Part shown: positions 1 to 64,000 of the stretch, piece after piece
Layout of the letters: each line of letters starts with the position of its first letter
Position numbering within the stretch: the stretch's first letter is position 1
Assembly (NCBI RefSeq): GCF_015840915.1
Contig: NZ_CP060398.1
Span: 868,001-932,000 of the forward strand
Direction: 5' to 3'
Length of the DNA: 64,000 nucleotides
From: Synechococcus sp. CBW1002
GTDB lineage: Bacteria; Cyanobacteriota; Cyanobacteriia; PCC-6307; Cyanobiaceae
The notes under the pieces: model-generated
Seen by the model: only the letters and a program-made list of their open reading frames with translations
Database searches by the model: none
What the model was told of the DNA's origin: nothing
Program-made: the position numbers and the translations under genes

Positions 1-365
1 GGTGAGGCGCGGCGGCTGACCGCGAGCTCGAGATTGCGACGGGGCGTGAGGTTCTGATACACCCGTGGCGTCTGGAACTTGCGGCCGATGCCGAGCCGGG
101 CGATGCGATGTTCCGGCAGCCCGACCAGCGAACGGCCACGGAAGAACACATCCCCCTTGGTGGGACGCACCTTGCCGGTGATCACATCGAGAAAGGTGGT
201 CTTTCCGGCACCGTTGGGGCCGATCACGGCCCGCAGATCACCAGGAGCCAGTGACAGATTGAGATCATTGAGGGCCCAGAAGCCGTCAAAACTGACGCTC
301 ACCTGGCGCAGTTCCAGCAGAGGCGTGGCTGAATCCAAAACAGGAGCGGAAGCGGCGGAACTCAT
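1..365 (-). CDS. urtD: Urea ABC transporter ATP-binding protein UrtD (3' part beyond window)
   Basis: This is one of two ATPase subunits that power urea import through the UrtABCDE permease at the inner membrane. About 121 N-terminal codons are visible and the rest lies beyond base 1. The Walker A motif GPNGAGKTT is at residues 49-57, and the segment around FQTPRVYQNLT matches the Q-loop region of branched-chain amino acid/urea type ATPases. The ATG at 365 overlaps the urtC stop by four bases (ATGA), which implies translational coupling. A LivG-type branched-chain amino acid ATPase would look similar; the urease neighbours favour UrtD. Confidence 0.93.
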   Translation of the reverse strand, partial: MSSAASAPVLDSATPLLELRQVSVSFDGFWALNDLNLSLAPGDLRAVIGPNGAGKTTFLDVITGKVRPTKGDVFFRGRSLVGLPEHRIARLGIGRKFQTPRVYQNLTPRRNLELAVSRRAS

Positions 366-1555
366 GGGGAACCTCCGGGGGTTGGATCGGATTGGACAGC
401 CTCGGCTTCAGCCTGAACAGCAGGATCGAAATCGATCTCGGGATAGGTGGGGGCCAGGGGGGCAATTCCCAGCATGGCCAGGATCCTGGCTGGGCCTCCC
501 TGGGTCCACCACCCCACCAGACCATCGGGCAGGGCTGTGACCACGAGCAGAAACAGACCACCCTGGATGAAGAGCCAGGTTTCAGGCAACTGCTCACTGA
601 TCAGGCTCTTGGCATAGTTGATCAGCACCGCACCGAGCACCGCACCGATCAAGGTGCCGCGGCCACCTACCGCCACCCAGATCACCATCTCGATCGAGAA
701 GGGCACCGCCATGTACTGAGGGCTGATGATTCCAGACTGCACCGTGTACAAAGCACCGCTGACTCCGGCCATCGCACCGGCGATGGCGAACACCAGGGTT
801 TTATAGGCCGTGGGGTTGTAGCCGGTGAAGCGCAAGCGCGGTTCATCGTCGCGGATGGCGATCAGGGCGTCACCGAAACGGCCGCGGGTGAGCCAGCGGC
901 AGAGGAACCAACTGAGCACCACCAGCAGCAACGTGACCCAGAACAGATTGCGCTGCATCGCATCACTGCCCACCAGGGCCCCGAAGATGCGCGCGGTATC
1001 GGTTTTGAGTCCATTGGTGCCGTTGATCAACTTCTGCTGACCGTTGAAGAAGTTGAAGAAAACCAGCAGGGCCGCCTGGGTGAGGATCGAGAAGTAGACC
1101 CCCTTGATCCGGTTGCGGAACACCAGAAAACCGAGCACTCCCGCCACCAGGGCCGGCAGGATCCAGAGGCAGAAAAAGGTGAAGACGGCTGAATTGAAGG
1201 GCTGCCAGAACGCCGGCAACTCCTTGACGCCGTAGAGCCCGAAGAATTCAGGCAGCTGGCCGGGCTGCAGCGATGTGAGCTGCAGATGCATACCCAGGGC
1301 ATAACCGCCCAGAGCAAAGAAGATGCCCTGCCCAAGGCTGAGCATACCGGTGAAGCCCCAGATCAGATCGATGCCGAGGGCCACGATGCCCAGGGAGAGG
1401 AAGCGGCCTAAAAGGTTGAGCCGGAAGGGCGGAAGCACCGAAGGCAGAATCAGGGCCGCCGCAATCAGAAGGATCCAGGGCAGCCAGCGGCGCACGAAAC
1501 CTGAGGGGCTGCCGCCGCCGGCAGATGTCAAGGCTGAGGTGGAAGGACTTGCCAT
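362..1555 (-). CDS. urtC: Urea ABC transporter permease UrtC
   Basis: This is a membrane subunit of the urea importer in the LivM-like family. The 397-residue product starts with a polar segment of about 25 residues and then has multiple hydrophobic spans. It carries the signature GxxRGTLIGAVLGA near residues 295-310 and the family segment IRDDEPRLRFTGYNPTAYK near residue 235. It lies three bases after urtB and overlaps urtD by four bases, so urtB, urtC and urtD form one tightly packed transcript. The length is normal for UrtC. The assignment over LivM rests on the urease context and on the order urtABCD. Confidence 0.93.
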   Translation of the reverse strand: MASPSTSALTSAGGGSPSGFVRRWLPWILLIAAALILPSVLPPFRLNLLGRFLSLGIVALGIDLIWGFTGMLSLGQGIFFALGGYALGMHLQLTSLQPGQLPEFFGLYGVKELPAFWQPFNSAVFTFFCLWILPALVAGVLGFLVFRNRIKGVYFSILTQAALLVFFNFFNGQQKLINGTNGLKTDTARIFGALVGSDAMQRNLFWVTLLLVVLSWFLCRWLTRGRFGDALIAIRDDEPRLRFTGYNPTAYKTLVFAIAGAMAGVSGALYTVQSGIISPQYMAVPFSIEMVIWVAVGGRGTLIGAVLGAVLINYAKSLISEQLPETWLFIQGGLFLLVVTALPDGLVGWWTQGGPARILAMLGIAPLAPTYPEIDFDPAVQAEAEAVQSDPTPGGSP

Positions 1556-1558
1556 GGT

Positions 1559-2716
1559 TCAGGCCTCCACCAGGCGGCCCTTCGGTGGGAAGAGACCCGC
1601 CGGACGGAACTGGAGGAACACCACCACGAGGGCAAACACCATCACCTTGGCCATGGAGGTGGTGGCGAAGAAGGTGACCACCTCATTGAGACCTGCCGGC
1701 ATCGCAGGCCAGACCAGCAGGAGGGAACCGGAGCCAATCACATAACTGAGCACGCCGATCCCCAGGGCCGCCACAACGGTGCCGAGCAACTTGCCCACAC
1801 CACCAAGCACCACCACCATGAAACAGTCGACGATGTAATTACCGCCCAGGTTGGGACCCACCGAACCCAGCAGGGTGACAGCCACCCCGGCGACGCCAGC
1901 CAGCCCGGATCCCACCAGGAAGGTGAGAGCATCCACCTTTTCGGTTGGAATGCCGAGGCAATCACTCATCGGCCGGTTCTGGGTCACGGCGCGGATCCGC
2001 AGACCCCAGACACTCTTCTGAAGAAACCAGGTGACACCGATCAGGGCCACGGCCGTGAGGGCCAGGATGAATAAGCGGGCGGTGGGCATGGTGACACCGC
2101 CGAAATCAAGGGAATCACGCAGCCAAAGTGGTGCCGTCACGTCGAGGTTGCGGGCGCTGAACCAGGGCTGATCCAGCTGGCGCACTTCCCCCAGCGCTGA
2201 GGCCAGCGCGATGCCAACGCCGCCGGCAATCAGCCAGCTGCCGGTTCCGAGCAGGGGAGTCCAGCGCTGCTTCCACCACACGGCCGGGGTGATCCGGGGA
2301 GCCAGCAGACCCAGGGCCACGGTCAGCAGCAGGCCCAGGAAGAAGGCGCTGGAGACCGAACGGACAAATTGCTGCAGGATCAGGCTCACCCCCCAGGTGG
2401 CCAGCAGGGTCTCGAGGGGCCGGCCGTAGAGGCGGCGGATCACCGTCTTCTCGAGCAACAGGCCCGCCAGACCACTCACCAGAAACGCCACGGGAATGGC
2501 GATCAGGATGTAGATCGGGAACAGCGCTTCGAGGGGACCATTCTTGCAAAGGTTCTGCACCACGAAGGTGCTGTAAGCGCCAAGCATCATCAACTCGCCA
2601 TGGGCCATGTTGATGACGCCCATCAGACCGAAGACCACCGCCAGCCCGAGGGCGGCGAGCACAAGCACCGAGCCGATTGCCAGGCCGTTGAAGAGAGTGT
2701 CGTAGAGAAGTGTCAT
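1559..2716 (-). CDS. urtB: Urea ABC transporter permease UrtB
   Basis: This is a LivH-like permease subunit that forms the urea channel together with UrtC. The translation begins MTLLYDTLFNGLAIGSVLVL and contains the family segment GLMGVINMAHGELMMLGAY. Several hydrophobic spans follow, with VVVLGGVGKLLGTVVAALGI near the C-terminus. I chose the ATG at 2716. The open frame continues four codons to a TTG at 2728, but that TTG lies in the T-tract of the upstream hairpin and is an unlikely start. The product has 385 residues. An insertion of about 90 residues between the N- and C-terminal membrane blocks is usual for UrtB compared with LivH. Confidence 0.92.
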   Translation of the reverse strand: MTLLYDTLFNGLAIGSVLVLAALGLAVVFGLMGVINMAHGELMMLGAYSTFVVQNLCKNGPLEALFPIYILIAIPVAFLVSGLAGLLLEKTVIRRLYGRPLETLLATWGVSLILQQFVRSVSSAFFLGLLLTVALGLLAPRITPAVWWKQRWTPLLGTGSWLIAGGVGIALASALGEVRQLDQPWFSARNLDVTAPLWLRDSLDFGGVTMPTARLFILALTAVALIGVTWFLQKSVWGLRIRAVTQNRPMSDCLGIPTEKVDALTFLVGSGLAGVAGVAVTLLGSVGPNLGGNYIVDCFMVVVLGGVGKLLGTVVAALGIGVLSYVIGSGSLLLVWPAMPAGLNEVVTFFATTSMAKVMVFALVVVFLQFRPAGLFPPKGRLVEA

Positions 2717-2726
2717 CGCCGGGTAC

Positions 2727-2753
2727 AAAAAGAGGGGGAGCGCACTCCCCCTC
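2727..2753 (-). terminator. Hairpin with T-tract between urtA and urtB (attenuator)
   Basis: On the minus strand a perfect 9-bp stem (GAGGGGGAG / CTCCCCCTC) with a four-base loop is followed directly by five T residues. It sits 80 bases after the urtA stop and just before the urtB start. This is the form of an intrinsic terminator. Between a solute-binding-protein gene and its permease genes it probably lets most transcripts end after urtA, so UrtA is made in excess. The structure is seen; the partial read-through is inferred. Confidence 0.8.
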
Positions 2754-2833
2754 GTGAAAGCAGCAACCGCGACGGAGTCCGGTGGCCGAATCCCGAACGA
2801 GGGATCCAGGCTTGCCGCCCGGATCCAGCTCGA

Positions 2834-4138
2834 TCACATCTTGAACTTGCCGGGGTTCTCCACGTCGGTGCGGGTCCAGTCGCAGGTGTAGCCCTTGGTT
2901 TCCGGCACGAACTGGTTCCAGGCCACGGGCTTGACGAAACCCTTGTCCTCGAGGATCTTGAACATGCCGTCTTTCTGGACTTCACCGATCAGCACGCGCT
3001 TCTCGGTGTGGTGGTTGGGCTGCACCGTCACCGTTCCCTGAGGAGCATCAAAGCTGACGCCGATCAAGGCCTTACGGACTTCCTTGTTATCGACCGTGCC
3101 GGCCTTCTCGGCAGCCTTGGCCCAGAGGTAGACCATCATGTAAGCGGATTCAGCCGGGTCATTGGTGACCCGGTTGTCGCCGTACTTGGCCTTGAAGGCC
3201 TCGGTGAACTTCTTGGATCCAGGGGTATCGAGGCTCTGGAAGAAGTTCCAGGCGGCGTAGGTGCCCTCCAGATACTCAGGACCGATCGCTGCGACCTCCT
3301 CCTCGGCGATCGAGAAGCTCATGATCGAGTAGCCGTTGGCGGGGGTGATGCCTGCAGCCTTCATCTGCTTGAAGAAGGCCACGTTGCTGTCGCCGTTCAG
3401 GGTGTTGACGATCACACCGCCATTGGGCAGAGCCTGCTTGATCTTGGCGATGATCGGAGCCACCTCGGTGTTGCCCAGGGGCAGATAGTCTTCACCCACC
3501 ACATTGCCGCCCAGGGTCTTGAGCTGCTCCTTCATGATGGTGTTGGCCGTGCGCGGATAGACGTAATCCGAGCCCACCAGGAAGAAATCCTTGCCTTTGT
3601 TCTTCAGCAGCCACTCCACCGCAGGCTCGGCCTGCTGGTTGGGAGCTGCGCCGCTGTAGAAGATATTCGCGGAGCACTCCTGCCCTTCGTACTGAATCGG
3701 GTAGAAGAGGAAGTGGTCCTTGGCTTCGAAGACCGGCAACATCGCCTTGCGACTGGCGGAGGTCCAACCTCCGAACACCACGGCCACCTGATCCTGATCG
3801 ATCAATTTCTTCGCCTTCTCGGCAAAGGTGGGCCAATCGGAGGCGCCATCTTCTTCGATCGGGACGATCTTGAGCCTCTTATCCCCAATCTTGACGCCGC
3901 CTTCCTTATTGATTTCGTCGATCGCCATCAACTCGGCTTCGGCCACCGTGTTCTCGGAAATGGCCATGGTGCCGGAACGGGAATGGAGGATCCCGACCTT
4001 CACTTCGCCGTCAAAGTCGCCGGAGGCGGACTCACCGCCGCCGCCACCGCCGCAGGCTGCCAGGCTGAAGGCAGTGGCCAATGCGGTGGCGCCACCAATC
4101 AGACGCAGGGACGATTTCTGCATCGCGAATGGCTTCAT
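2834..4138 (-). CDS. urtA: Urea ABC transporter substrate-binding lipoprotein UrtA
   Basis: This is the periplasmic urea receptor that delivers urea to UrtBC. Residues 1-28 form a lipoprotein signal with a hydrophobic core and the lipobox LAAC, with the modified cysteine at residue 29, followed by a Gly-rich linker. The mature part begins VKVGILHSRSGTMAISENTV, the conserved start of the amide/urea-binding periplasmic-binding-protein family. The 434-residue length is typical. It is the first urt gene, placed after ureG and behind an NtcA-type promoter, and it is cut off from urtB by a hairpin. The family also includes AmiC/FmdD-like amide receptors, but the location settles on urea. Confidence 0.96.
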   Translation of the reverse strand: MKPFAMQKSSLRLIGGATALATAFSLAACGGGGGGESASGDFDGEVKVGILHSRSGTMAISENTVAEAELMAIDEINKEGGVKIGDKRLKIVPIEEDGASDWPTFAEKAKKLIDQDQVAVVFGGWTSASRKAMLPVFEAKDHFLFYPIQYEGQECSANIFYSGAAPNQQAEPAVEWLLKNKGKDFFLVGSDYVYPRTANTIMKEQLKTLGGNVVGEDYLPLGNTEVAPIIAKIKQALPNGGVIVNTLNGDSNVAFFKQMKAAGITPANGYSIMSFSIAEEEVAAIGPEYLEGTYAAWNFFQSLDTPGSKKFTEAFKAKYGDNRVTNDPAESAYMMVYLWAKAAEKAGTVDNKEVRKALIGVSFDAPQGTVTVQPNHHTEKRVLIGEVQKDGMFKILEDKGFVKPVAWNQFVPETKGYTCDWTRTDVENPGKFKM

Positions 4139-4193
4139 AGAGAGCTCTCCGGAAAAATGCGCTTGTTGTTGTCCGCCTCGCAGCGGTTGTCGG

Positions 4194-4236
4194 ACGGTAA
4201 GTAGGTGGGCATTCCAAACTTTGTAGCCGCCGCTAC
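4194..4236 (-). promoter_or_regulatory. NtcA-activated promoter of urtA
   Basis: The palindrome GTAGCGGCGGCTAC at 4223-4236 is a perfect NtcA box (GTA-N8-TAC). Reading toward urtA, TACCGT at 4199-4194 fits the -10 form TAN3T and lies 23 bases after the box, inside the 20-24 base spacing known for class II NtcA promoters. The urtA start codon is about 55 bases further on. NtcA is the 2-oxoglutarate-responsive nitrogen activator of cyanobacteria, so the urt genes should be induced by nitrogen limitation. Confidence 0.85.
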
Positions 4237-4283
4237 TGTTTGTTCAACCGCCCATCAAGCGCGCATCCACAGCCGGACGCAGC

Positions 4284-4889
4284 TCAAGCCAGGCCGGGCA
4301 ACTGCTGCAGCAGAAATCCTTCGACCCGATCCACGCCCTCACCGCTGTGGAGGTTGGTGAAACACCACGGCCTCTCCCCCCGCATGCGCAACGTGTCGCG
4401 CTCCATCACCGCCAGACTGGCCCCCACATGGGGAGCCAGATCAATCTTGTTGATCACCAGGAGATCCGAGCGGGTGATGCCGGGTCCGCCCTTGCGCGGA
4501 ATCTTGTCTCCAGCGGCCACATCGATCACATAGATGCACAGATCCACCAGTTCCGGGCTGAAACTGGCGGCCAGATTGTCGCCGCCGCTCTCCACCAGCA
4601 CAAGATCGAGATCAGGAAAGCGCTGCTCCAGCTCCTGAACCGCCGCCCGGTTGATCGAACAGTCTTCCCGGATGGCGGTGTGGGGACAACCTCCCGTTTC
4701 GACACCCCGGATCCGTTCCGGCGGCAAGGCCCCCGCCTGGGTGAGGAACTGGGCATCCTCCTGGGTATAGATGTCGTTGGTCACCACCGCCAGCTCCAGC
4801 CGTTGGCGCAGGCGGCGGCAAAGCACCTCCACCAGCGCCGTCTTGCCCGATCCCACCGGGCCTGCCACTCCAACCCGCAGCTTGCTCAT
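4284..4889 (-). CDS. ureG: Urease accessory GTPase UreG
   Basis: This SIMIBI-class GTPase delivers nickel to apo-urease within the UreDFG complex in the cytoplasm. The P-loop GPVGSGKT is at residues 10-17, the nickel-binding CPH motif is at residues 67-69, and the guanine-specificity motif NKID is near residue 166. The length of 201 residues is normal. Its ATG overlaps the ureF stop codon by one base. It is the last gene of the leftward ureE-ureF-ureG set; 145 bases containing the urtA promoter follow. Confidence 0.97.
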
Positions 4890-5554
4890 CAGCTCCGGAA
4901 CAGCCTCGAGTAGAGCTCAGCATGGCGCAACTGGGCCAGAGCAGCGCCCACCCCGCCACTCCAGAGAGTCTGGGGGTCCGTTTCGGCCAGGCAGGCGGCC
5001 TCAGAGGCAATCAGGGGTGCCAGGGCCAGTTGCAGCCGCTGGGCATCGGTGGAGCCCAAAGGCACCAGCCGCACCGCGGCACTGAGCTGGTTGGCGACCC
5101 AGCCGTAGAGATAGGCCTCCGTGAGCTCCGCAGCTCCGATTTCCAGCACCCGACCGGCCTGGGCGAAGGCGGCGGGCCAGGCGAGATCCTCAGCGGGCAC
5201 CACGAATCCAAGCGCCCGCAGCAGCTGCAGCAGCGACTGACCCATCTGGCGCTGCTGGGCCCGCATCTCGCGGGCTTCCCGCATCGCCAGCAGCCAGCCA
5301 TCCAGCCGGAGCAGCGCAGCGAAGTCCTCCATCTGCATCAGGGTGGACAGAGCTGCCGCCTCCAGGCGCACCGTGCCGAAGCGCAGCTCGGCCTCCAGCC
5401 AGCTCCGCACGGCGGCGGCATCGGCCAGATTGCCCTGCTGCACCAGAACCTCCAGGCCTTCCGAGTAGCTGAAAGCGCCCACCGGCAAGGCCGGGCTGAC
5501 CAACTGGTACAGCCGCAGGCGGGCCAGGGCAGCGGCGGCGGGATCAGCCGTCAT
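4889..5554 (-). CDS. ureF: Urease accessory protein UreF
   Basis: UreF bridges UreD and UreG and gates nickel transfer into urease. The translation from the ATG at 5554 begins [20 protein letters not shown] and continues into the family segment [19 protein letters not shown]. It has 221 residues and is largely helical. The open frame runs further upstream, but there it reads antisense-like residues across the ureE histidine tail, so the internal ATG is chosen. The start overlaps the 3' end of ureE by 11 bases and the stop overlaps ureG, consistent with coupled translation of the three chaperone genes. Confidence 0.95.
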
Positions 5555-6125
5555 GGCTGTGAGCAGCAGCATGGCTGTGGCCATGCTCGTGGCTGTGCCC
5601 ATGAGCATGGCCATGTCCATCAGCGTGGCTATGTGCATCAGCGTTGCTGTGTGCATCGGCGTGGCCGTAGGCCCCGCTCTCCGGCAGGAACGGCGCCACG
5701 ATCGCCTGCAGCCACAGACCTCGGTGCTCCAGAAGATGGGCCAGCACCGGATCCTGCAGAAGCCGCAGTTCGCCGGGCTGGATCTCCAGTGCCACATGGC
5801 GGTTGCCGAGGTGATAAGCCGCCTGCAGCAGCGCCAGGGGGTCAGCAGCCCTCACCTGCAACAGCGGTTCCGGCGCCGCCTCCACCCGCACAAGCAGCTC
5901 GTCCCCCGAGGCGGGGGCCAGCAGCTCGCCGGGCTGCAGAGCCTCGCCGCGGGGGAGGTGCAACAGCAGGGGCCTGCCGCAGACACTGTGGCGCCGGCCC
6001 CGCAGGCACTGGCGCTCCTCAGCACTGAGGGCCAGCCGCAACGCCGCGGGGTTGCCGCCGAAGAAGCGGCGTGTCAGCACCGGCGGTTGAGGCTCTGGCG
6101 ACAGGGAGGCTGCGGCGGGGATCAT
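5544..6125 (-). CDS. ureE: Urease nickel metallochaperone UreE with His-rich tail
   Basis: UreE binds Ni2+ and hands it to UreG. The protein of 193 residues has an N-terminal peptide-binding domain, a C-terminal metal-binding domain with the conserved AAYHLGNRHVALEI segment, and a long tail. The last 40 or so residues hold 14 histidines, mostly as HSHADGHGHAHGHSH-type dipeptides, which suggests high-capacity nickel storage as in Klebsiella UreE. The ATG at 6125 (MIPAAASL) is preferred because the open frame upstream overlaps the divergent ureD region. It begins the leftward ureEFG set. Confidence 0.94.
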   Translation of the reverse strand: MIPAAASLSPEPQPPVLTRRFFGGNPAALRLALSAEERQCLRGRRHSVCGRPLLLHLPRGEALQPGELLAPASGDELLVRVEAAPEPLLQVRAADPLALLQAAYHLGNRHVALEIQPGELRLLQDPVLAHLLEHRGLWLQAIVAPFLPESGAYGHADAHSNADAHSHADGHGHAHGHSHEHGHSHAAAHSHDG

Positions 6126-6193
6126 GGCGGTGACTCGCTGGGCTGAGTATCTCCACCCCACCCGCCAGCGCAACGTGGCACGGCCAGGCCCGA

Positions 6194-7069
6194 TTGCGCT
6201 TCAGCCTGGCCGCGGCAGACCCGGAACGCGGCTCGCTCCACCAGGGCTGGGCAACGGCACCGCTGAAGCTGCAGCGGGCCTTCCGCCAGAGCGATGGCCG
6301 CTGCGAACTGCCGCTGCTGCACACCGCCGGCGGCCTGGTGGGCGGCGACCGCCTCACGATCGAGGCCGACCTGGACGCCGGCAGCCGCGCCCTGCTCACC
6401 AGCGTGGCCGCCCAGAAGGTCTACGGCTCGGTGGGACGCTCCCGCCGCGCCCCCGCCGGCAGCTGGGCCCGGCAAGAGCTGCGCTTCGTGCTGGCCGCGG
6501 GGGCGGATCTGGAGTGGCTGCCCCAGGAACTGGTGCTCTACGGCGGTGGGCTGTTTGAGCAGGATCTGCGGGTGGAGCTGAGCGAAGGGGCCTCCTTCCT
6601 GGCGATGGAGGTGGTGCGCCTCGGCCTCACCGCCGCCGGCGAAGACCTGGGGCCAGGCCGCTGGCGTTCGGCGCTGGAGATCCGACGCCAGACACCGATC
6701 GGCCCCCGCTGGGAGCTGGTCGATCGCCTGGAGCTGGGTGGGGCCGCCCTCGACAGCGCCCATGGCATGGCCGGCCAGCCGGTGTTCGGCTCGCTGGTGT
6801 GGGCGTCACCTGCCCCCCTGGCTCTCGAGCAGCGCGACGGACTGCTGGAGGCCTGCCGCCAGGACCGGAGCGGCCTGGAGGGCGACATGGCCTGTGGCGC
6901 CCTGGATCAGGGCCTGGTGGCCCGCTACCGCGGCCCCTCCAGCCAGGCGGCCCGCTTCTGGTTCACCCGGATCTGGCAGCGCATCCGCCTCAGCCAGGGT
7001 CTGCCGCCACCGGAACTGCCGCGGGTGTGGCCCTTCCAGGAGCAGCCATTGCTGTCCTGCGGGTCGTGA
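6194..7069 (+). CDS. ureD: Urease accessory protein UreD (start unclear)
   Basis: UreD (UreH) is the scaffold that binds apo-urease and conducts nickel from UreG. Family segments include LPLLHTAGGLVGGDRL, SRALLTSVAAQKVYGS and LEWLPQELVLYGGGLFEQ. The 291 residues given begin at a TTG. The same frame continues upstream with WHGQARLRFSL at 6176-6208, which matches the conserved UreD N-terminus, but no ATG, GTG or TTG precedes it before the stop at 6131-6133. A CTG at 6143 or a frameshift from the ATG at 6124 could supply the true start. It leads the rightward ureDABC set. Confidence 0.9.
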   Translation: MRFSLAAADPERGSLHQGWATAPLKLQRAFRQSDGRCELPLLHTAGGLVGGDRLTIEADLDAGSRALLTSVAAQKVYGSVGRSRRAPAGSWARQELRFVLAAGADLEWLPQELVLYGGGLFEQDLRVELSEGASFLAMEVVRLGLTAAGEDLGPGRWRSALEIRRQTPIGPRWELVDRLELGGAALDSAHGMAGQPVFGSLVWASPAPLALEQRDGLLEACRQDRSGLEGDMACGALDQGLVARYRGPSSQAARFWFTRIWQRIRLSQGLPPPELPRVWPFQEQPLLSCGS

Positions 7070-7142
7070 GGCGCCATTCGGTTCCATCTGAACCGGTCGA
7101 GTCCACGGATCGCTGCCAGAGTGGAGCCGCCGTGCCGCCGCC

Positions 7143-7445
7143 ATGCATCTCACCCCCCAGGAGAAAGACAAGCTCCTGATCGTGACCGCTGCCCTGCTGG
7201 CGGAGCGTCGCCTCAAGCGGGGCCTGAAGCTGAACTATCCCGAGGCCGTGGCCTGGCTCAGTTTTCAGGTGCTCGAAGGAGCCCGGGACGGCCTCAGCGT
7301 GGCGGATCTGATGGCCACAGGCAGCACCTGGCTGAACCGCGAGCAGGTGATGGAAGGCGTGCCTGAACTGATCGACGAGGTGCAGATCGAGGCCGTGTTT
7401 CCTGATGGCACCAAGCTGGTCACCCTGCATGACCCGATCCGCTGA
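7143..7445 (+). CDS. ureA: Urease gamma subunit UreA
   Basis: This is the smallest structural subunit of the nickel urease that hydrolyses urea to ammonia and carbamate. All 100 residues match the family: [13 protein letters not shown] at the start, the [15 protein letters not shown] helix and the [21 protein letters not shown]-terminus. The length is canonical. It follows ureD by 73 bases and precedes ureB by 29 bases. Confidence 0.98.
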
Positions 7446-7474
7446 TCCCGATACCCCCTCCAACACTGCTCACC

Positions 7475-7792
7475 ATGGCCCCCCTGATTCCCGGCGAACT
7501 GCTGAGCGAACCCGGCACGCTTGAACTCAACGCCGGGCGGCCGGTCACCACCCTGCTGGTGGCCAACAGCGGCGACCGGCCGATCCAGGTGGGGTCTCAC
7601 TTCCATTTCCACGAGGCCAACAGTGCCCTCAGGTTCGACCGCGACGCCGCCCGGGGCCTGCGGCTCGACATCCCGGCCGGCACCGCGATCCGCTTCGAGC
7701 CGGGCGACAGCCGCGAGGTGCAGCTGGTGCCGTTCACCGGAGAGCGCCAGGTGTTCGGCTTCAACGGCCTGGTGAACGGTCCATTGGACTGA
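7475..7792 (+). CDS. ureB: Urease beta subunit UreB
   Basis: This beta-rich structural subunit packs on UreC in the (alpha-beta-gamma)3 urease. Its 105 residues carry the diagnostic [20 protein letters not shown] segment and the C-terminal pattern [14 protein letters not shown]. It sits between ureA and ureC as a separate gene, the usual bacterial layout, in contrast to Helicobacter where A and B are fused. Confidence 0.98.
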
Positions 7793-7860
7793 TCCTCCGT
7801 TTCCAACTCCACCAGTCCTCCGCCTCCCGGCCCTGGCCGGTCTCCCCCCAAGCTCCGGCC

Positions 7861-9588
7861 ATGCCCTACCGCATCGATCGCCGCTCCTACGCCCAGACCT
7901 ACGGCCCCACCACCGGCGACCGCCTGCGGCTGGCGGACACCGAGCTGATCCTGGAGGTGGAGCGCGACTTCACCACCTATGGCGATGAGGTGAAGTTCGG
8001 CGGCGGCAAGGTCATCCGCGACGGCATGGGCCAGGCCCAGACCACCCGCGCCGCCGGGGCTGTGGACACGGTGATCACCAATGCCCTCATCCTCGACTGG
8101 TGGGGGATCGTCAAGGCCGACATCGGCCTGCGCGATGGCCGGATCGTGGCGATCGGCAAGGCGGGCAACCCCGACATCAGCGATGGCGTCGACATCGTGA
8201 TCGGCCCGGGCACGGAAGCGATCGCCGGCGAGGGGCACATCCTGACCGCGGGCGCGATCGACACCCACATCCACTTCATCTGCCCGCAGCAGATCGAGAC
8301 CGCCCTCGCCAGCGGGGTGACGACCCTGCTGGGTGGCGGCACCGGCCCGGCCACCGGCTCCAATGCCACCACCTGCACCCCCGGCGCCTTTCACCTGGCC
8401 CGCATGTTGCAGGCCGCCGAAGGCCTGCCGGTCAACCTGGGCTTCTTCGGCAAGGGCAACGCCAGCACGCCGGAAGCCCTGGAGGAGCAGGTCCGGGCCG
8501 GCGCCTGCGCCCTGAAGCTGCATGAAGACTGGGGCACCACCCCGGCCGCGATCGACTGCTGCCTCTCGGTGGCGGATCGGATGGATGTGCAGGTCTGCAT
8601 CCACACCGACACCCTCAACGAAGCCGGCTTCGTGGAAGACACGATTCGCGCCATCGGCGGCCGCACCATCCACACCTTCCACACCGAGGGGGCCGGCGGC
8701 GGCCACGCGCCGGACATCATCCGCATCTGCGGCGAAGCCAACGTGCTGCCCAGCTCCACCAATCCAACCCGCCCCTACACGCGCAACACCCTGGAGGAGC
8801 ACCTCGACATGCTGATGGTGTGCCACCACCTTGATCCGCGCATCCCGGAAGACGTGGCCTTCGCCGAGTCGCGCATCCGCCGCGAGACGATCGCCGCCGA
8901 AGACATCCTCCACGATCTCGGCGCCTTCAGCATCATCGCCAGCGACTCCCAGGCCATGGGGCGGGTGGGGGAGGTGATCATCCGCACCTTCCAGACCGCC
9001 CACAAGATGAAGGTGCAGCGCGGCACATTGCCGGACGATGCGGCGGGCCCCGGCGGCGGCCGCAACGACAACTGCCGACTGAAGCGCTATATCGCCAAGG
9101 TGACGATCAACCCGGCCATCGCCCACGGCCTCGACAGCCAGATCGGTTCGGTGGAGGTGGGCAAGCTGGCCGATCTGGTGCTGTGGAAACCGGGCTTCTT
9201 CGGCGTCAAGCCGGAACTGGTGATCAAGGGCGGCTCGATCGTCTGGGCCCAGATGGGCGATGCCAACGCCTCCATCCCCACCCCGGGCCCTGTGCACGGC
9301 AGGCCGATGTTCGCCGCCTACGGCAGGGCCCTGGCCCCCAGCTGCCTCACCTTCGTGAGCCAGGCTGCCCTGGACGACGACCTGCCGCGGCGCCTGGGGC
9401 TGAGCCGGCCCTGCGTTCCCGTGGTGAACACCCGCGGCGGCATCGACAAGGGGGCGATGCGCAACAACACGGCCCTACCCAAAATGGAGGTCGACCCCCA
9501 GACCTACGAGGTCTACGCCGACGGCGAGCTGCTCACCTGCGAGCCCGCCGAGGTGCTGCCGATGGCGCAGCGCTACTTCTTACTGTGA
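7861..9588 (+). CDS. ureC: Urease alpha (catalytic) subunit UreC
   Basis: This catalytic subunit holds the dinickel site. The metal ligands are visible: THIHF near residue 138, the carbamylated lysine K219 in ALKLHEDWG, and the TDTLNEAGF and [12 protein letters not shown] segments. The mobile active-site flap carries the MVCHHLD cysteine-histidine pair. The 575 residues are a few more than the usual 567-570. It is the last gene of the rightward ureDABC set. The PilZ gene converges on it 32 bases downstream with no obvious terminator between them. Confidence 0.98.
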
Positions 9589-9620
9589 TGTTTGCCGGGT
9601 AAGGAGCCTGCACAAGCTGG

Positions 9621-10115
9621 TCAGGCAGTGATTTGACGCTTGGTGGACCGGCGGCAGGGCAGCAGAAGGGGCAGCGAGTCGAGGGGCTTCTCAAAGCCCA
9701 CGCCGAGGGTGACCACAAAGCCGGAGCGTACGAACCAGCGCAGCACGGCCGGCATCACGTCCACGCCGAAGGAGGGATGGGGCCGCACATCCAGTCGTAT
9801 CCGCAGGCGCTGGGCCAGGGGCATGGGCTGGTCTTCCGTAATCAGCAGACAGAAGCCGCCCACGCTCACATCAAGGATGTCGGCGAGATACCAGGCAGAG
9901 GCAGGTTGGCCGAGATCATCCAGCACCTGCACGGCAATCGGGCGGCAGGCCTCCACTGGATTGCGCAGATGTCGGCGGGAGTCCTGATCGTCGCTGGGGC
10001 CAATGGACGGCTGCAGGGTCGTGCCGGCAAAGAAACTGCCCGGATACTCCAGCCCTTCAGTGGCCAGGCCGGGATCGGAATCACTGAAGGGGAGGTAATG
10101 GCCCTGGGAGGTCAT
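9621..10115 (-). CDS. PilZ-domain protein
   Basis: This is probably a c-di-GMP-responsive protein. The segment SRRHLRNPVEACRPIAVQV contains the RxxxR motif, followed about 35 residues later by DVSVGGF, the D/NxSxxG motif of PilZ; both contact c-di-GMP in known structures. The product has about 164 residues from the ATG at 10115 (MTSQGHYL). The open frame extends 14 codons further to 10157. No second domain is evident, so it is a stand-alone effector with an N-terminal extension. The GGDEF/EAL genes 13 kb away could supply or remove its ligand. Confidence 0.75.
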   Translation of the reverse strand: MTSQGHYLPFSDSDPGLATEGLEYPGSFFAGTTLQPSIGPSDDQDSRRHLRNPVEACRPIAVQVLDDLGQPASAWYLADILDVSVGGFCLLITEDQPMPLAQRLRIRLDVRPHPSFGVDVMPAVLRWFVRSGFVVTLGVGFEKPLDSLPLLLPCRRSTKRQITA

Positions 10116-10351
10116 GGAAAGGGGGCACGGAACGAGCTGGGCCAGGTTGCGCGGCAAGGTCTCGGGTCGGAGCGGCGTTGCCAGGCAGGCAACCGCCTCT
10201 CAGCGGATGCATCGACTGGACAACCCGGTCAGTGCAGGCTTATCCCCTGCAGAAAGTCAATTCTGATTTCTTTGCCAATCTCACCCTCACACACTAGGAG
10301 CCTGTCGCGCATAGATCAGCACCCAGTCTCTCCACAGCCGCCCATCAATCT

Positions 10352-10384
10352 GCCCAGATCCCAGTGACTGCAATGGATCTGGGC
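10352..10384 (+). promoter_or_regulatory. Inverted repeat upstream of the IS1182 transposase
   Basis: GCCCAGATCC (10352-10361) and GGATCTGGGC (10375-10384) form a perfect 10-bp stem with a 13-base loop ending 13 bases before the transposase ATG. The left arm is conserved, and the right arm nearly so, in the decayed IS1182 relative near 48490. It may hide the ribosome-binding region from read-through transcripts, or be a transposase binding site. Confidence 0.5.
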
Positions 10385-10397
10385 GATACACTCGGGC

Positions 10398-11945
10398 ATG
10401 CAGAAGCGCAAGACCTTTCGCCCCTGGCAGCCGCAGCAGGCCACCCTGCTGCCGCCGTCACCGCGTGAGTGGCTCTCAGAAGACCACCAGGTGTATTTCC
10501 TGCTGGACCTGGTGGATGAGCTGGATCTCTCCGCGATCCTCGTACCCGCTCAGGCCAAGGACCCCCGCGGAGAGAAGGGATTCGATCCACGCATGATGAC
10601 GATGCTGCTGCTTTACGCCTACTGCGTGGGCATCGTCTCCTCCAGGAAGATCGAGCGGGCCTGCTACGAGGATCTGGCATTCCGCGTGCTGACCGGCAAC
10701 CAGCAGCCGGACCACAGCCGAATCAGCGAGTTCCGCCGGCGCAACCTTGATGCCCTCAAGGGCCTGTTTATTCAGATCCTGCGCCTGTGCCAGAAGGCGG
10801 GGATGGTGAGCCTGGGCCATGTGGCCCTCGATGGCACCAAGGTGCAGGCCAATGCCTCCAAGCACAAGGCGATGAGCCACGAGCGGATGCTCAGGGCGGA
10901 GAAGGAGCTCCAGAAGGAAATCAACGCCTTGATCCGCAAGGCCGAGATCCTGGATGCCCAGGAAGACCGGCGCTACGGCAAAGGAAACCTGGGCAGTGAA
11001 CTTCCCGATGAGCTGCGCCACAAGCAGGGCCGCCTCGCAAAAATCCGTCAGGCCCGCAAGGAGATGGAGGCGGAAACCGCTGCAGCTGCAGCGCGGCAGC
11101 GGCAGGAGGAAGCCGAGAAGGCCAGAGCCAAAGCGACCGCAGCCGAGGAATCGGATGGATCGGCCCCTGAGCAGGCCGAGCTGAACAGGAAAGCGGAAGC
11201 CGCAGCGGCAAAGGCAGCAGCGGCGGGGGACAAAGCCATCGAGGCCGCCGAGAGCGCTGGCCTCGAGCCACCAGATCTGGAGCCACTCGCCTCTGACGCG
11301 ATGCCCAGGCGTGGTCTGGCGAGAAAGGCTGACGGCACACCGACGGCCAAGACCCAACGGAATTTCACAGATTCCGACAGCCACCTCATGCAGTCCGGCG
11401 GCACCTACCTGCAGGGCTACAACTGCCAGCTGGCGGTCGACAGTGACCACCAGGTGATCGTGGCGGTGGGCGTCAGCAACCAGCCACCGGACGTGGAGCA
11501 CCTGGAGCCCATGCTGGAGCGGATCGCCGCCAGCGCCGGTGAACTGCCGGACGTGATGACGATGGATGCGGGCTACTGGAGCGACGACAACGCAGGTCAC
11601 TGTGAGGACCTTGGCATTGACGCCTACATCGCCACCGGCCGTCTGCCGCATGGGAAGCCGCCACCGCCACAGCGAGGACCGCTGCCCAGAGATGCCGACG
11701 CCAGAACCCGCATGGCCCGCAAGATCAGAAGCAAGAAGGGATCCAGGATCTACGCCCAGCGCAAAGCGATCGTGGAGCCGGTGAACGGCCAGATCAAGGA
11801 AGGCCGGGGCCTGCGGCGGTTTCTCTTGCGGGGCCTGGAGAAGGTCGATGGTGAATGGCATCTGATCGCTGCCACCCACAACCTGCTCAAGTTGTTCCGG
11901 TACAGGCGATCACAGCAGCAGCTCTGGGCAGCAGCGACGGGATGA
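10398..11945 (+). CDS. IS1182-family transposase
   Basis: This is a 515-residue DDE transposase. The N-terminal DUF772-type domain has the family pattern GFDPRMMTMLLLYAYCVG and TGNQQPDHSRISEFRRR. The first catalytic Asp is in HVALDGTKV (D145), the second in VMTMDAGYWS, and the Glu in VEPVNGQIKEGRG. Residues 190-290 form an Ala/Glu/Lys-rich, probably coiled-coil linker between the first and second catalytic motifs. The frame is intact, so the element may still be active. Decayed sequence of the same family lies near 46704-48545. Confidence 0.93.
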   Translation: MQKRKTFRPWQPQQATLLPPSPREWLSEDHQVYFLLDLVDELDLSAILVPAQAKDPRGEKGFDPRMMTMLLLYAYCVGIVSSRKIERACYEDLAFRVLTGNQQPDHSRISEFRRRNLDALKGLFIQILRLCQKAGMVSLGHVALDGTKVQANASKHKAMSHERMLRAEKELQKEINALIRKAEILDAQEDRRYGKGNLGSELPDELRHKQGRLAKIRQARKEMEAETAAAAARQRQEEAEKARAKATAAEESDGSAPEQAELNRKAEAAAAKAAAAGDKAIEAAESAGLEPPDLEPLASDAMPRRGLARKADGTPTAKTQRNFTDSDSHLMQSGGTYLQGYNCQLAVDSDHQVIVAVGVSNQPPDVEHLEPMLERIAASAGELPDVMTMDAGYWSDDNAGHCEDLGIDAYIATGRLPHGKPPPPQRGPLPRDADARTRMARKIRSKKGSRIYAQRKAIVEPVNGQIKEGRGLRRFLLRGLEKVDGEWHLIAATHNLLKLFRYRRSQQQLWAAATG

Positions 11946-12087
11946 GGGGTAGAGACCCTGGCAATGCCGCCAGGGCTGAGTCAACCTCGCCCCAATGAAC
12001 CAGCTCAGCGGGAGAGGTAGACCTCAGAGCTCACCTCACCGGGATTCGTCGTGACCAGGGGCTCGCTGCTCTATTGGCAACAAACTC

Positions 12088-13179
12088 CTAGTGTGCCGTC
12101 CCGGAGATCTGCGAGCAAAGTCGCTGGAGCTTCTCCAGGATTGAATCCGCTGTGGCCGTCCAGTTGAACGGCGCCTTGGTCTTGTTGTAGGCCGCCACGA
12201 ATTGCTCGATCTTGGAGATCAACTCCTTGACGCTGGAGAAGCTGCCGCGTCGGATCGCCCGCTGGGTGATGATCCCAAACCAACGCTCCACCTGGTTGAT
12301 CCAGGAGGCGTAGGTCGGTGTGTAGTGCACGTGGAAGCGGGGCCGCTGCGCCAGCCAGGCCCTCACCTTGGCGTGCTTGTGGGTGCAGTAGTTGTCGACG
12401 ATCAAGTGGACATCAAGCTCCTCGGGGACCGACTTCTCGATCTGGCGCAGGAACCCCAGGAACTCCTGATGCCTATGGCGGGGCTTGCATTGGGTGATCA
12501 CCTCGCCTGTTGCCACATCCAGAGCAGCGAACAGCGTGGTGGTGCCGTGGCGGATGTAGTCGTGGGTGACGCCCTCCACGTAACCCAGGCCCATGGGCAA
12601 CAGCGGCTGGGTGCGGTCCAGTGCCTGGATCTGCGTCTTCTCGTCGACGCAGAGCACCATCGCCTTATCCGGAGGGTTCAGGTACAGGCCGACGATGTCG
12701 CGGACCTTCTCCACAAAGAACGGGTCGGTGGAGAGCTTGAACGACTTCTGCCGGTGGGGCTGGACCGAGAAAGTCTGCAGCCAGCGGTGAACGGTGGTTT
12801 TGGAGATGCCGGTGGCAGCCGCGAGGGAGCGCGCAGACCACTGGGTGCTGCCATCGGTGGGCTTGGTCTGCAGTGCCCGGTTGATCACCTCCGCCACCGT
12901 GTCGTCCTCGTAGGTGCGAGGCCTACCCGGCCGCAGCTCGTCATGCAGGCCCTCCAGGCCCAGCTCCCGGTACCGCTTGCGCCACTTGCCAACGGTCATC
13001 CCCGTCAGCCCCATCCGTTTGGCGATGGCGGTGTTGGTCTCGCCGGCACCGCAGGCCAGCACGATCTGAGCGCGCTGCACGATCGAATGCGGCAACGACC
13101 GGGAATTTGCAAGGGCCCGCAACTGCTGAACCTCGTCCTCGCTGAGGACCAGCGGAGGCATCGGACGACCAAGCGCCAC
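12088..13179 (-). CDS. IS630-family transposase
   Basis: This is a 363-residue transposase. The N-terminal helix-turn-helix of the winged/homeodomain-like type ([20 protein letters not shown]) is followed by a second one ([20 protein letters not shown]). The DDE catalytic core has [24 protein letters not shown] and [12 protein letters not shown], matching the D-D-E triad of the Tc1/mariner superfamily. The reading frame is complete. The stop codon TAG is created at the end of the element together with the flanking TA, so the last residues come from the inverted repeat. Confidence 0.93.
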
Positions 13180-13233
13180 AAGGCACCTCGGGTGACACTC
13201 TCGATTCTAGCTGTTATTTCCGGGACGGCATAC
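12091..13233 (-). mobile_element. IS630-family insertion sequence
   Basis: The terminal inverted repeats are GTGTGCCGTCCCGGA (left, 12091-12105) and GTATGCCGTCCCGGA (reverse complement of 13219-13233), with one mismatch in 15. Each end abuts a TA dinucleotide (12089-12090 and 13234-13235), the standard IS630 target duplication. The transposase stop codon is formed by the flanking TA plus the first base of the element. The element directly adjoins the IS1182 element at a shared CTAG. Confidence 0.88.
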
Positions 13234-13236
13234 TAG

Positions 13237-13694
13237 GCGCGGATTCTCGGAACAACCTGTCACCGTCACAACGGATCCGGCTGCCTGCGCCACGACTCCG
13301 TGCAACCAGCCCCAGAACGCTTCAGGCCAAAGCATCCCCACCTGCCAGCTCAGGCCTTACCAGCACGGGCTTCCCCCGCAGCACCGTCTTCAGACACGGT
13401 CCCAGCAGTCACCGATCAACCCGCCAGAGATGACATCCGAGCCCCGTCGCCGTCGTGCACGCCTGCCGACACACAGAGCTGCTCAGCCAAGACCGGCACC
13501 CACAGAACGGAGCCGACCTCCGGCGCGATTAGGCTGATTGAGGCATCTGCGCTGTTCGGCACGGACCCCTGGCCAGGAAAGCAGCGGAAGAGGACTTGAA
13601 GCTCCTGACGCCAAGCAGCCATTCCGTAGCTATTCATACCCAGAGGTGCCCCCGACGCTCAGCATGATCCGCCAAGGTCAGCCGGAGCCGGGAC
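13237..13694. other. Gene-free stretch before the ATP-grasp operon
   Basis: These 458 bases lie between the IS630 end and the ATP-grasp gene. Short open frames exist on both strands, but they have proline/serine-rich, codon-atypical products and I see no recognisable domain or tRNA. The promoter of the rightward operon is expected here; I could not pick a convincing -10/-35 pair. Confidence 0.5.
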
Positions 13695-15152
13695 ATGTTT
13701 ACCGAGTACAAACCCAACCGCGGCTACGACGAGTACTTCAGTTCCACCGATGAACCCCGGGCGGCCCTGCGGCCCCTGCTCTCCTCGCTCGGCAATCTGG
13801 GGCTGGAGGAACTCAACCGCAACCATGCCGCCGCCGGCATGCTGCTCAAACGTCTCGGGGCGACCTTCCGCCTCAATGATTCCGGCAACCGTGGCGTCGA
13901 GCGGATCCTGCCCTTCGATCCGCTGCCACGGCTGATCGCTGTCGGGGAATGGCAGCGGCTGGAACTCGGACTGATCCAGCGCCTCGAAGCGATCGACCAC
14001 TTCCTGGCCGATGTCTACGGCGATCAGAACATCCTCAACGACGGCGTCATCCCCCGCTCCGACGTCGAGAGCTCCCAGGGCTGGCGCCCCCAGATGCAGG
14101 GATTCCAGCTGCCGCTGGGCCGCTGGTGCCACATTTCCGGCCTGGATCTGGTGCGCGATGGCAAAGGCACCTGGCGCGTGCTGGAGGACAACCTCCGCTG
14201 CCCCTCCGGGGTGGCCTACTTCCTGGAGAACCGGCGCGTGATGAAACGCATGTTCCCCAGCCTCTTCCAGGGCCGCACCGTCCAGCCGATCGACGATTAC
14301 CCCTCTCACCTGCTGCAGACCCTGCGGGAACTCGCTCCCTGGACCGAAACGCCGAAGGTGGTGCTGCTGACGCCGGGTGTGTTCAACAGTGCCTATTTCG
14401 AGCACAGCTATCTCGCCCAGCAGATGGGCATTCAGCTGGTCGAGGGGCGTGATCTGATCTGCCAGGACGATCGGGTCTGGATGCGCAGCACCAGCGGCCT
14501 CGAGGCGGTGGATGTGATCTATCGCCGCATTGACGACGACTTCCTCGATCCGGCGGTGTTCCGCAGCGACTCCATGCTGGGGGTACGCGGCCTGATGGCC
14601 GCGTACCGCGCCGGCCGCGTCGCGATCGCCAACGCCCCCGGCACCGGCGTGGCCGACGACAAGCTGATCTATGCCTATGTGCCGGAGATGATCCGCTACT
14701 ACCTCCACGAGGAGCCGATCATCGAGAACGTACCCACCTATCTCTGCTCCCGCGACGAGGATCAGGCCTACGTGCTGGAACATCTCGGCGAACTGGTGGT
14801 CAAGGCCGTGGCCGAGGCCGGTGGCTACGGCATGCTGATCGGCCCCCACGCCAGCGCCTCTGAGATCAGCGAGTTCGCCGACAAGATCAAGGCCAATCCC
14901 CGCAATTACATTGCCCAGCCCACCCTGGACCTCTCCACCGTTCCCTCCCTCAGCGACGGTGAACTCTTCCCCTGCCATGTCGACCTGCGGCCCTACGTGC
15001 TGCGCGGCAAGGGGGCCTGGGTCAGCCCGGGAGGGCTGACCCGCGTCGCCCTGCGGCGAGGCTCCCTGGTGGTGAACTCCTCCCAGGGGGGCGGCTGCAA
15101 GGACACCTGGATCGTGGACGAACGCCAGGCCGAGGAGGTGGGCGCATGCTGA
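13695..15152 (+). CDS. Circularly permuted ATP-grasp protein (predicted amide ligase)
   Basis: The 485 residues match the DUF404/DUF407 family, now called circularly permuted ATP-grasp. Recognisable parts are the start YDEYFSSTDEPRAALRPLL, the ISGLDLVRDGKGTWRVLEDN segment, DVIYRRIDDDFLDP, and the C-terminal ATP-grasp elements VVKAVAEAGGYGML and HVDLRPYVL. ATP-grasp enzymes usually ligate a carboxylate to an amine through an acyl-phosphate. The natural substrate of this family is unknown to me. It overlaps the alpha-E gene by seven bases and begins the four-part array 13695-21885. Confidence 0.9.
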   Translation: MFTEYKPNRGYDEYFSSTDEPRAALRPLLSSLGNLGLEELNRNHAAAGMLLKRLGATFRLNDSGNRGVERILPFDPLPRLIAVGEWQRLELGLIQRLEAIDHFLADVYGDQNILNDGVIPRSDVESSQGWRPQMQGFQLPLGRWCHISGLDLVRDGKGTWRVLEDNLRCPSGVAYFLENRRVMKRMFPSLFQGRTVQPIDDYPSHLLQTLRELAPWTETPKVVLLTPGVFNSAYFEHSYLAQQMGIQLVEGRDLICQDDRVWMRSTSGLEAVDVIYRRIDDDFLDPAVFRSDSMLGVRGLMAAYRAGRVAIANAPGTGVADDKLIYAYVPEMIRYYLHEEPIIENVPTYLCSRDEDQAYVLEHLGELVVKAVAEAGGYGMLIGPHASASEISEFADKIKANPRNYIAQPTLDLSTVPSLSDGELFPCHVDLRPYVLRGKGAWVSPGGLTRVALRRGSLVVNSSQGGGCKDTWIVDERQAEEVGAC

Positions 15153-16126
15153 GCCGCGTCGCTGAATCGCTCTACTGGATCAACCGCTATGTGGAGCGGG
15201 CCGAAAACATCTCCCGTTTCGTGGAGGTGAGTGAAGCCATGGCGCTCGACTGCCCGCCCGGCAGCGCTGAACCCTGGCTGCCCCTGATCGACGCCAGTGG
15301 GGATCGCGAGCTGTTCGACAAGCTCTGCCCGGCAGGCTCGCCCACCGACGTGGTGCAGTTTCTGGTGCATGAGGTCGAGAACCCCAACAGCATCGTCAAT
15401 TGCATCGCCATCGCCCGTGAGAACGCCCGCCAGATCCGCGAGGTGATCACCACGGAGATGTGGGAGCACATCAACGATCTCTACTGGACCCTGCAGGAGA
15501 ATGAGGCGTTCTGGCGCAAGCCTCCCCAGGAGCAGCTCCATGAGATCCGGCGGGGCTGCCAGTTGTTCTATGGCATCACCGATGCCACCCTCAGCCGCGA
15601 CCTCTCCTGGCAGTTCAGCCGACTGGGTCGCCTGATCGAGCGGGCCGATAAGACCACCCGCATCCTTGATGTGAAGTACTTCCTGCTGTTGCCAAGCCCG
15701 GCGGAAGTGGGTGGTGTGCTCGACGAACTGCAGTGGATCTCCCTGCTGCGTTCGGCCGGGGCCTATCAGATGTTTCGTCAGTCGAGCCAGCGGGCGATCG
15801 AACCCAAGGCCGTGGCCGCCTTTCTGTTGCTGGATCCGGTGTTTCCCCGTTCGGTGCGTTACTGCCTGGAGCGCATTCACGACACCCTGAGAATCGTGCA
15901 GGGCCGCTCCGTGCCCGGCGCTCCCGATGCGCTCGAATGCCTCAGCGGCCTCACCCTGGCCCGCTGGAGTTACACCCGCATCGACGATCTGATCGCCACT
16001 GGTCTTCACGAGGCGATCGATGCCTTTCAGAGCGATCTCAACGCCATCCACGATCTGATCGAGGCCCGTTACTTCGAGGTGGCCATCCCCACCAGCTCGG
16101 AGAGCAGCGACAGCTCCGACGCCTGA
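15146..16126 (+). CDS. Alpha-E domain protein (DUF403)
   Basis: This all-helical protein of 326 residues begins MLSRVAESLYWINRYVERAE, which is the conserved opening of the alpha-E family. Other family signatures are WEHINDLYWTL, FSRLGRLIERADKTTRILDVKY near the middle, and SVRYCLERIHDTLR. Members nearly always adjoin the permuted ATP-grasp protein, as here with a seven-base overlap, and probably form a complex with it. No enzymatic residues are obvious; a scaffold or substrate-binding role is inferred. Confidence 0.92.
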   Translation: MLSRVAESLYWINRYVERAENISRFVEVSEAMALDCPPGSAEPWLPLIDASGDRELFDKLCPAGSPTDVVQFLVHEVENPNSIVNCIAIARENARQIREVITTEMWEHINDLYWTLQENEAFWRKPPQEQLHEIRRGCQLFYGITDATLSRDLSWQFSRLGRLIERADKTTRILDVKYFLLLPSPAEVGGVLDELQWISLLRSAGAYQMFRQSSQRAIEPKAVAAFLLLDPVFPRSVRYCLERIHDTLRIVQGRSVPGAPDALECLSGLTLARWSYTRIDDLIATGLHEAIDAFQSDLNAIHDLIEARYFEVAIPTSSESSDSSDA

Positions 16127-16157
16127 TCTCCCCATCCAGCGGCTCCACTCCACCGGC

Positions 16158-17039
16158 ATGCGCGCCCGCGTCACCCACACCCTCACGTACCGCTACAGCG
16201 CACCGGTGCTGCTCGGTCCCCATCGTTTCTGTCTCAGGCCCCGCGGCCACGGCTTTCAGCACCTCCGCTCCTTCGAGCTGAGCATCACCCCCGATCCCAG
16301 CCGCCTCTACCCCCTGATCGCCGCCAGCGGCGATGAGATCCTGCGGGCCCGCTTTCTCGATGCCACGGAGGTGTTTGAGGTGAAGGCCACCAGTGTGGTG
16401 GACACCCTGGTGCCGGCAGCCCTGGCCGTTTGCCTTGAGGAGAACGAGCCGCTGCTCCCCTATCCGATGGGCCATCTCAATTGCGATCTGCTGGGAAGTC
16501 TCCAGGGTTGGCTACCGAATGGCCAGCACGATCCGGCGGCGGTGGACCTGGCCCAGGAGGCGCTGATGGGCTCCGACCAGCGGGCGCTGCTGTTTCTGAC
16601 GCAGCTGGTGGAGATCATCCAGGACCGGGTGAAATACACCCAGCGTCACATCGGCCCGGCCTGGCCGGCCGGCCGCACGCTCAAGGAGCGGGTGGGATCG
16701 TGCCGCGACCTGGCGATGCTGATGATCGAGACCTGCCGCTGCGTGGGCCTGCCGGCCCGCTTCGTGAGCGGCTATCACCTGGTGGAGCCGAGGCCGAAAC
16801 GCTATGACCTGCATGCCTGGGCGGAGGTGTACCTGCCGGGGGCCGGCTGGCGGGCCTTTGATCCCAGCGGCATGGGCGCCATCGACGATCGCTACATCCC
16901 GGTGGCCACCTCCTCGAAGCCGGAACTGACCGCCGCCGTGACCGGCAGCTTCTCCGGCCCCCCCAAGGTGACCAGTGAGCTGGAGTGGAGCATCGAAGCC
17001 GAAGAACTGGCCATGACAGAAGCGCTGGCGGCCGTCTGA
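16158..17039 (+). CDS. Transglutaminase-like cysteine peptidase family protein
   Basis: This 293-residue protein has the bacterial transglutaminase-like N-terminal beta domain (RVTHTLTYRYSAPVLLGPH) followed by the papain-like core. The triad is visible as C182 in VGSCRDLAML, H219 in DLHAWAEVY and D235 in AFDPSG. Such proteins hydrolyse or transfer amide/isopeptide bonds. It lies 31 bases after the alpha-E gene, and in many bacteria the same trio occurs together. No signal peptide is seen, so it probably acts in the cytoplasm on the product or substrate of the ATP-grasp ligase. Confidence 0.92.
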   Translation: MRARVTHTLTYRYSAPVLLGPHRFCLRPRGHGFQHLRSFELSITPDPSRLYPLIAASGDEILRARFLDATEVFEVKATSVVDTLVPAALAVCLEENEPLLPYPMGHLNCDLLGSLQGWLPNGQHDPAAVDLAQEALMGSDQRALLFLTQLVEIIQDRVKYTQRHIGPAWPAGRTLKERVGSCRDLAMLMIETCRCVGLPARFVSGYHLVEPRPKRYDLHAWAEVYLPGAGWRAFDPSGMGAIDDRYIPVATSSKPELTAAVTGSFSGPPKVTSELEWSIEAEELAMTEALAAV

Positions 17040-17111
17040 CGAAGCCGAAGAGATGCCGAAACCCCCATCATCGGTAGCGATTGGTGCAGCATCGCCACCC
17101 CAGCGGGGAGC

Positions 17112-19601
<2,490 letters not shown>

Positions 19602-21922
19602 GGCCGTCCGGCAACGGTCGGTCGCTGTCCGCCCTACCACCCCTGGGTTCCGTCCTTCTTCAGCGCCACCGTTGTCCCAGCCTCCGGTCCACCACCACTC
19701 CTCGGTTCACCCCCCCGCCGCTGATAACCAGCCGGAACGAGCGTCGGCAGCCGCCGCGGCCGAGGCCCGGCTGAGGGCCGCCGGCATCCACCTCACCCTC
19801 GGCGGCGAGCCCACCTACGTGCCATTCGAGCCGGAGGGTGCCGAATGGAGCGTCTGCGCCGATGGCCCCACCAAGCTGCCGATCGCCCAGCGCCTGGCGC
19901 GGGAGCTGCAGCAGCAGGTGTGGCCGGGCAGCACCCTGCTGTATTGCCCCGGCAAGCGCTACGAGGGAGAGGTGAATCCCCGCTGGGCGCTACGGCTGAT
20001 CACCGGCCTTGAGGGCAGTCCACCGCCGGTGCGCTGGCCCGAACCCAGTCAGCCCGGTGATCTGGGCAAGCCTCTCACTGCCGCCGAGGCGACCGCCTGG
20101 CTGGCGGACCTGGGGGCGCGGCTGGGGGTGGAGCTGCATCCGGTCGAACTCAGCGACCCGATGGATCCTCACCGGCGGGTGTGGGCCGTGCCACTCACCA
20201 TCGACGATGCAACCCCACCGGAGGGCCGCGATCCCGAACACCCCGCCTGGCTGGCGGTGCCCTGGCCCCTGGCGAAGGCGCACCGCCAGCTCAGCGGTGC
20301 GCCCGGACCAGCCGGCCTGCGCCTGCCGCTTGAGCACTTCCCCGACCACGCCCCCCGTCAGGTGCTCACCCTGGAGGTGATCGAGTCTGATGGGGCGGTG
20401 GCTGCCGGCAGCTGGGATCTGTTTCTTCCCCCCCTGCTGAGCGAGCCCCTGGAGCTGCTGCTGCAGGCGGTGGCCGATGGCCTGGCGGATGCCGTGCCGG
20501 GCGCCCCCCTGGCGGCCCCGGCCCTGAGCGGCGTGCTGCCGAGCGATGGACCAGGGCGCTGGCAGGTGCTCGGCCTCACCGCCGATCCGGGCGTGCTGGA
20601 GGTGAACCTGCCCGTGTGCCACAGCTGGGCTGAGTACGACGGCTGGTTGCGGCGGCTGGAAATGGCCTGCACCACGGTGGGCCTGCGCAGCTGGAAGAGC
20701 GCCGGCGGCGGGCGCCAGGAGAGCACCGGCGGCGGCAACCACCTGCTCTGGGGAGGCGCCAGCCTGGAGCAGAATCCCTTCTTCGGTCGACCGGCCTGGT
20801 TGAGCGGCATCCTGCGTTTTTGGCAGCACCACCCCAGCCTGGGCTACCTGTTCAGCGGCGCCTGCGTGGGGCCGGCCTCCCAGGCACCACGGCCGGATGA
20901 AGCGATCGGCTCCCTGTTTGACCTGGAGCTGGCCTACAGCTGCATCGAGCAGGCGGATGCGGGCAACCCTGATGGTCCGCCCGACGCCGGCGCCGATCGC
21001 CGCAGCCTGATCGGCGAAACCCTGCGCCACCTCCATGCCGATCGCAGCGGCAACAACCACCGCAGCGAGATCAGCTTCGACAAGTTCTGGAATCCGGGGG
21101 CGCCGGCGGGCTGCCTGGGGCTGATCGAATTCCGGGCCCTGGAATCCCTGCCGCGGGTGGAGTGGAGCAGCGCCATCGCCCTGCTCTGGAGCTCCCTGGC
21201 GGCCCACCTGCTCGATCCTCGCCACCGGCCGGAGCAGCTGCGCCCCTGGGGCACTGAACTGCACGACCGCATGCTGCTGCCCAGCCAGCTGTGGGCCGAT
21301 CTCGACACTGTGCTGGCGGCCCTGGCGGAGGATGGCCTTGGGCTCGATCCCACCCCCTTCCAGCAGCTATGGGACTGGCGCTTCCCGCCCCTGCTCGACT
21401 GGCAGGACGGCGCCGCCTGGCTGGAGATCCGCCCCGCCCTGGAACCCTGGCCCCTGATCTGCGACACCCCGGTGGAGGGGGGCTTCACCAGCCGCTTCGT
21501 GGATGCCTCGCTGCGCCGCCTGGAGATCCGAGCGAGCGGCAGCTTCCGCGACCACCACCACCTCCGTCTCAATGGCCGCCTGCTGCCTCTGGCGCCGCTG
21601 GCAGCGGGGGGTGAGGAACCACCGCTGGCGGTGCGCTACCGCCACCACAGGCTCTACCCCTGCATGCATCCGGCCATCGAGCCCCATATGCCGCTGGAGC
21701 TGAGCATCGAGCAGCACAGCCCCAACCCTGAGGGCAACCTGAACACGGTGGCCCGCTTCTGCCTCGACGACGACGGCACCACATTCCAACCGATCATCCG
21801 AAGTGGCTGGGTCGGCGAAGGCGATGCCCCTCCCTGGACCCTGCCCGCTGAAGGCCTCTGCACGGTGGACCTACGGCTGGCCTGAACCTGGAGTCGTCCG
21901 CCTCGGCACAACGGCAAGCGGG

Positions 21923-22147
21923 TCATGACTCGGGCGGAACGGGCGGCACCGGTCCCACCAAGGGATCGGGCGGCCCCCAGTCCCAGCATCCGCACCAGAA
22001 GTTCTCGGGCACGATCCGCCAGTTGTGGTCCCTGCTCGGCTGGGGTGGCAGATAGCGGCAGGAGAGCAGGCCATCGGCATCGAACGCCGCCGAGCGCCGC
22101 GCGAAACGGCAGTTGGCACAGGTCTGCTGAGAGAGCTGCAGGGACAT
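21923..22147 (-). CDS. Small Cys-rich protein, probably metal binding
   Basis: A 74-residue product. The cysteines are spaced CANC near the N-terminus, a single C in LLSCRYLPP, and CGC in FWCGCWDWG, five in all. This resembles short zinc- or iron-sulfur-binding proteins with a CxxC...C...WCG pattern. I do not recognise a named family. It converges with DUF2126 (37 bases apart) and lies near the end of the HD-GYP-like gene on the same strand. Confidence 0.65.
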   Translation of the reverse strand: MSLQLSQQTCANCRFARRSAAFDADGLLSCRYLPPQPSRDHNWRIVPENFWCGCWDWGPPDPLVGPVPPVPPES

Positions 22148-22243
22148 GGCGGGGAGGCAAGGCGCTGCGGCAGACGCCAGAAGACCGCTGGCGGAAGTCC
22201 GCAGGCGGTTGAAGGAGGCCCAACCGTAGTGGCAGTTCGCCGA

Positions 22244-23338
22244 TTAGGGATCCCGATAGGCGGCCGCGATGGCATGGCGCTGTTGCCTGGCCCCAAGCAG
22301 GGCATCGACACAGGCGCGGTCGAGCTTGCCGTCAGTTGCCATTTGAAGCAAGGTCGCCTCGGCCTCCTCCGCGGGGAGGGCGTCGTAGATGTCCGCCACC
22401 GCCACGATGCGGGCCTCCAGGGCAATGGCCCCGCTCTCCAGGCCGAAGGGGTAGCCGCTGCCATCCAGCAGCTCGTGGCGGCCCGCCAGCATGCGATGCA
22501 GCATCTGCGCCTTGGGGCTGGCCACCAGGCGCAGCCCCGCGATCAGGGCGTCGACCAGCTCCACGCCACGCAGCACCTCAGCGTCCATGGCACGGCGCTC
22601 CTCCACGCTGAGGCGGCCGGGCTTGCTGGCCAGGGCGACGGAGGTGAGCTGCCGGCCCACATCGGCAAGGGAGGCGAAGCCATAGAGATCGGCGGCAAAG
22701 TCTGGGGGAAGTGGTCGACGGTGCCCCAGTTCCATGGCGATCAGACGGCTGTAGAGCGCCACACGCTCCACATGATCGGCACTGCCGCCCTCGGGAAGAT
22801 CCGCCAGGTGCAGGGCCAGCTGCACCGCCTGCCGCAGCGCATGGACCAAGCCCATCTCCTGCATGATCATGCTGGCGCTGAGTTCCACCCAGGGTTGGAG
22901 CCGTTGCAACAGATCGGCCGTGAACAGACCCGGCTCAATCGCATTGAGAAAGAGAAAACCGAGCAGCTCACCGCCGCAATGGAGCGGCACGGTGTAGGAG
23001 CTGCGCCAGCCCTGCTGGAGCAGCCAGCGGGTGTGGAGCGAGATCGGTGGCAGCTCCGCCAGCATGTCGTCGATCACCCGACACTGGCGTGACGCGGCCA
23101 GCTGAGACAGGCTGGGGATGGTGGCGAGCTGATGGTCGTAGAAGGTGAGGTTGGGAGCGATGCAGCTGTGGCTCGCATAGGTGCTGAGCAGATCATTGCG
23201 GGGCTCATAGAGCGCGAAGGCCAGCCGCTCCACAGCCGGCACCTGCCTGCGAATCTGCCCGTGCAACTCAGCCAGACGCCTGTCCAGGGGCTGGCGGATG
23301 TCCAGGCTGGTGTAAGGCTGGGGAAACAGGGTGGCCAT
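22244..23338 (-). CDS. GAF plus degenerate HD-GYP domain protein
   Basis: From the ATG at 23338 (MATLFPQPYTS) the product has 364 residues. The first half resembles a GAF-like sensor (PLHCGGELLGFLFLNAIEP). The second half follows the HD-GYP pattern: DHVERVALYSRLIA, then ASLADVGRQLTS where the LHDIGK metal motif is expected, HELLDGSGYPFGLE for HHERWDGTGYP, and ARIVAVADIYDAL for ARIIAVADVFDAL. The HD pair is replaced (S-L-A-D instead of L-x-H-D), so phosphodiesterase activity is doubtful; it may bind c-di-GMP as a sensor. It is transcribed away from the two GGDEF-EAL genes. Confidence 0.82.
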   Translation of the reverse strand: MATLFPQPYTSLDIRQPLDRRLAELHGQIRRQVPAVERLAFALYEPRNDLLSTYASHSCIAPNLTFYDHQLATIPSLSQLAASRQCRVIDDMLAELPPISLHTRWLLQQGWRSSYTVPLHCGGELLGFLFLNAIEPGLFTADLLQRLQPWVELSASMIMQEMGLVHALRQAVQLALHLADLPEGGSADHVERVALYSRLIAMELGHRRPLPPDFAADLYGFASLADVGRQLTSVALASKPGRLSVEERRAMDAEVLRGVELVDALIAGLRLVASPKAQMLHRMLAGRHELLDGSGYPFGLESGAIALEARIVAVADIYDALPAEEAEATLLQMATDGKLDRACVDALLGARQQRHAIAAAYRDP

Positions 23339-23550
23339 GCAGCTGGCGGACCGAACCGGAAGAAGAACAACCTGTCCGGCAGATTCGTTGCCGGAACTGG
23401 AGCAGGGGACAGGGAACCCAGCTTCACTGTGTTCACCCCAGCCGGGGCGGGCCGGCACGCTCAATAAAGCGTTCCACTCCAACGATTAGATTCAACTCTT
23501 CCAGGCCAGGCAGCAGCTCAGATAGCAGCCAGGCCCAGCAAGATGTGTTG

Positions 23551-25716
23551 ATGCCCTCACCAACGCCGAAAACCAAGGGCGGTGATTCGGAGGAAGGACG
23601 CATCCTGCCCAGCCTCAATGACCTGGCTGCGGCCAGCCTGGAGCTGGTTCACGACGCCATCCTGCTGATCGAGGCGACCAGCGGTGCGTTGATCGAGGCC
23701 AATCCAGCCGCCCGCCGGTTGCTTGACAGCGGCTCGGGTGGACCAGGCGTCGCCAGCTCGAATCCCGCCGCCCCGGCGGATCCTGCGGTGCTGTCAGCTC
23801 TGCTGGCTCAGCTGCCGCCGCTGAGCCAGCTGCGGCAGCAACCCATGGGCCGCGCCGTGGCCCTGTGGACGGCAGCGGATCCAGGTCTGCCTGTGGAGCT
23901 GACCTATCGGCTGCAGGGCCTGGAGAGCGACAGCGGCTCTCTGGACGTGCTGCTGCTTGTGCTGCATCAGCCCCAGCCGCCGCTGGGGTCTCCGCCGGTC
24001 GTGCAGCTGCAGCACCTGAACGATCTGCTGAACGAAGCCGAACGGCAATCCCACATCGGCAGCTGGGAGCATGTGCACGCCACCGATGCGCTGGTCTGCT
24101 CCAGGGAGGCCCGCCGGATCTGGGGACTGGAGGACAGCGGCGATGAAACCTTGCGCTTCGCCAGCCTGCTGGCCCGGCTCGACCCCGACGATCAGACCAG
24201 GCTGCTGCACGCCTATGAACGAGCCATCCAGATCGGCGATCCGTTCCAGGTGGATTACCACCTGCAGCTGCCCCATGGCCCCCGCAGGACCCTGCGGCAG
24301 CAGGGCGAGACCGACTACGCCGTGAACGGCGAGCCGCTGCACACGGTCGGCACGCTGCAGGACATCACTGAGATCAACGCCCTGCAGGACCAGCTCGAGC
24401 AGGCCGCCTATACCGATCCGCTCACCGGACTGCCGAACAAGGCCGCCAGCCTGCGCCATCTCGAGCAGCTGCTGAAGGGGCGGCCCTACAACCAGTGCAT
24501 CGGCCTGATCAACCTCGATCTCGACAGCTTCCAGTCGATCAACGACAGCTTTGGACCGGAGGCCGGCAACCACCTGCTCTCCGCCATGGCGATGTGGCTG
24601 CGCAACCGGCTGGAGCCCGACGACTGGATCGCTCGACTGGGCAGCGATGAATTCCTGGTGATCCGCGGCAACGGAACCAACTCCCTGGGAGATGCGGTGG
24701 CCCTGGCCAAGGAACTGCAGCAGTCGTTGATCCAGACGGCCCAGCTGGCCCCGCTGCTGCCGGTGCAACCCAGCGCCTGCTTCGGCGTGAGCACCTGCCC
24801 CGAACACGGCATCGACCCCCATCTGCTGCTGCAGGCCGCCAACACCGCCCTGATGGAGGCCAAGCGCAGGGGCAGGAACCAGCTGCACCCCTATTCGACC
24901 AGCCTCAGCACCCGCATCCGCGAACAACTGGATCTGGAGATGCAGCTCAGCCATGCCGTGGAGCGCCAGCAGCTGCGGCTGGTGTATCAGCCCCAGGTGG
25001 ATGGGGAGGGGCGGCTGATCGGCGCCGAAGCCCTGGTGCGCTGGTTCAAGACGCCCGCGACCTGCGTACCCCCGGATCAGTTCATCCCCCTGGCGGAGCG
25101 CTCGGGCCAGATCCACGCAATCGGCGCCTGGGTGGTGGAGGAAGCCTGCCGGCAGCTGCGGCAGTGGGACCTGCAGGGCCTGAGGCTGCCGCTGCTGGCC
25201 GTGAATGTGTCCGGCGTGCAACTGGAGCCGCAGGACCCACCCCTGGAGGCGGCCCTGGCAGCGGCCCTGGCACGGCATGCCATTCCCCCGCAGCGGATCG
25301 AGCTGGAGATCACGGAAACCGCCCTGATCAGCAATCCCCAGCAAGCGCGCCAGCAGCTGCAGCAACTGGCCCATCAGGGATTTCGCCTGGCCATCGACGA
25401 CTTCGGCACCGACTTCTCCTCCCTGGAGACCCTGCACGCCCTTGCGCTCAACAAGCTCAAGATCGATCGCTGTTTCATCAACGCCCTCGAGACCGACCTC
25501 ACCGATCAGGTGATCGTGCGCGCCACGCTGTCGATGGCGCGGGAGCTGGGGCTGGAGACCCTGGCCGAAGGCGTGGAGACGGCTCAGCAGTGGCAGCTGC
25601 TCAAGCAGCTGGGCTGCTCCAGCTTCCAGGGGTATTTCTTCGATCGCCCCCTGACGGCAGAGGCCTTTGCACAACGGCTGCTCGAGCCCCTCACCCCCTC
25701 CGCGCAGACCGCTTGA
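23551..25716 (+). CDS. PAS-GGDEF-EAL protein (c-di-GMP turnover), copy 1
   Basis: About 721 residues from the ATG at 23551. A first poorly conserved sensor part is followed by a PAS_3-type domain (ESHIGSWEHVHATDALVCS is its relative position), then GGDEF (DPLTGLPNKAAS ... RLGSDEF) and EAL (GAEALVRW, NVSGVQLE, ELEITETALI, NKLKIDRCFI, AEGVETAQQW). The GGDEF motif reads GSDEF, so cyclase activity may be lost or weak. The loop DDFGTGYSS reads DDFGTDFSS, a change near the EAL catalytic site. It is a paralog of the next gene. Confidence 0.93.
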   Translation: MPSPTPKTKGGDSEEGRILPSLNDLAAASLELVHDAILLIEATSGALIEANPAARRLLDSGSGGPGVASSNPAAPADPAVLSALLAQLPPLSQLRQQPMGRAVALWTAADPGLPVELTYRLQGLESDSGSLDVLLLVLHQPQPPLGSPPVVQLQHLNDLLNEAERQSHIGSWEHVHATDALVCSREARRIWGLEDSGDETLRFASLLARLDPDDQTRLLHAYERAIQIGDPFQVDYHLQLPHGPRRTLRQQGETDYAVNGEPLHTVGTLQDITEINALQDQLEQAAYTDPLTGLPNKAASLRHLEQLLKGRPYNQCIGLINLDLDSFQSINDSFGPEAGNHLLSAMAMWLRNRLEPDDWIARLGSDEFLVIRGNGTNSLGDAVALAKELQQSLIQTAQLAPLLPVQPSACFGVSTCPEHGIDPHLLLQAANTALMEAKRRGRNQLHPYSTSLSTRIREQLDLEMQLSHAVERQQLRLVYQPQVDGEGRLIGAEALVRWFKTPATCVPPDQFIPLAERSGQIHAIGAWVVEEACRQLRQWDLQGLRLPLLAVNVSGVQLEPQDPPLEAALAAALARHAIPPQRIELEITETALISNPQQARQQLQQLAHQGFRLAIDDFGTDFSSLETLHALALNKLKIDRCFINALETDLTDQVIVRATLSMARELGLETLAEGVETAQQWQLLKQLGCSSFQGYFFDRPLTAEAFAQRLLEPLTPSAQTA

Positions 25717-25879
25717 GCCCGGCGCAGACCGCCGGCTCGACCTGAATCGCGGGCAACCTTGCGAAGAAATGCTCCAGGACGTACCAAGCTGTGTCCCTCG
25801 TCAAACTGGCCGTAGCTGAAAGCCTTGGCCTGACTACAGTGGATGGATTCGGCACCGGGGAGGCTGGCTCGGGGTGACC

Positions 25880-28075
25880 ATGGTCGGGCCTCAAGCGTCG
25901 TCGAATCCGCACGATCCCCTGCGAACCAAGGTCCCTCTGGTCCTCAGGGCCAGCGGCCCAGCGACCGAGAACCCTACCGACGAGCCGGCGGATCCATTCA
26001 TCCCCCGCGCCCTCAGCCTCGCTGATGTGTTCCGCTACGCCCCGGAGGTCAGTGGCGACGACTACGTGCTGTTCGATCCCATAGCGCTCCGCTTCCTCGA
26101 CTGCAACCGTTCCGCCCACGAACGGCTTCAGTACAGCCGGGAGGAATTTCTCGCCCTCGACCCCGCCGAGATCCAGGCCAACCACAACGAGGGCTGCGTC
26201 TGGCTCGCCAAACTGGCGGCCCGGATGCTGCAGGAAGGGCATGGCAGCTTTGCCTCCCTTCACCGCAGCAAAACAGGGCTGATCCGCAACGTGACCGTAC
26301 GGTTTCTGCGGGTGCAGGTGGATCAGCAACCGATCATCCTGCAGGCCTTTCTGGATCAGACCGAGCAGGGGGAGATCAGCTGGAAGCTCGCCCAGATGAA
26401 CCGGCAGCTGAACGAAGCCGAAGAGATCAGCCACATCGGCAGCTGGGAGCTGATTCATGCCAGCGGTCATCTGAGCTGGTCAGATGAGACCTTCCGGATC
26501 TTCGAAGTCGATCCCAACGCCCCGCCCAACACCTACAAAAACTTCCTGACGCTGGTCCATCCTGACGATCGCAGGGCCGTGGACGCCGCCTATCAGAAGG
26601 CCCTCCTGAGCGGCAATGCCTATCGCATCCAGCATCGCCTGCTCTTCCCGGATGGACGCGAGAAACACGTGCTCGAGCGGGGCAAAACCACCTACGACAA
26701 CCGGGGATGGCCGCTGACCACGATCGGCACCGTACAGGACGTGACCACCATGCACGAACTCGAGCGCCAGCTCGAGGATGCCGCCTACCGTGATTCACTC
26801 ACCGATCTGCCCAACAAAGCCGCGACGCTGCGCCATCTGGAAGGGCTTCTGCAAAGCAAGACTTACAACGAATCCATCGCCCTGATCAATCTGGATCTCG
26901 ATCAGTTCGATTCGGTCAACGAGACCTTCGGGCCCGAGGTCGGCAACCGGGTGCTCTGCTCCACCGCTCTGACGCTACGCGATTTGCTGCAGCCGGACGA
27001 TTGGGTGGCCAGGCTGGGCAGCGACGAATTCCTGGTGATCCGCCATCGCGGCATCACCTCGCTGGGGGCGGCGGTCGAACTGGGGCACGCACTGCAGAGC
27101 AAGCTTGCGTCAGGCAGGCTCGTGGGCCAGACCCTGCCGGTGCAGCCCACCGCCTGCGTCGGCGTGAGCAGCTGCCCGGAGCATGGGAGTGATGCCCACA
27201 CGTTGCTTCAGTGCGCCAATTCAGCCCTGATGGAAGCCAAGCGCCGTGGCCGCAACCAGATGCAGGCCTATTCCACAACTGTGAGCCAGCGACTGCGGGC
27301 CAGGCTGGAGATGGAAACCCAGCTGGAGCATGCCGTGGAACGGGGGCAGCTGCGCCTGCTCTACCAACCCCAGGTGGATGGGGAGGGGGTGATCGTGGGC
27401 GCCGAAGCCCTGGTGCGCTGGACCAATCACCAGGGGGTGACCATTCCTCCCGACACATTCATTCCACTCGCGGAGCAGACCGGCCAGATCCATGCGATCG
27501 GGGCCTGGGTGATCGAAGCAGCCTTCGCCCAGATCCTCAGCTGGCAGAACCAGGGACTGATCGTGCCGCCGATCGCCGTGAACGTCTCAGCCGTGCAACT
27601 CGAACCCCGCCTTCCCTCCCTGCCGGACACCGTGCGCTCAGCCATGCAGCGGCATGGCCTGGCAGCCAGGCAGGTGGAACTGGAAATCACCGAAACGGCC
27701 CTGATGGCCTATCCCAAGGAAGCGGCGGAACAGCTGAACGCTTTGACAGCAATGGGCTTCAAGCTGGCCATCGATGATTTCGGTACCGGCTACTCCTCTC
27801 TGGCCACGCTGCATTCGCTGCATCTGAGCAAACTCAAGATCGATCGCTGCTTCGTGGACCGCCTTGAGCAGACGATCACCGATCGCGTGATCTTGCGCGC
27901 CACCATCAGCATGGCGCGCGAACTGGGCCTGCGCACCCTGGCCGAAGGCGTGGAAACCGAGCAGCAGTGGAACCTGCTTCAGGAGCTGGGTTGCGATCTG
28001 TTCCAGGGGTACCTGTTCGATCGGCCCCTGCCCCCGGAGCAGTTCGCCAGCAAGTTGAAGGGCACCGCCGGTTGA
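25880..28075 (+). CDS. PAS-GGDEF-EAL protein (c-di-GMP turnover), copy 2
   Basis: About 731 residues with two PAS-like regions (residues about 50-165 and 180-290), a GGDEF domain (DSLTDLPNKAATLRHLEG, RLGSDEF) and a C-terminal EAL domain (GAEALVRWTN, NVSAVQLEP, ELEITETALM, DDFGTGYSSLATLHS, SKLKIDRCFV). Unlike copy 1 it keeps the standard DDFGTGYSS loop, so it is the likelier active phosphodiesterase. GGDEF is again GSDEF. It lies 163 bases after copy 1 on the same strand; the pair probably arose by an old tandem duplication since they share order and many segments but differ clearly in the sensor part. Confidence 0.93.
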   Translation: MVGPQASSNPHDPLRTKVPLVLRASGPATENPTDEPADPFIPRALSLADVFRYAPEVSGDDYVLFDPIALRFLDCNRSAHERLQYSREEFLALDPAEIQANHNEGCVWLAKLAARMLQEGHGSFASLHRSKTGLIRNVTVRFLRVQVDQQPIILQAFLDQTEQGEISWKLAQMNRQLNEAEEISHIGSWELIHASGHLSWSDETFRIFEVDPNAPPNTYKNFLTLVHPDDRRAVDAAYQKALLSGNAYRIQHRLLFPDGREKHVLERGKTTYDNRGWPLTTIGTVQDVTTMHELERQLEDAAYRDSLTDLPNKAATLRHLEGLLQSKTYNESIALINLDLDQFDSVNETFGPEVGNRVLCSTALTLRDLLQPDDWVARLGSDEFLVIRHRGITSLGAAVELGHALQSKLASGRLVGQTLPVQPTACVGVSSCPEHGSDAHTLLQCANSALMEAKRRGRNQMQAYSTTVSQRLRARLEMETQLEHAVERGQLRLLYQPQVDGEGVIVGAEALVRWTNHQGVTIPPDTFIPLAEQTGQIHAIGAWVIEAAFAQILSWQNQGLIVPPIAVNVSAVQLEPRLPSLPDTVRSAMQRHGLAARQVELEITETALMAYPKEAAEQLNALTAMGFKLAIDDFGTGYSSLATLHSLHLSKLKIDRCFVDRLEQTITDRVILRATISMARELGLRTLAEGVETEQQWNLLQELGCDLFQGYLFDRPLPPEQFASKLKGTAG

Positions 28076-28113
28076 ACGACGGTGCCGAGCAGGCCTGCAC
28101 GCACCAAGGCCCC

Positions 28114-28680
28114 TTACCAGCGGACGCCGTGAAGCTTCGGCAGGGGAGCGGTGCGGGAGGTGGTGGCGAACAGCCGGGGGATGTCATGGCTGTTGTAGAC
28201 ACGGAACTCCCGGACCACGCTGGCCCCCTCGTCGCGAACGGCCTGGTTGATCACCACTGAGCCATTGGGGTCCGAGACGGAACGGTGGAAGGTACCGGGG
28301 GGAATGCGGAGAATGTCGCCTCCGGTCTGCAAGCGCACGATGTGGAACGGATAGTTCCAGCCCAGGTTGACCAGATAGAAGGTGCGGCCGCCGTGCAGGG
28401 CGAGCAGGTTGTCCTCCTGGTGGGGATGCAGATAGAACTGCCAGGCGCCGGTCTCAGGATCATCCGGTGGGCTGATCGCCGGGCCGCTGTGAACCACCAG
28501 ATCGCGGGCATTGGAGGTGGGCACGGTGATGTCGTAAAAGCGCACCGCCGGCGTATCGCGGAAGCGCTCGTAGGGAATCATTTCGAACATCGGCGCCGGC
28601 CTCGGCGCTGATCGTTCACGCTCCTGCTGCAGGGGCAGAGGGGAGGGATGGGCTGCCGCGGAGAGGGGGGTGGCGGTCAT
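28114..28680 (-). CDS. Cupin-fold protein, function unknown
   Basis: A 188-residue protein with a cupin-like core: WQFYLHPHQEDNLLALHGGR (metal-type HxHx(3,4)E analogue), NLGWNYPFHIVRL, GGDILRIPPGTFHRSVSD and NGSVVINQAVRDEG. The His residues of LHPHQED and GTFHR fit the metal-binding pair of cupins. The N-terminal 40 residues are low complexity. It is divergent from the CsgG-like gene, with 268 bases between them. A sugar-isomerase or dioxygenase-like role is possible, but no substrate can be inferred. Confidence 0.75.
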   Translation of the reverse strand: MTATPLSAAAHPSPLPLQQERERSAPRPAPMFEMIPYERFRDTPAVRFYDITVPTSNARDLVVHSGPAISPPDDPETGAWQFYLHPHQEDNLLALHGGRTFYLVNLGWNYPFHIVRLQTGGDILRIPPGTFHRSVSDPNGSVVINQAVRDEGASVVREFRVYNSHDIPRLFATTSRTAPLPKLHGVRW

Positions 28681-28948
28681 GGCAGGAGATCCGTATCGGA
28701 CGGATCAAGGGCTGAGTGACTCCAGTGAACCGAACCGTTGGCCCCCTGGAACGTGGGCGTCACTACGGAATGCCGCCCAGCCTCGTCCAGTTCGGGCATT
28801 GACACCAGCCTGGCAACTGACGCTCCAACCAAGGCAAGCGGGGGAGAAGGACTCGCAGAATGCGGAGTGGTCGTCGGGGGACACCAGCCATGCAGCGCAG
28901 AGTCCCTGAGGGCCAGAACGACAACATTCCGCAGAGTTGAACCCGCAG

Positions 28949-29809
28949 ATGACCACACAACCCATGGCGGCGCCCTGGATCCGGCTGTCCCTCGCCCTGC
29001 CCCTGCTGACTCTGCTGCTGGGCTCGCCCGCCGCGAATGCTCAGCAGGCGATCCGTGGCGGCAAACCCACCGTTTCGGTGCCGAACTTCAAGAACACCGT
29101 GACACAGCCAGCCTGGTGGTGGCAGGGCCCTGTGGCGACGGATCTGGCCGCGGCACTGGCCAACGAATTGCAGGCCACCGGCACCCTGCAGGTGGTGGAG
29201 CGGCAGCAACTGCAGGAGGTGCTGTCAGAGCAGGAACTGACTGAGCTTGGCATTGTGCGCCAGGGCACGAATGCGGCACAGAAAGGGCGAATGACCGGGG
29301 CGCGCTACATCGTGCTTGGCACCGTGACCTCCTACGACTCAACGGTGGATAGCAAGAGCTCGGGCAGCAACTTCGGCCTGCTGGGCTTCGGCACTCGCAA
29401 ACAGCAGCTCGAAACCAAGGACTACGTGGCGATCGATGTGCGAGTGGTCGACAGCACCAGCGGCGAGGTGGTGGGCCGTCGCACCGTTGAAGGACGGGCG
29501 AGCAATGTGAGCGAGGCGCGCGAATCAGGGGGGAGTCTCCTGCCGGCGGCCGGACTGGCTCTCTATCTGGCACCGAACATGGGGCGGACAGGCCAGGCAC
29601 TCACCGGCGCCGCAGGCACATTGAATTTCGGCAACAACAGCAGCGAAACACAACGCACACCGGCGGCGAAAGCGATCCGTGCGGCACTTGTGGAAGCCTC
29701 GGATTACGTGAGTTGCCTGCTGGTGCCTCAGGGAGACTGCATGGCCCGCTATGAGTCTCAGGACTTCGAGCGACGCCAGCGCACCCGGGGCACGCTGCAG
29801 CTGGAGTGA
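28949..29809 (+). CDS. Secreted CsgG/HfaB-family protein
   Basis: The ATG at 28949 opens a signal peptide (hydrophobic core WIRLSLALPLLTLLLGS, cleavage around AANAQQA). The mature part has the CsgG pattern: KPTVSVPNFKNTV, ATDLAAALANELQATG, VVERQQLQEVLSEQELTELG, ARYIVLGTVTSYD and YVAIDVRVVDSTSGEVVG. CsgG proteins form outer-membrane pores for curli-like subunits, but there is no lipobox cysteine here and no curli genes nearby, so it may be a soluble periplasmic relative. The 286-residue length fits the family. Confidence 0.82.
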   Translation: MTTQPMAAPWIRLSLALPLLTLLLGSPAANAQQAIRGGKPTVSVPNFKNTVTQPAWWWQGPVATDLAAALANELQATGTLQVVERQQLQEVLSEQELTELGIVRQGTNAAQKGRMTGARYIVLGTVTSYDSTVDSKSSGSNFGLLGFGTRKQQLETKDYVAIDVRVVDSTSGEVVGRRTVEGRASNVSEARESGGSLLPAAGLALYLAPNMGRTGQALTGAAGTLNFGNNSSETQRTPAAKAIRAALVEASDYVSCLLVPQGDCMARYESQDFERRQRTRGTLQLE

Positions 29810-29898
29810 TTGCCGGACAAGCAAGGCATCGGGCAGGCGGGAAGCAGGACAGGCGCCACTGCAACCCGCCGCCCTTCGGAGTCAAGCCGATTGGCGGC

Positions 29899-30267
29899 TC
29901 AATCCTCGTCGTCCGTGCTGCCGACCGGCACCAGGCGGATCTGCTTGCGGCCAAGCTTGATCTCAAATTCGTCGCCAGGCTGGAGATCGAGCATGGCGGT
30001 GTAGGCCTTGCCCACCAGGAGGTTGCCGTTGAACTGCACCTTGGTGATGTAGCTCAGCTTGCGGCCGCCTTTGCCCACGCCTTTGCTGCCGCCGTCGCCG
30101 AGGCTGACGCCCTTGGCTTCCAGCAGAGCTTCGTAGAAAGCGGTGAAGTTCAGCCGCTCGCTGCCGTCTTTCTTGGTGCTGACGTAGCCGCAGCTGCGGA
30201 CCAGTTCGGATTTGGAGACATCGCCCAGTTCCTTGACCTTGGCGAGTAGATCGGATCCCGTGAGCAT
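29899..30267 (-). CDS. Cyanobacterial AbrB-like transcription regulator
   Basis: A 122-residue protein of the cyAbrB family. The N-terminal half (LTGSDLLAKVKELGDVSKSE, CGYVSTKKDGSERLNFTAFY) and the C-terminal AbrB-like DNA-binding half (KVQFNGNLLVGKAYTAMLDL, GDEFEIKLGRKQIRLVP) are both typical. cyAbrB proteins regulate nitrogen, carbon and hydrogenase genes in Synechocystis. The gene is monocistronic and stands at the end of the CsgG-like gene, 81 bases past the P-type ATPase stop. Confidence 0.93.
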   Translation of the reverse strand: MLTGSDLLAKVKELGDVSKSELVRSCGYVSTKKDGSERLNFTAFYEALLEAKGVSLGDGGSKGVGKGGRKLSYITKVQFNGNLLVGKAYTAMLDLQPGDEFEIKLGRKQIRLVPVGSTDDED

Positions 30268-30348
30268 TGGGTCGATGTGATGAACTCACCAAACATAGCG
30301 GGTCATCGTCATTCAGGCCGCCACGGAGGCCCTACACGATGCGACCGA

Positions 30349-33105
30349 CTACCTGGCGGGGCGTTCATGCCGACCCGTGGTGGGATCGAGCCACTCCGCC
30401 AGAACGGCCAGCGGAATCATCGGCAGCATCGGCAATGCACAGATCCACCACTCCGTCATGCCCAACGGTGCCGTTCCGAAGAAGGCGTTCATCCAGCCGA
30501 GCTGACTGAACACCACCTGGAACAGCAAAGCCAGACCCAGGCCCAGCATCAACACCGGTGACAGGGTGAACTGTTGCCAGCCATGACGGATCCAGCGCAT
30601 CGGTTGCTTGCCGATCTGGGAGATGCTCAGCAGATACACCACCTGCGACAGCACCAATCCCTGGATCGCCATGGTGCGCGACAGCGCCAGAGAGCCGCCC
30701 TGCGCCTGTCCCCAGGAGAAGAGCGAGAAGATCAGCGCCCAGTTGAACAGGGAGATCAGCAGCACCCGCTGGATCAGGGCGGCGGTGAGCATCGGCTGGC
30801 CCGGTGGCCGGGGGGGCTGCTGCATCAGCAGGGGCGCCTTGGGCTCGAAGGCCAGCGGCACCGACATCAGCAGGGCGTTGATCATGTTCAGCCAGAGCAC
30901 CTGCAGCGCCGTGACCGGTAGCTCCAGGCCGAACAGGGCCGCAAACAGGATCGTCATCGAGGCGCCTCCATTCACGGGCAGCACGAAGGCCAGGGTCTTG
31001 CGCAGATTGAGCGCGATCGCGCGCCCCTCCTCCACCGCCGCTTCAATCGAGGCGAAGTTGTCGTCGGTGAGCAGCATGTCGGCGGCTTCGCGGGCCACCT
31101 CGGTGCCGCCGCGGCCCATGGCGATACCGATATCGGCCTGTTTGAGGGCAGGGGCATCGTTGACGCCATCGCCCGTCATCGCCACCACGGCACCACCGGC
31201 CTGCAGGGCCCGCACCAGGGCCAGCTTCTGGATCGGAGCCACGCGGGCGAAGACATCGGTGTCGCCCACACAGGCCGCCAGTTGCTCGGGGCTCATCGCC
31301 TCCAGCTCTCGCCCCTCCAGGGCCCGCACCTCAGACCCCTGCCCCTCGGCTGCGGGCCGGCCCAGGCCGATCTGACGGGCGATCGAACGGGCGGTTTCGA
31401 GGTGATCCCCCGTGATCATCTTCACGGTGATGCCGGCGGCCTGACAGGCCGCCACCGCCTGGATCGCCTCCGGACGGGGCGGATCGAGCATGCCCTGCAT
31501 CCCCAGGAACACCAGATCGGCAGCCACGTCGTGGGGTTCGAGCCGCGTCTGGCGCGGTTCGGCCCGCCCCACCGCAAAGGCCAGCACCCGCTGACCGCGG
31601 CCGGCCATGGCCGAGACCACCGCCTCGATCGTGGGCGCCACGAGCGGTTGCTCGCGGCCATCGGCCCCCAGCTGGTGGCTGCAGCGGGCCAGCACGGTTT
31701 CCACCGATCCCTTCACCAGGATCCGCTGATTGCCGTGCAGGGTGGCCATGAACTGCTGCTCCGCCGCAAAGGGAATGGCATCGCGGCGCGGATGGCGATC
31801 GAGGGAGCGGTCCCGATCCAATCCGGCGACCTGGGCCGCCACCAGCAGAGCGGTCTCGGTGGGATCCCCCAGCAGAGTCTGATCGTGGCTGGGGCGGGCG
31901 TCGTTACAGAGAAGACCCGCCAGCAGGGTTTCGCGCAGGGCCACGTTGGCGGCGAGGGGATCGGCCGCATCAGGCTCGGGGGCTTCGGGCCAGAGCTCCT
32001 CCAGCCGCAGCACCACCCCTCCGGCGTACACCTCCCGCACCGTCATCCGGTTCTGGGTGAGGGTGCCGGTCTTGTCGGAGCAGATCACCGTGGTGCTGCC
32101 CAGGGCTTCCACCGCCGGCAGCTTGCGGATGATCGCGTTGCGGCGGGCCATCCGGTTCACCCCGATCGCCAGGGTGATGGTCACGATCGCCGGCAGTTCC
32201 TCCGGAATCGCCCCCACCGCCAGGGCCACCGCGCCGTCGAACATCTCGGCCGGAGCACGGCCCCGCAGCAGTCCCACCAGGAAGGTGAGCAGGGCCAGCA
32301 CCAGGATGAACCGCAGGATCGTGGTGCTGAAGCGGGCGAACTGCCGCGTCAGCGGCGTGCTCAGGTTCACCTGCTCCTGCAGCGAGGTGGAGATGCGTCC
32401 CACCTCGGTGGCATCGGCCGTGGCCACCACCAGGCCCTCGCCCTGGCCAGCGGTGATGAAACTGCCGGCATAGGTCATGCCGCTGCGCTCCGCCAGGGGG
32501 GTGTCCAGGGGCGCGGCGGCCGTGCCCTTGACCACGGGCCGGGATTCGCCGGTGAGGGCGGATTCATCGACCCGCAACGCACGGGACTGCAGCAGGCGCA
32601 GGTCGGCCGGCACCTTGTCGCCGGCCTCGAGCTGCACCAGGTCACCGGTCACCAGCTGCTCGGAGGGCAGACGCCGGGGCTGGCCGCCGCGGATCACGGT
32701 CACCTCTGTACGCACCGCGCGCGCCAGGGCGGCGATGGCGGTTTCGGCCCGGCTCTCCTGCACGTAGCCGATCACGGCATTGATCAGGGTGACGCTCCAG
32801 ATCACCAGGGCTTCGCGCGGATCACCGATCAGCGCCTTGATCGCCCCCACCGCCAGCAGGGTGTAGAGCAGCGGATCGTGGAACTGGCCCAGGAAGCGCA
32901 ACCAGGCCGGCTGACCGCCGCGGCTGGTGAGCGTGTTGGGTCCCTGGCGCCGCAGCCGCGCCTCCGCCTCATGGGCCGTGAGGCCAGCGGTGGGATCACT
33001 GTCGAGGCTGGCCAGCAGCTCCGGGCCGGCGCGGGCATGGGAATCGGCCAGGGCATCGGCCGGGTGGGCCTGGCGTCCCGAAAGAGCGGACGGCAGCGTG
33101 CTCAT
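30349..33105 (-). CDS. Cation-transporting P-type ATPase
   Basis: A 918-residue P2-type ATPase. The N-terminal cation-ATPase domain (GLTAHEAEARLRRQGPN) leads to the actuator motif (DESALTGES), the membrane motif AIPEELPAIVTITLAIGV, the phosphorylated D344 in CSDKTGTLTQNRMTV, and the hinge TGDGVNDAPALKQADIGIAM. Six C-terminal spans follow. The M4 motif reads PEEL in place of PEGL of Ca2+ pumps, as in some PMA1-like bacterial ATPases, so the ion (Ca2+, Mn2+, K+/Na+) is not certain. It is followed on the same strand by cyAbrB and preceded by mscS. Confidence 0.93.
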   Translation of the reverse strand: MSTLPSALSGRQAHPADALADSHARAGPELLASLDSDPTAGLTAHEAEARLRRQGPNTLTSRGGQPAWLRFLGQFHDPLLYTLLAVGAIKALIGDPREALVIWSVTLINAVIGYVQESRAETAIAALARAVRTEVTVIRGGQPRRLPSEQLVTGDLVQLEAGDKVPADLRLLQSRALRVDESALTGESRPVVKGTAAAPLDTPLAERSGMTYAGSFITAGQGEGLVVATADATEVGRISTSLQEQVNLSTPLTRQFARFSTTILRFILVLALLTFLVGLLRGRAPAEMFDGAVALAVGAIPEELPAIVTITLAIGVNRMARRNAIIRKLPAVEALGSTTVICSDKTGTLTQNRMTVREVYAGGVVLRLEELWPEAPEPDAADPLAANVALRETLLAGLLCNDARPSHDQTLLGDPTETALLVAAQVAGLDRDRSLDRHPRRDAIPFAAEQQFMATLHGNQRILVKGSVETVLARCSHQLGADGREQPLVAPTIEAVVSAMAGRGQRVLAFAVGRAEPRQTRLEPHDVAADLVFLGMQGMLDPPRPEAIQAVAACQAAGITVKMITGDHLETARSIARQIGLGRPAAEGQGSEVRALEGRELEAMSPEQLAACVGDTDVFARVAPIQKLALVRALQAGGAVVAMTGDGVNDAPALKQADIGIAMGRGGTEVAREAADMLLTDDNFASIEAAVEEGRAIALNLRKTLAFVLPVNGGASMTILFAALFGLELPVTALQVLWLNMINALLMSVPLAFEPKAPLLMQQPPRPPGQPMLTAALIQRVLLISLFNWALIFSLFSWGQAQGGSLALSRTMAIQGLVLSQVVYLLSISQIGKQPMRWIRHGWQQFTLSPVLMLGLGLALLFQVVFSQLGWMNAFFGTAPLGMTEWWICALPMLPMIPLAVLAEWLDPTTGRHERPAR

Positions 33106-33129
33106 CGGGATCAGGCAGGTGCCCGAACC

Positions 33130-34389
33130 CTATCGATCAGGCGCTGCGGGAGGAACGGACACGGGACTGGGCGCCTCGATGGTCTTGACGACCCTCTGGG
33201 GGAAGGGAATCTCGATGCCCGCCGCGTCAAAAGCCTTCCAGACCGCCATATTCACCTCGCTGCAGATCGACACGTTGTCCATCGGATTGGCGATCCAGAA
33301 ACGCAGGGCATAATCGATCGACGATTCGCCATAAGCCAGCACCAGCGCCTTGGGCGGCGGCGAGGGCAACACACGCGCCTGGGCACGGGCCGTGGCCTCC
33401 AGCAGCGCCACCACCTGCTCGGGATCATGGCGATAGGCCGCTCCCACACTGACCTGGGAGCGCCGCATCCGATCGCTGCCGGTGTAGGTCGTGGTGGTAC
33501 TGGTGAAGAAGGTCTGGTTGGGGATGACCAGCTCGGCGTTGTCGCGGTCGCGCCAGAGCACCGCCGCCCGCAGACCGAGGCTACGCACCTCGCAGGGATC
33601 CCCATCGATGAACAGCACTGCACCGGGCCGCACCGACCCCTCGAACAGCAGCCAGAGGCCGCTGACGAAATTGGAGAACACCTCCTTGATGCCGAAGCCC
33701 AGCCCCACCGAGAGCCCGCCGGCGATCGCCAGGATCGCCGTGGCGTTGAGCCCGAGATGGCTGCAGACCCAGACCACGCCGATCGCCACCACGAGGTAGC
33801 GGAACAGCAACTGCACGGCACGGCGACTGCCCTCATCGATCTCGAGCACCTTCTTGACCAACAGGGCCAGGGCCGCAGCCAGAGGGCCTGAGCCCACCAC
33901 CACCAGATAGAGGATCACCAGCGCCAGAAACAGCCTGCTCAGATCCAGCGGCACTCCGAACCAGGTGCCGACTGAGATCAGCGCCAGGTCGTCGAGGGTG
34001 TCGAGTTGGTCGATCAGGGCTATCCCCGCCAGCAGCAGAAAAGCCGGACGAATCAGACGACTCTGCAGCTGATGCAGGAGTCCGGAGGGGAGCACCTTCG
34101 TCAGCAGGAGCTGCAGCAGATCCAGGCCGAACCAGGCTGCACGCAGCTGCAGCAGAAGCAGGGCCAACCCGTAGGGCTGACCAGCCCAGGCCAGCAGGCC
34201 AGTTCCCAGACCGATCAGAGCCAGGGTGAGGGGCAGAAGCAGAGGAACCAGAGGAGAGCGGCGGCGCAACCGCCTTCGCAACAGATGCAGCCCCACCAGG
34301 GGCAGGAGCGCCAGCAACATCTGGCCCAGCACGGAGGGCCGCTCGAGATAACCGAACCAGCCGAAGAAATCCTGCAGCAACTGCATCAT
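33130..34389 (-). CDS. MscS-family mechanosensitive channel
   Basis: 419 residues with several N-terminal hydrophobic spans and a C-terminal MscS core: the pore-helix segment AILAIAGGLSVGLGFGIKEVFSNFVSG, then the beta domain (FEGSVRPGAVLFID, GLRAAVLWRDRDNAELVIPNQ) and the SVGAAYRHDPEQVVALLEAT cage domain. It would release solutes under hypo-osmotic shock. It overlaps the solute-binding gene upstream by four bases (ATGA), so the two are co-translated. Two mscL copies elsewhere in this window make osmotic release unusually well represented. Confidence 0.93.
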   Translation of the reverse strand: MMQLLQDFFGWFGYLERPSVLGQMLLALLPLVGLHLLRRRLRRRSPLVPLLLPLTLALIGLGTGLLAWAGQPYGLALLLLQLRAAWFGLDLLQLLLTKVLPSGLLHQLQSRLIRPAFLLLAGIALIDQLDTLDDLALISVGTWFGVPLDLSRLFLALVILYLVVVGSGPLAAALALLVKKVLEIDEGSRRAVQLLFRYLVVAIGVVWVCSHLGLNATAILAIAGGLSVGLGFGIKEVFSNFVSGLWLLFEGSVRPGAVLFIDGDPCEVRSLGLRAAVLWRDRDNAELVIPNQTFFTSTTTTYTGSDRMRRSQVSVGAAYRHDPEQVVALLEATARAQARVLPSPPPKALVLAYGESSIDYALRFWIANPMDNVSICSEVNMAVWKAFDAAGIEIPFPQRVVKTIEAPSPVSVPPAAPDR

Positions 34390-35780
34390 CGGCTGGCCTG
34401 GAGGGAAGGCAGAGGCCGGAGATCGCGGATCAGGGCCTCGGTGGCCGCCTCAGGGCTGAGGGCACCGAACACCAGCTGCACCAGGGTCTGGGCCAGCGCC
34501 TCCAGACGGGGATCGCCTGCATGGAGCAGATCCAGCAGCGGCTCTGTGGCATTCGATTGGCGCTGGGATTCCACCAGCGCCTCCAGGGTCGAGGAGCTGC
34601 TCACCGGTGGCGGCACGAACCGGTTCACCGGCAGCAGGGAAAAGGTGCCGATCGTCATGCTGCGCTGAATCAGGGGATTGATCGCAAAGCTCGCCATCGC
34701 CTTGGCAATCCGGCGCTGATCCGGGCTGGAGCCCTTGCCGAGCACCATCACCCGCTCCCGCGAAATCGGGGTGGGCTCACCGCCGAGGCCGGATGGCATG
34801 GTCGCGACCCCCAGCCGCGGACCCAGCTGGCGCTGGAGGGTCGAGAAGTTGGTGCTGCTGCAGCTGATCCAGTCGAGCCGGTCGTGGAGGAAGTCGTCCA
34901 GCACCTGCCCCTGATCGGCATAGAAGGTGACCCGCTGCTGCAGGCTGGCGGACTGCAACCAGCGCAGCCAGCCCAGCAGCCGCTGGCGCAGCTCCGGCTG
35001 GAGTGGTTTGCCCCGCATCACCGTCACGAGAGCCTGATTGGCACCGAGGGCACCGGCCGTCCAATAGATGTTGATCGGATTGGTGGCCAGCCCCACCCGC
35101 AGGCCCTCTGCACTGGCCTGCAGCAGCTCCTCGAGAGTGGCTGGACTGGTCTTCACCTTGCTGCGGTTGAAGCAGATCACCTCTGGGAAATACAAGAGAG
35201 GCACGCCGCTCAGCCGCCCATTCGGCAGTCGCAGGCGAGCAAGGGATGCCGGATGGAACTGCTGCTGTTCCTGCGTCGTCAGCTGCACAGAGTCGGAGAG
35301 GCCCATCGCATGCAGATCACCGGCGATCAGTCCACTGGCCACCAGCAGGTCAGGACCGAGACCGCTGCGCACCCTGGCTTTCAGTTTCGGGATGACGCTG
35401 TCACTGCGGAACAACTGTACCTGCACCGTCACGCCGGGATGAACGGTGCGGAATGCATTGGTGAGACTTTGTACCCGTTTGTTCAGATCCCCATAGGCCT
35501 CAGGGTTGAGGATGCGGTCCGGGTCGATCACGATTCCCATGTAGAGGGTGCCCCTCAGCGGCGGACCGGACACCGACTCCAGGCTCTCCAGGGCCATGCC
35601 CTGCAGCTTCGAGCGCAGCGCAGGGCTGGCGGAATCGGCATCCCTGCCGAGCCACTGCACCGCGCTCTTCAGCGACCAGCCCCCGATCACCAGCAGCAAC
35701 AACGCCAGGGGCAGGGCCACAGGGGAATGGTGCCGGAGCCACAGCTGCAAGCGTCGCTTCTGCCAAGGCCGCTCAGCCAT
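34386..35780 (-). CDS. Membrane-anchored extracellular solute-binding-like protein
   Basis: A 464-residue protein with an N-terminal membrane anchor at residues 20-42 (SPVALPLALLLLVIGGW) and a type 1 periplasmic-binding-like body. Family-like segments are FRTVHPGVTVQVQLFRSDS, LGPDLLVASGLIAGDLHAMG and RLSGVPLLYFPEVICFNRSK. A lipobox is absent. No ABC permease or ATPase gene is nearby; instead it is coupled to mscS. It may report an extracellular solute to the channel or serve a distant transporter. Glycine-betaine or sugar binding is possible but not shown. Confidence 0.75.
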   Translation of the reverse strand: MAERPWQKRRLQLWLRHHSPVALPLALLLLVIGGWSLKSAVQWLGRDADSASPALRSKLQGMALESLESVSGPPLRGTLYMGIVIDPDRILNPEAYGDLNKRVQSLTNAFRTVHPGVTVQVQLFRSDSVIPKLKARVRSGLGPDLLVASGLIAGDLHAMGLSDSVQLTTQEQQQFHPASLARLRLPNGRLSGVPLLYFPEVICFNRSKVKTSPATLEELLQASAEGLRVGLATNPINIYWTAGALGANQALVTVMRGKPLQPELRQRLLGWLRWLQSASLQQRVTFYADQGQVLDDFLHDRLDWISCSSTNFSTLQRQLGPRLGVATMPSGLGGEPTPISRERVMVLGKGSSPDQRRIAKAMASFAINPLIQRSMTIGTFSLLPVNRFVPPPVSSSSTLEALVESQRQSNATEPLLDLLHAGDPRLEALAQTLVQLVFGALSPEAATEALIRDLRPLPSLQASR

Positions 35781-35783
35781 CCG

Positions 35784-36617
35784 TCAGGTGCCCACCCGCG
35801 TGGCCCGCAGTTCGAGCACCGTGGGCCCGACCCAGTAGCTACCGGGATCGGAGCGTGCCGCCGCCATTTCCGCCACCGCCTCCTCGGCATCGGCCTCACT
35901 CCAGCGGCCCTGGCGGATCAGCTCCTCGCCGTAGAGGCTCACGAACCGCTCCATCCATTGAGACCAGCCATCGCCGCCACGTCCCAGCACCGGCAGGGGC
36001 CGCAGATCGTCGATGCGGAAGCCACGGCTCACCAACAGGGCCGGCAGGCGCCGGTTGACATCCTCATCGCCACCGGCCTCGCGGAAGCTGGCCCGCACGG
36101 CCCTGCCGAAGCGGTCCACGGCCTCGCCATAGGGATGAAGGGCGAACGTGTCCCAGTGCATGTATTCATGGGCCACGAAGCGGCCGCCCGGCCTCAGCCC
36201 CTCCCCGACCAGGGCCAGAAAGGGTTCCAGCCGGGGGAGGAACATGGCCAGCCAGCGGCTCCAGGCCAGATCGAAGCTGCCGGCCTCCCGCCCCCAGTCG
36301 AACGGGCCATCGCCGGCGAGATCGTGGCGGCGCACCTCCAGCTGCGCGAGGTTGGCGGCAGCCGCCGCCGCACGGGCGTGGTCCACGTAGGTGTCGCTGT
36401 GCTCCAGCGCCAGCACCCGCCCTTTCGCCCCCACCGCCCGGGCAAGCTCCACACTGCAGAAGCCCGGTCCTGCCCCCAGATCGAGCACCCGTTGACCCGG
36501 TGCCAGCTGGGCCCTCTCCCAGGCCGCCTGGGCCAGGGGCAACCAGACCTCATGCTGCAGGCGCAGCCGCTCCCGCTCGGGTGGCTCGGTTCCGAGCACG
36601 TAGGCGCCTGAGGCCAC
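35784..36617 (-). CDS. Class I SAM-dependent methyltransferase
   Basis: A 277-residue product begun by GTG. The Rossmann SAM-binding motif VLDLGAGPGFCSVELA and the acidic loop LALEHSDTYVDHAR are clear, followed by the motif IV-like DLAWSRWLAMF. The substrate cannot be read from the sequence. Its stop is four bases before the solute-binding gene start on the same strand, and its own start is five bases after the small 84-residue gene, so it is in the operon 36877-33130. Confidence 0.88.
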   Translation of the reverse strand: MASGAYVLGTEPPERERLRLQHEVWLPLAQAAWERAQLAPGQRVLDLGAGPGFCSVELARAVGAKGRVLALEHSDTYVDHARAAAAAANLAQLEVRRHDLAGDGPFDWGREAGSFDLAWSRWLAMFLPRLEPFLALVGEGLRPGGRFVAHEYMHWDTFALHPYGEAVDRFGRAVRASFREAGGDEDVNRRLPALLVSRGFRIDDLRPLPVLGRGGDGWSQWMERFVSLYGEELIRQGRWSEADAEEAVAEMAAARSDPGSYWVGPTVLELRATRVGT

Positions 36618-36622
36618 GCGGG

Positions 36623-36877
36623 TCAGTCCTCGGGGTAGAGCAGCGAGGCCAGTTCGTCGGGATCGACGTCGTAGACGCGGGCGAGGGTGGTTTCGATGGC
36701 GCTGGTCACCACATCGGGCAGGAAGCGCATCGCATTCAGGGCATCGTCGGCGATGTCCTCGGTGAGCAGGGGCTCACCACCGAGCTTCTCGTCGTTGATG
36801 ACGGCCATCACCCAGCTCTGGTAGGCGGTCACCAGATCGGCGAACTCGAGCTCCGGGTCGTTGAGATCCAGGGGCAT
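36623..36877 (-). CDS. Conserved small cyanobacterial protein
   Basis: 84 residues, acidic, no Cys. Repeated aliphatic segments (FADLVTAYQSWVMAVINDEK, DIADDALNAMRFLPDV) suggest a small helical domain. I do not recognise a characterised family; similar small acidic proteins are found in Synechococcus and Prochlorococcus genomes to my recollection. It starts a leftward gene string and is divergent from the 172-residue gene at 36947, leaving a 69-base promoter gap. Confidence 0.75.
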   Translation of the reverse strand: MPLDLNDPELEFADLVTAYQSWVMAVINDEKLGGEPLLTEDIADDALNAMRFLPDVVTSAIETTLARVYDVDPDELASLLYPED

Positions 36878-36946
36878 CAGGCGTCTCCAGGGACGTTGCC
36901 TCTGCAGTTTGCCCGCTGGCGGCGACCTTGGCGGGAGGATGGGCCG

Positions 36947-37465
36947 ATGGCTTCCGATTCCCAGGCCTCAGCTGCGGCGCTGCAGGCCACCCTGTTCGAC
37001 TTCGCCATCGCCGAACTGGTGCGTCAGCACCGCCAGAGCTTTGCGCCCCTCTGGACCCGCGACAGCTGGGCGAAGCTGCTGATCTGGCTGGCGCTCAACT
37101 GCGGCTCCGGCCGCGAGCGCGATGACCTGGAGGCCTTCGCTGCCGCCCTGGGGCCGGTGCTCACCCGCCGGATGCGGCGCCTGTTCTTCGAGCGGGAGCT
37201 GGAGGATCTCGGTCTGCAGGTGATGGCGGACCCGGCCGAGCAGCAGGTGCTGGTGCTGCCCCTGACGGGCGAGGGGCCGGTGGATCAGCAGCTGGCGGCA
37301 GCGGCCCTGGAGCAGCTGGGCCTGAGAGAGCGGGTGGTGGAGCCGGAGCGCTGGCAGGCCCTGGAGGCCGTGCTGGCGGTGCCCTGGGCCCAGAATGGGA
37401 ACGGACACGCCGCCGGCAGCGCGGCCGGCACGGACGGCACGGCTGGAGAAGGCCCATGCGCCTGA
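36947..37465 (+). CDS. Conserved cyanobacterial protein of unknown function
   Basis: 172 residues from the ATG at 36947 (MASDSQASAA). It has a block WAKLLIWLALNCGSG, a Arg-rich helix LTRRMRRLFFERELEDLGLQ and VMADPAEQQVLVLPL; a Gly/Ala-rich tail ends the protein. The upstream open frame is not coding-like and overlaps a divergent gene. Its stop overlaps the start of the 2OG oxygenase by 10 bases, so the two are probably coupled. I see no catalytic motif. Confidence 0.75.
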   Translation: MASDSQASAAALQATLFDFAIAELVRQHRQSFAPLWTRDSWAKLLIWLALNCGSGRERDDLEAFAAALGPVLTRRMRRLFFERELEDLGLQVMADPAEQQVLVLPLTGEGPVDQQLAAAALEQLGLRERVVEPERWQALEAVLAVPWAQNGNGHAAGSAAGTDGTAGEGPCA

Positions 37466-38130
37466 TCGCCTCTTACCGGAATGCCGGATACGAAGCCCTC
37501 GCCGATGGGGTGATCGCCTTCTTCGATCGCCGCCCCGACCTGCACCGCCGCGGTGTGGCCTTCTCCTCAGGTGGCGCAGAGGGTCGGAGCGCAGAAGGGC
37601 AGGGCGCGGCAGCGGCCGGCGGCGACCAGGAGCCCGACAAGATCTCCACCGACATCAGCCTGGTGGCCATCGACCGCAGCGATCCGGAGGCCTTTGCCCT
37701 CGCGGAGGTGATCGTGCGCGGCGTGACCGCCGGTCTGAACCAGTACCTGAAAGAGCGTCCCTTGCTGCGCCAGTGCTGCCCGGAGCAGGCCCTGTTCGTC
37801 AACCCGATCTTCAACCTGCAGCGCTACGCCCCCGGGGAAGGCTTCAGGAGCTGGCACTGCGACTGGACCTTGAGCGAGGAGGCCACCGAGCCGAATCGCC
37901 GCGTGCTCGCCTGGATCCTCTATGGCAACAGCCTGCCGGAGGGGGGCACCGAGTTCCACTGGCAGGAGCACCACGAGGAGGCCGAGCGGGGCAAGCTCGT
38001 GATCTTTCCGGCCGGGCTCTCCCACATTCACCGGGGGCGGGTGAGTCACACCCATACCAAAACGATCGCCACCGGCTGGATCAATGCGGGTCGGCTCGAG
38101 GATTACCTGGCGAGGCTCGCGACAGGCTGA
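37456..38130 (+). CDS. 2-oxoglutarate/Fe(II)-dependent oxygenase
   Basis: A 224-residue product with the double-stranded beta-helix core. The iron ligands are likely the HxD pair in SWHCDWT and a distal His in [13 protein letters not shown]; a 2-oxoglutarate-binding Arg could be in that same segment. The supporting blocks are [17 protein letters not shown] and [13 protein letters not shown]. It resembles the prolyl-hydroxylase-like subfamily. Its start overlaps the preceding gene by 10 bases. The substrate is unknown. Confidence 0.82.
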
Positions 38131-38206
38131 GCTGGGGCGCCGCCGAAGCAAGCGCAGGGACAGGGTCGCTTTGAGACCATGGGACCACCGCCGGTGCACC
38201 GTTTCC

Positions 38207-41143
38207 ATGGCCGAGGCCACCCCTGATTCCGCCTCCCAGGCCGTGACCGTCGCCGGCCCTGCGGCTGCTGACGCGGCCCTGCCCAAGACCTACGACCCGG
38301 CCGGCACCGAAGCCCGCTGGCAGGCGGCCTGGGAAGCGGCCGGTGCCTTCCACCCCGATCCGAACGCACCGGGTGAGCCCTTCTCGGTAGTCATTCCGCC
38401 GCCGAACGTGACCGGCAGCCTGCACATGGGCCACGGCTTCGAGACGGCCCTGATCGACACGATCGTGCGTTTCCAGCGCCTGCGCGGCAAGAACGTGTTG
38501 TGTCTGCCCGGCACCGACCACGCTTCGATCGCGGTGCAGTCGATCCTGGAGAAGCAGATCAAGGCCGAGGGCGGCAGCAAGGATGACCTGGGCCGCGACG
38601 CCTTCCTCGAGCGCGCCTGGAGCTGGAAGGCCGAGAGCGGCGGCACGATCGTGGGGCAGCTGCGGCGGCTGGGCTATGCGGTGGACTGGAAGCGGGAGCG
38701 CTTCACCCTCGATCCCGGTCTCAACAAAGCCGTGGTGGAGGCCTTCGTGCGCCTGCACGAGCAGGGGCTGATCTACCGGGGTGAGTACCTGGTGAACTGG
38801 TGCCCGGCCTCGGGATCGGCGGTGAGCGATCTGGAGGTGGAGATGAAGGAGCTCGACGGGCACCTCTGGCACTTCCGCTATCCGCTCACGGCTGGCGCCA
38901 AGGGTTCAGCCGCCCATGGCAGCGAGAACGGTGCCGACAGCGTCGATCACCTGGTGGTCGCCACCACCCGCCCCGAAACCCTGCTGGGCGACACCGGCGT
39001 GGCGGTGCACCCCACCGACCCCCGCTACGCCGCCCTGGTGGGCCAGACGATCACCCTGCCGCTGGTGGGCCGAGAGATTCCGATCGTGGCCGATGAGCAC
39101 GTCGATCCCGCCTTCGGCACCGGCTGCGTCAAGGTGACCCCCGCCCACGACCCCAACGACTTCGCCATCGGCTGCCGCCATGGCCTGCCGCTGATCACGG
39201 TGATGGCGAAGGACGGCACCATGAACGCCGCGGCCGGCCGCTTCGCAGGGCTGGATCGCTTCGAGGCACGCCAGGCGGTGGTGGCCGCCATGGAGGCCGA
39301 AGGCTTCCTGGTCAAGGTGGAACCCCACCGCCACAGCGTGCCGTTCTCGGATCGGGGCAAGGTGCCGGTGGAGCCGCTGCTCTCCACCCAGTGGTTCGCA
39401 CGAGCCGAGCCGCTGGCGGCCCGCTGCCGCGAGGCCCTTGATCGCGGTGAGCCCCGCTTCGTGCCCCAGCGCTGGGAGAAGGTCTACCGCGACTGGCTCA
39501 CCGACATCCGCGACTGGTGCATCAGCCGCCAGCTCTGGTGGGGCCACCGCATCCCCGCCTGGTTCGTGGTGAGCGAGACCGGCGGCGTGATCACCGACGC
39601 CACCCCCTACGTGGTGGCGCGCGATGCGGCCGAAGCCCAGGCCAAAGCGGAGACCCAGTTCGGTGAAGCCAGCCGGGCGGCCGGGCGGGAGCTGCAGCTG
39701 GAGCAGGACCCCGACGTGCTCGACACCTGGTTCTCCAGCGGCCTCTGGCCCTTCTCCACCCTGGGCTGGCCCGACGAGAACGCCGCCGATCTGGCCACCT
39801 GGTATCCCACCAGCGTGCTGGTGACCGGCTTCGACATCATCTTTTTCTGGGTGGCGCGGATGACGATGCTCTCCGGCGCCTTTCTGCAGGAGGGCGAGGT
39901 ACCGGTCGGCGGCCGCGACACCTGGATCCCCTTCCGTGACGTGATGATTCACGGCCTGGTGCGGGACGAGAACAACCGCAAGATGAGCAAGTCAGCGGGC
40001 AACGGCATCGACCCCCTGCCCCTGATCGAGCGTTACGGCGCCGACGCTCTGCGCTTCGCCCTGGTGCGCGAAGTGGCCGGCGCCGGCCAGGACATCCGCC
40101 TCGACTACGACCGCAAGGACGGCAGCTCCGCCACGGTGGAGGCGGCCCGCAACTTCGCCAACAAGCTCTGGAACGCCACCCGCTTCGCCCTGATGAATCT
40201 CGGGGGGGAGACCCCCGCCAGCCTCGGCAATCCCGATCCGGCTGCGCTGACCCTGGCGGACCGCTGGATCCTCTCGCGCCTGGCGCGGGTGAACCGCGAA
40301 ACGGCCGAGCGCTACAGCAGCTACGGCCTCGGGGAAGCCGCCAAGGGGCTCTACGAGTTCGCCTGGAATGAGGTGTGCGACTGGACGATCGAGCTGCTCA
40401 AGCGGCGGCTCAATCCCCGCCCTGCCAGCGAGGCCTGCACCCCGGGCGAGCCGCTCAGCGCGGCAGCCCTGGCCGATCAGCGCGTCGCCCGCCAGGTGCT
40501 CGCCAAGGTGCTGGCGGAGCTGCTGGTGCTGCTGCATCCGCTGATGCCCCACCTCAGCGAGGAGCTCTGGCACGGGCTCACCGGCGCACCCGAGGGCACC
40601 TTCCTGGCCCTGCAGCCCTGGCCCGCCGTGGACGAGGCCGCCCTTGACGCCCCCCTGGAAGCCCAGTTCGCCGAACTGATCGAGGCGATCCGGGTGGTGC
40701 GCAACCTGCGGGCCGTGGCCGGCCTCAAGCCCTCCCAACCGGCGCCGGTGGTGTTCGTCACCGGACGGCCGGAGCTGGCGGCGGTGCTGAACGCAGCCAG
40801 CGGCGACATCACCGCCCTCACCCGCGCCGCCTCCGTGGAGGTGCGCGATCCAGCTGCCTCAACCCAGGCTGCGGCGAGCGAACGCTGCCTCGCCGCCGTG
40901 AGCGGCGAACTGCAGGTGCTGCTGCCGATCGAGGGCCTGGTGGATCTCGATGCCCTGCGCGGCCGCCTCGAGAAGGACATCGCCAAGGCCGAGAAGGAGA
41001 TCAAGGGCCTGGCCAGCCGCCTCGCCAATCCCAACTTCGCCGGCAAGGCTCCCCCGGAGGTGGTGGCGGAGTGCCGCGCCAACCTGGCCGAAGCCGAAGC
41101 TCAGGCGACGCTGGCCCGGGGGCGACTGGAAGGGCTGGGCTGA
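38207..41143 (+). CDS. valS: Valyl-tRNA synthetase
   Basis: A 978-residue class I aminoacyl-tRNA synthetase charging tRNA-Val. The HIGH motif is [13 protein letters not shown] (H73 onward) and the KMSKS loop is [13 protein letters not shown] (K592 region). The editing CP1 domain has [17 protein letters not shown] and the C-terminus ends in the ValS-specific coiled coil ([20 protein letters not shown]). I chose the ATG at 38207 ([10 protein letters not shown]) because the open frame upstream has an Arg-rich leader unlike ValS. The gene lies 76 bases after the oxygenase. Confidence 0.97.
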
Positions 41144-41180
41144 GCCCGGCCGCCTCTGGACACCGCCTGGGGGCAGGGCA

Positions 41181-41729
41181 TCACCAGTACACCGGATCCC
41201 GGAAGGGCTCCACGCAGGTGGGGCGCTCCGGGATGGCGGGAATGGCTTCTGCCGTGAGCGAACGGCCGAGCCATCCCTCCGGCCGCGAGAGCTGCAGCGG
41301 CGGCTGGATCACCTCCTGCGCCAGAGGCCTGAATCCCGCTTGTCCATAGAAGGCGGGGTCGCCGTAGGTGAGCACCGCCGCCAGCGAGCGGCGCCTGAGC
41401 TCCTGCAGACCGTGATGGATCAGCCCCAGGCCGATGCCTTGGCGCTGATGGGCCGTGCTCACCGCCAACGGAGCGAGCAGGTCGATACGAATCTGATGCT
41501 GCGCAAAGTGCAGGCGGGTGAAGAAGAGGCAGCCCAGCAGGCAGGCTCCCTGCTGGGCCCCGAAGGCGATCACCTCCTGATCGTCGATCAGGGCGGACAG
41601 TGCAGAGGCAAGCCGGCCCACCAGCAAGCCTTCCTGCGCACCTTCGGAGGCTGTGAACACCTCGGTGAAGAGCTGGCTCACCACTTCCCGGCAGTCTCTG
41701 CCGAGAAGGCTGACCTCCCATTCCTGCAT
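41181..41729 (-). CDS. GNAT-family N-acetyltransferase
   Basis: From the ATG at 41729 (MQEWEVSLLG) the product has 182 residues. The acetyl-CoA-binding motif A is LAPLAVSTAHQRQGIGLGLI, preceded by a beta strand IDLLAPLAV and followed by LTYGDPAFYGQAGFRPL. These fit the YhbS-like putative acetyltransferases. The acceptor is unknown. It converges with valS with 37 bases between the stops. Confidence 0.82.
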   Translation of the reverse strand: MQEWEVSLLGRDCREVVSQLFTEVFTASEGAQEGLLVGRLASALSALIDDQEVIAFGAQQGACLLGCLFFTRLHFAQHQIRIDLLAPLAVSTAHQRQGIGLGLIHHGLQELRRRSLAAVLTYGDPAFYGQAGFRPLAQEVIQPPLQLSRPEGWLGRSLTAEAIPAIPERPTCVEPFRDPVYW

Positions 41730-41829
41730 GGCGCGCTGGGCGCCTCGAGGAGGCCGCGGCTGCTCAGGGTCCGGCAGGGAGGCGGATTGCATTCCATGCG
41801 GCGTCATGCAAGAACCAGGGCCAGCGTCT

Positions 41830-42369
41830 TCAGTTGCCGAGCACGCTCAGGTCCTGCACCTTGCCGGAATTCGACACCAGGCAGCGCCACTTCTCATTGG
41901 TGGAGCCGCCGCGCACGCCGATCGCGTTGATGATCACCTCCGAGTTGGCCTGGGCGAACTCGCTGCGCACCACCTTGAGGTTGCGCACCTGGCCGGCGTA
42001 TTGCGTGTTGATCGCCGTCATGCAGGCTGATTTGGCCGCTTCGCTCACCGAGCTGGAACTGCTGCTGCGCGGGGCGGAGGGAACCACGGAGAGATCTTCC
42101 ACCTTGCCGCTGTTCGACACCAGGCACCTCCAGGTTTCGTTCTCGCTGGTACCCCGCACGCCGATGGCTTTCACCATCACTTCGGAATTGGCCTGGGAGA
42201 ACTCGCTGCGCACCACCTTGAGGTTGCGCACCTTGCCAGCGTATTGCGTGTTGATCGCCGTCATGCAGGCTGATTGCGAAGCGCTGGACACGTCCGCCGA
42301 CCAGCCTTGAGGCGCGGAGAGGGCAAGGCCCAGCCCGGCAAGGAGGGCAACGCGGAGACCGACGTTCAT
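41830..42369 (-). CDS. Secreted protein with two near-identical repeats
   Basis: 179 residues. A signal peptide (VALLAGLGLALSAPQGWSA) precedes two repeats of about 63 residues, residues about 30-95 and 110-177. Each has the segments SACMTAINTQYAG, VRNLKVVRSEF and WRCLVSNSGKV. Each repeat has two cysteines that could form a disulfide. The repeats are almost identical in protein and also in DNA, so this is a recent internal duplication. A serine run links them. I do not recognise the repeat as a named domain, though similar single copies seem likely in related genomes. Confidence 0.8.
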   Translation of the reverse strand: MNVGLRVALLAGLGLALSAPQGWSADVSSASQSACMTAINTQYAGKVRNLKVVRSEFSQANSEVMVKAIGVRGTSENETWRCLVSNSGKVEDLSVVPSAPRSSSSSSVSEAAKSACMTAINTQYAGQVRNLKVVRSEFAQANSEVIINAIGVRGGSTNEKWRCLVSNSGKVQDLSVLGN

Positions 42370-42540
42370 GCCGACAACGACAGAAAAGGTTCAACGTACC
42401 CGGAGGGAGGAGGACCAGAGGCCCTCTGAATCCGTTGATTCATGGTTTCCTCGGAATCCTCCAGCGGGCGTGCTGACCGATCACAACCCTGCCGGCATAG
42501 CCACTGCACCCCCCGGCCACACCCGAACATGGCAGCCGAT

Positions 42541-43302
42541 CCAACCGCAGCTCAGCCGGCCGCCGCCCCTCCGGAGCCCGGCTCTGGCAGACCCTCACCC
42601 ACAAAAGCGCCTGCCTGTCGTGCGCCTGGGGCACCGGCGGCCAGAACGGCGGCTTCCGCGATGAACTGGGGGAACCGCTGCAGCGCTGCCTCAAGAGCGT
42701 GGAGGCGATCGGCGCCGAACTGCAACCGGCGGTGCCCCGCGAGGTGGCGGCCAGCTGATCAGCGAGGTGGAGTTCCTGGCGGAGCTGGCCCACCGCCGGA
42801 ATGGCAGCGCTCCGATCGAATGGCGCCGCCAGCCGGCGCGAGTTCGAGGTGGCCGGCAGGGTGTTCCACGAGCCGCGCTTCCCCACCGCCAGCGGCCGCG
42901 CCCAGCTCGCCGTCACGCCCCTGCCCGACCTCACCCTGCCGGGCCCGGAGCACTTCGGCGGCCTGGCGGAAGGCGAGCGGGGCCTGGTGCTCAGCCTGAT
43001 CACCGCCCGCAGCTACGGCCAGCACAACACCGTGGTGTACAAGACCGGCGACCAGTACCGCGGCATGCCGCACCGCCACACGCTGCTGATCAACTCGGAC
43101 GACCTGGCGGCCAGCGGCCTGCGGGCCCACCAGCGCGTCACGGTGCAGGGCGAGGCCGGCGCCCTGGAGGGGATCGAGCTGATCCCCGGCTCGATCCGCC
43201 GCGGCGCGGGGCTGATGTTCTACCCCGAGGCCAATGTGCTGATGCGGCCGCACAAGGATCCCGAGAGCGGCACACCTGGCTTCAAGCGGGTGCCGGTGCT
43301 GG
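42541..43302 (+). pseudogene. Remnant of an FdhF/YdeP-type molybdopterin oxidoreductase
   Basis: Two pieces of one family are joined. At about 42555-42755 the frame reads LWQTLTHKSACLSCAWGTG and AELQPAVPREVAAS, the N-terminal part, and ends at TGA 42756-42758. In another frame it continues ISEVEFLAELAHR, then in a third frame EFEVAGRVFHEPRFPTA, HRHTLLINSDDLAASGL, and FYPEANVLMRPHKDPESGT from the C-terminus, to about 43302. Some 600 central residues are missing and there are at least two frame changes. It ends where the DUF1353-like gene's 3' end begins, so the original stop is gone. Functional enzymes of this family need about 750 residues. Confidence 0.83.
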
Positions 43303-43779
43303 TTAAAGGTTGCGCTGCTTCACACCCCAGCCCCCGAAGTACAGAACAGCCCTGTAGTAGAGCCAGGCCAGAGGAAAGCGCCGCTCCTTGAGCATGTCGT
43401 AGAACTGGCGATCGATCTCCCGCTTGGGAATCGGAACATCCTCGAGATACTGATAGAACGCATCGTGAACCAGGGAGGCGTGATAGGTGAGCGACTTCCC
43501 GGTCTCAATGTCGATGTGTCCGTCTGGCGTGCCCAGAATGAAGAGGCCGAGCACACTGAACTTGGGCGTGCAGCCATCCCAGGCATAGCCGGTGGCATTG
43601 GCCTTGATCGTAACTGTTCCATCCGGCTCCAGCCGCAGCCATTCGGCGTGAAACGTTTTACCCCGATGGATGCTCTGGAATACGAAGTCTTCCCGGATCT
43701 TGTAGATCCAGGGATAGAGCCTCTCGCGGCCCGGGAATCGATCACGTGGGACCGGACAGCCGAGAGCGGATGGTTCCAT
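43303..43779 (-). CDS. DUF1353-like conserved protein
   Basis: 158 residues. The central motif YAWDGCTPKFSVLGLFILGTPDGH and the helix segment TYHASLVHDAFYQYLEDVPIPKR resemble DUF1353-type proteins, often phage or genomic-island encoded, in which His-Asp pairs look conserved. The function is unknown. The gene's 3' end abuts the molybdopterin pseudogene and its 5' end is 49 bases from the next leftward gene on the same strand. Confidence 0.72.
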   Translation of the reverse strand: MEPSALGCPVPRDRFPGRERLYPWIYKIREDFVFQSIHRGKTFHAEWLRLEPDGTVTIKANATGYAWDGCTPKFSVLGLFILGTPDGHIDIETGKSLTYHASLVHDAFYQYLEDVPIPKREIDRQFYDMLKERRFPLAWLYYRAVLYFGGWGVKQRNL

Positions 43780-43827
43780 AGTGGTCTGGGGAGCAGGCCT
43801 CCCTCCAGGGCGGGGCAGTGATGCTCT

Positions 43828-44271
43828 TCACCCTAGGGGGAACTGAGAAGATTCACCAAGGATCGAGATATCTGGATCTTCCTCAAAGATCATTCGAAGC
43901 CTTTCCTGCAGCCGGGCGATCTCGGAAGAAGATTCCTGCGCCCGAGCGCCAAACCAGGGCCATCGACTGGCGAGGGGCGTAAGCACGGTGACACAGAGAT
44001 CAAGATCGTCCGAATCATCGATGGTTCTGCCGTAGATCCCAATCCCACAGACCCTTCCCAGGCCCAGGATCTCCACCCACCATCCCCAGTCTTCGCAGGT
44101 GAAGAACGGAACCGCATACCCCCGAGCCGTGAGCTGCGCCTGCAGATAGAGGGCACAGGCCTTGCCGTAGGTGCCTTCATTCACCAGCTCCTGATCCTCA
44201 CCGGGGAGCATCCGCAGCCCGGCCGATCGGATGTGCAGGAAGGGAAGGACTTCCATGCGTGGTTGCATTGC
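43828..44271 (-). CDS. Uncharacterised protein, intact copy of a duplicated gene
   Basis: 147 residues from the ATG at 44271 (MQPRMEVLPFL). The protein has a distinctive central part GTYGKACALYLQAQL, YAVPFFTCEDWGWWVEI and DDSDDLDLCVTVLTPLASRW. I do not recognise a named family. The aromatic and acidic clusters suggest a small alpha/beta domain. A second copy with frameshift and nonsense mutations lies at 46217-46703. The shared sequence runs from about 43831 to 44309, so the duplication includes about 40 bases upstream of the start. Confidence 0.68.
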   Translation of the reverse strand, partial: AMQPRMEVLPFLHIRSAGLRMLPGEDQELVNEGTYGKACALYLQAQLTARGYAVPFFTCEDWGWWVEILGLGRVCGIGIYGRTIDDSDDLDLCVTVLTPLASRWPWFGARAQESSSEIARLQERLRMIFEEDPDISILGESSQFPLG

Positions 44272-44409
44272 GCGAGTTCTCAGGTGCCGCACGGCAGAGA
44301 TGGCCAGCCGGCCAGGGTGGGCATGCCGGCCGGGGTGGACTGCCCTGCAAACCCAGCTCCCTCTGTGCCCGGCTGGCGACGAGGAGGGGCACCCTCGACA
44401 GGGCCACAG

Positions 44410-44438
44410 GAGTATCAAATACCATAGCAATGATACTC
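44410..44438. promoter_or_regulatory. AT-rich dyad upstream of the duplicated gene
   Basis: GAGTATC (44410-44416) and GATACTC (44432-44438) form a perfect 7-bp inverted repeat with 15 bases between the arms, in an AT-rich patch that stands out in this GC-rich region. It lies about 140 bases upstream of the ATG at 44271. It may be an operator or the scar of an element end. No protein is known to me for it. Confidence 0.35.
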
Positions 44439-44604
44439 ATCGGAAGGCATTGAAACCTTGGTTCAGTCTGCCGGTGATGTGACCCGCTTCGGTGAGGTGC
44501 GTTCAGGCCAAACGGCCCCCATCACCCGAGCCCTGCGCATCCTGGGCCTGGCCGCAACGGTCGGGCCGATCGGCGAACACGCCCCTGGTATTGCCAACGA
44601 AAGA

Positions 44605-44895
44605 TCAAAAACCAACGGCGCCAAGGTGCTGACGCTCACCGCGAAGACCATTCGACGCCGAAACGCGCGGCATCAGAACGTCGGAAAGGAATCGATCGGC
44701 AGACTCCTTGGAATCCCAGATCGTAACGATCAGAACACCATCATCGGATTGACCGGCAAAATGATGGAGCTGCCCTTCCGGCAAGCCCTCACCGGGATGA
44801 ACTGCGGCAATCTCGTCCCTGTACTCTTGCTCGCTGGCGCCAGGGAAGAAGTCAGACAGGATATAGGTCATCAAGACTCTGATTCTTGCTTGCAT
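44605..44895 (-). CDS. Small protein, antibiotic-monooxygenase-like fold
   Basis: From the ATG at 44895 (MQARIRVLMTYILSDFF) the product has 96 residues. The segments YRDEIAAVHPGEGLPEGQLH, DDGVLIVTIWDSKESADRFL and VLMPRVSASNG match the dimeric alpha/beta barrel proteins of the ABM/YdhR type. No catalytic residue is diagnostic. A TTG nine codons upstream is an alternative start. I cannot tell whether the gene is intact at its 3' end. Confidence 0.55.
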   Translation of the reverse strand: MQARIRVLMTYILSDFFPGASEQEYRDEIAAVHPGEGLPEGQLHHFAGQSDDGVLIVTIWDSKESADRFLSDVLMPRVSASNGLRGERQHLGAVGF

Positions 44896-45106
44896 CGTCT
44901 TGCCTTTGGCTTGATTTGTCAAGCCAGGTGGCGCTTCTCCCGCTTCCGTTTACATCGGCCGGTGAAAGTTTCCTGTTGGCAGCCTTGCCCAGATTGACGC
45001 TTGACAAGAGGGCCTTGATCACAGTGATCTGTTCTGGCAGGCCAGGCCTGTGGATCGAGTACGGGTTGATCTGAATCTGAGCCTTTGGGCGGCGTCGGGT
45101 GCCGCC

Positions 45107-45586
45107 CTACAGCAACGACCCCTGATGGTCCATCGGCTCCAGCTGCGCTGGCTCGGCCCGCTCCTCCGCTTCACCAGCCGTCACCTCCAGGGCCTGCTCG
45201 ATCACCCGGTCGGTGAGGGCATCGAAGTAGGCCGAGAGGGTCTGCTGCAGCTCCTGGAATTCCGGCCAGAGCGTCTCATTCACGAAGGGGCGACTCAACC
45301 GCGCCATCACCGTGGTGCGCCGCTGGCCGCGATACCGGTAAGGCTGGATGCCATAGCGCCGCAGCAGGGCCACGAACAGGTGCCGCGACCACTGGTCGGC
45401 CAGGGAAAAGCGGAACTCCACCGGGGGCTCCTCGGCCGCCAGTTCTCGCAGACGGCCCTGGATGCGCTCGCGGGCCCGCTCGGCCGCCTCCCGCTCGCCG
45501 TCTGTGCCAGGCCTGGAGAACAGGGCCTCGATCCGCCGCAGTTTTTGCACCAGCTGCTCTTCCGGAGCGCCCGGTGGCGCGCTCAC
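45107..45586 (-). CDS. Conserved protein with N-terminal helical repeat
   Basis: 159 residues from a GTG at 45586. The N-terminal part (EEQLVQKLRRIEALFSRPGT, DGEREAAERARERIQGRL) is like the DUF2786-type helix at the start of several small bacterial proteins. The middle FRFSLADQWSRHLFVALLRR and PYRYRGQRRTTVMARL segments look like a compact, basic domain. The acidic C-terminus ends QGSLL. Function is unknown. It ends 195 bases after mscL copy 1 on the same strand. Confidence 0.7.
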   Translation of the reverse strand: MSAPPGAPEEQLVQKLRRIEALFSRPGTDGEREAAERARERIQGRLRELAAEEPPVEFRFSLADQWSRHLFVALLRRYGIQPYRYRGQRRTTVMARLSRPFVNETLWPEFQELQQTLSAYFDALTDRVIEQALEVTAGEAEERAEPAQLEPMDHQGSLL

Positions 45587-45780
45587 GGTTCGTGGACCGG
45601 AGGCAAAGCCTCGGCTGGCTCCTGAGGTGGTGGATCGCTCGCGGCGGGCGATGGTGGTCGACTCCCAGATTCAGCTCAGTCACCGTAGGTGCATCCGAGT
45701 TGCGGTCGGCCCAGCTGAGCTCGCCTACGCGCGCAGTGATCTCGAGCTGGAGATCGAGCGGGTGGTTCTTGCGGCCGCCC

Positions 45781-46161
45781 CTACAGACCCTTCCTGTCCA
45801 AGGCATCGGCCAACCGGGTCACCGCCGAAGCCAGCTGGGCCTGAGTATCGGGAGGTGCCACCGCCTCCTCCTTGCGTTTGGTGGCCTCGATCGCCCGCAC
45901 GATCAGGAACACCACGAAGGCGATCACCAGGAAGTTGATCAGCGCCACGATCACGGCGCCGGCCGGCCAGGCGTTGATCGAGTCGACCTGGGCAGCCTTG
46001 AGCGCGGGCTCCAGCAGGCTGGTCATCACCAGGCTCACAACTGCGTCGACCACCTTGCCGAAGGCGCCGCCGATCACCACCGCTACAGCAAGGTCAACCA
46101 CATTGCCCTTGTTGATGAAGGCCTTGAAATCGGCAAGGAAACTGGAGCGACGCGGGGCCAT
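45781..46161 (-). CDS. mscL: Large-conductance mechanosensitive channel MscL, copy 1
   Basis: 126 residues with the two-span MscL architecture: FLADFKAFINKGNVVDLAVA before TM1, VVIGGAFGKVVDAVVSLVM, a short periplasmic loop, TM2 with ALINFLVIAFVVFLIVRAIE, and the C-terminal helix ending ALDRKGL. The protein relieves acute osmotic downshock by forming a large pore. An almost identical copy is at 56044-56424; the products differ only at one residue near the C-terminus (LADALDRKGL against LAEALDRKGL). Confidence 0.96.
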   Translation of the reverse strand: MAPRRSSFLADFKAFINKGNVVDLAVAVVIGGAFGKVVDAVVSLVMTSLLEPALKAAQVDSINAWPAGAVIVALINFLVIAFVVFLIVRAIEATKRKEEAVAPPDTQAQLASAVTRLADALDRKGL

Positions 46162-46198
46162 CAGCCGAACATCCGGAGGACTCGCGACAACCTACCGG
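45818..46198. repeat. 381-bp tract identical to 56081-56461 (mscL copies)
   Basis: From 45818 to 46198 I find no mismatch to 56081-56461 (constant offset 10263). Outside the tract the copies differ at once: position 46199 (t) faces 56462 (c), and the last codons of mscL differ at many synonymous positions. The direct repeat could support recombination across the 10-kb interval. Confidence 0.9.
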
Positions 46199-46216
46199 TC
46201 GGAAGAACGGACAGTC

Positions 46217-46703
46217 CTCTAGGGGGAACTCAGATGATTCACCAAGAATCGTGACTTTCTGGATCGGCCTCGAAGATCATTCAAACCAGTTCCTGCAGCC
46301 GTGCAATCTCGGGCGAAGAATCCTGCGCTTGAGCGCTAAAGTCAGGCCCATCGACTGGCGCTGGGCGTGAGTACGGTGACACAGAGATCAAGATCTTCCG
46401 AATCATCGAGGGCCCTGCCGTAGATCCCAATCCCGCAGACCCTACCCAGGCCCTGGATCTCCACCCACCATCCCCAGTCTTCGCAGGTGAAGAACGGAAC
46501 TGCATACCCCTGAGCCATGAGCTGCGCCTGCAGATAGAGGGCACAGGCCTTGCCGTAGGTGCCTTCGTTCACCAGCTCCTGATCCTCACCGGGGAGAATC
46601 CGCAGCCCGGCTGATCGAACGTGCAGGAAGGGCTGGGCATCCATGCGTGGTTTGGATTGCTCGAGTTCTCTGGTGCCGCACGGCAGAGATGGCCAGTCGG
46701 CCA
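46217..46703 (-). pseudogene. Decayed second copy of the gene at 43828-44271
   Basis: The sequence is homologous to 43831-44309 at both ends. Identical or near-identical protein parts are GEDQELVNEGTYGKACALYL and FFTCEDWGWWVEI. A nonsense codon (TGA) follows ASRWA where the intact copy reads ASRWPWF, and a one-base insertion after it shifts the frame, so the tail EIARLQE appears in another frame. It is joined at about 46704 to the IS1182 remnant. The many differences from the intact copy indicate that the duplication is not very recent. Confidence 0.83.
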
Positions 46704-46829
46704 GGGATCTGAATGAACAGGCCTTTGAGGGCATCAAGGTTGCGGCGCCGGACTTCACTGATGCGGCTGTGATCAGGTTGCTGATTACCGGTCAGCACGC
46801 GGAACGCCAGATCCTCGTAGCAGGCGTAA
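46704..46829 (-). pseudogene. IS1182 transposase remnant, internal part
   Basis: On the minus strand this reads ACYEDLAFRVLTGNQQPDHS and DALKGLFIQI, matching residues about 88-126 of the transposase at 10398. It ends abruptly at about 46704 against the duplicated-gene pseudogene. A 42-base in-frame deletion relative to the intact element removes the segment YCVGIVSSRKIERA. The other part of the same copy is at 48199-48545, separated by the IS5-type insertion. Confidence 0.82.
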
Positions 46830-48198
46830 GAGTTTGCGGAAAAACCGCCTGAGAAGCAGCGTTTTTCCCTCCTGAGAGCTGGTGCAGCTCATTTCGGTCT
46901 GGTTTTCAGAGTTTCAGCGGCTCAGAGCTCCCCTTTTGGTGTGTTTTGCCCCTTTGGGGCTCCCTGATCACTGCCGTCTGGGCACACTTCTGGGCAACCA
47001 CCTGTTCACGCCGCCGCCATCGCCGGTTTGAGCAGGTTGCCCAGGCGGATCAGGTTGTAGGCGATCACATTCAGGCCGAACACCGCACTCACCTTCTCGG
47101 TGCCGCGCAGCTTGAACTGGCGCAGACCTCCCCACTGTTTGATCCAGCCAAACACCTTCTCGATGCCGCGGCGGGCATGGATCGACTTGGCGTAGCCCAC
47201 GTGGCGGGTGGTGCGGCCATCGATGGCGGAACCACCAGATCGGGCGGTGTTCTGCACCACGTGCGGCGTCACGCCGATGCGGCGCATCTCGGCGACAAAG
47301 CCCCTGGTGTCGTAGTGCTTGTCGGCACCGATGGTTTTCTGGTGGGCACCGGGACGATCCGCGGCCATGGCTTTGGCGGCATCCCGCTCCCCGGTGCCCG
47401 TGGCTTGCGTGACCTTGCAATCGACGATCAGGGCATGGCGGTTGTCCATGAGCACATGACCCCGGTAGCTCGGTTGAGCCGGGTGGGCGTTGGATTTCCG
47501 GGCCAGCAAGGCGTCGGGATCACTGCCGGAGCGGTGGGTCTTGTTGCTGAGCTTGATGCCTCGGAAATCCCCTTTCGCTCGCTTCTTGCCGGGCTTTGGA
47601 GCGCCAAAACCCTCGCCAGGGCCTGACGGCGGTGGCGGCGGATCGTCCTGCCCATCGATCCGCTCCAGTGAGGCATGGGAGGCCCAGGCCTGCAGCAAGG
47701 TGCCATCGACGGAGAAGTGCTCGTCACTGAGCAGCGGCTTGACCTCCGGAGCACCCATCAGCTTCTCCAGGAACTTCCCCATCACCTGCTCGTTCAGCAG
47801 CCGCTCCCGGTTTTTTGTGAATGTGGTGGGATGCCAGATCGGATCATCTGGGCTCAGCCCCACAAACCAGCGGAACAGCAGGTTGTAGTGGAGCTGCTCG
47901 AGCAGCAACCGCTCCGAGCGGATGCCGTAGAACGCCTGCAGCAACGAGGCCAGCAGCAGTTGCTCCGGCGGCACTGATGGCCGGCCTTCTGCGGCGTACA
48001 GATCACAGAAGGTGGGATTGAGGCGATCGAGGGCCTGATCGGCCAGCTTGCGGATCCGCCGCAGCGGATGGCCGGCCGGGATCCGATCCTCAATCGACAC
48101 GTAGGAGAACAGGGAGCCGCTGCGCTCCCGTTGACCTCGCATCTGGGCTGGACAGCTGGCCCATTCTCGCAGAGATGGCCGGGTTTTTCAGCAAACTC
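46830..48198 (-). mobile_element. IS5-family insertion sequence inside the IS1182 remnant
   Basis: A 1369-bp element. Its ends are GAGTTTGCGGAAAAACC at 46830 and GAGTTTGCTGAAAAACC read inward from 48198, one mismatch in 17. The direct repeat GTAA flanks it (46826-46829 and 48199-48202). The target was an IS1182-type element, as its pieces continue on either side. The transposase inside is complete. Confidence 0.88.
47006..48142 (-). CDS. IS5-family transposase
   Basis: 378 residues. The family's opening FSYVSIEDRIPAGHPLR leads to a DUF772-type N-terminal domain (YAAEGRPSVPPEQLLLASLL, LLFRWFVGLSPDDPIWHPTT). The DDE core has DEHFSVDGTLLQAWASH, GADKHYDTRGFVAEMRR and a Glu in the ARRGIEKVFGWIKQWGGLR segment. 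A Pro/Gly-rich loop near residue 165 is a variable insertion. The gene is intact, so the element may be able to move. Confidence 0.93.
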   Translation of the reverse strand: MRGQRERSGSLFSYVSIEDRIPAGHPLRRIRKLADQALDRLNPTFCDLYAAEGRPSVPPEQLLLASLLQAFYGIRSERLLLEQLHYNLLFRWFVGLSPDDPIWHPTTFTKNRERLLNEQVMGKFLEKLMGAPEVKPLLSDEHFSVDGTLLQAWASHASLERIDGQDDPPPPPSGPGEGFGAPKPGKKRAKGDFRGIKLSNKTHRSGSDPDALLARKSNAHPAQPSYRGHVLMDNRHALIVDCKVTQATGTGERDAAKAMAADRPGAHQKTIGADKHYDTRGFVAEMRRIGVTPHVVQNTARSGGSAIDGRTTRHVGYAKSIHARRGIEKVFGWIKQWGGLRQFKLRGTEKVSAVFGLNVIAYNLIRLGNLLKPAMAAA

Positions 48199-48545
48199 GT
48201 AAAGCAGCCGCATCGTCAACCGCTGCGCGGAAGCCTGCGGCTACATCCGCGGATCAAAGCCCTTCTCCCCGCGGGGATCCTTGGCCAGAGCGGGGATCAA
48301 GACCTGTGAGAGAGCCAGCGCATCGACCAGATCAGATCCAGCCGGAACTACACCCGGTGGTCATCCGGGAGCCAATCACTCGGTGATGGCGGCAGCAAGG
48401 TGGTCTGCTCCGGCTGCCAGGGACGGAAGGGCCTGGGCTTCTGCACACCGTATTCTCTCGCCCGAATCCATTGCAGTCACTGGGATCTGGGCAGATTACG
48501 GGGCGTCTGTGAAGAGGCTGAGTGCGATCGTTCTCCAGCCGCTGT
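48199..48545 (-). pseudogene. IS1182 transposase remnant, 5' part and left end
   Basis: On the minus strand the DNA matches the intact IS1182 element from its left end region through the first 65 codons: the stretch around ATCTGCCCAGATCCCAGTGA, the start codon area, FRPWQPEQTTLLPPSPS and LAKDPRGEKGFDPRM. Frame changes, stop codons and a 25-base insertion after the GFDPRM codons show it is dead. The outer limit near 48545 is approximate. It adjoins the IS5-type element through the GTAA repeat. Confidence 0.8.
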
Positions 48546-48685
48546 GGCGGCCTTGTTCCCCGATGAGGTGGCCATCGATGGGACGCAGGCCGAGGTCGGG
48601 ATAGGCAGCGCCCCGACTGAAGCTCCGCAGAGCGACACCGTTGCTTGGCCCTGCGGCCTGGCGCCGCCTCATCAGGCAAGGGCAC

Positions 48686-49336
48686 TCAACCCCGGGGGCT
48701 GTGGGTCACGGGCACGGGAATCGCGAGCAGGTCGCCAACGTCGCCAGACGACACAGCCGAGTCGGAGGCAGCGACAACGCTCATGTCATCGAGCACGGCC
48801 GGGATGATGCCGGCATCAAAGGAGAAGCGGCCAGGGCCGTTGAACAGCAGCGCAAGGCTGCCGCCCAGGTACAGCAGCACCAGCTCGAGCACGTAGATGT
48901 TGAAGCCGGCGGTGGAGATGTGCTGGTAGGCCGCCACGGTCATCGTGCCGCTCAGGGCCAGGGCGCCGAGGGGTGTGAGCAGGCCGAGGATCACCAGCCA
49001 GCTGCCGATCAGCTCGGAGAAACCGGCGGCATAGGCGAAAAACAGCGGGAAGGGCAGATGCAGCGAGGCCACATAGGTGTTGGCGAATTGCTGGGGATCG
49101 GCGAGCTTCTCCTGGCCGTGGTGAATCATCAGGGCGCCGATGGTGAGCCGCAGCAGCAGCAGACCGAAGGACGCCATGGGGCCGGGCCTCAGATAGGCCT
49201 TCACCGCGGGAGCCAACGCCGTGAGCCGAGCCGGAGGGGCAAAGCTGGTGACGGGCTTGCCGAGGGCGACGAACCAGAGGGCGAAGCAGGCGGCCATGAA
49301 GGCCACGAAGAGCTCGAGCAGGGTGGACGTGGACAC
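48686..49336 (-). CDS. DoxX-family membrane protein
   Basis: About 216 residues from a GTG at 49336; the frame is open further upstream without protein-like content. Four spans are visible: LLELFVAFMAACFALWFVAL, FGLLLLRLTIGALMIHHGQEK (with the DoxX HHGQEK signature), LPFPLFFAYAAGFSELIGSW and LVILGLLTPLGALALS, then VLELVLLYLGGSLALLF. DoxX proteins are small quinone-linked or redox-partner membrane proteins. The function here is not known. The C-terminus carries an extra acidic tail. Confidence 0.83.
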   Translation of the reverse strand: MSTSTLLELFVAFMAACFALWFVALGKPVTSFAPPARLTALAPAVKAYLRPGPMASFGLLLLRLTIGALMIHHGQEKLADPQQFANTYVASLHLPFPLFFAYAAGFSELIGSWLVILGLLTPLGALALSGTMTVAAYQHISTAGFNIYVLELVLLYLGGSLALLFNGPGRFSFDAGIIPAVLDDMSVVAASDSAVSSGDVGDLLAIPVPVTHSPRG

Positions 49337-49481
49337 TGGGAGGAAACGTTTGCAAAAATCATGGCAAGCCTTATGAAGGAACGTGAAGCGCCGGGTGCGC
49401 GTCCGGGCCAAGTCACAGCAGGCCATCCGAGCAACAGATCGGTGGTGGAGACCTCGCGGAGGTCCCGCCGAATCGCCAGGA

Positions 49482-49499
49482 TGTAACAGATCCGTTACA
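49482..49499. promoter_or_regulatory. Palindromic operator-like site TGTAAC-N6-GTTACA
   Basis: A perfect 6-bp inverted repeat (TGTAAC at 49482-49487, GTTACA at 49494-49499) with a 6-base spacer ends five bases before the ATG at 49505. The symmetry and half-site resemble the CRP/FNR class of regulators. Binding there would block translation initiation or transcription of the gene string 49505 onward. No regulator can be named. Confidence 0.55.
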
Positions 49500-49504
49500 A
49501 GCCG

Positions 49505-49768
49505 ATGACCGCTGGCGAGCTGTTCCTCGAGAGCCTCAGTTCCGGGGTGATCACCCAGGCCGAGATCGACTGGCTGGTCAGCCAGCAGGGTCGCTTTTCG
49601 AGATCCGAACAAGCGGCGATGCAGCGGCTGGGACGGCTGCTGGATCATGGGCAGATCCAACTGGGGTGCCGAATTGCACCGCACTGGCAAGGGAAACGGC
49701 AGGTGCTGCGCGAGTGGTTCGTGCCGCTGGACCGGCGGAGCAGATCCTCCCTGCTCCGAACCACCTGA
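49505..49768 (+). CDS. Conserved small cyanobacterial protein
   Basis: 87 residues. The helical part MTAGELFLESLSSGVITQAE is followed by IDWLVSQQGRFSRSEQAAMQ and LGRLLDHGQIQLGCRI, then a basic tail (REWFVPLDRRSRSS). I recall similar small proteins in Synechococcus genomes but know no function. It is directly behind the palindromic site and 89 bases before the LPLAT gene's ATG. Confidence 0.7.
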   Translation: MTAGELFLESLSSGVITQAEIDWLVSQQGRFSRSEQAAMQRLGRLLDHGQIQLGCRIAPHWQGKRQVLREWFVPLDRRSRSSLLRTT

Positions 49769-49857
49769 CGGCAAGGCCAGCATCAGGTGGCGTCCCTCCA
49801 GCGAGGTGGAACCAGCCGCTTGCCCTTCACGTTGCTGAGACTGGAAAGATCGCAAGC

Positions 49858-50580
49858 ATGCAACACCCCATCCCCTTGCAACTGTCACGCAGCCTGCTGG
49901 GTGCCGCAGGGATTTCAGCGTCATTGCACAATCTTGAGAGAATTCCCACCAGGAATCGATTACTCATTGTCAGCAACCACCGCAGTCTTTTTGATGCTCC
50001 CCTGCTGATGACGGCGATCAGTCGGCCGGTGCGGTTCGTCTATCACTATTACATGAGTCAAGTGCCGCTACTGCAGCAGGCAATGATGCTGATGGGTGCC
50101 TTCCCGCTCAAGACTGGTCAAGGAAGGCAGTCGTCATTCTTTCTGAAGTCAGCAAGGTTTTTGCAAGACAATCAGGTGGTAGGCGTGTTTCCCGAAGGCG
50201 CGGATCCGATGGTGAAGGTCAACGCCCCCCATCAGCTGAGCCCGTTCCACAGGGGTTTTGCCCATCTTGCCCTGAGGGTGCCGGTGGATGACCTGGCGAT
50301 TCTGCCAGTTGCCATCGCTTCAAGGGATGAAAAGCAGGGAAAGCTTGCACCGCTTGAATGGTTTCGGCGTTTCGATCCATCGGAAGCACTGTTTCAAGGT
50401 GATGGCTGGCATTCTGCGGTCGTCTATCGACATGTTGATGTTTTCTTTGGCTATCCTCTGCTGATCGATAAGGGTTTGAGATCCCGCTATCGAGGCAGCA
50501 GCGGAGCCACTGTTGTCAGAGAAATCACCCAGGTCTGCTGGAGCCAGATTGCTGAATTCTTGGCTCACAGACGCTGCTGA
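49858..50580 (+). CDS. LPLAT-type acyltransferase (phytyl-ester-synthase-like C-terminal half)
   Basis: 240 residues. The HX4D-type acyltransferase motif is NHRSLFD (H41, D46), and the FPEG motif is VVGVFPEGADPMVK. Plant phytyl ester synthases (PES1/2) carry this LPLAT module C-terminal to an alpha/beta-hydrolase; the Synechocystis relative Slr2103 is a stand-alone LPLAT that acylates plastoquinone and diacylglycerol. Here the next gene supplies an alpha/beta-hydrolase. The GC content and codon use are visibly lower than in flanking genes. Classical PlsC is less likely given the partner. Confidence 0.82.
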   Translation: MQHPIPLQLSRSLLGAAGISASLHNLERIPTRNRLLIVSNHRSLFDAPLLMTAISRPVRFVYHYYMSQVPLLQQAMMLMGAFPLKTGQGRQSSFFLKSARFLQDNQVVGVFPEGADPMVKVNAPHQLSPFHRGFAHLALRVPVDDLAILPVAIASRDEKQGKLAPLEWFRRFDPSEALFQGDGWHSAVVYRHVDVFFGYPLLIDKGLRSRYRGSSGATVVREITQVCWSQIAEFLAHRRC

Positions 50581-50593
50581 GGCTTCCAGATTC

Positions 50594-51436
50594 ATGATCA
50601 CCACCTCCAAGATTTTACGGCTAATCCCTTGCACGCCTGCAACACCATCTCGGCCGTTGTTTGTCTTTTTGCCTGGCATGGACGGCAGCGGCACCTTGCT
50701 GCAATCCCAGGTTGCCGGACTCAGCCCGCACTTTGACATCCGCAGTCTGTCAATTCCCCCAGACGACCGCACAGGATGGGGCGAACTGACCGAGCGGGTG
50801 GCCACTCTGATCAGGATGGAGCAGCAACGGCATCCTGGCCACACGACCACAGTTTGTGGCGAATCGTTTGGAGGTTGTTTGGCGTTGAGCCTGATCTCGC
50901 ACTTTCCAGACCTGTGTGACCAGTTGATTCTGGTCAATCCCGCTTCATCAGCCGGGCGACAACCATGGATCAGTGCCTGCAGTTCGTTGACTCAGCTGTT
51001 GCCGGCACCGCTCTACCGACTCTCCACCCTCAGTCTCTGCAATCTTTTGATTGCATCCCACCGGGTCAGCAGGCCACGACGGCAGCGGCTGCTGGCTGCC
51101 ATGCAGGCAGTCAGCCCCCAGAGTGCCGCCTGGCGATTGGCATTGCTCCGGCAGTTTCGTCTGGAGGATCTTGCAATCGATCGCGTTCGTCAGCCTGTTC
51201 TGATCCTGGCCTCAGGAGCGGATCGCCTCCTCCCTTCCCGGCGCGAGGCGTGGCGATTGGAACGCTGTCTGCCGAGGGCAACAACCCTGCTGCTTCCCGA
51301 TAGCGGGCATGCCTGCCTTATAGAGAGTCAGGTCAATTTATCTGCCATCCTCAAGTCGCAGGCTCAGTGGTCTGATCGGTTGTCACTCACCCGGGCGATG
51401 GGCGCTCCAGTCCAGCCTGCCGCGATTCTCCGGTAG
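50594..51436 (+). CDS. Alpha/beta-hydrolase (phytyl-ester-synthase-like N-terminal half)
   Basis: 280 residues with a full catalytic set: nucleophile S91 in CGESFGG, D210 in LILASGADRLLPS and H239 in PDSGHACL. The opening PLFVFLPGMDGSGTLL matches the esterase/lipase module of plant PES proteins (FLPGxDGxG). It starts 13 bases after the acyltransferase stop, and like that gene it has more AT-rich codons than the surroundings. The pair would transfer fatty acyl groups to phytol or another isoprenoid alcohol, or edit them. The role is inferred from the arrangement. Confidence 0.82.
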   Translation: MITTSKILRLIPCTPATPSRPLFVFLPGMDGSGTLLQSQVAGLSPHFDIRSLSIPPDDRTGWGELTERVATLIRMEQQRHPGHTTTVCGESFGGCLALSLISHFPDLCDQLILVNPASSAGRQPWISACSSLTQLLPAPLYRLSTLSLCNLLIASHRVSRPRRQRLLAAMQAVSPQSAAWRLALLRQFRLEDLAIDRVRQPVLILASGADRLLPSRREAWRLERCLPRATTLLLPDSGHACLIESQVNLSAILKSQAQWSDRLSLTRAMGAPVQPAAILR

Positions 51437-51594
51437 CCCCGGCGGCCCTGGCGATGCCTGCAACGACGTTGCCGAGCTCAGGCGCATCGCCAAAACCCTG
51501 CTCACGGCCTGGCGCCTGCAGTCTGATATGACGAGGTCCTTCGGTAGCCAGGCGATGGGCATCACCCCTCCATAGCTATGGGGCTGTTCTGCTC

Positions 51595-51741
51595 GTGGCC
51601 TGCTGGTGGGGGCCGGGGCTGCTCGGCTTGTTCGGCATCAGCTTTGTGATCTGCGCAATGGCGATGGGACTCTTCCTGTTCCTGCTGGTTACGCCGCAGC
51701 TGCGGCAATGGCTTGGAATGAACCCTGCCTTCCAGCGGTGA
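51595..51741 (+). CDS. Putative single-span microprotein
   Basis: A 48-residue open frame from a GTG, too short for the usual gene callers. It reads a hydrophobic segment GLLGLFGISFVICAMAMGLF LFLL-type span and a polar C-terminus (TPQLRQWLGMNPAFQR). The start is uncertain and no ribosome-binding site is striking. Its next neighbour on the same strand, a 72-residue gene, begins 11 bases later. It may be real because several comparable tiny membrane ORFs follow within 1.5 kb. Confidence 0.35.
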   Translation: MACWWGPGLLGLFGISFVICAMAMGLFLFLLVTPQLRQWLGMNPAFQR

Positions 51742-51752
51742 CCCGGAGTGCC

Positions 51753-51971
51753 ATGGCTGCCGAAGTGGTGATCGGGAGGAAAACGCTGCGATTGGCAAGG
51801 CCCAGCGATGTGACTGTCGCGCAACGCGTGGCGGCCCATCTGCAACGCCGCATCGCTGAAGACGACTGGCGTCCCTACCGGAGCAGAGAGGATGCGGTGC
51901 GAGCCTGGAGCCGACTGGGCGGCATCCGTCTCCAAGTGATGCAGGCCCTGGGCCTGCTGCACGAGGCCTGA
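51753..51971 (+). CDS. Small basic protein of unknown function
   Basis: 72 residues from the ATG at 51753 (MAAEVVIGRKTLR). It is basic and helical (VTVAQRVAAHLQRRIAEDDW, RSREDAVRAWSRLGGIRLQ). No family recognised. It precedes the LysM-like protein by seven bases. Confidence 0.5.
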   Translation: MAAEVVIGRKTLRLARPSDVTVAQRVAAHLQRRIAEDDWRPYRSREDAVRAWSRLGGIRLQVMQALGLLHEA

Positions 51972-51978
51972 ACCTCTG

Positions 51979-52380
51979 GTGCAGCTCAGCTGCCAGCCAG
52001 TTCCAGTTCCGCTCGCGCTGGTGGTGCTGCAGCAGAGCGAGGCCTACGTCACCGCTGAGGGCGAGACCTTGAGCAGCGTGGCGGCCAAGCCGAATCTCAG
52101 CCTGAGCCTGCTGTGGCAATTCAAGCCGGAGCTGGCCAGCTGGCCCAGCGAGGAACCGCTGCCGGCTGGCACCACCCTGCTGCTGCCCGTTTACCGCTCC
52201 ACCACGCCGATCCCGGCCGGCCTGCAGCTGCTGGTGCCGGGATTCAAGCTCTCCAGCCCGCTGCCGGCGGGGGAATGGATCACCCTGCCGGCCCGGCGCT
52301 CCCACCATTCAGGCACCCATGCGGGAATCCGCCATGTCCCAACCGCTTCACATGGCGTTACAGTTGTCGTAACGAACTGA
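51979..52380 (+). CDS. LysM-like protein
   Basis: 133 residues from a GTG at 51979. The central part, YVTAEGETLSSVAAKPNLSL followed by LLWQFKPEL and LPAGTTLLLPVYR, follows the LysM pattern (Y-V-x-x-G-D-T-L-x-x-I-A, then N-P-x-L, then G-x-x-L-x-I-P), although with some changes. LysM domains bind peptidoglycan or glycans. A signal peptide is not evident. Its last codons contain a dyad (CGTTAC...GTAACG) close to the next HLIP gene. Confidence 0.55.
   Translation: MQLSCQPVPVPLALVVLQQSEAYVTAEGETLSSVAAKPNLSLSLLWQFKPELASWPSEEPLPAGTTLLLPVYRSTTPIPAGLQLLVPGFKLSSPLPAGEWITLPARRSHHSGTHAGIRHVPTASHGVTVVVTN
52356..52374. promoter_or_regulatory. Dyad CGTTAC-N7-GTAACG upstream of the first HLIP gene
   Basis: A perfect 6-bp inverted repeat in the last codons of the LysM-like gene, ending 13 bases before the HLIP ATG at 52388. 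It contains TTACA, the core of the high-light regulatory HLR1/RpaB element, but the halves are inverted and not in tandem. A regulatory role for the HLIP cassette is possible. Confidence 0.4.
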
Positions 52381-52387
52381 AACACTC

Positions 52388-52531
52388 ATGACTGATCCCG
52401 CTCCCCGCTTCGGGTTTGTCGCCTTCGCCGAGACCTGGAACGGCCGCCTGGCCATGCTGGGCTTCGTGATCGGCCTTGCCACCGAGCTGCTCACCGGCCA
52501 GGGCATCCTTCAGCAGATCGGGCTCGGTTGA
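52388..52531 (+). CDS. High-light-inducible protein (HLIP)
   Basis: 47 residues with the chlorophyll-binding helix of the LHC superfamily: E15 and N18 in AETWNGRLAMLGFVIGLATE, then LLTGQGILQQIGLG. HLIPs bind chlorophyll and carotenoid and protect photosystem II and chlorophyll synthesis under high light. The ExxNGRxAMLGF motif is exact. The gene is followed five bases later by a 39-residue membrane ORF. Confidence 0.92.
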   Translation: MTDPAPRFGFVAFAETWNGRLAMLGFVIGLATELLTGQGILQQIGLG

Positions 52532-52536
52532 TCGCC

Positions 52537-52656
52537 ATGAGTACCGACTACTCCGCCGCCATCACCGCCGTCGTCGCACTGGTGGTGCTGCTCACCGGCA
52601 TGACCGCATTCGTTCTGACCCGCCCCAGCGATCTCGCCCCCACCCCCCAGCGATGA
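52537..52656 (+). CDS. Tiny single-span membrane protein
   Basis: 39 residues: a polar start (MSTDYSA), one hydrophobic span of about 22 residues (ITAVVALVVLLTGMTAFVL) and a Pro-rich end. It lies between two HLIP genes, five bases after the first one, and its stop overlaps the next start by four bases (ATGA). The size and position suggest a microprotein partner of HLIPs or photosystem complexes; it does not clearly match a named photosystem subunit. I recognise no homolog with certainty. Confidence 0.6.
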   Translation: MSTDYSAAITAVVALVVLLTGMTAFVLTRPSDLAPTPQR

Positions 52657-52730
52657 CCGGCACTCTTGCTCTCCTGCTGATCGGCGCCTGGATCACAGGT
52701 GCCCTGCTCCAGCCCCGACCGGCCGACTGA
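52653..52730 (+). CDS. Tiny single-span membrane protein, ATGA-coupled
   Basis: 25 residues, MTGTLALLLIGAWITGALLQ and a polar tail. The four-base ATGA overlap with the preceding 39-residue ORF suggests coupled translation. This is near the lower limit for a believable gene; the overlap and the run of such ORFs are the only support. Confidence 0.45.
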   Translation: MTGTLALLLIGAWITGALLQPRPAD

Positions 52731-52771
52731 GCCATTCGTCCAAGACCACCATCCACCGCACCGGAGCTCCC

Positions 52772-53008
52772 ATGACCAACACCCCTGCCAACGACAAATG
52801 GTTCGAGAACCGCGCCGAGCAGCTGATTCACATGGAGCAGCTCAAGCGCGCTGAACTGTTCAACGGCCGCGCCGCCATGCTCGGGATCGTGATCGGCATC
52901 GTGGTGGAAGGCCTCACCGGTTCTGGAATCGCCCATCAGATCGGCCTCGGCGCCCTGGTGGATGGCTACGCCGCCTGCCGCACCCAGTTCCTGCCCTTCT
53001 GCTTCTGA
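52772..53008 (+). CDS. High-light-inducible protein (HLIP), longer form
   Basis: 78 residues. The chlorophyll-binding helix is ELFNGRAAMLGIVIGIVVEG with the E-x-x-N-G-R motif, then LTGSGIAHQIGLG. The N-terminal 30 residues are charged (NDKWFENRAEQLIHMEQLKR). A Cys pair near the C-terminus is unusual. It is the second HLIP in 400 bases; the hairpin at 53037 follows. Confidence 0.92.
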   Translation: MTNTPANDKWFENRAEQLIHMEQLKRAELFNGRAAMLGIVIGIVVEGLTGSGIAHQIGLGALVDGYAACRTQFLPFCF

Positions 53009-53036
53009 GCTCCTGCTCCGCTCAAGCTTCCCACCA

Positions 53037-53060
53037 CCCCCGGCAACCCCGGGGGATTTT
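53037..53060 (+). terminator. Intrinsic terminator after the HLIP gene
   Basis: A 7-bp stem (CCCCCGG at 53037-53043, CCGGGGG at 53049-53055) with a five-base loop is followed by ATTTT. It begins 29 bases after the stop of the longer HLIP gene. It probably ends the transcript that starts before the first HLIP. Confidence 0.75.
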
Positions 53061-53087
53061 GATGGCCACCACTCCCCTCTCACTCCT

Positions 53088-53201
53088 ATGACGGGCAACC
53101 TCCAGGCCATCGGCTTCCTGTTCACCTGGGTGCTGGGCTGGGGCAGCGGCGGGGTCTGGTTCTACCGGCGCTGGATGGGGCCCGTCACCCCGAACCGTTG
53201 A
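53088..53201 (+). CDS. Tiny single-span membrane protein downstream of the HLIPs
   Basis: 37 residues from the ATG at 53088 (MTGNLQAIGFLFTW). One hydrophobic span (GFLFTWVLGWGSGGVWFY) ends in a basic patch (RRWMGPVTPNR), a good positive-inside anchor. It is located 28 bases after the terminator, so it may have its own promoter in the T-rich gap. It is the fourth tiny membrane ORF of the run. Its 3' end overlaps the convergent gene by 17 bases. Confidence 0.55.
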   Translation: MTGNLQAIGFLFTWVLGWGSGGVWFYRRWMGPVTPNR

Positions 53202-53421
53202 TCCGCTGGGGCCTTTTGGCCGACTCGATCAGCAGGTTGCGCAGCAGCTCCGTGGTGCTGATCAGCAGGTGGGCCATCCAGGTGCCGGTCAGCTTGGGTT
53301 CCGCGATGAGATCGCCGCGGCAGCGACCGATGGCCTGTTCGATCTCCGCCAGCTCCCGGCCGATGTTGCGCACCATCGCCTCGGTGGTCTCACGGGGCGC
53401 GGGGCGGGGTGGTGTCTGCAT
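53185..53421 (-). CDS. Small helical protein of unknown function
   Basis: 78 residues from the ATG at 53421 (MQTPPRPAP). The body is helical (REELAEIEQAIGRC-like segment with one Cys, then GTWMAHLLISTTELLRNLLIE). No family recognised. It directly follows the cupin gene on the same strand: the cupin stop at 53444 lies 22 bases upstream of this start. Confidence 0.55.
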   Translation of the reverse strand: MQTPPRPAPRETTEAMVRNIGRELAEIEQAIGRCRGDLIAEPKLTGTWMAHLLISTTELLRNLLIESAKRPQRINGSG

Positions 53422-53443
53422 CTGTCCCACTCTGCGGCAGTGC

Positions 53444-53722
53444 TCAGCCAAAGCGGTAGTGCTTACGCACCGGGGCGTGCACCTCCCAGGTGCAGCTCAG
53501 CCCGGCGTCAAACACCACCAGATCACCGACCCCAAAGCGCACCGGCTTACCGCCATCGGGGGTGACCGTCACATCCCCCTCCAGCAGCAGGCAGGTCTCC
53601 TGCTCGTCGTAGGTCCAGGGAAAGGTGCTGACCTCACATCCCCAGGACGGCCAGCTCGTCACGCCCAGGCTGGCCAGCTGAGCCGGATCTGGATTGGACG
53701 TAACCGTGATGCCGGAGGCCAT
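53444..53722 (-). CDS. Cupin_3 family protein (DUF861-like)
   Basis: 92 residues. A small cupin with the pattern WGCEVSTFPWTYDEQETCLL, EGDVTVTPDGGKPVRFGVGD and LVVFDAGLSCTWEVHAPVRK. It fits the DUF861 group with metal-binding His/Glu positions partly replaced (DEQET and CTWEVH). These are often housekeeping hypothetical proteins in cyanobacteria. It stands alone on the minus strand with one small gene after it. Confidence 0.83.
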   Translation of the reverse strand: MASGITVTSNPDPAQLASLGVTSWPSWGCEVSTFPWTYDEQETCLLLEGDVTVTPDGGKPVRFGVGDLVVFDAGLSCTWEVHAPVRKHYRFG

Positions 53723-53814
53723 GGCTGTCTGCTTGAGAACCAGAGGCCATTGTCTGCTTCCAGCCTGACACTCCTCTGGACTGTCAAGCCCCGCCTCACC
53801 TCCGTCATCGGCAG

Positions 53815-54531
53815 GTGGTTGCCCGGTACTGGAGGGGCACGACAGCTGAGCAAAGATGGAACCGATACCGCCTTGCCCATGCTGTGGAGCCGATCACCAC
53901 ATCGAACCAGCTTCTCCTCTTGGAGGCTATCGATCGGGTACGAAACGACGTGGATGCTCCGCGTTTGCCACTCGAAGAATTGACCGAGACCACGTTCACC
54001 CTGGTGGCGGAGCAAATGGCGCTGACGCAGATCATCGAGGCAGCGGAAGGCCTGATCGAGCTCGCTTCCCATCCCACCAGGCCAAAACAAGCGCCACCGA
54101 TGCCTATGGATGAATTGCAGGCCCTGCTGGAGAAGGTCATTGATCTCCGGGATTGGCAGGAGCTGGAGGAGGACGACGATCGCAGCGACATCCAGAAGCT
54201 GATCGACAACTCCACCGATGCCGACGCCGTGCTGGTGCGCGACCCCTCCGGCACCCCTGAGCTGCAGGAGATCGGCATCCTCGAGCTTCTGCAGCGCTAT
54301 CCCTGCCGCGGCAGCGAAGCCCGCTGGAGTCCCGATGACGCGATCGCTTTTCTGGAAACCAAGACCCGCTGGCTGGATGCAGCGCTGGAGAGCTGGGATG
54401 CCGATAGCGAGGCCATAGCTGACGACAGCGATCTGATCGAGGCCAAGGCCGTCGTCCTCGTTGTGCCGGAGCAACCCGGCCAGCCGTTACGGACCGAGCT
54501 GCTCGATGTGCTGATTCCCGTCGACAGCTGA
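53815..54531 (+). CDS. Acidic protein of unknown function
   Basis: 238 residues, very acidic, starting at a GTG at 53815. Segments include LPLEELTETTFTLVAEQMAL, LIELASHPTRPKQAPPMPMD and DDDRSDIQKLIDNSTDADAV. No signal peptide, membrane span or known motif was found. The upstream 60 bases are also open in this frame's neighbourhood, so the start is uncertain. It is isolated between two minus-strand genes and the IS1595 element. Confidence 0.55.
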   Translation: MVARYWRGTTAEQRWNRYRLAHAVEPITTSNQLLLLEAIDRVRNDVDAPRLPLEELTETTFTLVAEQMALTQIIEAAEGLIELASHPTRPKQAPPMPMDELQALLEKVIDLRDWQELEEDDDRSDIQKLIDNSTDADAVLVRDPSGTPELQEIGILELLQRYPCRGSEARWSPDDAIAFLETKTRWLDAALESWDADSEAIADDSDLIEAKAVVLVVPEQPGQPLRTELLDVLIPVDS

Positions 54532-54707
54532 ACCACCGGCCGGCTCTGATTCCGCCGGAACCGCCGCCTGCCTTGGAGGGGCAGGCAACGGCTCCGGCGG
54601 GAGCCTGGAGGACTGTTCCAATCCGGCTGCTGATCAGGCCGGGTGCCGTTCGCACCGCAGGCCCCCCGCGCAGGATGCCAAACACCTCGCGGGCCACGAA
54701 TCGCTTG

Positions 54708-55737
54708 CTTGATTACCCAGCTCGCTCCGTGCAGGCCATTTGTCCCGACTAGAGTGGTACGCAGATACTGTTCTGGCCATGGCGCGCAACGGCATCCAGT
54801 TCCAGAAGGGCCTGTCTCTGCCTGAGTTCCAGCGGCTCTACGGCACAGAGGAGCAATGTGAGGCTGCTCTGGAGAAGGCTCGCTGGCCGGATGGGTTCCG
54901 GTGCCCTCGCTGCAATAGGCATGAGCATGGCCTGGTTTACGGCCGACGACTCAAGCGCTACCAATGCCGCAACTGCGGCCATCAGACAACACTCACGGCC
55001 GGCACGATCCTGCAGGCCACCAAGCTCCCTCTGACAAACTGGTTCCTGGCCTTTTATCTGATCGGCCAGGCCAAGAACGGGATCTCCTCGCTGGAATTGA
55101 GTCGTCACCTGGGCGTCAACTACGACACCGCCTGGCTGCTTCACAACAAGATCCTGCGGGCGATGAGCGAACGGGAGGAGGAGTATCTGCTGCGGGGAAA
55201 GATTCAGATAGATGATGCCTACCTCGGCGGAGAACGCACTGGCGGCAAGGTGGGTCGCGGATCAGAAAACAAGATTCCGATCGTGGCAGCCGTCTCGTTG
55301 AACGAGTCCGGCCATCCGATCCACGCAAAGATCGCGCCGGTGAATAGCTTCAGTTCAGAGGCGATCGCTAACTGGTCCTTGAATAATCTGACTCCCGGTA
55401 GCGATGTACTCTCCGATGGCCTGGCCTGCTTCCGCGCCGTGACCACGGCCAACTGCCACCACAAGGCGAATGTCACCACCGGCCAGCACCCCAACGACCT
55501 GCCGCAGTTCCGCTGGATCAACACCCTGCTGGGCAACCTAAAGACCAGCTTCAACGGCACCTTCCATGCCTTCAACTTTGACAAGTACGCCAAGCGCTAC
55601 CTGGGCGGCTTCTGCTTCCGCTTCAATCGGCGCTTTGCCATGGCTGAGATGACCGAGCGCATCGCCAATGCAGTTTGCTGCTGCATGCCTTGCACGGAGC
55701 GGGATCTCAGGCTTGCGGAGGCTTATGGGTAATCAAG
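54708..55737 (+). mobile_element. IS1595-family insertion sequence
   Basis: Its ends include CTTGATTACCCA (54708-54719) and the reverse complement TGGGTAATCAAG (55726-55737), a perfect 12-bp inverted repeat. The transposase stop codon TAA lies inside the right end. I did not find a clear direct repeat at the flanks. The left flank, read leftward, is 176 bases with no gene I can recognise. Confidence 0.8.
54779..55732 (+). CDS. IS1595-family transposase
   Basis: 317 residues. The N-terminal zinc ribbon is FRCPRCNRHEHG and YQCRNCGHQTTLTAGT; the ISXO2-like domain has IQIDDAYLGGER with the first catalytic Asp. The remainder includes HIP1-like codons at 55362. The family segments LTNWFLAFYLIGQAKNGISS and LGVNYDTAWLLHNKI are clear. 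The reading frame is complete. Confidence 0.93.
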   Translation: MARNGIQFQKGLSLPEFQRLYGTEEQCEAALEKARWPDGFRCPRCNRHEHGLVYGRRLKRYQCRNCGHQTTLTAGTILQATKLPLTNWFLAFYLIGQAKNGISSLELSRHLGVNYDTAWLLHNKILRAMSEREEEYLLRGKIQIDDAYLGGERTGGKVGRGSENKIPIVAAVSLNESGHPIHAKIAPVNSFSSEAIANWSLNNLTPGSDVLSDGLACFRAVTTANCHHKANVTTGQHPNDLPQFRWINTLLGNLKTSFNGTFHAFNFDKYAKRYLGGFCFRFNRRFAMAEMTERIANAVCCCMPCTERDLRLAEAYG

Positions 55738-56043
55738 TCAGCTGAAGGTAGCCGCTGCGTTTGGCATCCAGCTTGAGGCTGCTCAGCCGGCCGCCATTGG
55801 CGCTGCGCTCATGGCGGCTGGGAACGGGAGGGGGTGCAACCAGCCGGGCAGACGGACAGGCCATTGACGGGACGGGAACGTCGGACTGCAATGGGGTCAC
55901 GGGACTCCCCAGTTGGTTGCCCCACCGCACGGACCGACAGGTGCGCTTGGCAGCGTGCCAGCCGATTTTCGGACCCTTCAAGACCTCTGCATCGAGAAGG
56001 GGGCCTGACAACCCCCATCTGCAGCGGCTCCTGCGGCCGTCTC
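55738..56043. other. Gene-free stretch between IS1595 and mscL copy 2
   Basis: 306 bases with no gene I can support. The part next to the IS, read leftward, gives RHERSANGGRLSSLKLDAKR, which looks coding-like and may be the C-terminal scrap of a gene that the insertion cut. No partner fragment on the other side of the element could be identified. Confidence 0.45.
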
Positions 56044-56424
56044 CTACAGCCCCTTGCGGTCGAGCGCCTCGGCGAGCCTTGTCACCGCCGAAGCCAGCTG
56101 GGCCTGAGTATCGGGAGGTGCCACCGCCTCCTCCTTGCGTTTGGTGGCCTCGATCGCCCGCACGATCAGGAACACCACGAAGGCGATCACCAGGAAGTTG
56201 ATCAGCGCCACGATCACGGCGCCGGCCGGCCAGGCGTTGATCGAGTCGACCTGGGCAGCCTTGAGCGCGGGCTCCAGCAGGCTGGTCATCACCAGGCTCA
56301 CAACTGCGTCGACCACCTTGCCGAAGGCGCCGCCGATCACCACCGCTACAGCAAGGTCAACCACATTGCCCTTGTTGATGAAGGCCTTGAAATCGGCAAG
56401 GAAACTGGAGCGACGCGGGGCCAT
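56044..56424 (-). CDS. mscL: Large-conductance mechanosensitive channel MscL, copy 2
   Basis: 126 residues, differing from copy 1 (45781-46161) at a single residue (E for D in LAEALDRKGL). It has the same two-span architecture. The first 118 codons are identical in DNA too. The last eight codons use other synonymous codons, e.g. the final CTG TAG is shared but the codons for R-K-G before it differ. This suggests an older divergence that a gene-conversion event has mostly erased. Confidence 0.96.
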   Translation of the reverse strand: MAPRRSSFLADFKAFINKGNVVDLAVAVVIGGAFGKVVDAVVSLVMTSLLEPALKAAQVDSINAWPAGAVIVALINFLVIAFVVFLIVRAIEATKRKEEAVAPPDTQAQLASAVTRLAEALDRKGL

Positions 56425-56617
56425 CAGCCGAACATCCGGAGGACTCGCGACAACCTACCGGCCGGAAGAACGGACAACCCTCGAGGCGGCATCGTTGGCA
56501 ATGACCTGGCAATGACGTGGCAATGGCGTGTCAAGCGATGGCGCCAAGATCAGTGGAACCCTTCCAACAATCCATCCGCCAGGCTCACCGGTATCCCCTT
56601 CAGGCTCGCCTTCACCC

Positions 56618-57232
56618 ATGCCCGAGGCTCCGGTCCAGTCCGCCCGCATCCGGCACGCCCCCTGGTGGACCCGGGCCTTCCATGGCTTCAACCTGCTGGT
56701 GCTGGTGGTGATGGCGGCCAGCGGCCTGCAGATCTACAACGCCAATCCCGTGTTCGGCGGCCGCGAAGGCGCCACCATTCCGGATCTGTTGACGCTGGGG
56801 GGCTGGCTGGCGGGGGGGCGCGACTGGCACTTCGGGTTCATGGGGCTCTACGCCCTCAACCTCGGCGTCTGGATCGCCCTGCTGCTGGTCCAGCGGCGGC
56901 GGCGGCTGGCCCAGGCCGGTGATCTGAGCACCCTCAAGGGCAGCGGCAACGCTGGCAAGCGCCAGCTGGCCAGCCACCGGCTGGTGTACAGCCTGATGCT
57001 GATCCTGCTGGGCTTCAGCCTGATCACCGGCCTGGCGATGTACAAGCCGGCCCAGTTCTGGTGGCTTTCGAGCCTGTTTTCCTTCGGGGAGGCCTTCGGT
57101 GTCACCGCCTGGCAGACCCTGCGGGTCTGCCATTTCGCCACGATCCCTGCCATCGCTCTGTTGCTGATCGCCCACGTGCTGTTGTCGTGGCGGATCGGCG
57201 GGATGCGGCTGCTGCGCTCAATGCTCGCTTGA
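56618..57232 (+). CDS. Cytochrome b-type membrane subunit
   Basis: 204 residues from the ATG at 56618 (MPEAPVQSARIRH). Four hydrophobic spans (FHGFNLLVLVVMAASGLQIY, FGFMGLYALNLGVWIALLLV, RLVYSLMLILLGFSLITGLA, CHFATIPAIALLLIAHVLLS) carry paired histidines that fit heme b coordination of the cytochrome b561 / Ni-hydrogenase type. It ends 42 bases before the molybdoenzyme gene's ATG and should pass electrons to or from it at the membrane. Confidence 0.85.
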   Translation: MPEAPVQSARIRHAPWWTRAFHGFNLLVLVVMAASGLQIYNANPVFGGREGATIPDLLTLGGWLAGGRDWHFGFMGLYALNLGVWIALLLVQRRRRLAQAGDLSTLKGSGNAGKRQLASHRLVYSLMLILLGFSLITGLAMYKPAQFWWLSSLFSFGEAFGVTAWQTLRVCHFATIPAIALLLIAHVLLSWRIGGMRLLRSMLA

Positions 57233-57274
57233 GTGCAGGCCCGTCTGAATCTCCATGCCCGCCTGAGCCCTGCC

Positions 57275-57982
57275 ATGCCCAGCACACCCGTTCTCAGCCG
57301 CCGCCAGCTCCTGGGCCTGGGCATCTCCGGTGGCTCCTCGCTGCTGCTGGGCGGTTGTGCGCTCAATGACCTCAGTTCCTCGGTGGGCGACGCCACCCAA
57401 CCCCTGAACGAACGTCTCGAAGCCCTGCTGCAGGGTCGGGGGCCGGTGCCGCTGTTCCGGCCCGATCAGGTGGAACCGGCTGCCCTGCTGATCAACAGCT
57501 TCAATGGCGTGCCCAGGCTTGATCCCAGCAGCTACCGCCTGCGGGTCGATGGCCTGGTGAGCCGTCCCCAGAGCCTGGGTCTGGCGGCTCTTGCGGCCCT
57601 GCCCCAACACACGTTGGTCATGCGCCACGTCTGCGTGGAGGGCTGGTCGGCGATCGTGGCCTGGTCGGGCGTGCGCCTGGCCGATGTGCTCAGCCTGGCG
57701 GGGATCTCGCCCCTGGGGGGCTACGTGGAGATCAGCTCGGCCGATCAGTATTTCTCCAGCTGGGACCGGGCCTCGGCCCTCCACCCCCAGACCCTGCTGG
57801 CCACGGGCATGAACGGCGCGCCCCTGCCGGCGGCGAACGGGGCCCCGGTGCGGATCGCCACCCCGATCAAACTGGGCTACAAGCTCAGCAAGTGGGTCAC
57901 GGGCCTGCGGGTGGCCTCCAGCCTGGGCGAGCGCCGCGGCACCTGGGAAGACCAGGGCTACGAGTGGTTTGCGGGGCTCTGA
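57275..57982 (+). CDS. Tat-exported molybdopterin (sulfite oxidase-fold) lipoprotein
   Basis: 235 residues from the ATG at 57275. The twin-Arg signal is SRRQLLGLG (R9, R10) and a lipobox LLGGC ends at C28, so a Tat-dependent lipoprotein is likely. The SUOX-type molybdopterin domain follows, with YRLRVDGLVSRP, the Mo-ligand Cys in MRHVCVEGWSAIVAWSGVRL-type context, and the PIKLGYKLSKWVTGL segment. It resembles MsrP (YedY), which works with the heme protein MsrQ; here the partner is the adjacent cytochrome b. The substrate could be an oxidised methionine or sulfoxide. Confidence 0.85.
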   Translation: MPSTPVLSRRQLLGLGISGGSSLLLGGCALNDLSSSVGDATQPLNERLEALLQGRGPVPLFRPDQVEPAALLINSFNGVPRLDPSSYRLRVDGLVSRPQSLGLAALAALPQHTLVMRHVCVEGWSAIVAWSGVRLADVLSLAGISPLGGYVEISSADQYFSSWDRASALHPQTLLATGMNGAPLPAANGAPVRIATPIKLGYKLSKWVTGLRVASSLGERRGTWEDQGYEWFAGL

Positions 57983-58032
57983 GGTCCGCCGTCTGATCAG
58001 TGCGTGGCGGAGGGGTTGTCCATTTCCCCAGA

Positions 58033-58671
58033 ATGCTGCGTTCCCAGGCTCGTGCCATGGATGCCTCCGGCCTGCTCGAGCAGATCCTTCCCGCCCTGCG
58101 CTCCCCCGCCGGCGCCGTGGCCTTCGTGCCGCTGTATGCCCTCTGGGTCACGCTGCTGCTGCCCGGCGTGTGGGCCTCGATGCTGGCGGGCGCCCTCTAC
58201 GGCACCTGGTGGGGCAGCGTGGTGGTGTTCGTGGGCGCCAGCCTCGGGGCGGTGGCCGCCTTCCTGCTGGGCCGCCACTGGCTGCGCGACTGGGCCCGCC
58301 GGCGGCTGGCGACGGTGCCGAAGCTGCAGGCGATCGAGGTGGCCGTGAGCCGCGAGGGGCTGCGCCTGGTGCTGCTCACCCGCCTGTCGCCGGCATTTCC
58401 CTTCAGCCTGCTGAACCTGGCCTACGGGCTCAGCGAGGTGAGCCTGCGCGACTACTGCATCGGCCTGATCGGCATCCTCCCTGGCACCGTGCTCTTCTGT
58501 GCCCTCGGTGCCCTGGCCGGCGACGTGGCCCGCTTCGGGGACGTGCTGCACGGCCAGGCCGATGCCGGCACCTGGGCCCTGCGGATTCTGGGGGTCATCG
58601 CCACGGTGGGCTCGGTGTGGGTGGTGGGCAGGGCGGCCCGGCGGGCGCTGGAGCAGCAGGAATCCAGCTGA
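58033..58671 (+). CDS. TVP38/TMEM64-family membrane protein
   Basis: 212 residues from the ATG at 58033; a GTG at 58000 and ATG at 58057 are alternatives. The hydrophobic spans include FVPLYALWVTLLLPGVWASM, GSVVVFVGASLGAVAAFLLG and YCIGLIGILPGTVLFCALGA; LTRLSPAFPFSLLNLAYGLS matches the VTT/TVP38 pattern (F-P-x-x-x-x-N-Y-x-x-G). Family members are DedA-like lipid scramblase-related proteins; the role here is unknown. Confidence 0.88.
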   Translation: MLRSQARAMDASGLLEQILPALRSPAGAVAFVPLYALWVTLLLPGVWASMLAGALYGTWWGSVVVFVGASLGAVAAFLLGRHWLRDWARRRLATVPKLQAIEVAVSREGLRLVLLTRLSPAFPFSLLNLAYGLSEVSLRDYCIGLIGILPGTVLFCALGALAGDVARFGDVLHGQADAGTWALRILGVIATVGSVWVVGRAARRALEQQESS

Positions 58672-58701
58672 AGCGCCTCGCGTCAGGATCCCTGCCCGGG
58701 T

Positions 58702-58908
58702 TCAGGGCCCGGCCTGCGCGTCCGGATCGGGCAGGGGCCAGTCGCGGATCGCTGCGATCAGCACGAACCAGGCCAGCCGCAGCCTGGCCGGCAAGCCGGG
58801 GCGCGAGGCGAGCTCCAGGTAGCTGGCCCGGCCGCACTCGGTCTTGATCCAGCGGAAGACGGCCGGAGGGACAGGCGGGGGCGCAGAGGAGGCAGGAGGT
58901 CTGGGCAT
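58702..58908 (-). CDS. Small hypothetical protein
   Basis: 68 residues with a Pro-rich start and a compact body FRWIKTECGRASYLELASRP GLPARLRL-type segments ending PLPDPDAQAGP. One hydrophobic stretch (AWFVLIAAI) may anchor it. Convergent with TVP38, 30 bases apart. No family recognised; coding status rests on the protein-like composition only. Confidence 0.45.
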   Translation of the reverse strand: MPRPPASSAPPPVPPAVFRWIKTECGRASYLELASRPGLPARLRLAWFVLIAAIRDWPLPDPDAQAGP

Positions 58909-59266
58909 CGGACAAAGAGACGGTCAAATCAGAAGCGGCAAGGGCCGCATGCGCCAGGTTGGCCTAAGAGTTCGCTGAAAAGCCATGTCCTGTCTGCGAC
59001 ATGGGTCAACCGCTCAGTCGTGATCAGAGCTCAACAGGAGCTCAGCAGCTCTCTGTCCTCCCTCCTGGATTCTGCGGGTGGGCCCACCGGCACGCCTCTG
59101 GCCCTGGAATCGCTCTGATCGAGCTCAGCACAGGGCTCAGTGCATCAAGGAACACAAGCCGACATGTCAGCAAACACCTTTGCCAGAATAATTTCAGGCT
59201 CTTAAACAGTTGTTAGTGATCACAAGGCGGGGCCTCTGAGAGCTTCAAGAGCCTAGGATTTCATCC
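58909..59266. other. Gene-free region upstream of the 1076-residue protein
   Basis: 358 bases with no gene I can support; I find no tRNA. It contains CCATGTC (58983-58989) and GACATGG (58998-59004), a perfect 7-bp inverted repeat with an 8-base loop, and an AT-rich segment from 59170 to 59222 that should hold the promoter. CTTAAACA at 59201 resembles one half of a cyanobacterial Pho box, but the second half is poor. Confidence 0.45.
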
Positions 59267-62200
59267 ATGGTCGCTTCATCAAACGGCTTCTTCGGTCTGA
59301 ATCAAGCGCTGCATGGTGGACGTGGACGCCGGAGGTCATTCTCCTTCGATCGATTTGAGGACAAGCTTTCCAGGTTTGCTCGCAGGTTCCGTTTCAATGC
59401 GGACCCTGCCGATCCCTTACTTGGCAGTCTCGATCTTTCGCCAGGCGGCACCACTGGCGAACAGCTCCAGACCGAGATCTCTGCCTATGTGCGACTCGGC
59501 AAGAAGCTGTTTCTGCTCTCCTCGGGGGGAGGTCAAACGCTTCAGATCACCGATGCAACCAATCCGGCCTCGCCGCAACTGGTGGAGCGCCGTAGCTACG
59601 GCGGTGCCTACAACAGCACCTCGGTGGCAGCCTACGGAAACCTGGTGGCTGTGGCCCTCACGCCGGCGGACTACGACGACATCCCCTCCAAGGGCCTGGT
59701 GCGCTTTTTCCGGATGGGGAGGAACGGCCGGCTCACCAAGTTGCGAGATGTGGAAGTCGGCTATCTGCCTGACGGCATCGCCTTCAGCAAGGATGGACGC
59801 CAACTGGTAATCGCCAATGAGGCCCAGCCCAGCGGTGACTACGGCATCGATCCTGCGGGCTCGATTGGCATTATCGACATCAAGGGCTCCAGACTCAACC
59901 CTCGCTTCAACTATACGGATCTCAGCTTTGACGGCCTGGATCTACCCACTGGCCTGCGCATTTCCGGTCCCGACGGCACCACCGCATCCCAGGACATTGA
60001 GCCAGAGTACATCAGCATTCTCGGTGACAAAGCCTACGTCAGCCTTCAGGAAAACAACGGCGTGGCCGTAGTTGATCTGAGGACCCGCCGCATCGTGGCG
60101 ATTCACGAACTGGGCTCAGTCGATTACAGCCAGTTAGCCGTAGATCTCTCCGACAGAGATGGCAGCAACGGTGGCGAGGACTTCCTGCCCCAACTGGGAC
60201 AGGATTTTGTCGGCTTACGCATGCCCGATGGTATCAGCGCCTTCCAAGTGGAAGGCAAGACCTACTACATCACCGCCAATGAAGGGGATGCCCGGGAATA
60301 CGGAGACTATGAAGATATAGCCCGCAATCCCGCTGCCGCCAATGGCCGACTGGACACCATCCTGGCCTCTGATGGCACGCCCACCAACGTCTCCCTTGGT
60401 AGTCGCTCGGTGAGCATCTTTGATGCCCAGACCGGCGAGCTTGTCTGGGACAGCGGGAACAGCCTTCAGACAATCGCCTTCGCAGCGGGCACGTATGACG
60501 ACGGCCGCAGTGATGCCAAGGGTGTGGAGCCCGAGACGGTGACGACCATCCAGGAAGACGGCCGCACTTACGCCATCGTGGGGATGGAGCGTGGCCTCAA
60601 GACCACCCTGGTCATCTTCGACATCAGTGAGCCGACGAATGGCCAGTACGTCAGCCACAGCGTGATTGAGGGCAGTCTCTCCCCCGAGGGCCTGCTGGTG
60701 ATTCCCGCCAAGGACAGCCCCACACGCCGCAGCCAGTTGGTGATCTCCAATGAGGTCAGCAACACCCTGGACATCCTCGACCTGAGTGCTCTGATCAACA
60801 CCCCTGGCCCCGGCAGTGCGGGCGTCTTCGAGCATACGATGCTCAAGGATGTGGCCGGAGGGCCCGAGCTGCAGATCAGCAGTCTGATCACCAATGGTGA
60901 GTTCACCAACGGCCTGGAGCCCGGCGCCAGTGTCTACACACCCACCGGCATCTTCGATGGCCTTGGTGCCTACGACAACGGAGATGGCACCTACACCGTG
61001 CTGGCCAACAGCGAGCTCAACAACGGCACCGGCACCCCCTATGTAGTGGGCGGTGTGGCCCTCAACGGCGCCCGCATCCACAAGCTGATCGTTGACAAGG
61101 ACGTCGATGATGACGCCAGCAACGGCTACCAGTCGGCGGTGATCGATGGAGGGATCGCTTACACAACCATCGTGGATGCCAACGGCAATCTGGTCACCGA
61201 TGCCGCCCAGCTGAACGGAGGTTTCAATCGCTTCTGTTCTGGCAGTTTCGAGATAGCCGACCGTTTCGGGGCCGGCCATGGCTTTGTGGATTCCATCTAC
61301 CTCACCGGTGAGGAGACGGATGAGGGTCTCTTCTATGCCCTCGACACCGCCACCGAAACCCTCTACGCCCTGCCGGGGCTGGGCCGCGGTGGCTGGGAAA
61401 CCGCCGTGCAGGTGGACACGGGCAGCGCGAACACCGTGGCTGTGATCCTGATGGATGACAACACCTCCCCCCTCTATCTGTGGGTGGGCAGCAAGTCGGT
61501 GGATCCGGCGGCCTCTTTCCTGGAACGCAACGGCCTGGCGGCGAGCCAGGGCAATGTCTACACCTGGGTTCCGACGGGTGGCAGCATTGGCACGGATGCT
61601 GGCCTGGTCGAGCAGGACTACACGGATGATGATGTCGACAATCCGGTGGCTGTACCCGATTCCGCTGACCTCACCGCTGACCTCAATGGCCTGGCCCTGG
61701 GCACCGCCGCCGCCGGCAGCTGGGAGCTGGTGGGCGACGGCTCCACAGTGGCCAGCTGGGATGAGGCCACCCTGCGAGCCAACGCCAACGCCCTCGGGGC
61801 GCTCCAGCTCAGCCGCCTGGAGGACGCCAGCATCAATCCCACCAATGGCCAGCAGGTGGTGTTCGCCACCACCGGCAATTCGGCCTTTGCTGGGGCCGAC
61901 ACCTTCGGCAACCTGATCACCCTGGATCTCAGCGGTGCTTTCAATCCTGATGGAGAGATTGTTGCGGGAAACAACAGCACCAATCTGACCGTGATTTATG
62001 ACGGCGATCGAGAAATTTCTGATTGGGAGACTACCAACGGGAGTGCGATCGATACGCCCGAAGAACAGGCCGCCTTCGGTGCCACGATCATCCGCAGCCC
62101 CGACAACCTCACCTGGTCGGCTGATGGGTCAATCTATGTGCAGGAAGATCGCTCGGTGCCTGCGCCTTACTTCGCCCAGGAAGAGGCCTCGATCTGGAAG

Positions 62201-62497
62201 GTGAGCCCCACCGAGACAGATTCCATCACGGGCCAGGCCTCCACTGAACGCTGGGCCCAGATCGATCGGACCGCAGTCCCTACCGACTACGGCCAGACCG
62301 ACCCCAGCGCTACCGATCCGGGCAATTGGGAATCCTCCGGGATTCTTGATGTCTCCACCCTCTACAACCAGCTCCCCGGCACCAGTTTCCTGGCCGACGT
62401 ACAGGCCCACAGCCTGCGCGACGGCAACATCGGCGAGAACGGCAACCTTGTGCAGGGTGGCCAGCTCAACCTGATCCAGGACACCGGCGTGCTCTGA
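59267..62497 (+). CDS. Large extracellular protein, choice-of-anchor I plus PhoX-like propeller
   Basis: 1076 residues in two parts. Residues 70-510 match the choice-of-anchor I family propeller: LFLLSSGGGQTLQITDATNP, DYDDIPSKGLVRFFRM, LPDGIAFSKDGRQLVIANEA, and SLSPEGLLVI. Residues 530-1065 resemble PhoX/DUF839-type phosphatase-like propellers (SGSFEIADRFGAGHGFVDSI, YLTGEETDEGLFYAL, RSPDNLTWSADGSIYVQED). No N-terminal signal peptide is present, while the acidic C-terminus (GQLNLIQDTGVL) is like substrates of type I secretion. A role in phosphate scavenging or cell-surface function is inferred. Confidence 0.85.
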   Translation: MVASSNGFFGLNQALHGGRGRRRSFSFDRFEDKLSRFARRFRFNADPADPLLGSLDLSPGGTTGEQLQTEISAYVRLGKKLFLLSSGGGQTLQITDATNPASPQLVERRSYGGAYNSTSVAAYGNLVAVALTPADYDDIPSKGLVRFFRMGRNGRLTKLRDVEVGYLPDGIAFSKDGRQLVIANEAQPSGDYGIDPAGSIGIIDIKGSRLNPRFNYTDLSFDGLDLPTGLRISGPDGTTASQDIEPEYISILGDKAYVSLQENNGVAVVDLRTRRIVAIHELGSVDYSQLAVDLSDRDGSNGGEDFLPQLGQDFVGLRMPDGISAFQVEGKTYYITANEGDAREYGDYEDIARNPAAANGRLDTILASDGTPTNVSLGSRSVSIFDAQTGELVWDSGNSLQTIAFAAGTYDDGRSDAKGVEPETVTTIQEDGRTYAIVGMERGLKTTLVIFDISEPTNGQYVSHSVIEGSLSPEGLLVIPAKDSPTRRSQLVISNEVSNTLDILDLSALINTPGPGSAGVFEHTMLKDVAGGPELQISSLITNGEFTNGLEPGASVYTPTGIFDGLGAYDNGDGTYTVLANSELNNGTGTPYVVGGVALNGARIHKLIVDKDVDDDASNGYQSAVIDGGIAYTTIVDANGNLVTDAAQLNGGFNRFCSGSFEIADRFGAGHGFVDSIYLTGEETDEGLFYALDTATETLYALPGLGRGGWETAVQVDTGSANTVAVILMDDNTSPLYLWVGSKSVDPAASFLERNGLAASQGNVYTWVPTGGSIGTDAGLVEQDYTDDDVDNPVAVPDSADLTADLNGLALGTAAAGSWELVGDGSTVASWDEATLRANANALGALQLSRLEDASINPTNGQQVVFATTGNSAFAGADTFGNLITLDLSGAFNPDGEIVAGNNSTNLTVIYDGDREISDWETTNGSAIDTPEEQAAFGATIIRSPDNLTWSADGSIYVQEDRSVPAPYFAQEEASIWKVSPTETDSITGQASTERWAQIDRTAVPTDYGQTDPSATDPGNWESSGILDVSTLYNQLPGTSFLADVQAHSLRDGNIGENGNLVQGGQLNLIQDTGVL

Positions 62498-62526
62498 GCC
62501 TTCGGGTGACCCGCCGATGATGTTGA

Positions 62527-62548
62527 GGGCCCCCAGCTGGGCCCTTTT

Positions 62549-62549
<1 letters not shown>
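62527..62549 (+). terminator. Intrinsic terminator between the propeller gene and ligA
   Basis: GGGCCC (62527-62532), a six-base loop, and GGGCCC (62539-62544), then five T. It is 29 bases after the stop codon of the 1076-residue gene and reads in its direction. It abuts the 3' end of ligA, which converges on it. Confidence 0.85.

Positions 62550-64000
<1,451 letters not shown>

Follow-up and report, generated by a model that had tools for sequence, protein, structure and literature searches.

The window, a 64,000-nucleotide stretch of the Synechococcus sp. CBW1002 genome (3.85 Mb, one contig), carries two adjacent genes on the plus strand, referred to here as AT and HYD. A sequence-only reading had described an LPLAT acyltransferase and an alpha/beta-hydrolase 13 bases apart, the latter with a FLPGMDGSG opening. 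Open reading frame coordinates and Pfam matches confirm the arrangement, and the opening lies at HYD residues 25–33. The features of the locus are as follows.

45781–46161 and 56044–56424, both minus strand: two mscL genes, almost identical over a repeat of 300 nt (96% identity)
47006–48142, minus strand: DDE transposase (DUF772), Pfam match
48686–49327, minus strand: DoxX-family membrane gene, Pfam match, adjoining the AT-HYD pair
49505–49768, plus strand: small open reading frame of 87 aa without a family match above cut-off; its position upstream of the pair is conserved in genome G139
49858–50580, plus strand: AT gene, LPLAT/PlsC-fold acyltransferase of 240 aa, PF01553 at E=1.1e-21
49978–49995, plus strand: AT HX4D catalytic motif, NHRSLFD (H41, D46), HX4D in 149/149 relatives
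50188–50199, plus strand: AT FPEG motif, residues 111–114, FPEG in 149/149 and PGG in 0/149 relatives
50579–50593, plus strand: AT-HYD junction read directly, the AT stop overlapped by GAGG (TGA-GG) and followed by the HYD ATG
50594–51436, plus strand: HYD gene, alpha/beta-hydrolase of 280 aa, PF12146 at E=2e-11 and PF00561 at 2.7e-11
50666–50692, plus strand: HYD opening FLPGMDGSG, predicted oxyanion-hole strand/turn, LPG[MLI]DG in 152/166 relatives
50864–50866, plus strand: HYD predicted nucleophile Ser91 (GESFGGC), GESFG[GA]C in 162/166 relatives
54740–55732, plus strand: transposase-like open reading frame, assigned by eye

The AT start at 49858 is backed by the family alignment; the open frame extends further upstream. 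The intergenic gap of 13 nt (50581–50593) begins within the GAGG, and a terminator scan found no terminator-like site on the plus strand of this interval. The junction sequence is consistent with a single mRNA and coupled translation of the two genes. The transposase gene and the transposase-like frame, which lie on either side of the pair's region, fit local rearrangement. The two mscL genes, 10,263 bases apart, flank this region, and a second repeated gene lies at 43955–44254 and 46343–46642 (92% identity). DoxX also adjoins the pair in G139, G180 and G192, in two different arrangements, and the neighbours common to the window genome and G139 are DoxX, the small open reading frame and the region of a LysM-like open reading frame. 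PADLOC gave no match to anti-phage defence systems, and the Rfam search for RNA elements gave none either.

AT has the characteristics of a PlsC-type LPLAT enzyme. Its PF01553 score is 77.4 bits (cut-off 23), HX4D and FPEG are both in place, and residues N40, H41, R42, S43 and D46 are invariant in the family alignment. The AlphaFold (AF2) model has a mean pLDDT of 81 and is weakest directly after the FPEG motif. Its closest fold in the PDB is the lysophosphatidate acyltransferase PlsC (PDB entry 5kym, Thermotoga maritima) with a moderate TM score of 0.60; PlsC is also the top PDB match by sequence, and the glycolipid acyltransferase PatA is among the structural relatives. AT shares PF01553, HX4D and FPEG with this enzyme and with cyanobacterial PlsC, but it is not the housekeeping PlsC. 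It forms its own cluster and clade, apart from the PlsC of all compared cyanobacterial genomes and beside two PlsC families in the tree, and unlike PlsC it practically always occurs with HYD. The housekeeping PlsC of the window genome sits elsewhere (G000:C1:539760). The OlsF/OlsI ornithine-lipid and GlsA glycine-lipid acyltransferases show weak profile similarity to AT and HYD, far under their curated cut-offs (about 17–25 bits versus 260–620). Identity with OlsF or GlsA was thus rejected against the NCBIfam cut-offs (23.8 versus 620 bits and 17.4 versus 260 bits).

HYD is a predicted serine hydrolase. The triad assigned by motif is S91-D210-H239, and all three residues are invariant across 20 relatives. 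The AF2 model has a mean pLDDT of 77, and its closest PDB fold is RutD (PDB entry 3v48). PDB searches with HYD yielded general fold relatives only, while the profile matches include monoacylglycerol lipases. The alpha/beta-hydrolase module with a serine nucleophile that is typical of plant phytyl ester synthase (PES) is thus present in HYD (PF12146/PF00561, GESFG[GA]C and the fold), and its motifs appear similar to those of the PES hydrolase domain.

The pair is widespread and close to inseparable. We surveyed 340 Cyanobacteriia genomes with cut-offs of E<1e-40 for AT and E<1e-30 for HYD; AT occurs in 169, HYD in 192 and both in 168. The one genome with AT and no HYD is a fragmented MAG of 850 contigs, and 24 genomes have HYD without AT. 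Both full genes are found in 24 of 201 Cyanobiaceae genomes, and none of the 201 has only one full gene. In one Cyanobiaceae genome (G149) AT is absent and HYD is a remnant interrupted by an internal stop, probably the product of decay. We read 80 named loci, and in 75 of the 77 that could be judged AT is followed directly by HYD on the same strand. None of the 80 contains an AT-HYD fusion or a third gene conserved across lineages; metG and an NYN-domain gene are neighbours in 47, on the strand opposite to the pair. Co-occurrence in 168 of 340 genomes, with the gene order preserved at nearly all loci read, excludes a chance association. The main clades of the AT tree match those of the HYD tree, as do subclades inside Cyanobiaceae, and the distance correlation between the two proteins is 0.94 overall and 0.91 within Cyanobiaceae. 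Vertically inherited genes are always expected to be congruent, so the agreement within the family is the more informative. Gloeobacterales also carry the pair, still adjacent, with AT scoring about 200–215 bits, so the pair is likely ancient and ancestral in cyanobacteria. The window copy is an ordinary member of this conserved pair, and the evidence supports reading AT and HYD as neighbouring lipid-ester enzymes that behave like a single unit.

The base composition of the pair is unusual. GC content is 54.1% in AT and 59.7% in HYD against 65.7% in the whole window, and 57.1% for the pair against 64.7% in its flanks. GC3 is 59% in AT and 65% in HYD, where the long open reading frames of the window average 78% (sd 10). 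The sequence-only reading had taken this for a low-GC island and a sign of horizontal transfer. GC and GC3 are indeed lower than in the surroundings, but the dip is confined to the two genes and no larger island is seen. A dip of 6 to 13 points recurs at the pair in 9 of 10 Cyanobiaceae examined, so the low GC belongs to the genes of the pair rather than to this site. The Cyanobiaceae copies are monophyletic in both the AT and the HYD tree (support 99 and 100), which weighs against arrival from outside the family. Within Cyanobiaceae the picture differs: three genera (g30, g35 and g48) are spread over several subclades. Another genome of the same genus as the window genome (G023) lacks the pair. 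The simplest reading is that AT and HYD were jointly transferred within the family, which we consider likely; old duplication followed by loss may be an alternative. Transfer thus survives as probable mixing inside Cyanobiaceae, not as foreign acquisition. The view that the pair is recently transferred low-GC cargo with no stable role in its host draws on the same composition, the patchy occurrence in the family (24/201), the intermixed genera and the nearby transposase gene. We consider it very improbable, as the family's copies form one clade (99–100% support) within an old cyanobacterial family, the frames and catalytic residues are intact, and adjacency is maintained across the whole class.

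The pair had also been proposed to be a split or ancestral PES. PES1 and PES2 (ELT family) likewise combine an alpha/beta-hydrolase module with an acyltransferase module, but they do so in one chain with the hydrolase first, whereas here AT comes first in a separate gene. In PES the acyltransferase is a member of the DAGAT superfamily (PF03982), with a third motif that contains P, R, E and two G (PMC12526585). PF01553 is the sole family match of AT, with no DAGAT model among its matches, and the pair ATs have FPEG in place of the PES-type PGG. The closest cyanobacterial acyltransferases to PES are the MFATs of the slr2103 type (PMC12048435). MFAT (slr2103, A0918) is recognized by PF03982, GSHNGG and PGG, and these features are absent from the pair AT; PGG occurs in 31/31 and FPEG in 0/31 MFATs. 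MFAT is about 280–320 aa long and, unlike AT, does not stand beside HYD (0 cases in the loci retrieved). The profile of the pair AT matches the slr2103/PES-type profile only weakly (hhalign probability 77%, 21% identity, 197 columns), which places the two in one superfamily but in separate families. The topology with the pair AT as sister to MFAT has a p-AU of 0.18 and is neither favoured nor rejected. A separate MFAT gene is present in the window genome at G000:C1:2924632–2925417, 2 Mb from the window, so the PES-type acyltransferase of this genome is kept apart from the pair. This copy was found with the MFAT alignment; PF03982 at E<=1e-8 does not recover it. The family and motif tests and the separate MFAT gene exclude a literal split PES. 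The PES question rather divides in two, as MFAT, the acyltransferase half, and HYD, the hydrolase half, have different histories.

MFAT is tied to the pair in another way. It is present in 22 of the 24 genomes with HYD and no AT, compared with 89 of 168 pair-bearing genomes (53%; Fisher p=2.5e-4). The two exceptions (G392 and G458) are fragmented assemblies. The 22 genomes come from about seven families, with ten in f32 (which includes Dolichospermum and Cylindrospermopsis) and five in f31 (which includes Synechocystis), so the effective sample is small and the p-value overstates the significance. The losses of AT are phylogenetically non-independent, nearly half of them falling in Nostocaceae. 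The association suggests that the two acyltransferases are interchangeable, with MFAT seemingly a possible substitute for the pair AT and loss of AT occurring where this substitute is available.

The products of MFAT are triacylglycerol (TAG), phytyl esters and acylated plastoquinols (PMC12048435; see also PMC11973298 and PMC12174987 on these lipids). Mutants of Synechocystis 6803 and Synechococcus 7002 in this gene lose acyl-plastoquinol, and S. elongatus 7942 has neither MFAT nor acyl-plastoquinol (PMC12048435). Gloeobacter violaceus makes acyl-plastoquinol with 16:0/18:0 chains in the absence of MFAT, by an enzyme that is still missing, while its TAG and phytyl esters are near or at the solvent level in cells grown in low light and unstressed (PMC12048435). 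We compared these data with gene calls in congeners of the assayed strains, identified through plasmid matches: Gloeobacter morelensis, Picosynechococcus PCC 7117, S. elongatus PCC 11801 and Synechocystis PCC 7338. The pair occurs without MFAT in Gloeobacter, MFAT occurs without the pair AT in Synechocystis and Picosynechococcus, and S. elongatus carries neither acyltransferase. At genus level, the gene pattern matches the published acyl-plastoquinol data in all four genera. In the PF01553 inventory, one Gloeobacter family alone, the pair AT, has no counterpart in S. elongatus, Synechocystis and Picosynechococcus; the Gloeobacter PlsC and a PF01553 family of ~480 aa are both shared with S. elongatus. 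In the tree, the AT of G212 groups with that of G. morelensis.

We therefore favour, at a probability of about 0.38, a conserved cyanobacterial lipid-ester module in which AT most likely acylates plastoquinol and is replaced by MFAT in some lineages. AT would take an acyl group, probably from acyl-ACP, and form a neutral lipid ester with a hydroxyl-bearing lipophilic acceptor, for which the quinol of plastoquinol is the most likely candidate. Synthesis of acyl-plastoquinol is where its role is proposed to overlap with that of MFAT. HYD, as a serine esterase probably encoded on the same message, would act against or with AT, either by hydrolysing the ester product or by supplying AT with acyl groups cleaved from membrane lipids. 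In several lineages the DGAT2-type MFAT would have taken the place of AT, with HYD retained. Several points weigh against the quinol as acceptor. Lipid data and a gene call coincide in only four genera, whose pattern is shared by many other genes. The inventory covered PF01553, and WS/DGAT, MBOAT or hydrolase-type acyltransferases could also make acyl-plastoquinol. The window genome and the other MFAT carriers among pair-bearing genomes (53%) hold both enzymes. A farther-reaching version appears to us rather unlikely: the pair AT, ancestral in cyanobacteria, would be the sought acyl-plastoquinol synthase that works independently of MFAT, HYD would later have partnered MFAT in lineages that lost the original AT, and plant PES would have arisen by fusion of the same hydrolase to an MFAT-type partner.

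Nearly as likely as the plastoquinol reading, though still tentative, is a Lands-type cycle of membrane-lipid remodelling, in which HYD would deacylate a glyco- or phospholipid and AT would re-acylate the lyso-lipid, adjusting fatty acids under stress. A lyso-lipid would be just as natural an acceptor for AT, whose closest matches among solved structures are phospholipid acyltransferases. The PF01553 assignment with PlsC as top match in both sequence and structure, the monoacylglycerol lipases among the profile matches of HYD, and an obligate pairing that suits deacylation with reacylation all speak for such a cycle. It leaves unexplained why the absence of AT coincides mainly with the presence of MFAT (22/24); moreover, many cyanobacteria that remodel their membranes do so without the pair, and housekeeping PlsC enzymes exist in parallel. 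Acylation of some other hydrophobic or glycosylated product, such as a carotenoid glycoside, a hopanoid or an acyl-galactolipid, would suit the structural kinship with PatA and the wide yet patchy distribution of the pair. We regard it as unlikely, because no biosynthetic neighbour gene is conserved across lineages and nothing points specifically to such an acceptor. The phytyl-ester reading, in which HYD would free phytol or acyl groups and AT would form phytyl esters during chlorophyll loss, is improbable and the weakest of the three set against each other here, behind plastoquinol and the Lands-type cycle. It can claim a hydrolase and an acyltransferase in one unit, HYD motifs that are presumably PES-like, and the company of the PES-type MFAT where HYD lacks its own AT. 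Besides the wrong family and motif of AT, the reversed gene order and the separate MFAT gene, it is disfavoured by the lipid data of Gloeobacter: with the pair present and MFAT absent, phytyl esters are at the solvent-control level, in unstressed cells (PMC12048435).

The folds of AT and HYD were already known. None of the freely accessible papers searched describes the pair as a conserved unit, its apparent exchange with MFAT or its fit to the missing activity in Gloeobacter. An uncharacterised and very widespread cyanobacterial gene pair thereby gains a testable role, and the missing acyl-plastoquinol activity of Gloeobacter gains one two-gene candidate with the right distribution that can be tested directly. 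The absence of AT from Synechocystis, Picosynechococcus and S. elongatus, the usual model-strain genera, may explain why it was overlooked. Four genomes of the genus Synechocystis (G261, G394, G406 and G431; loci L170–L173) have a diverged stand-alone HYD with MFAT and no AT; this HYD could be a simple gene to knock out in a model genus.
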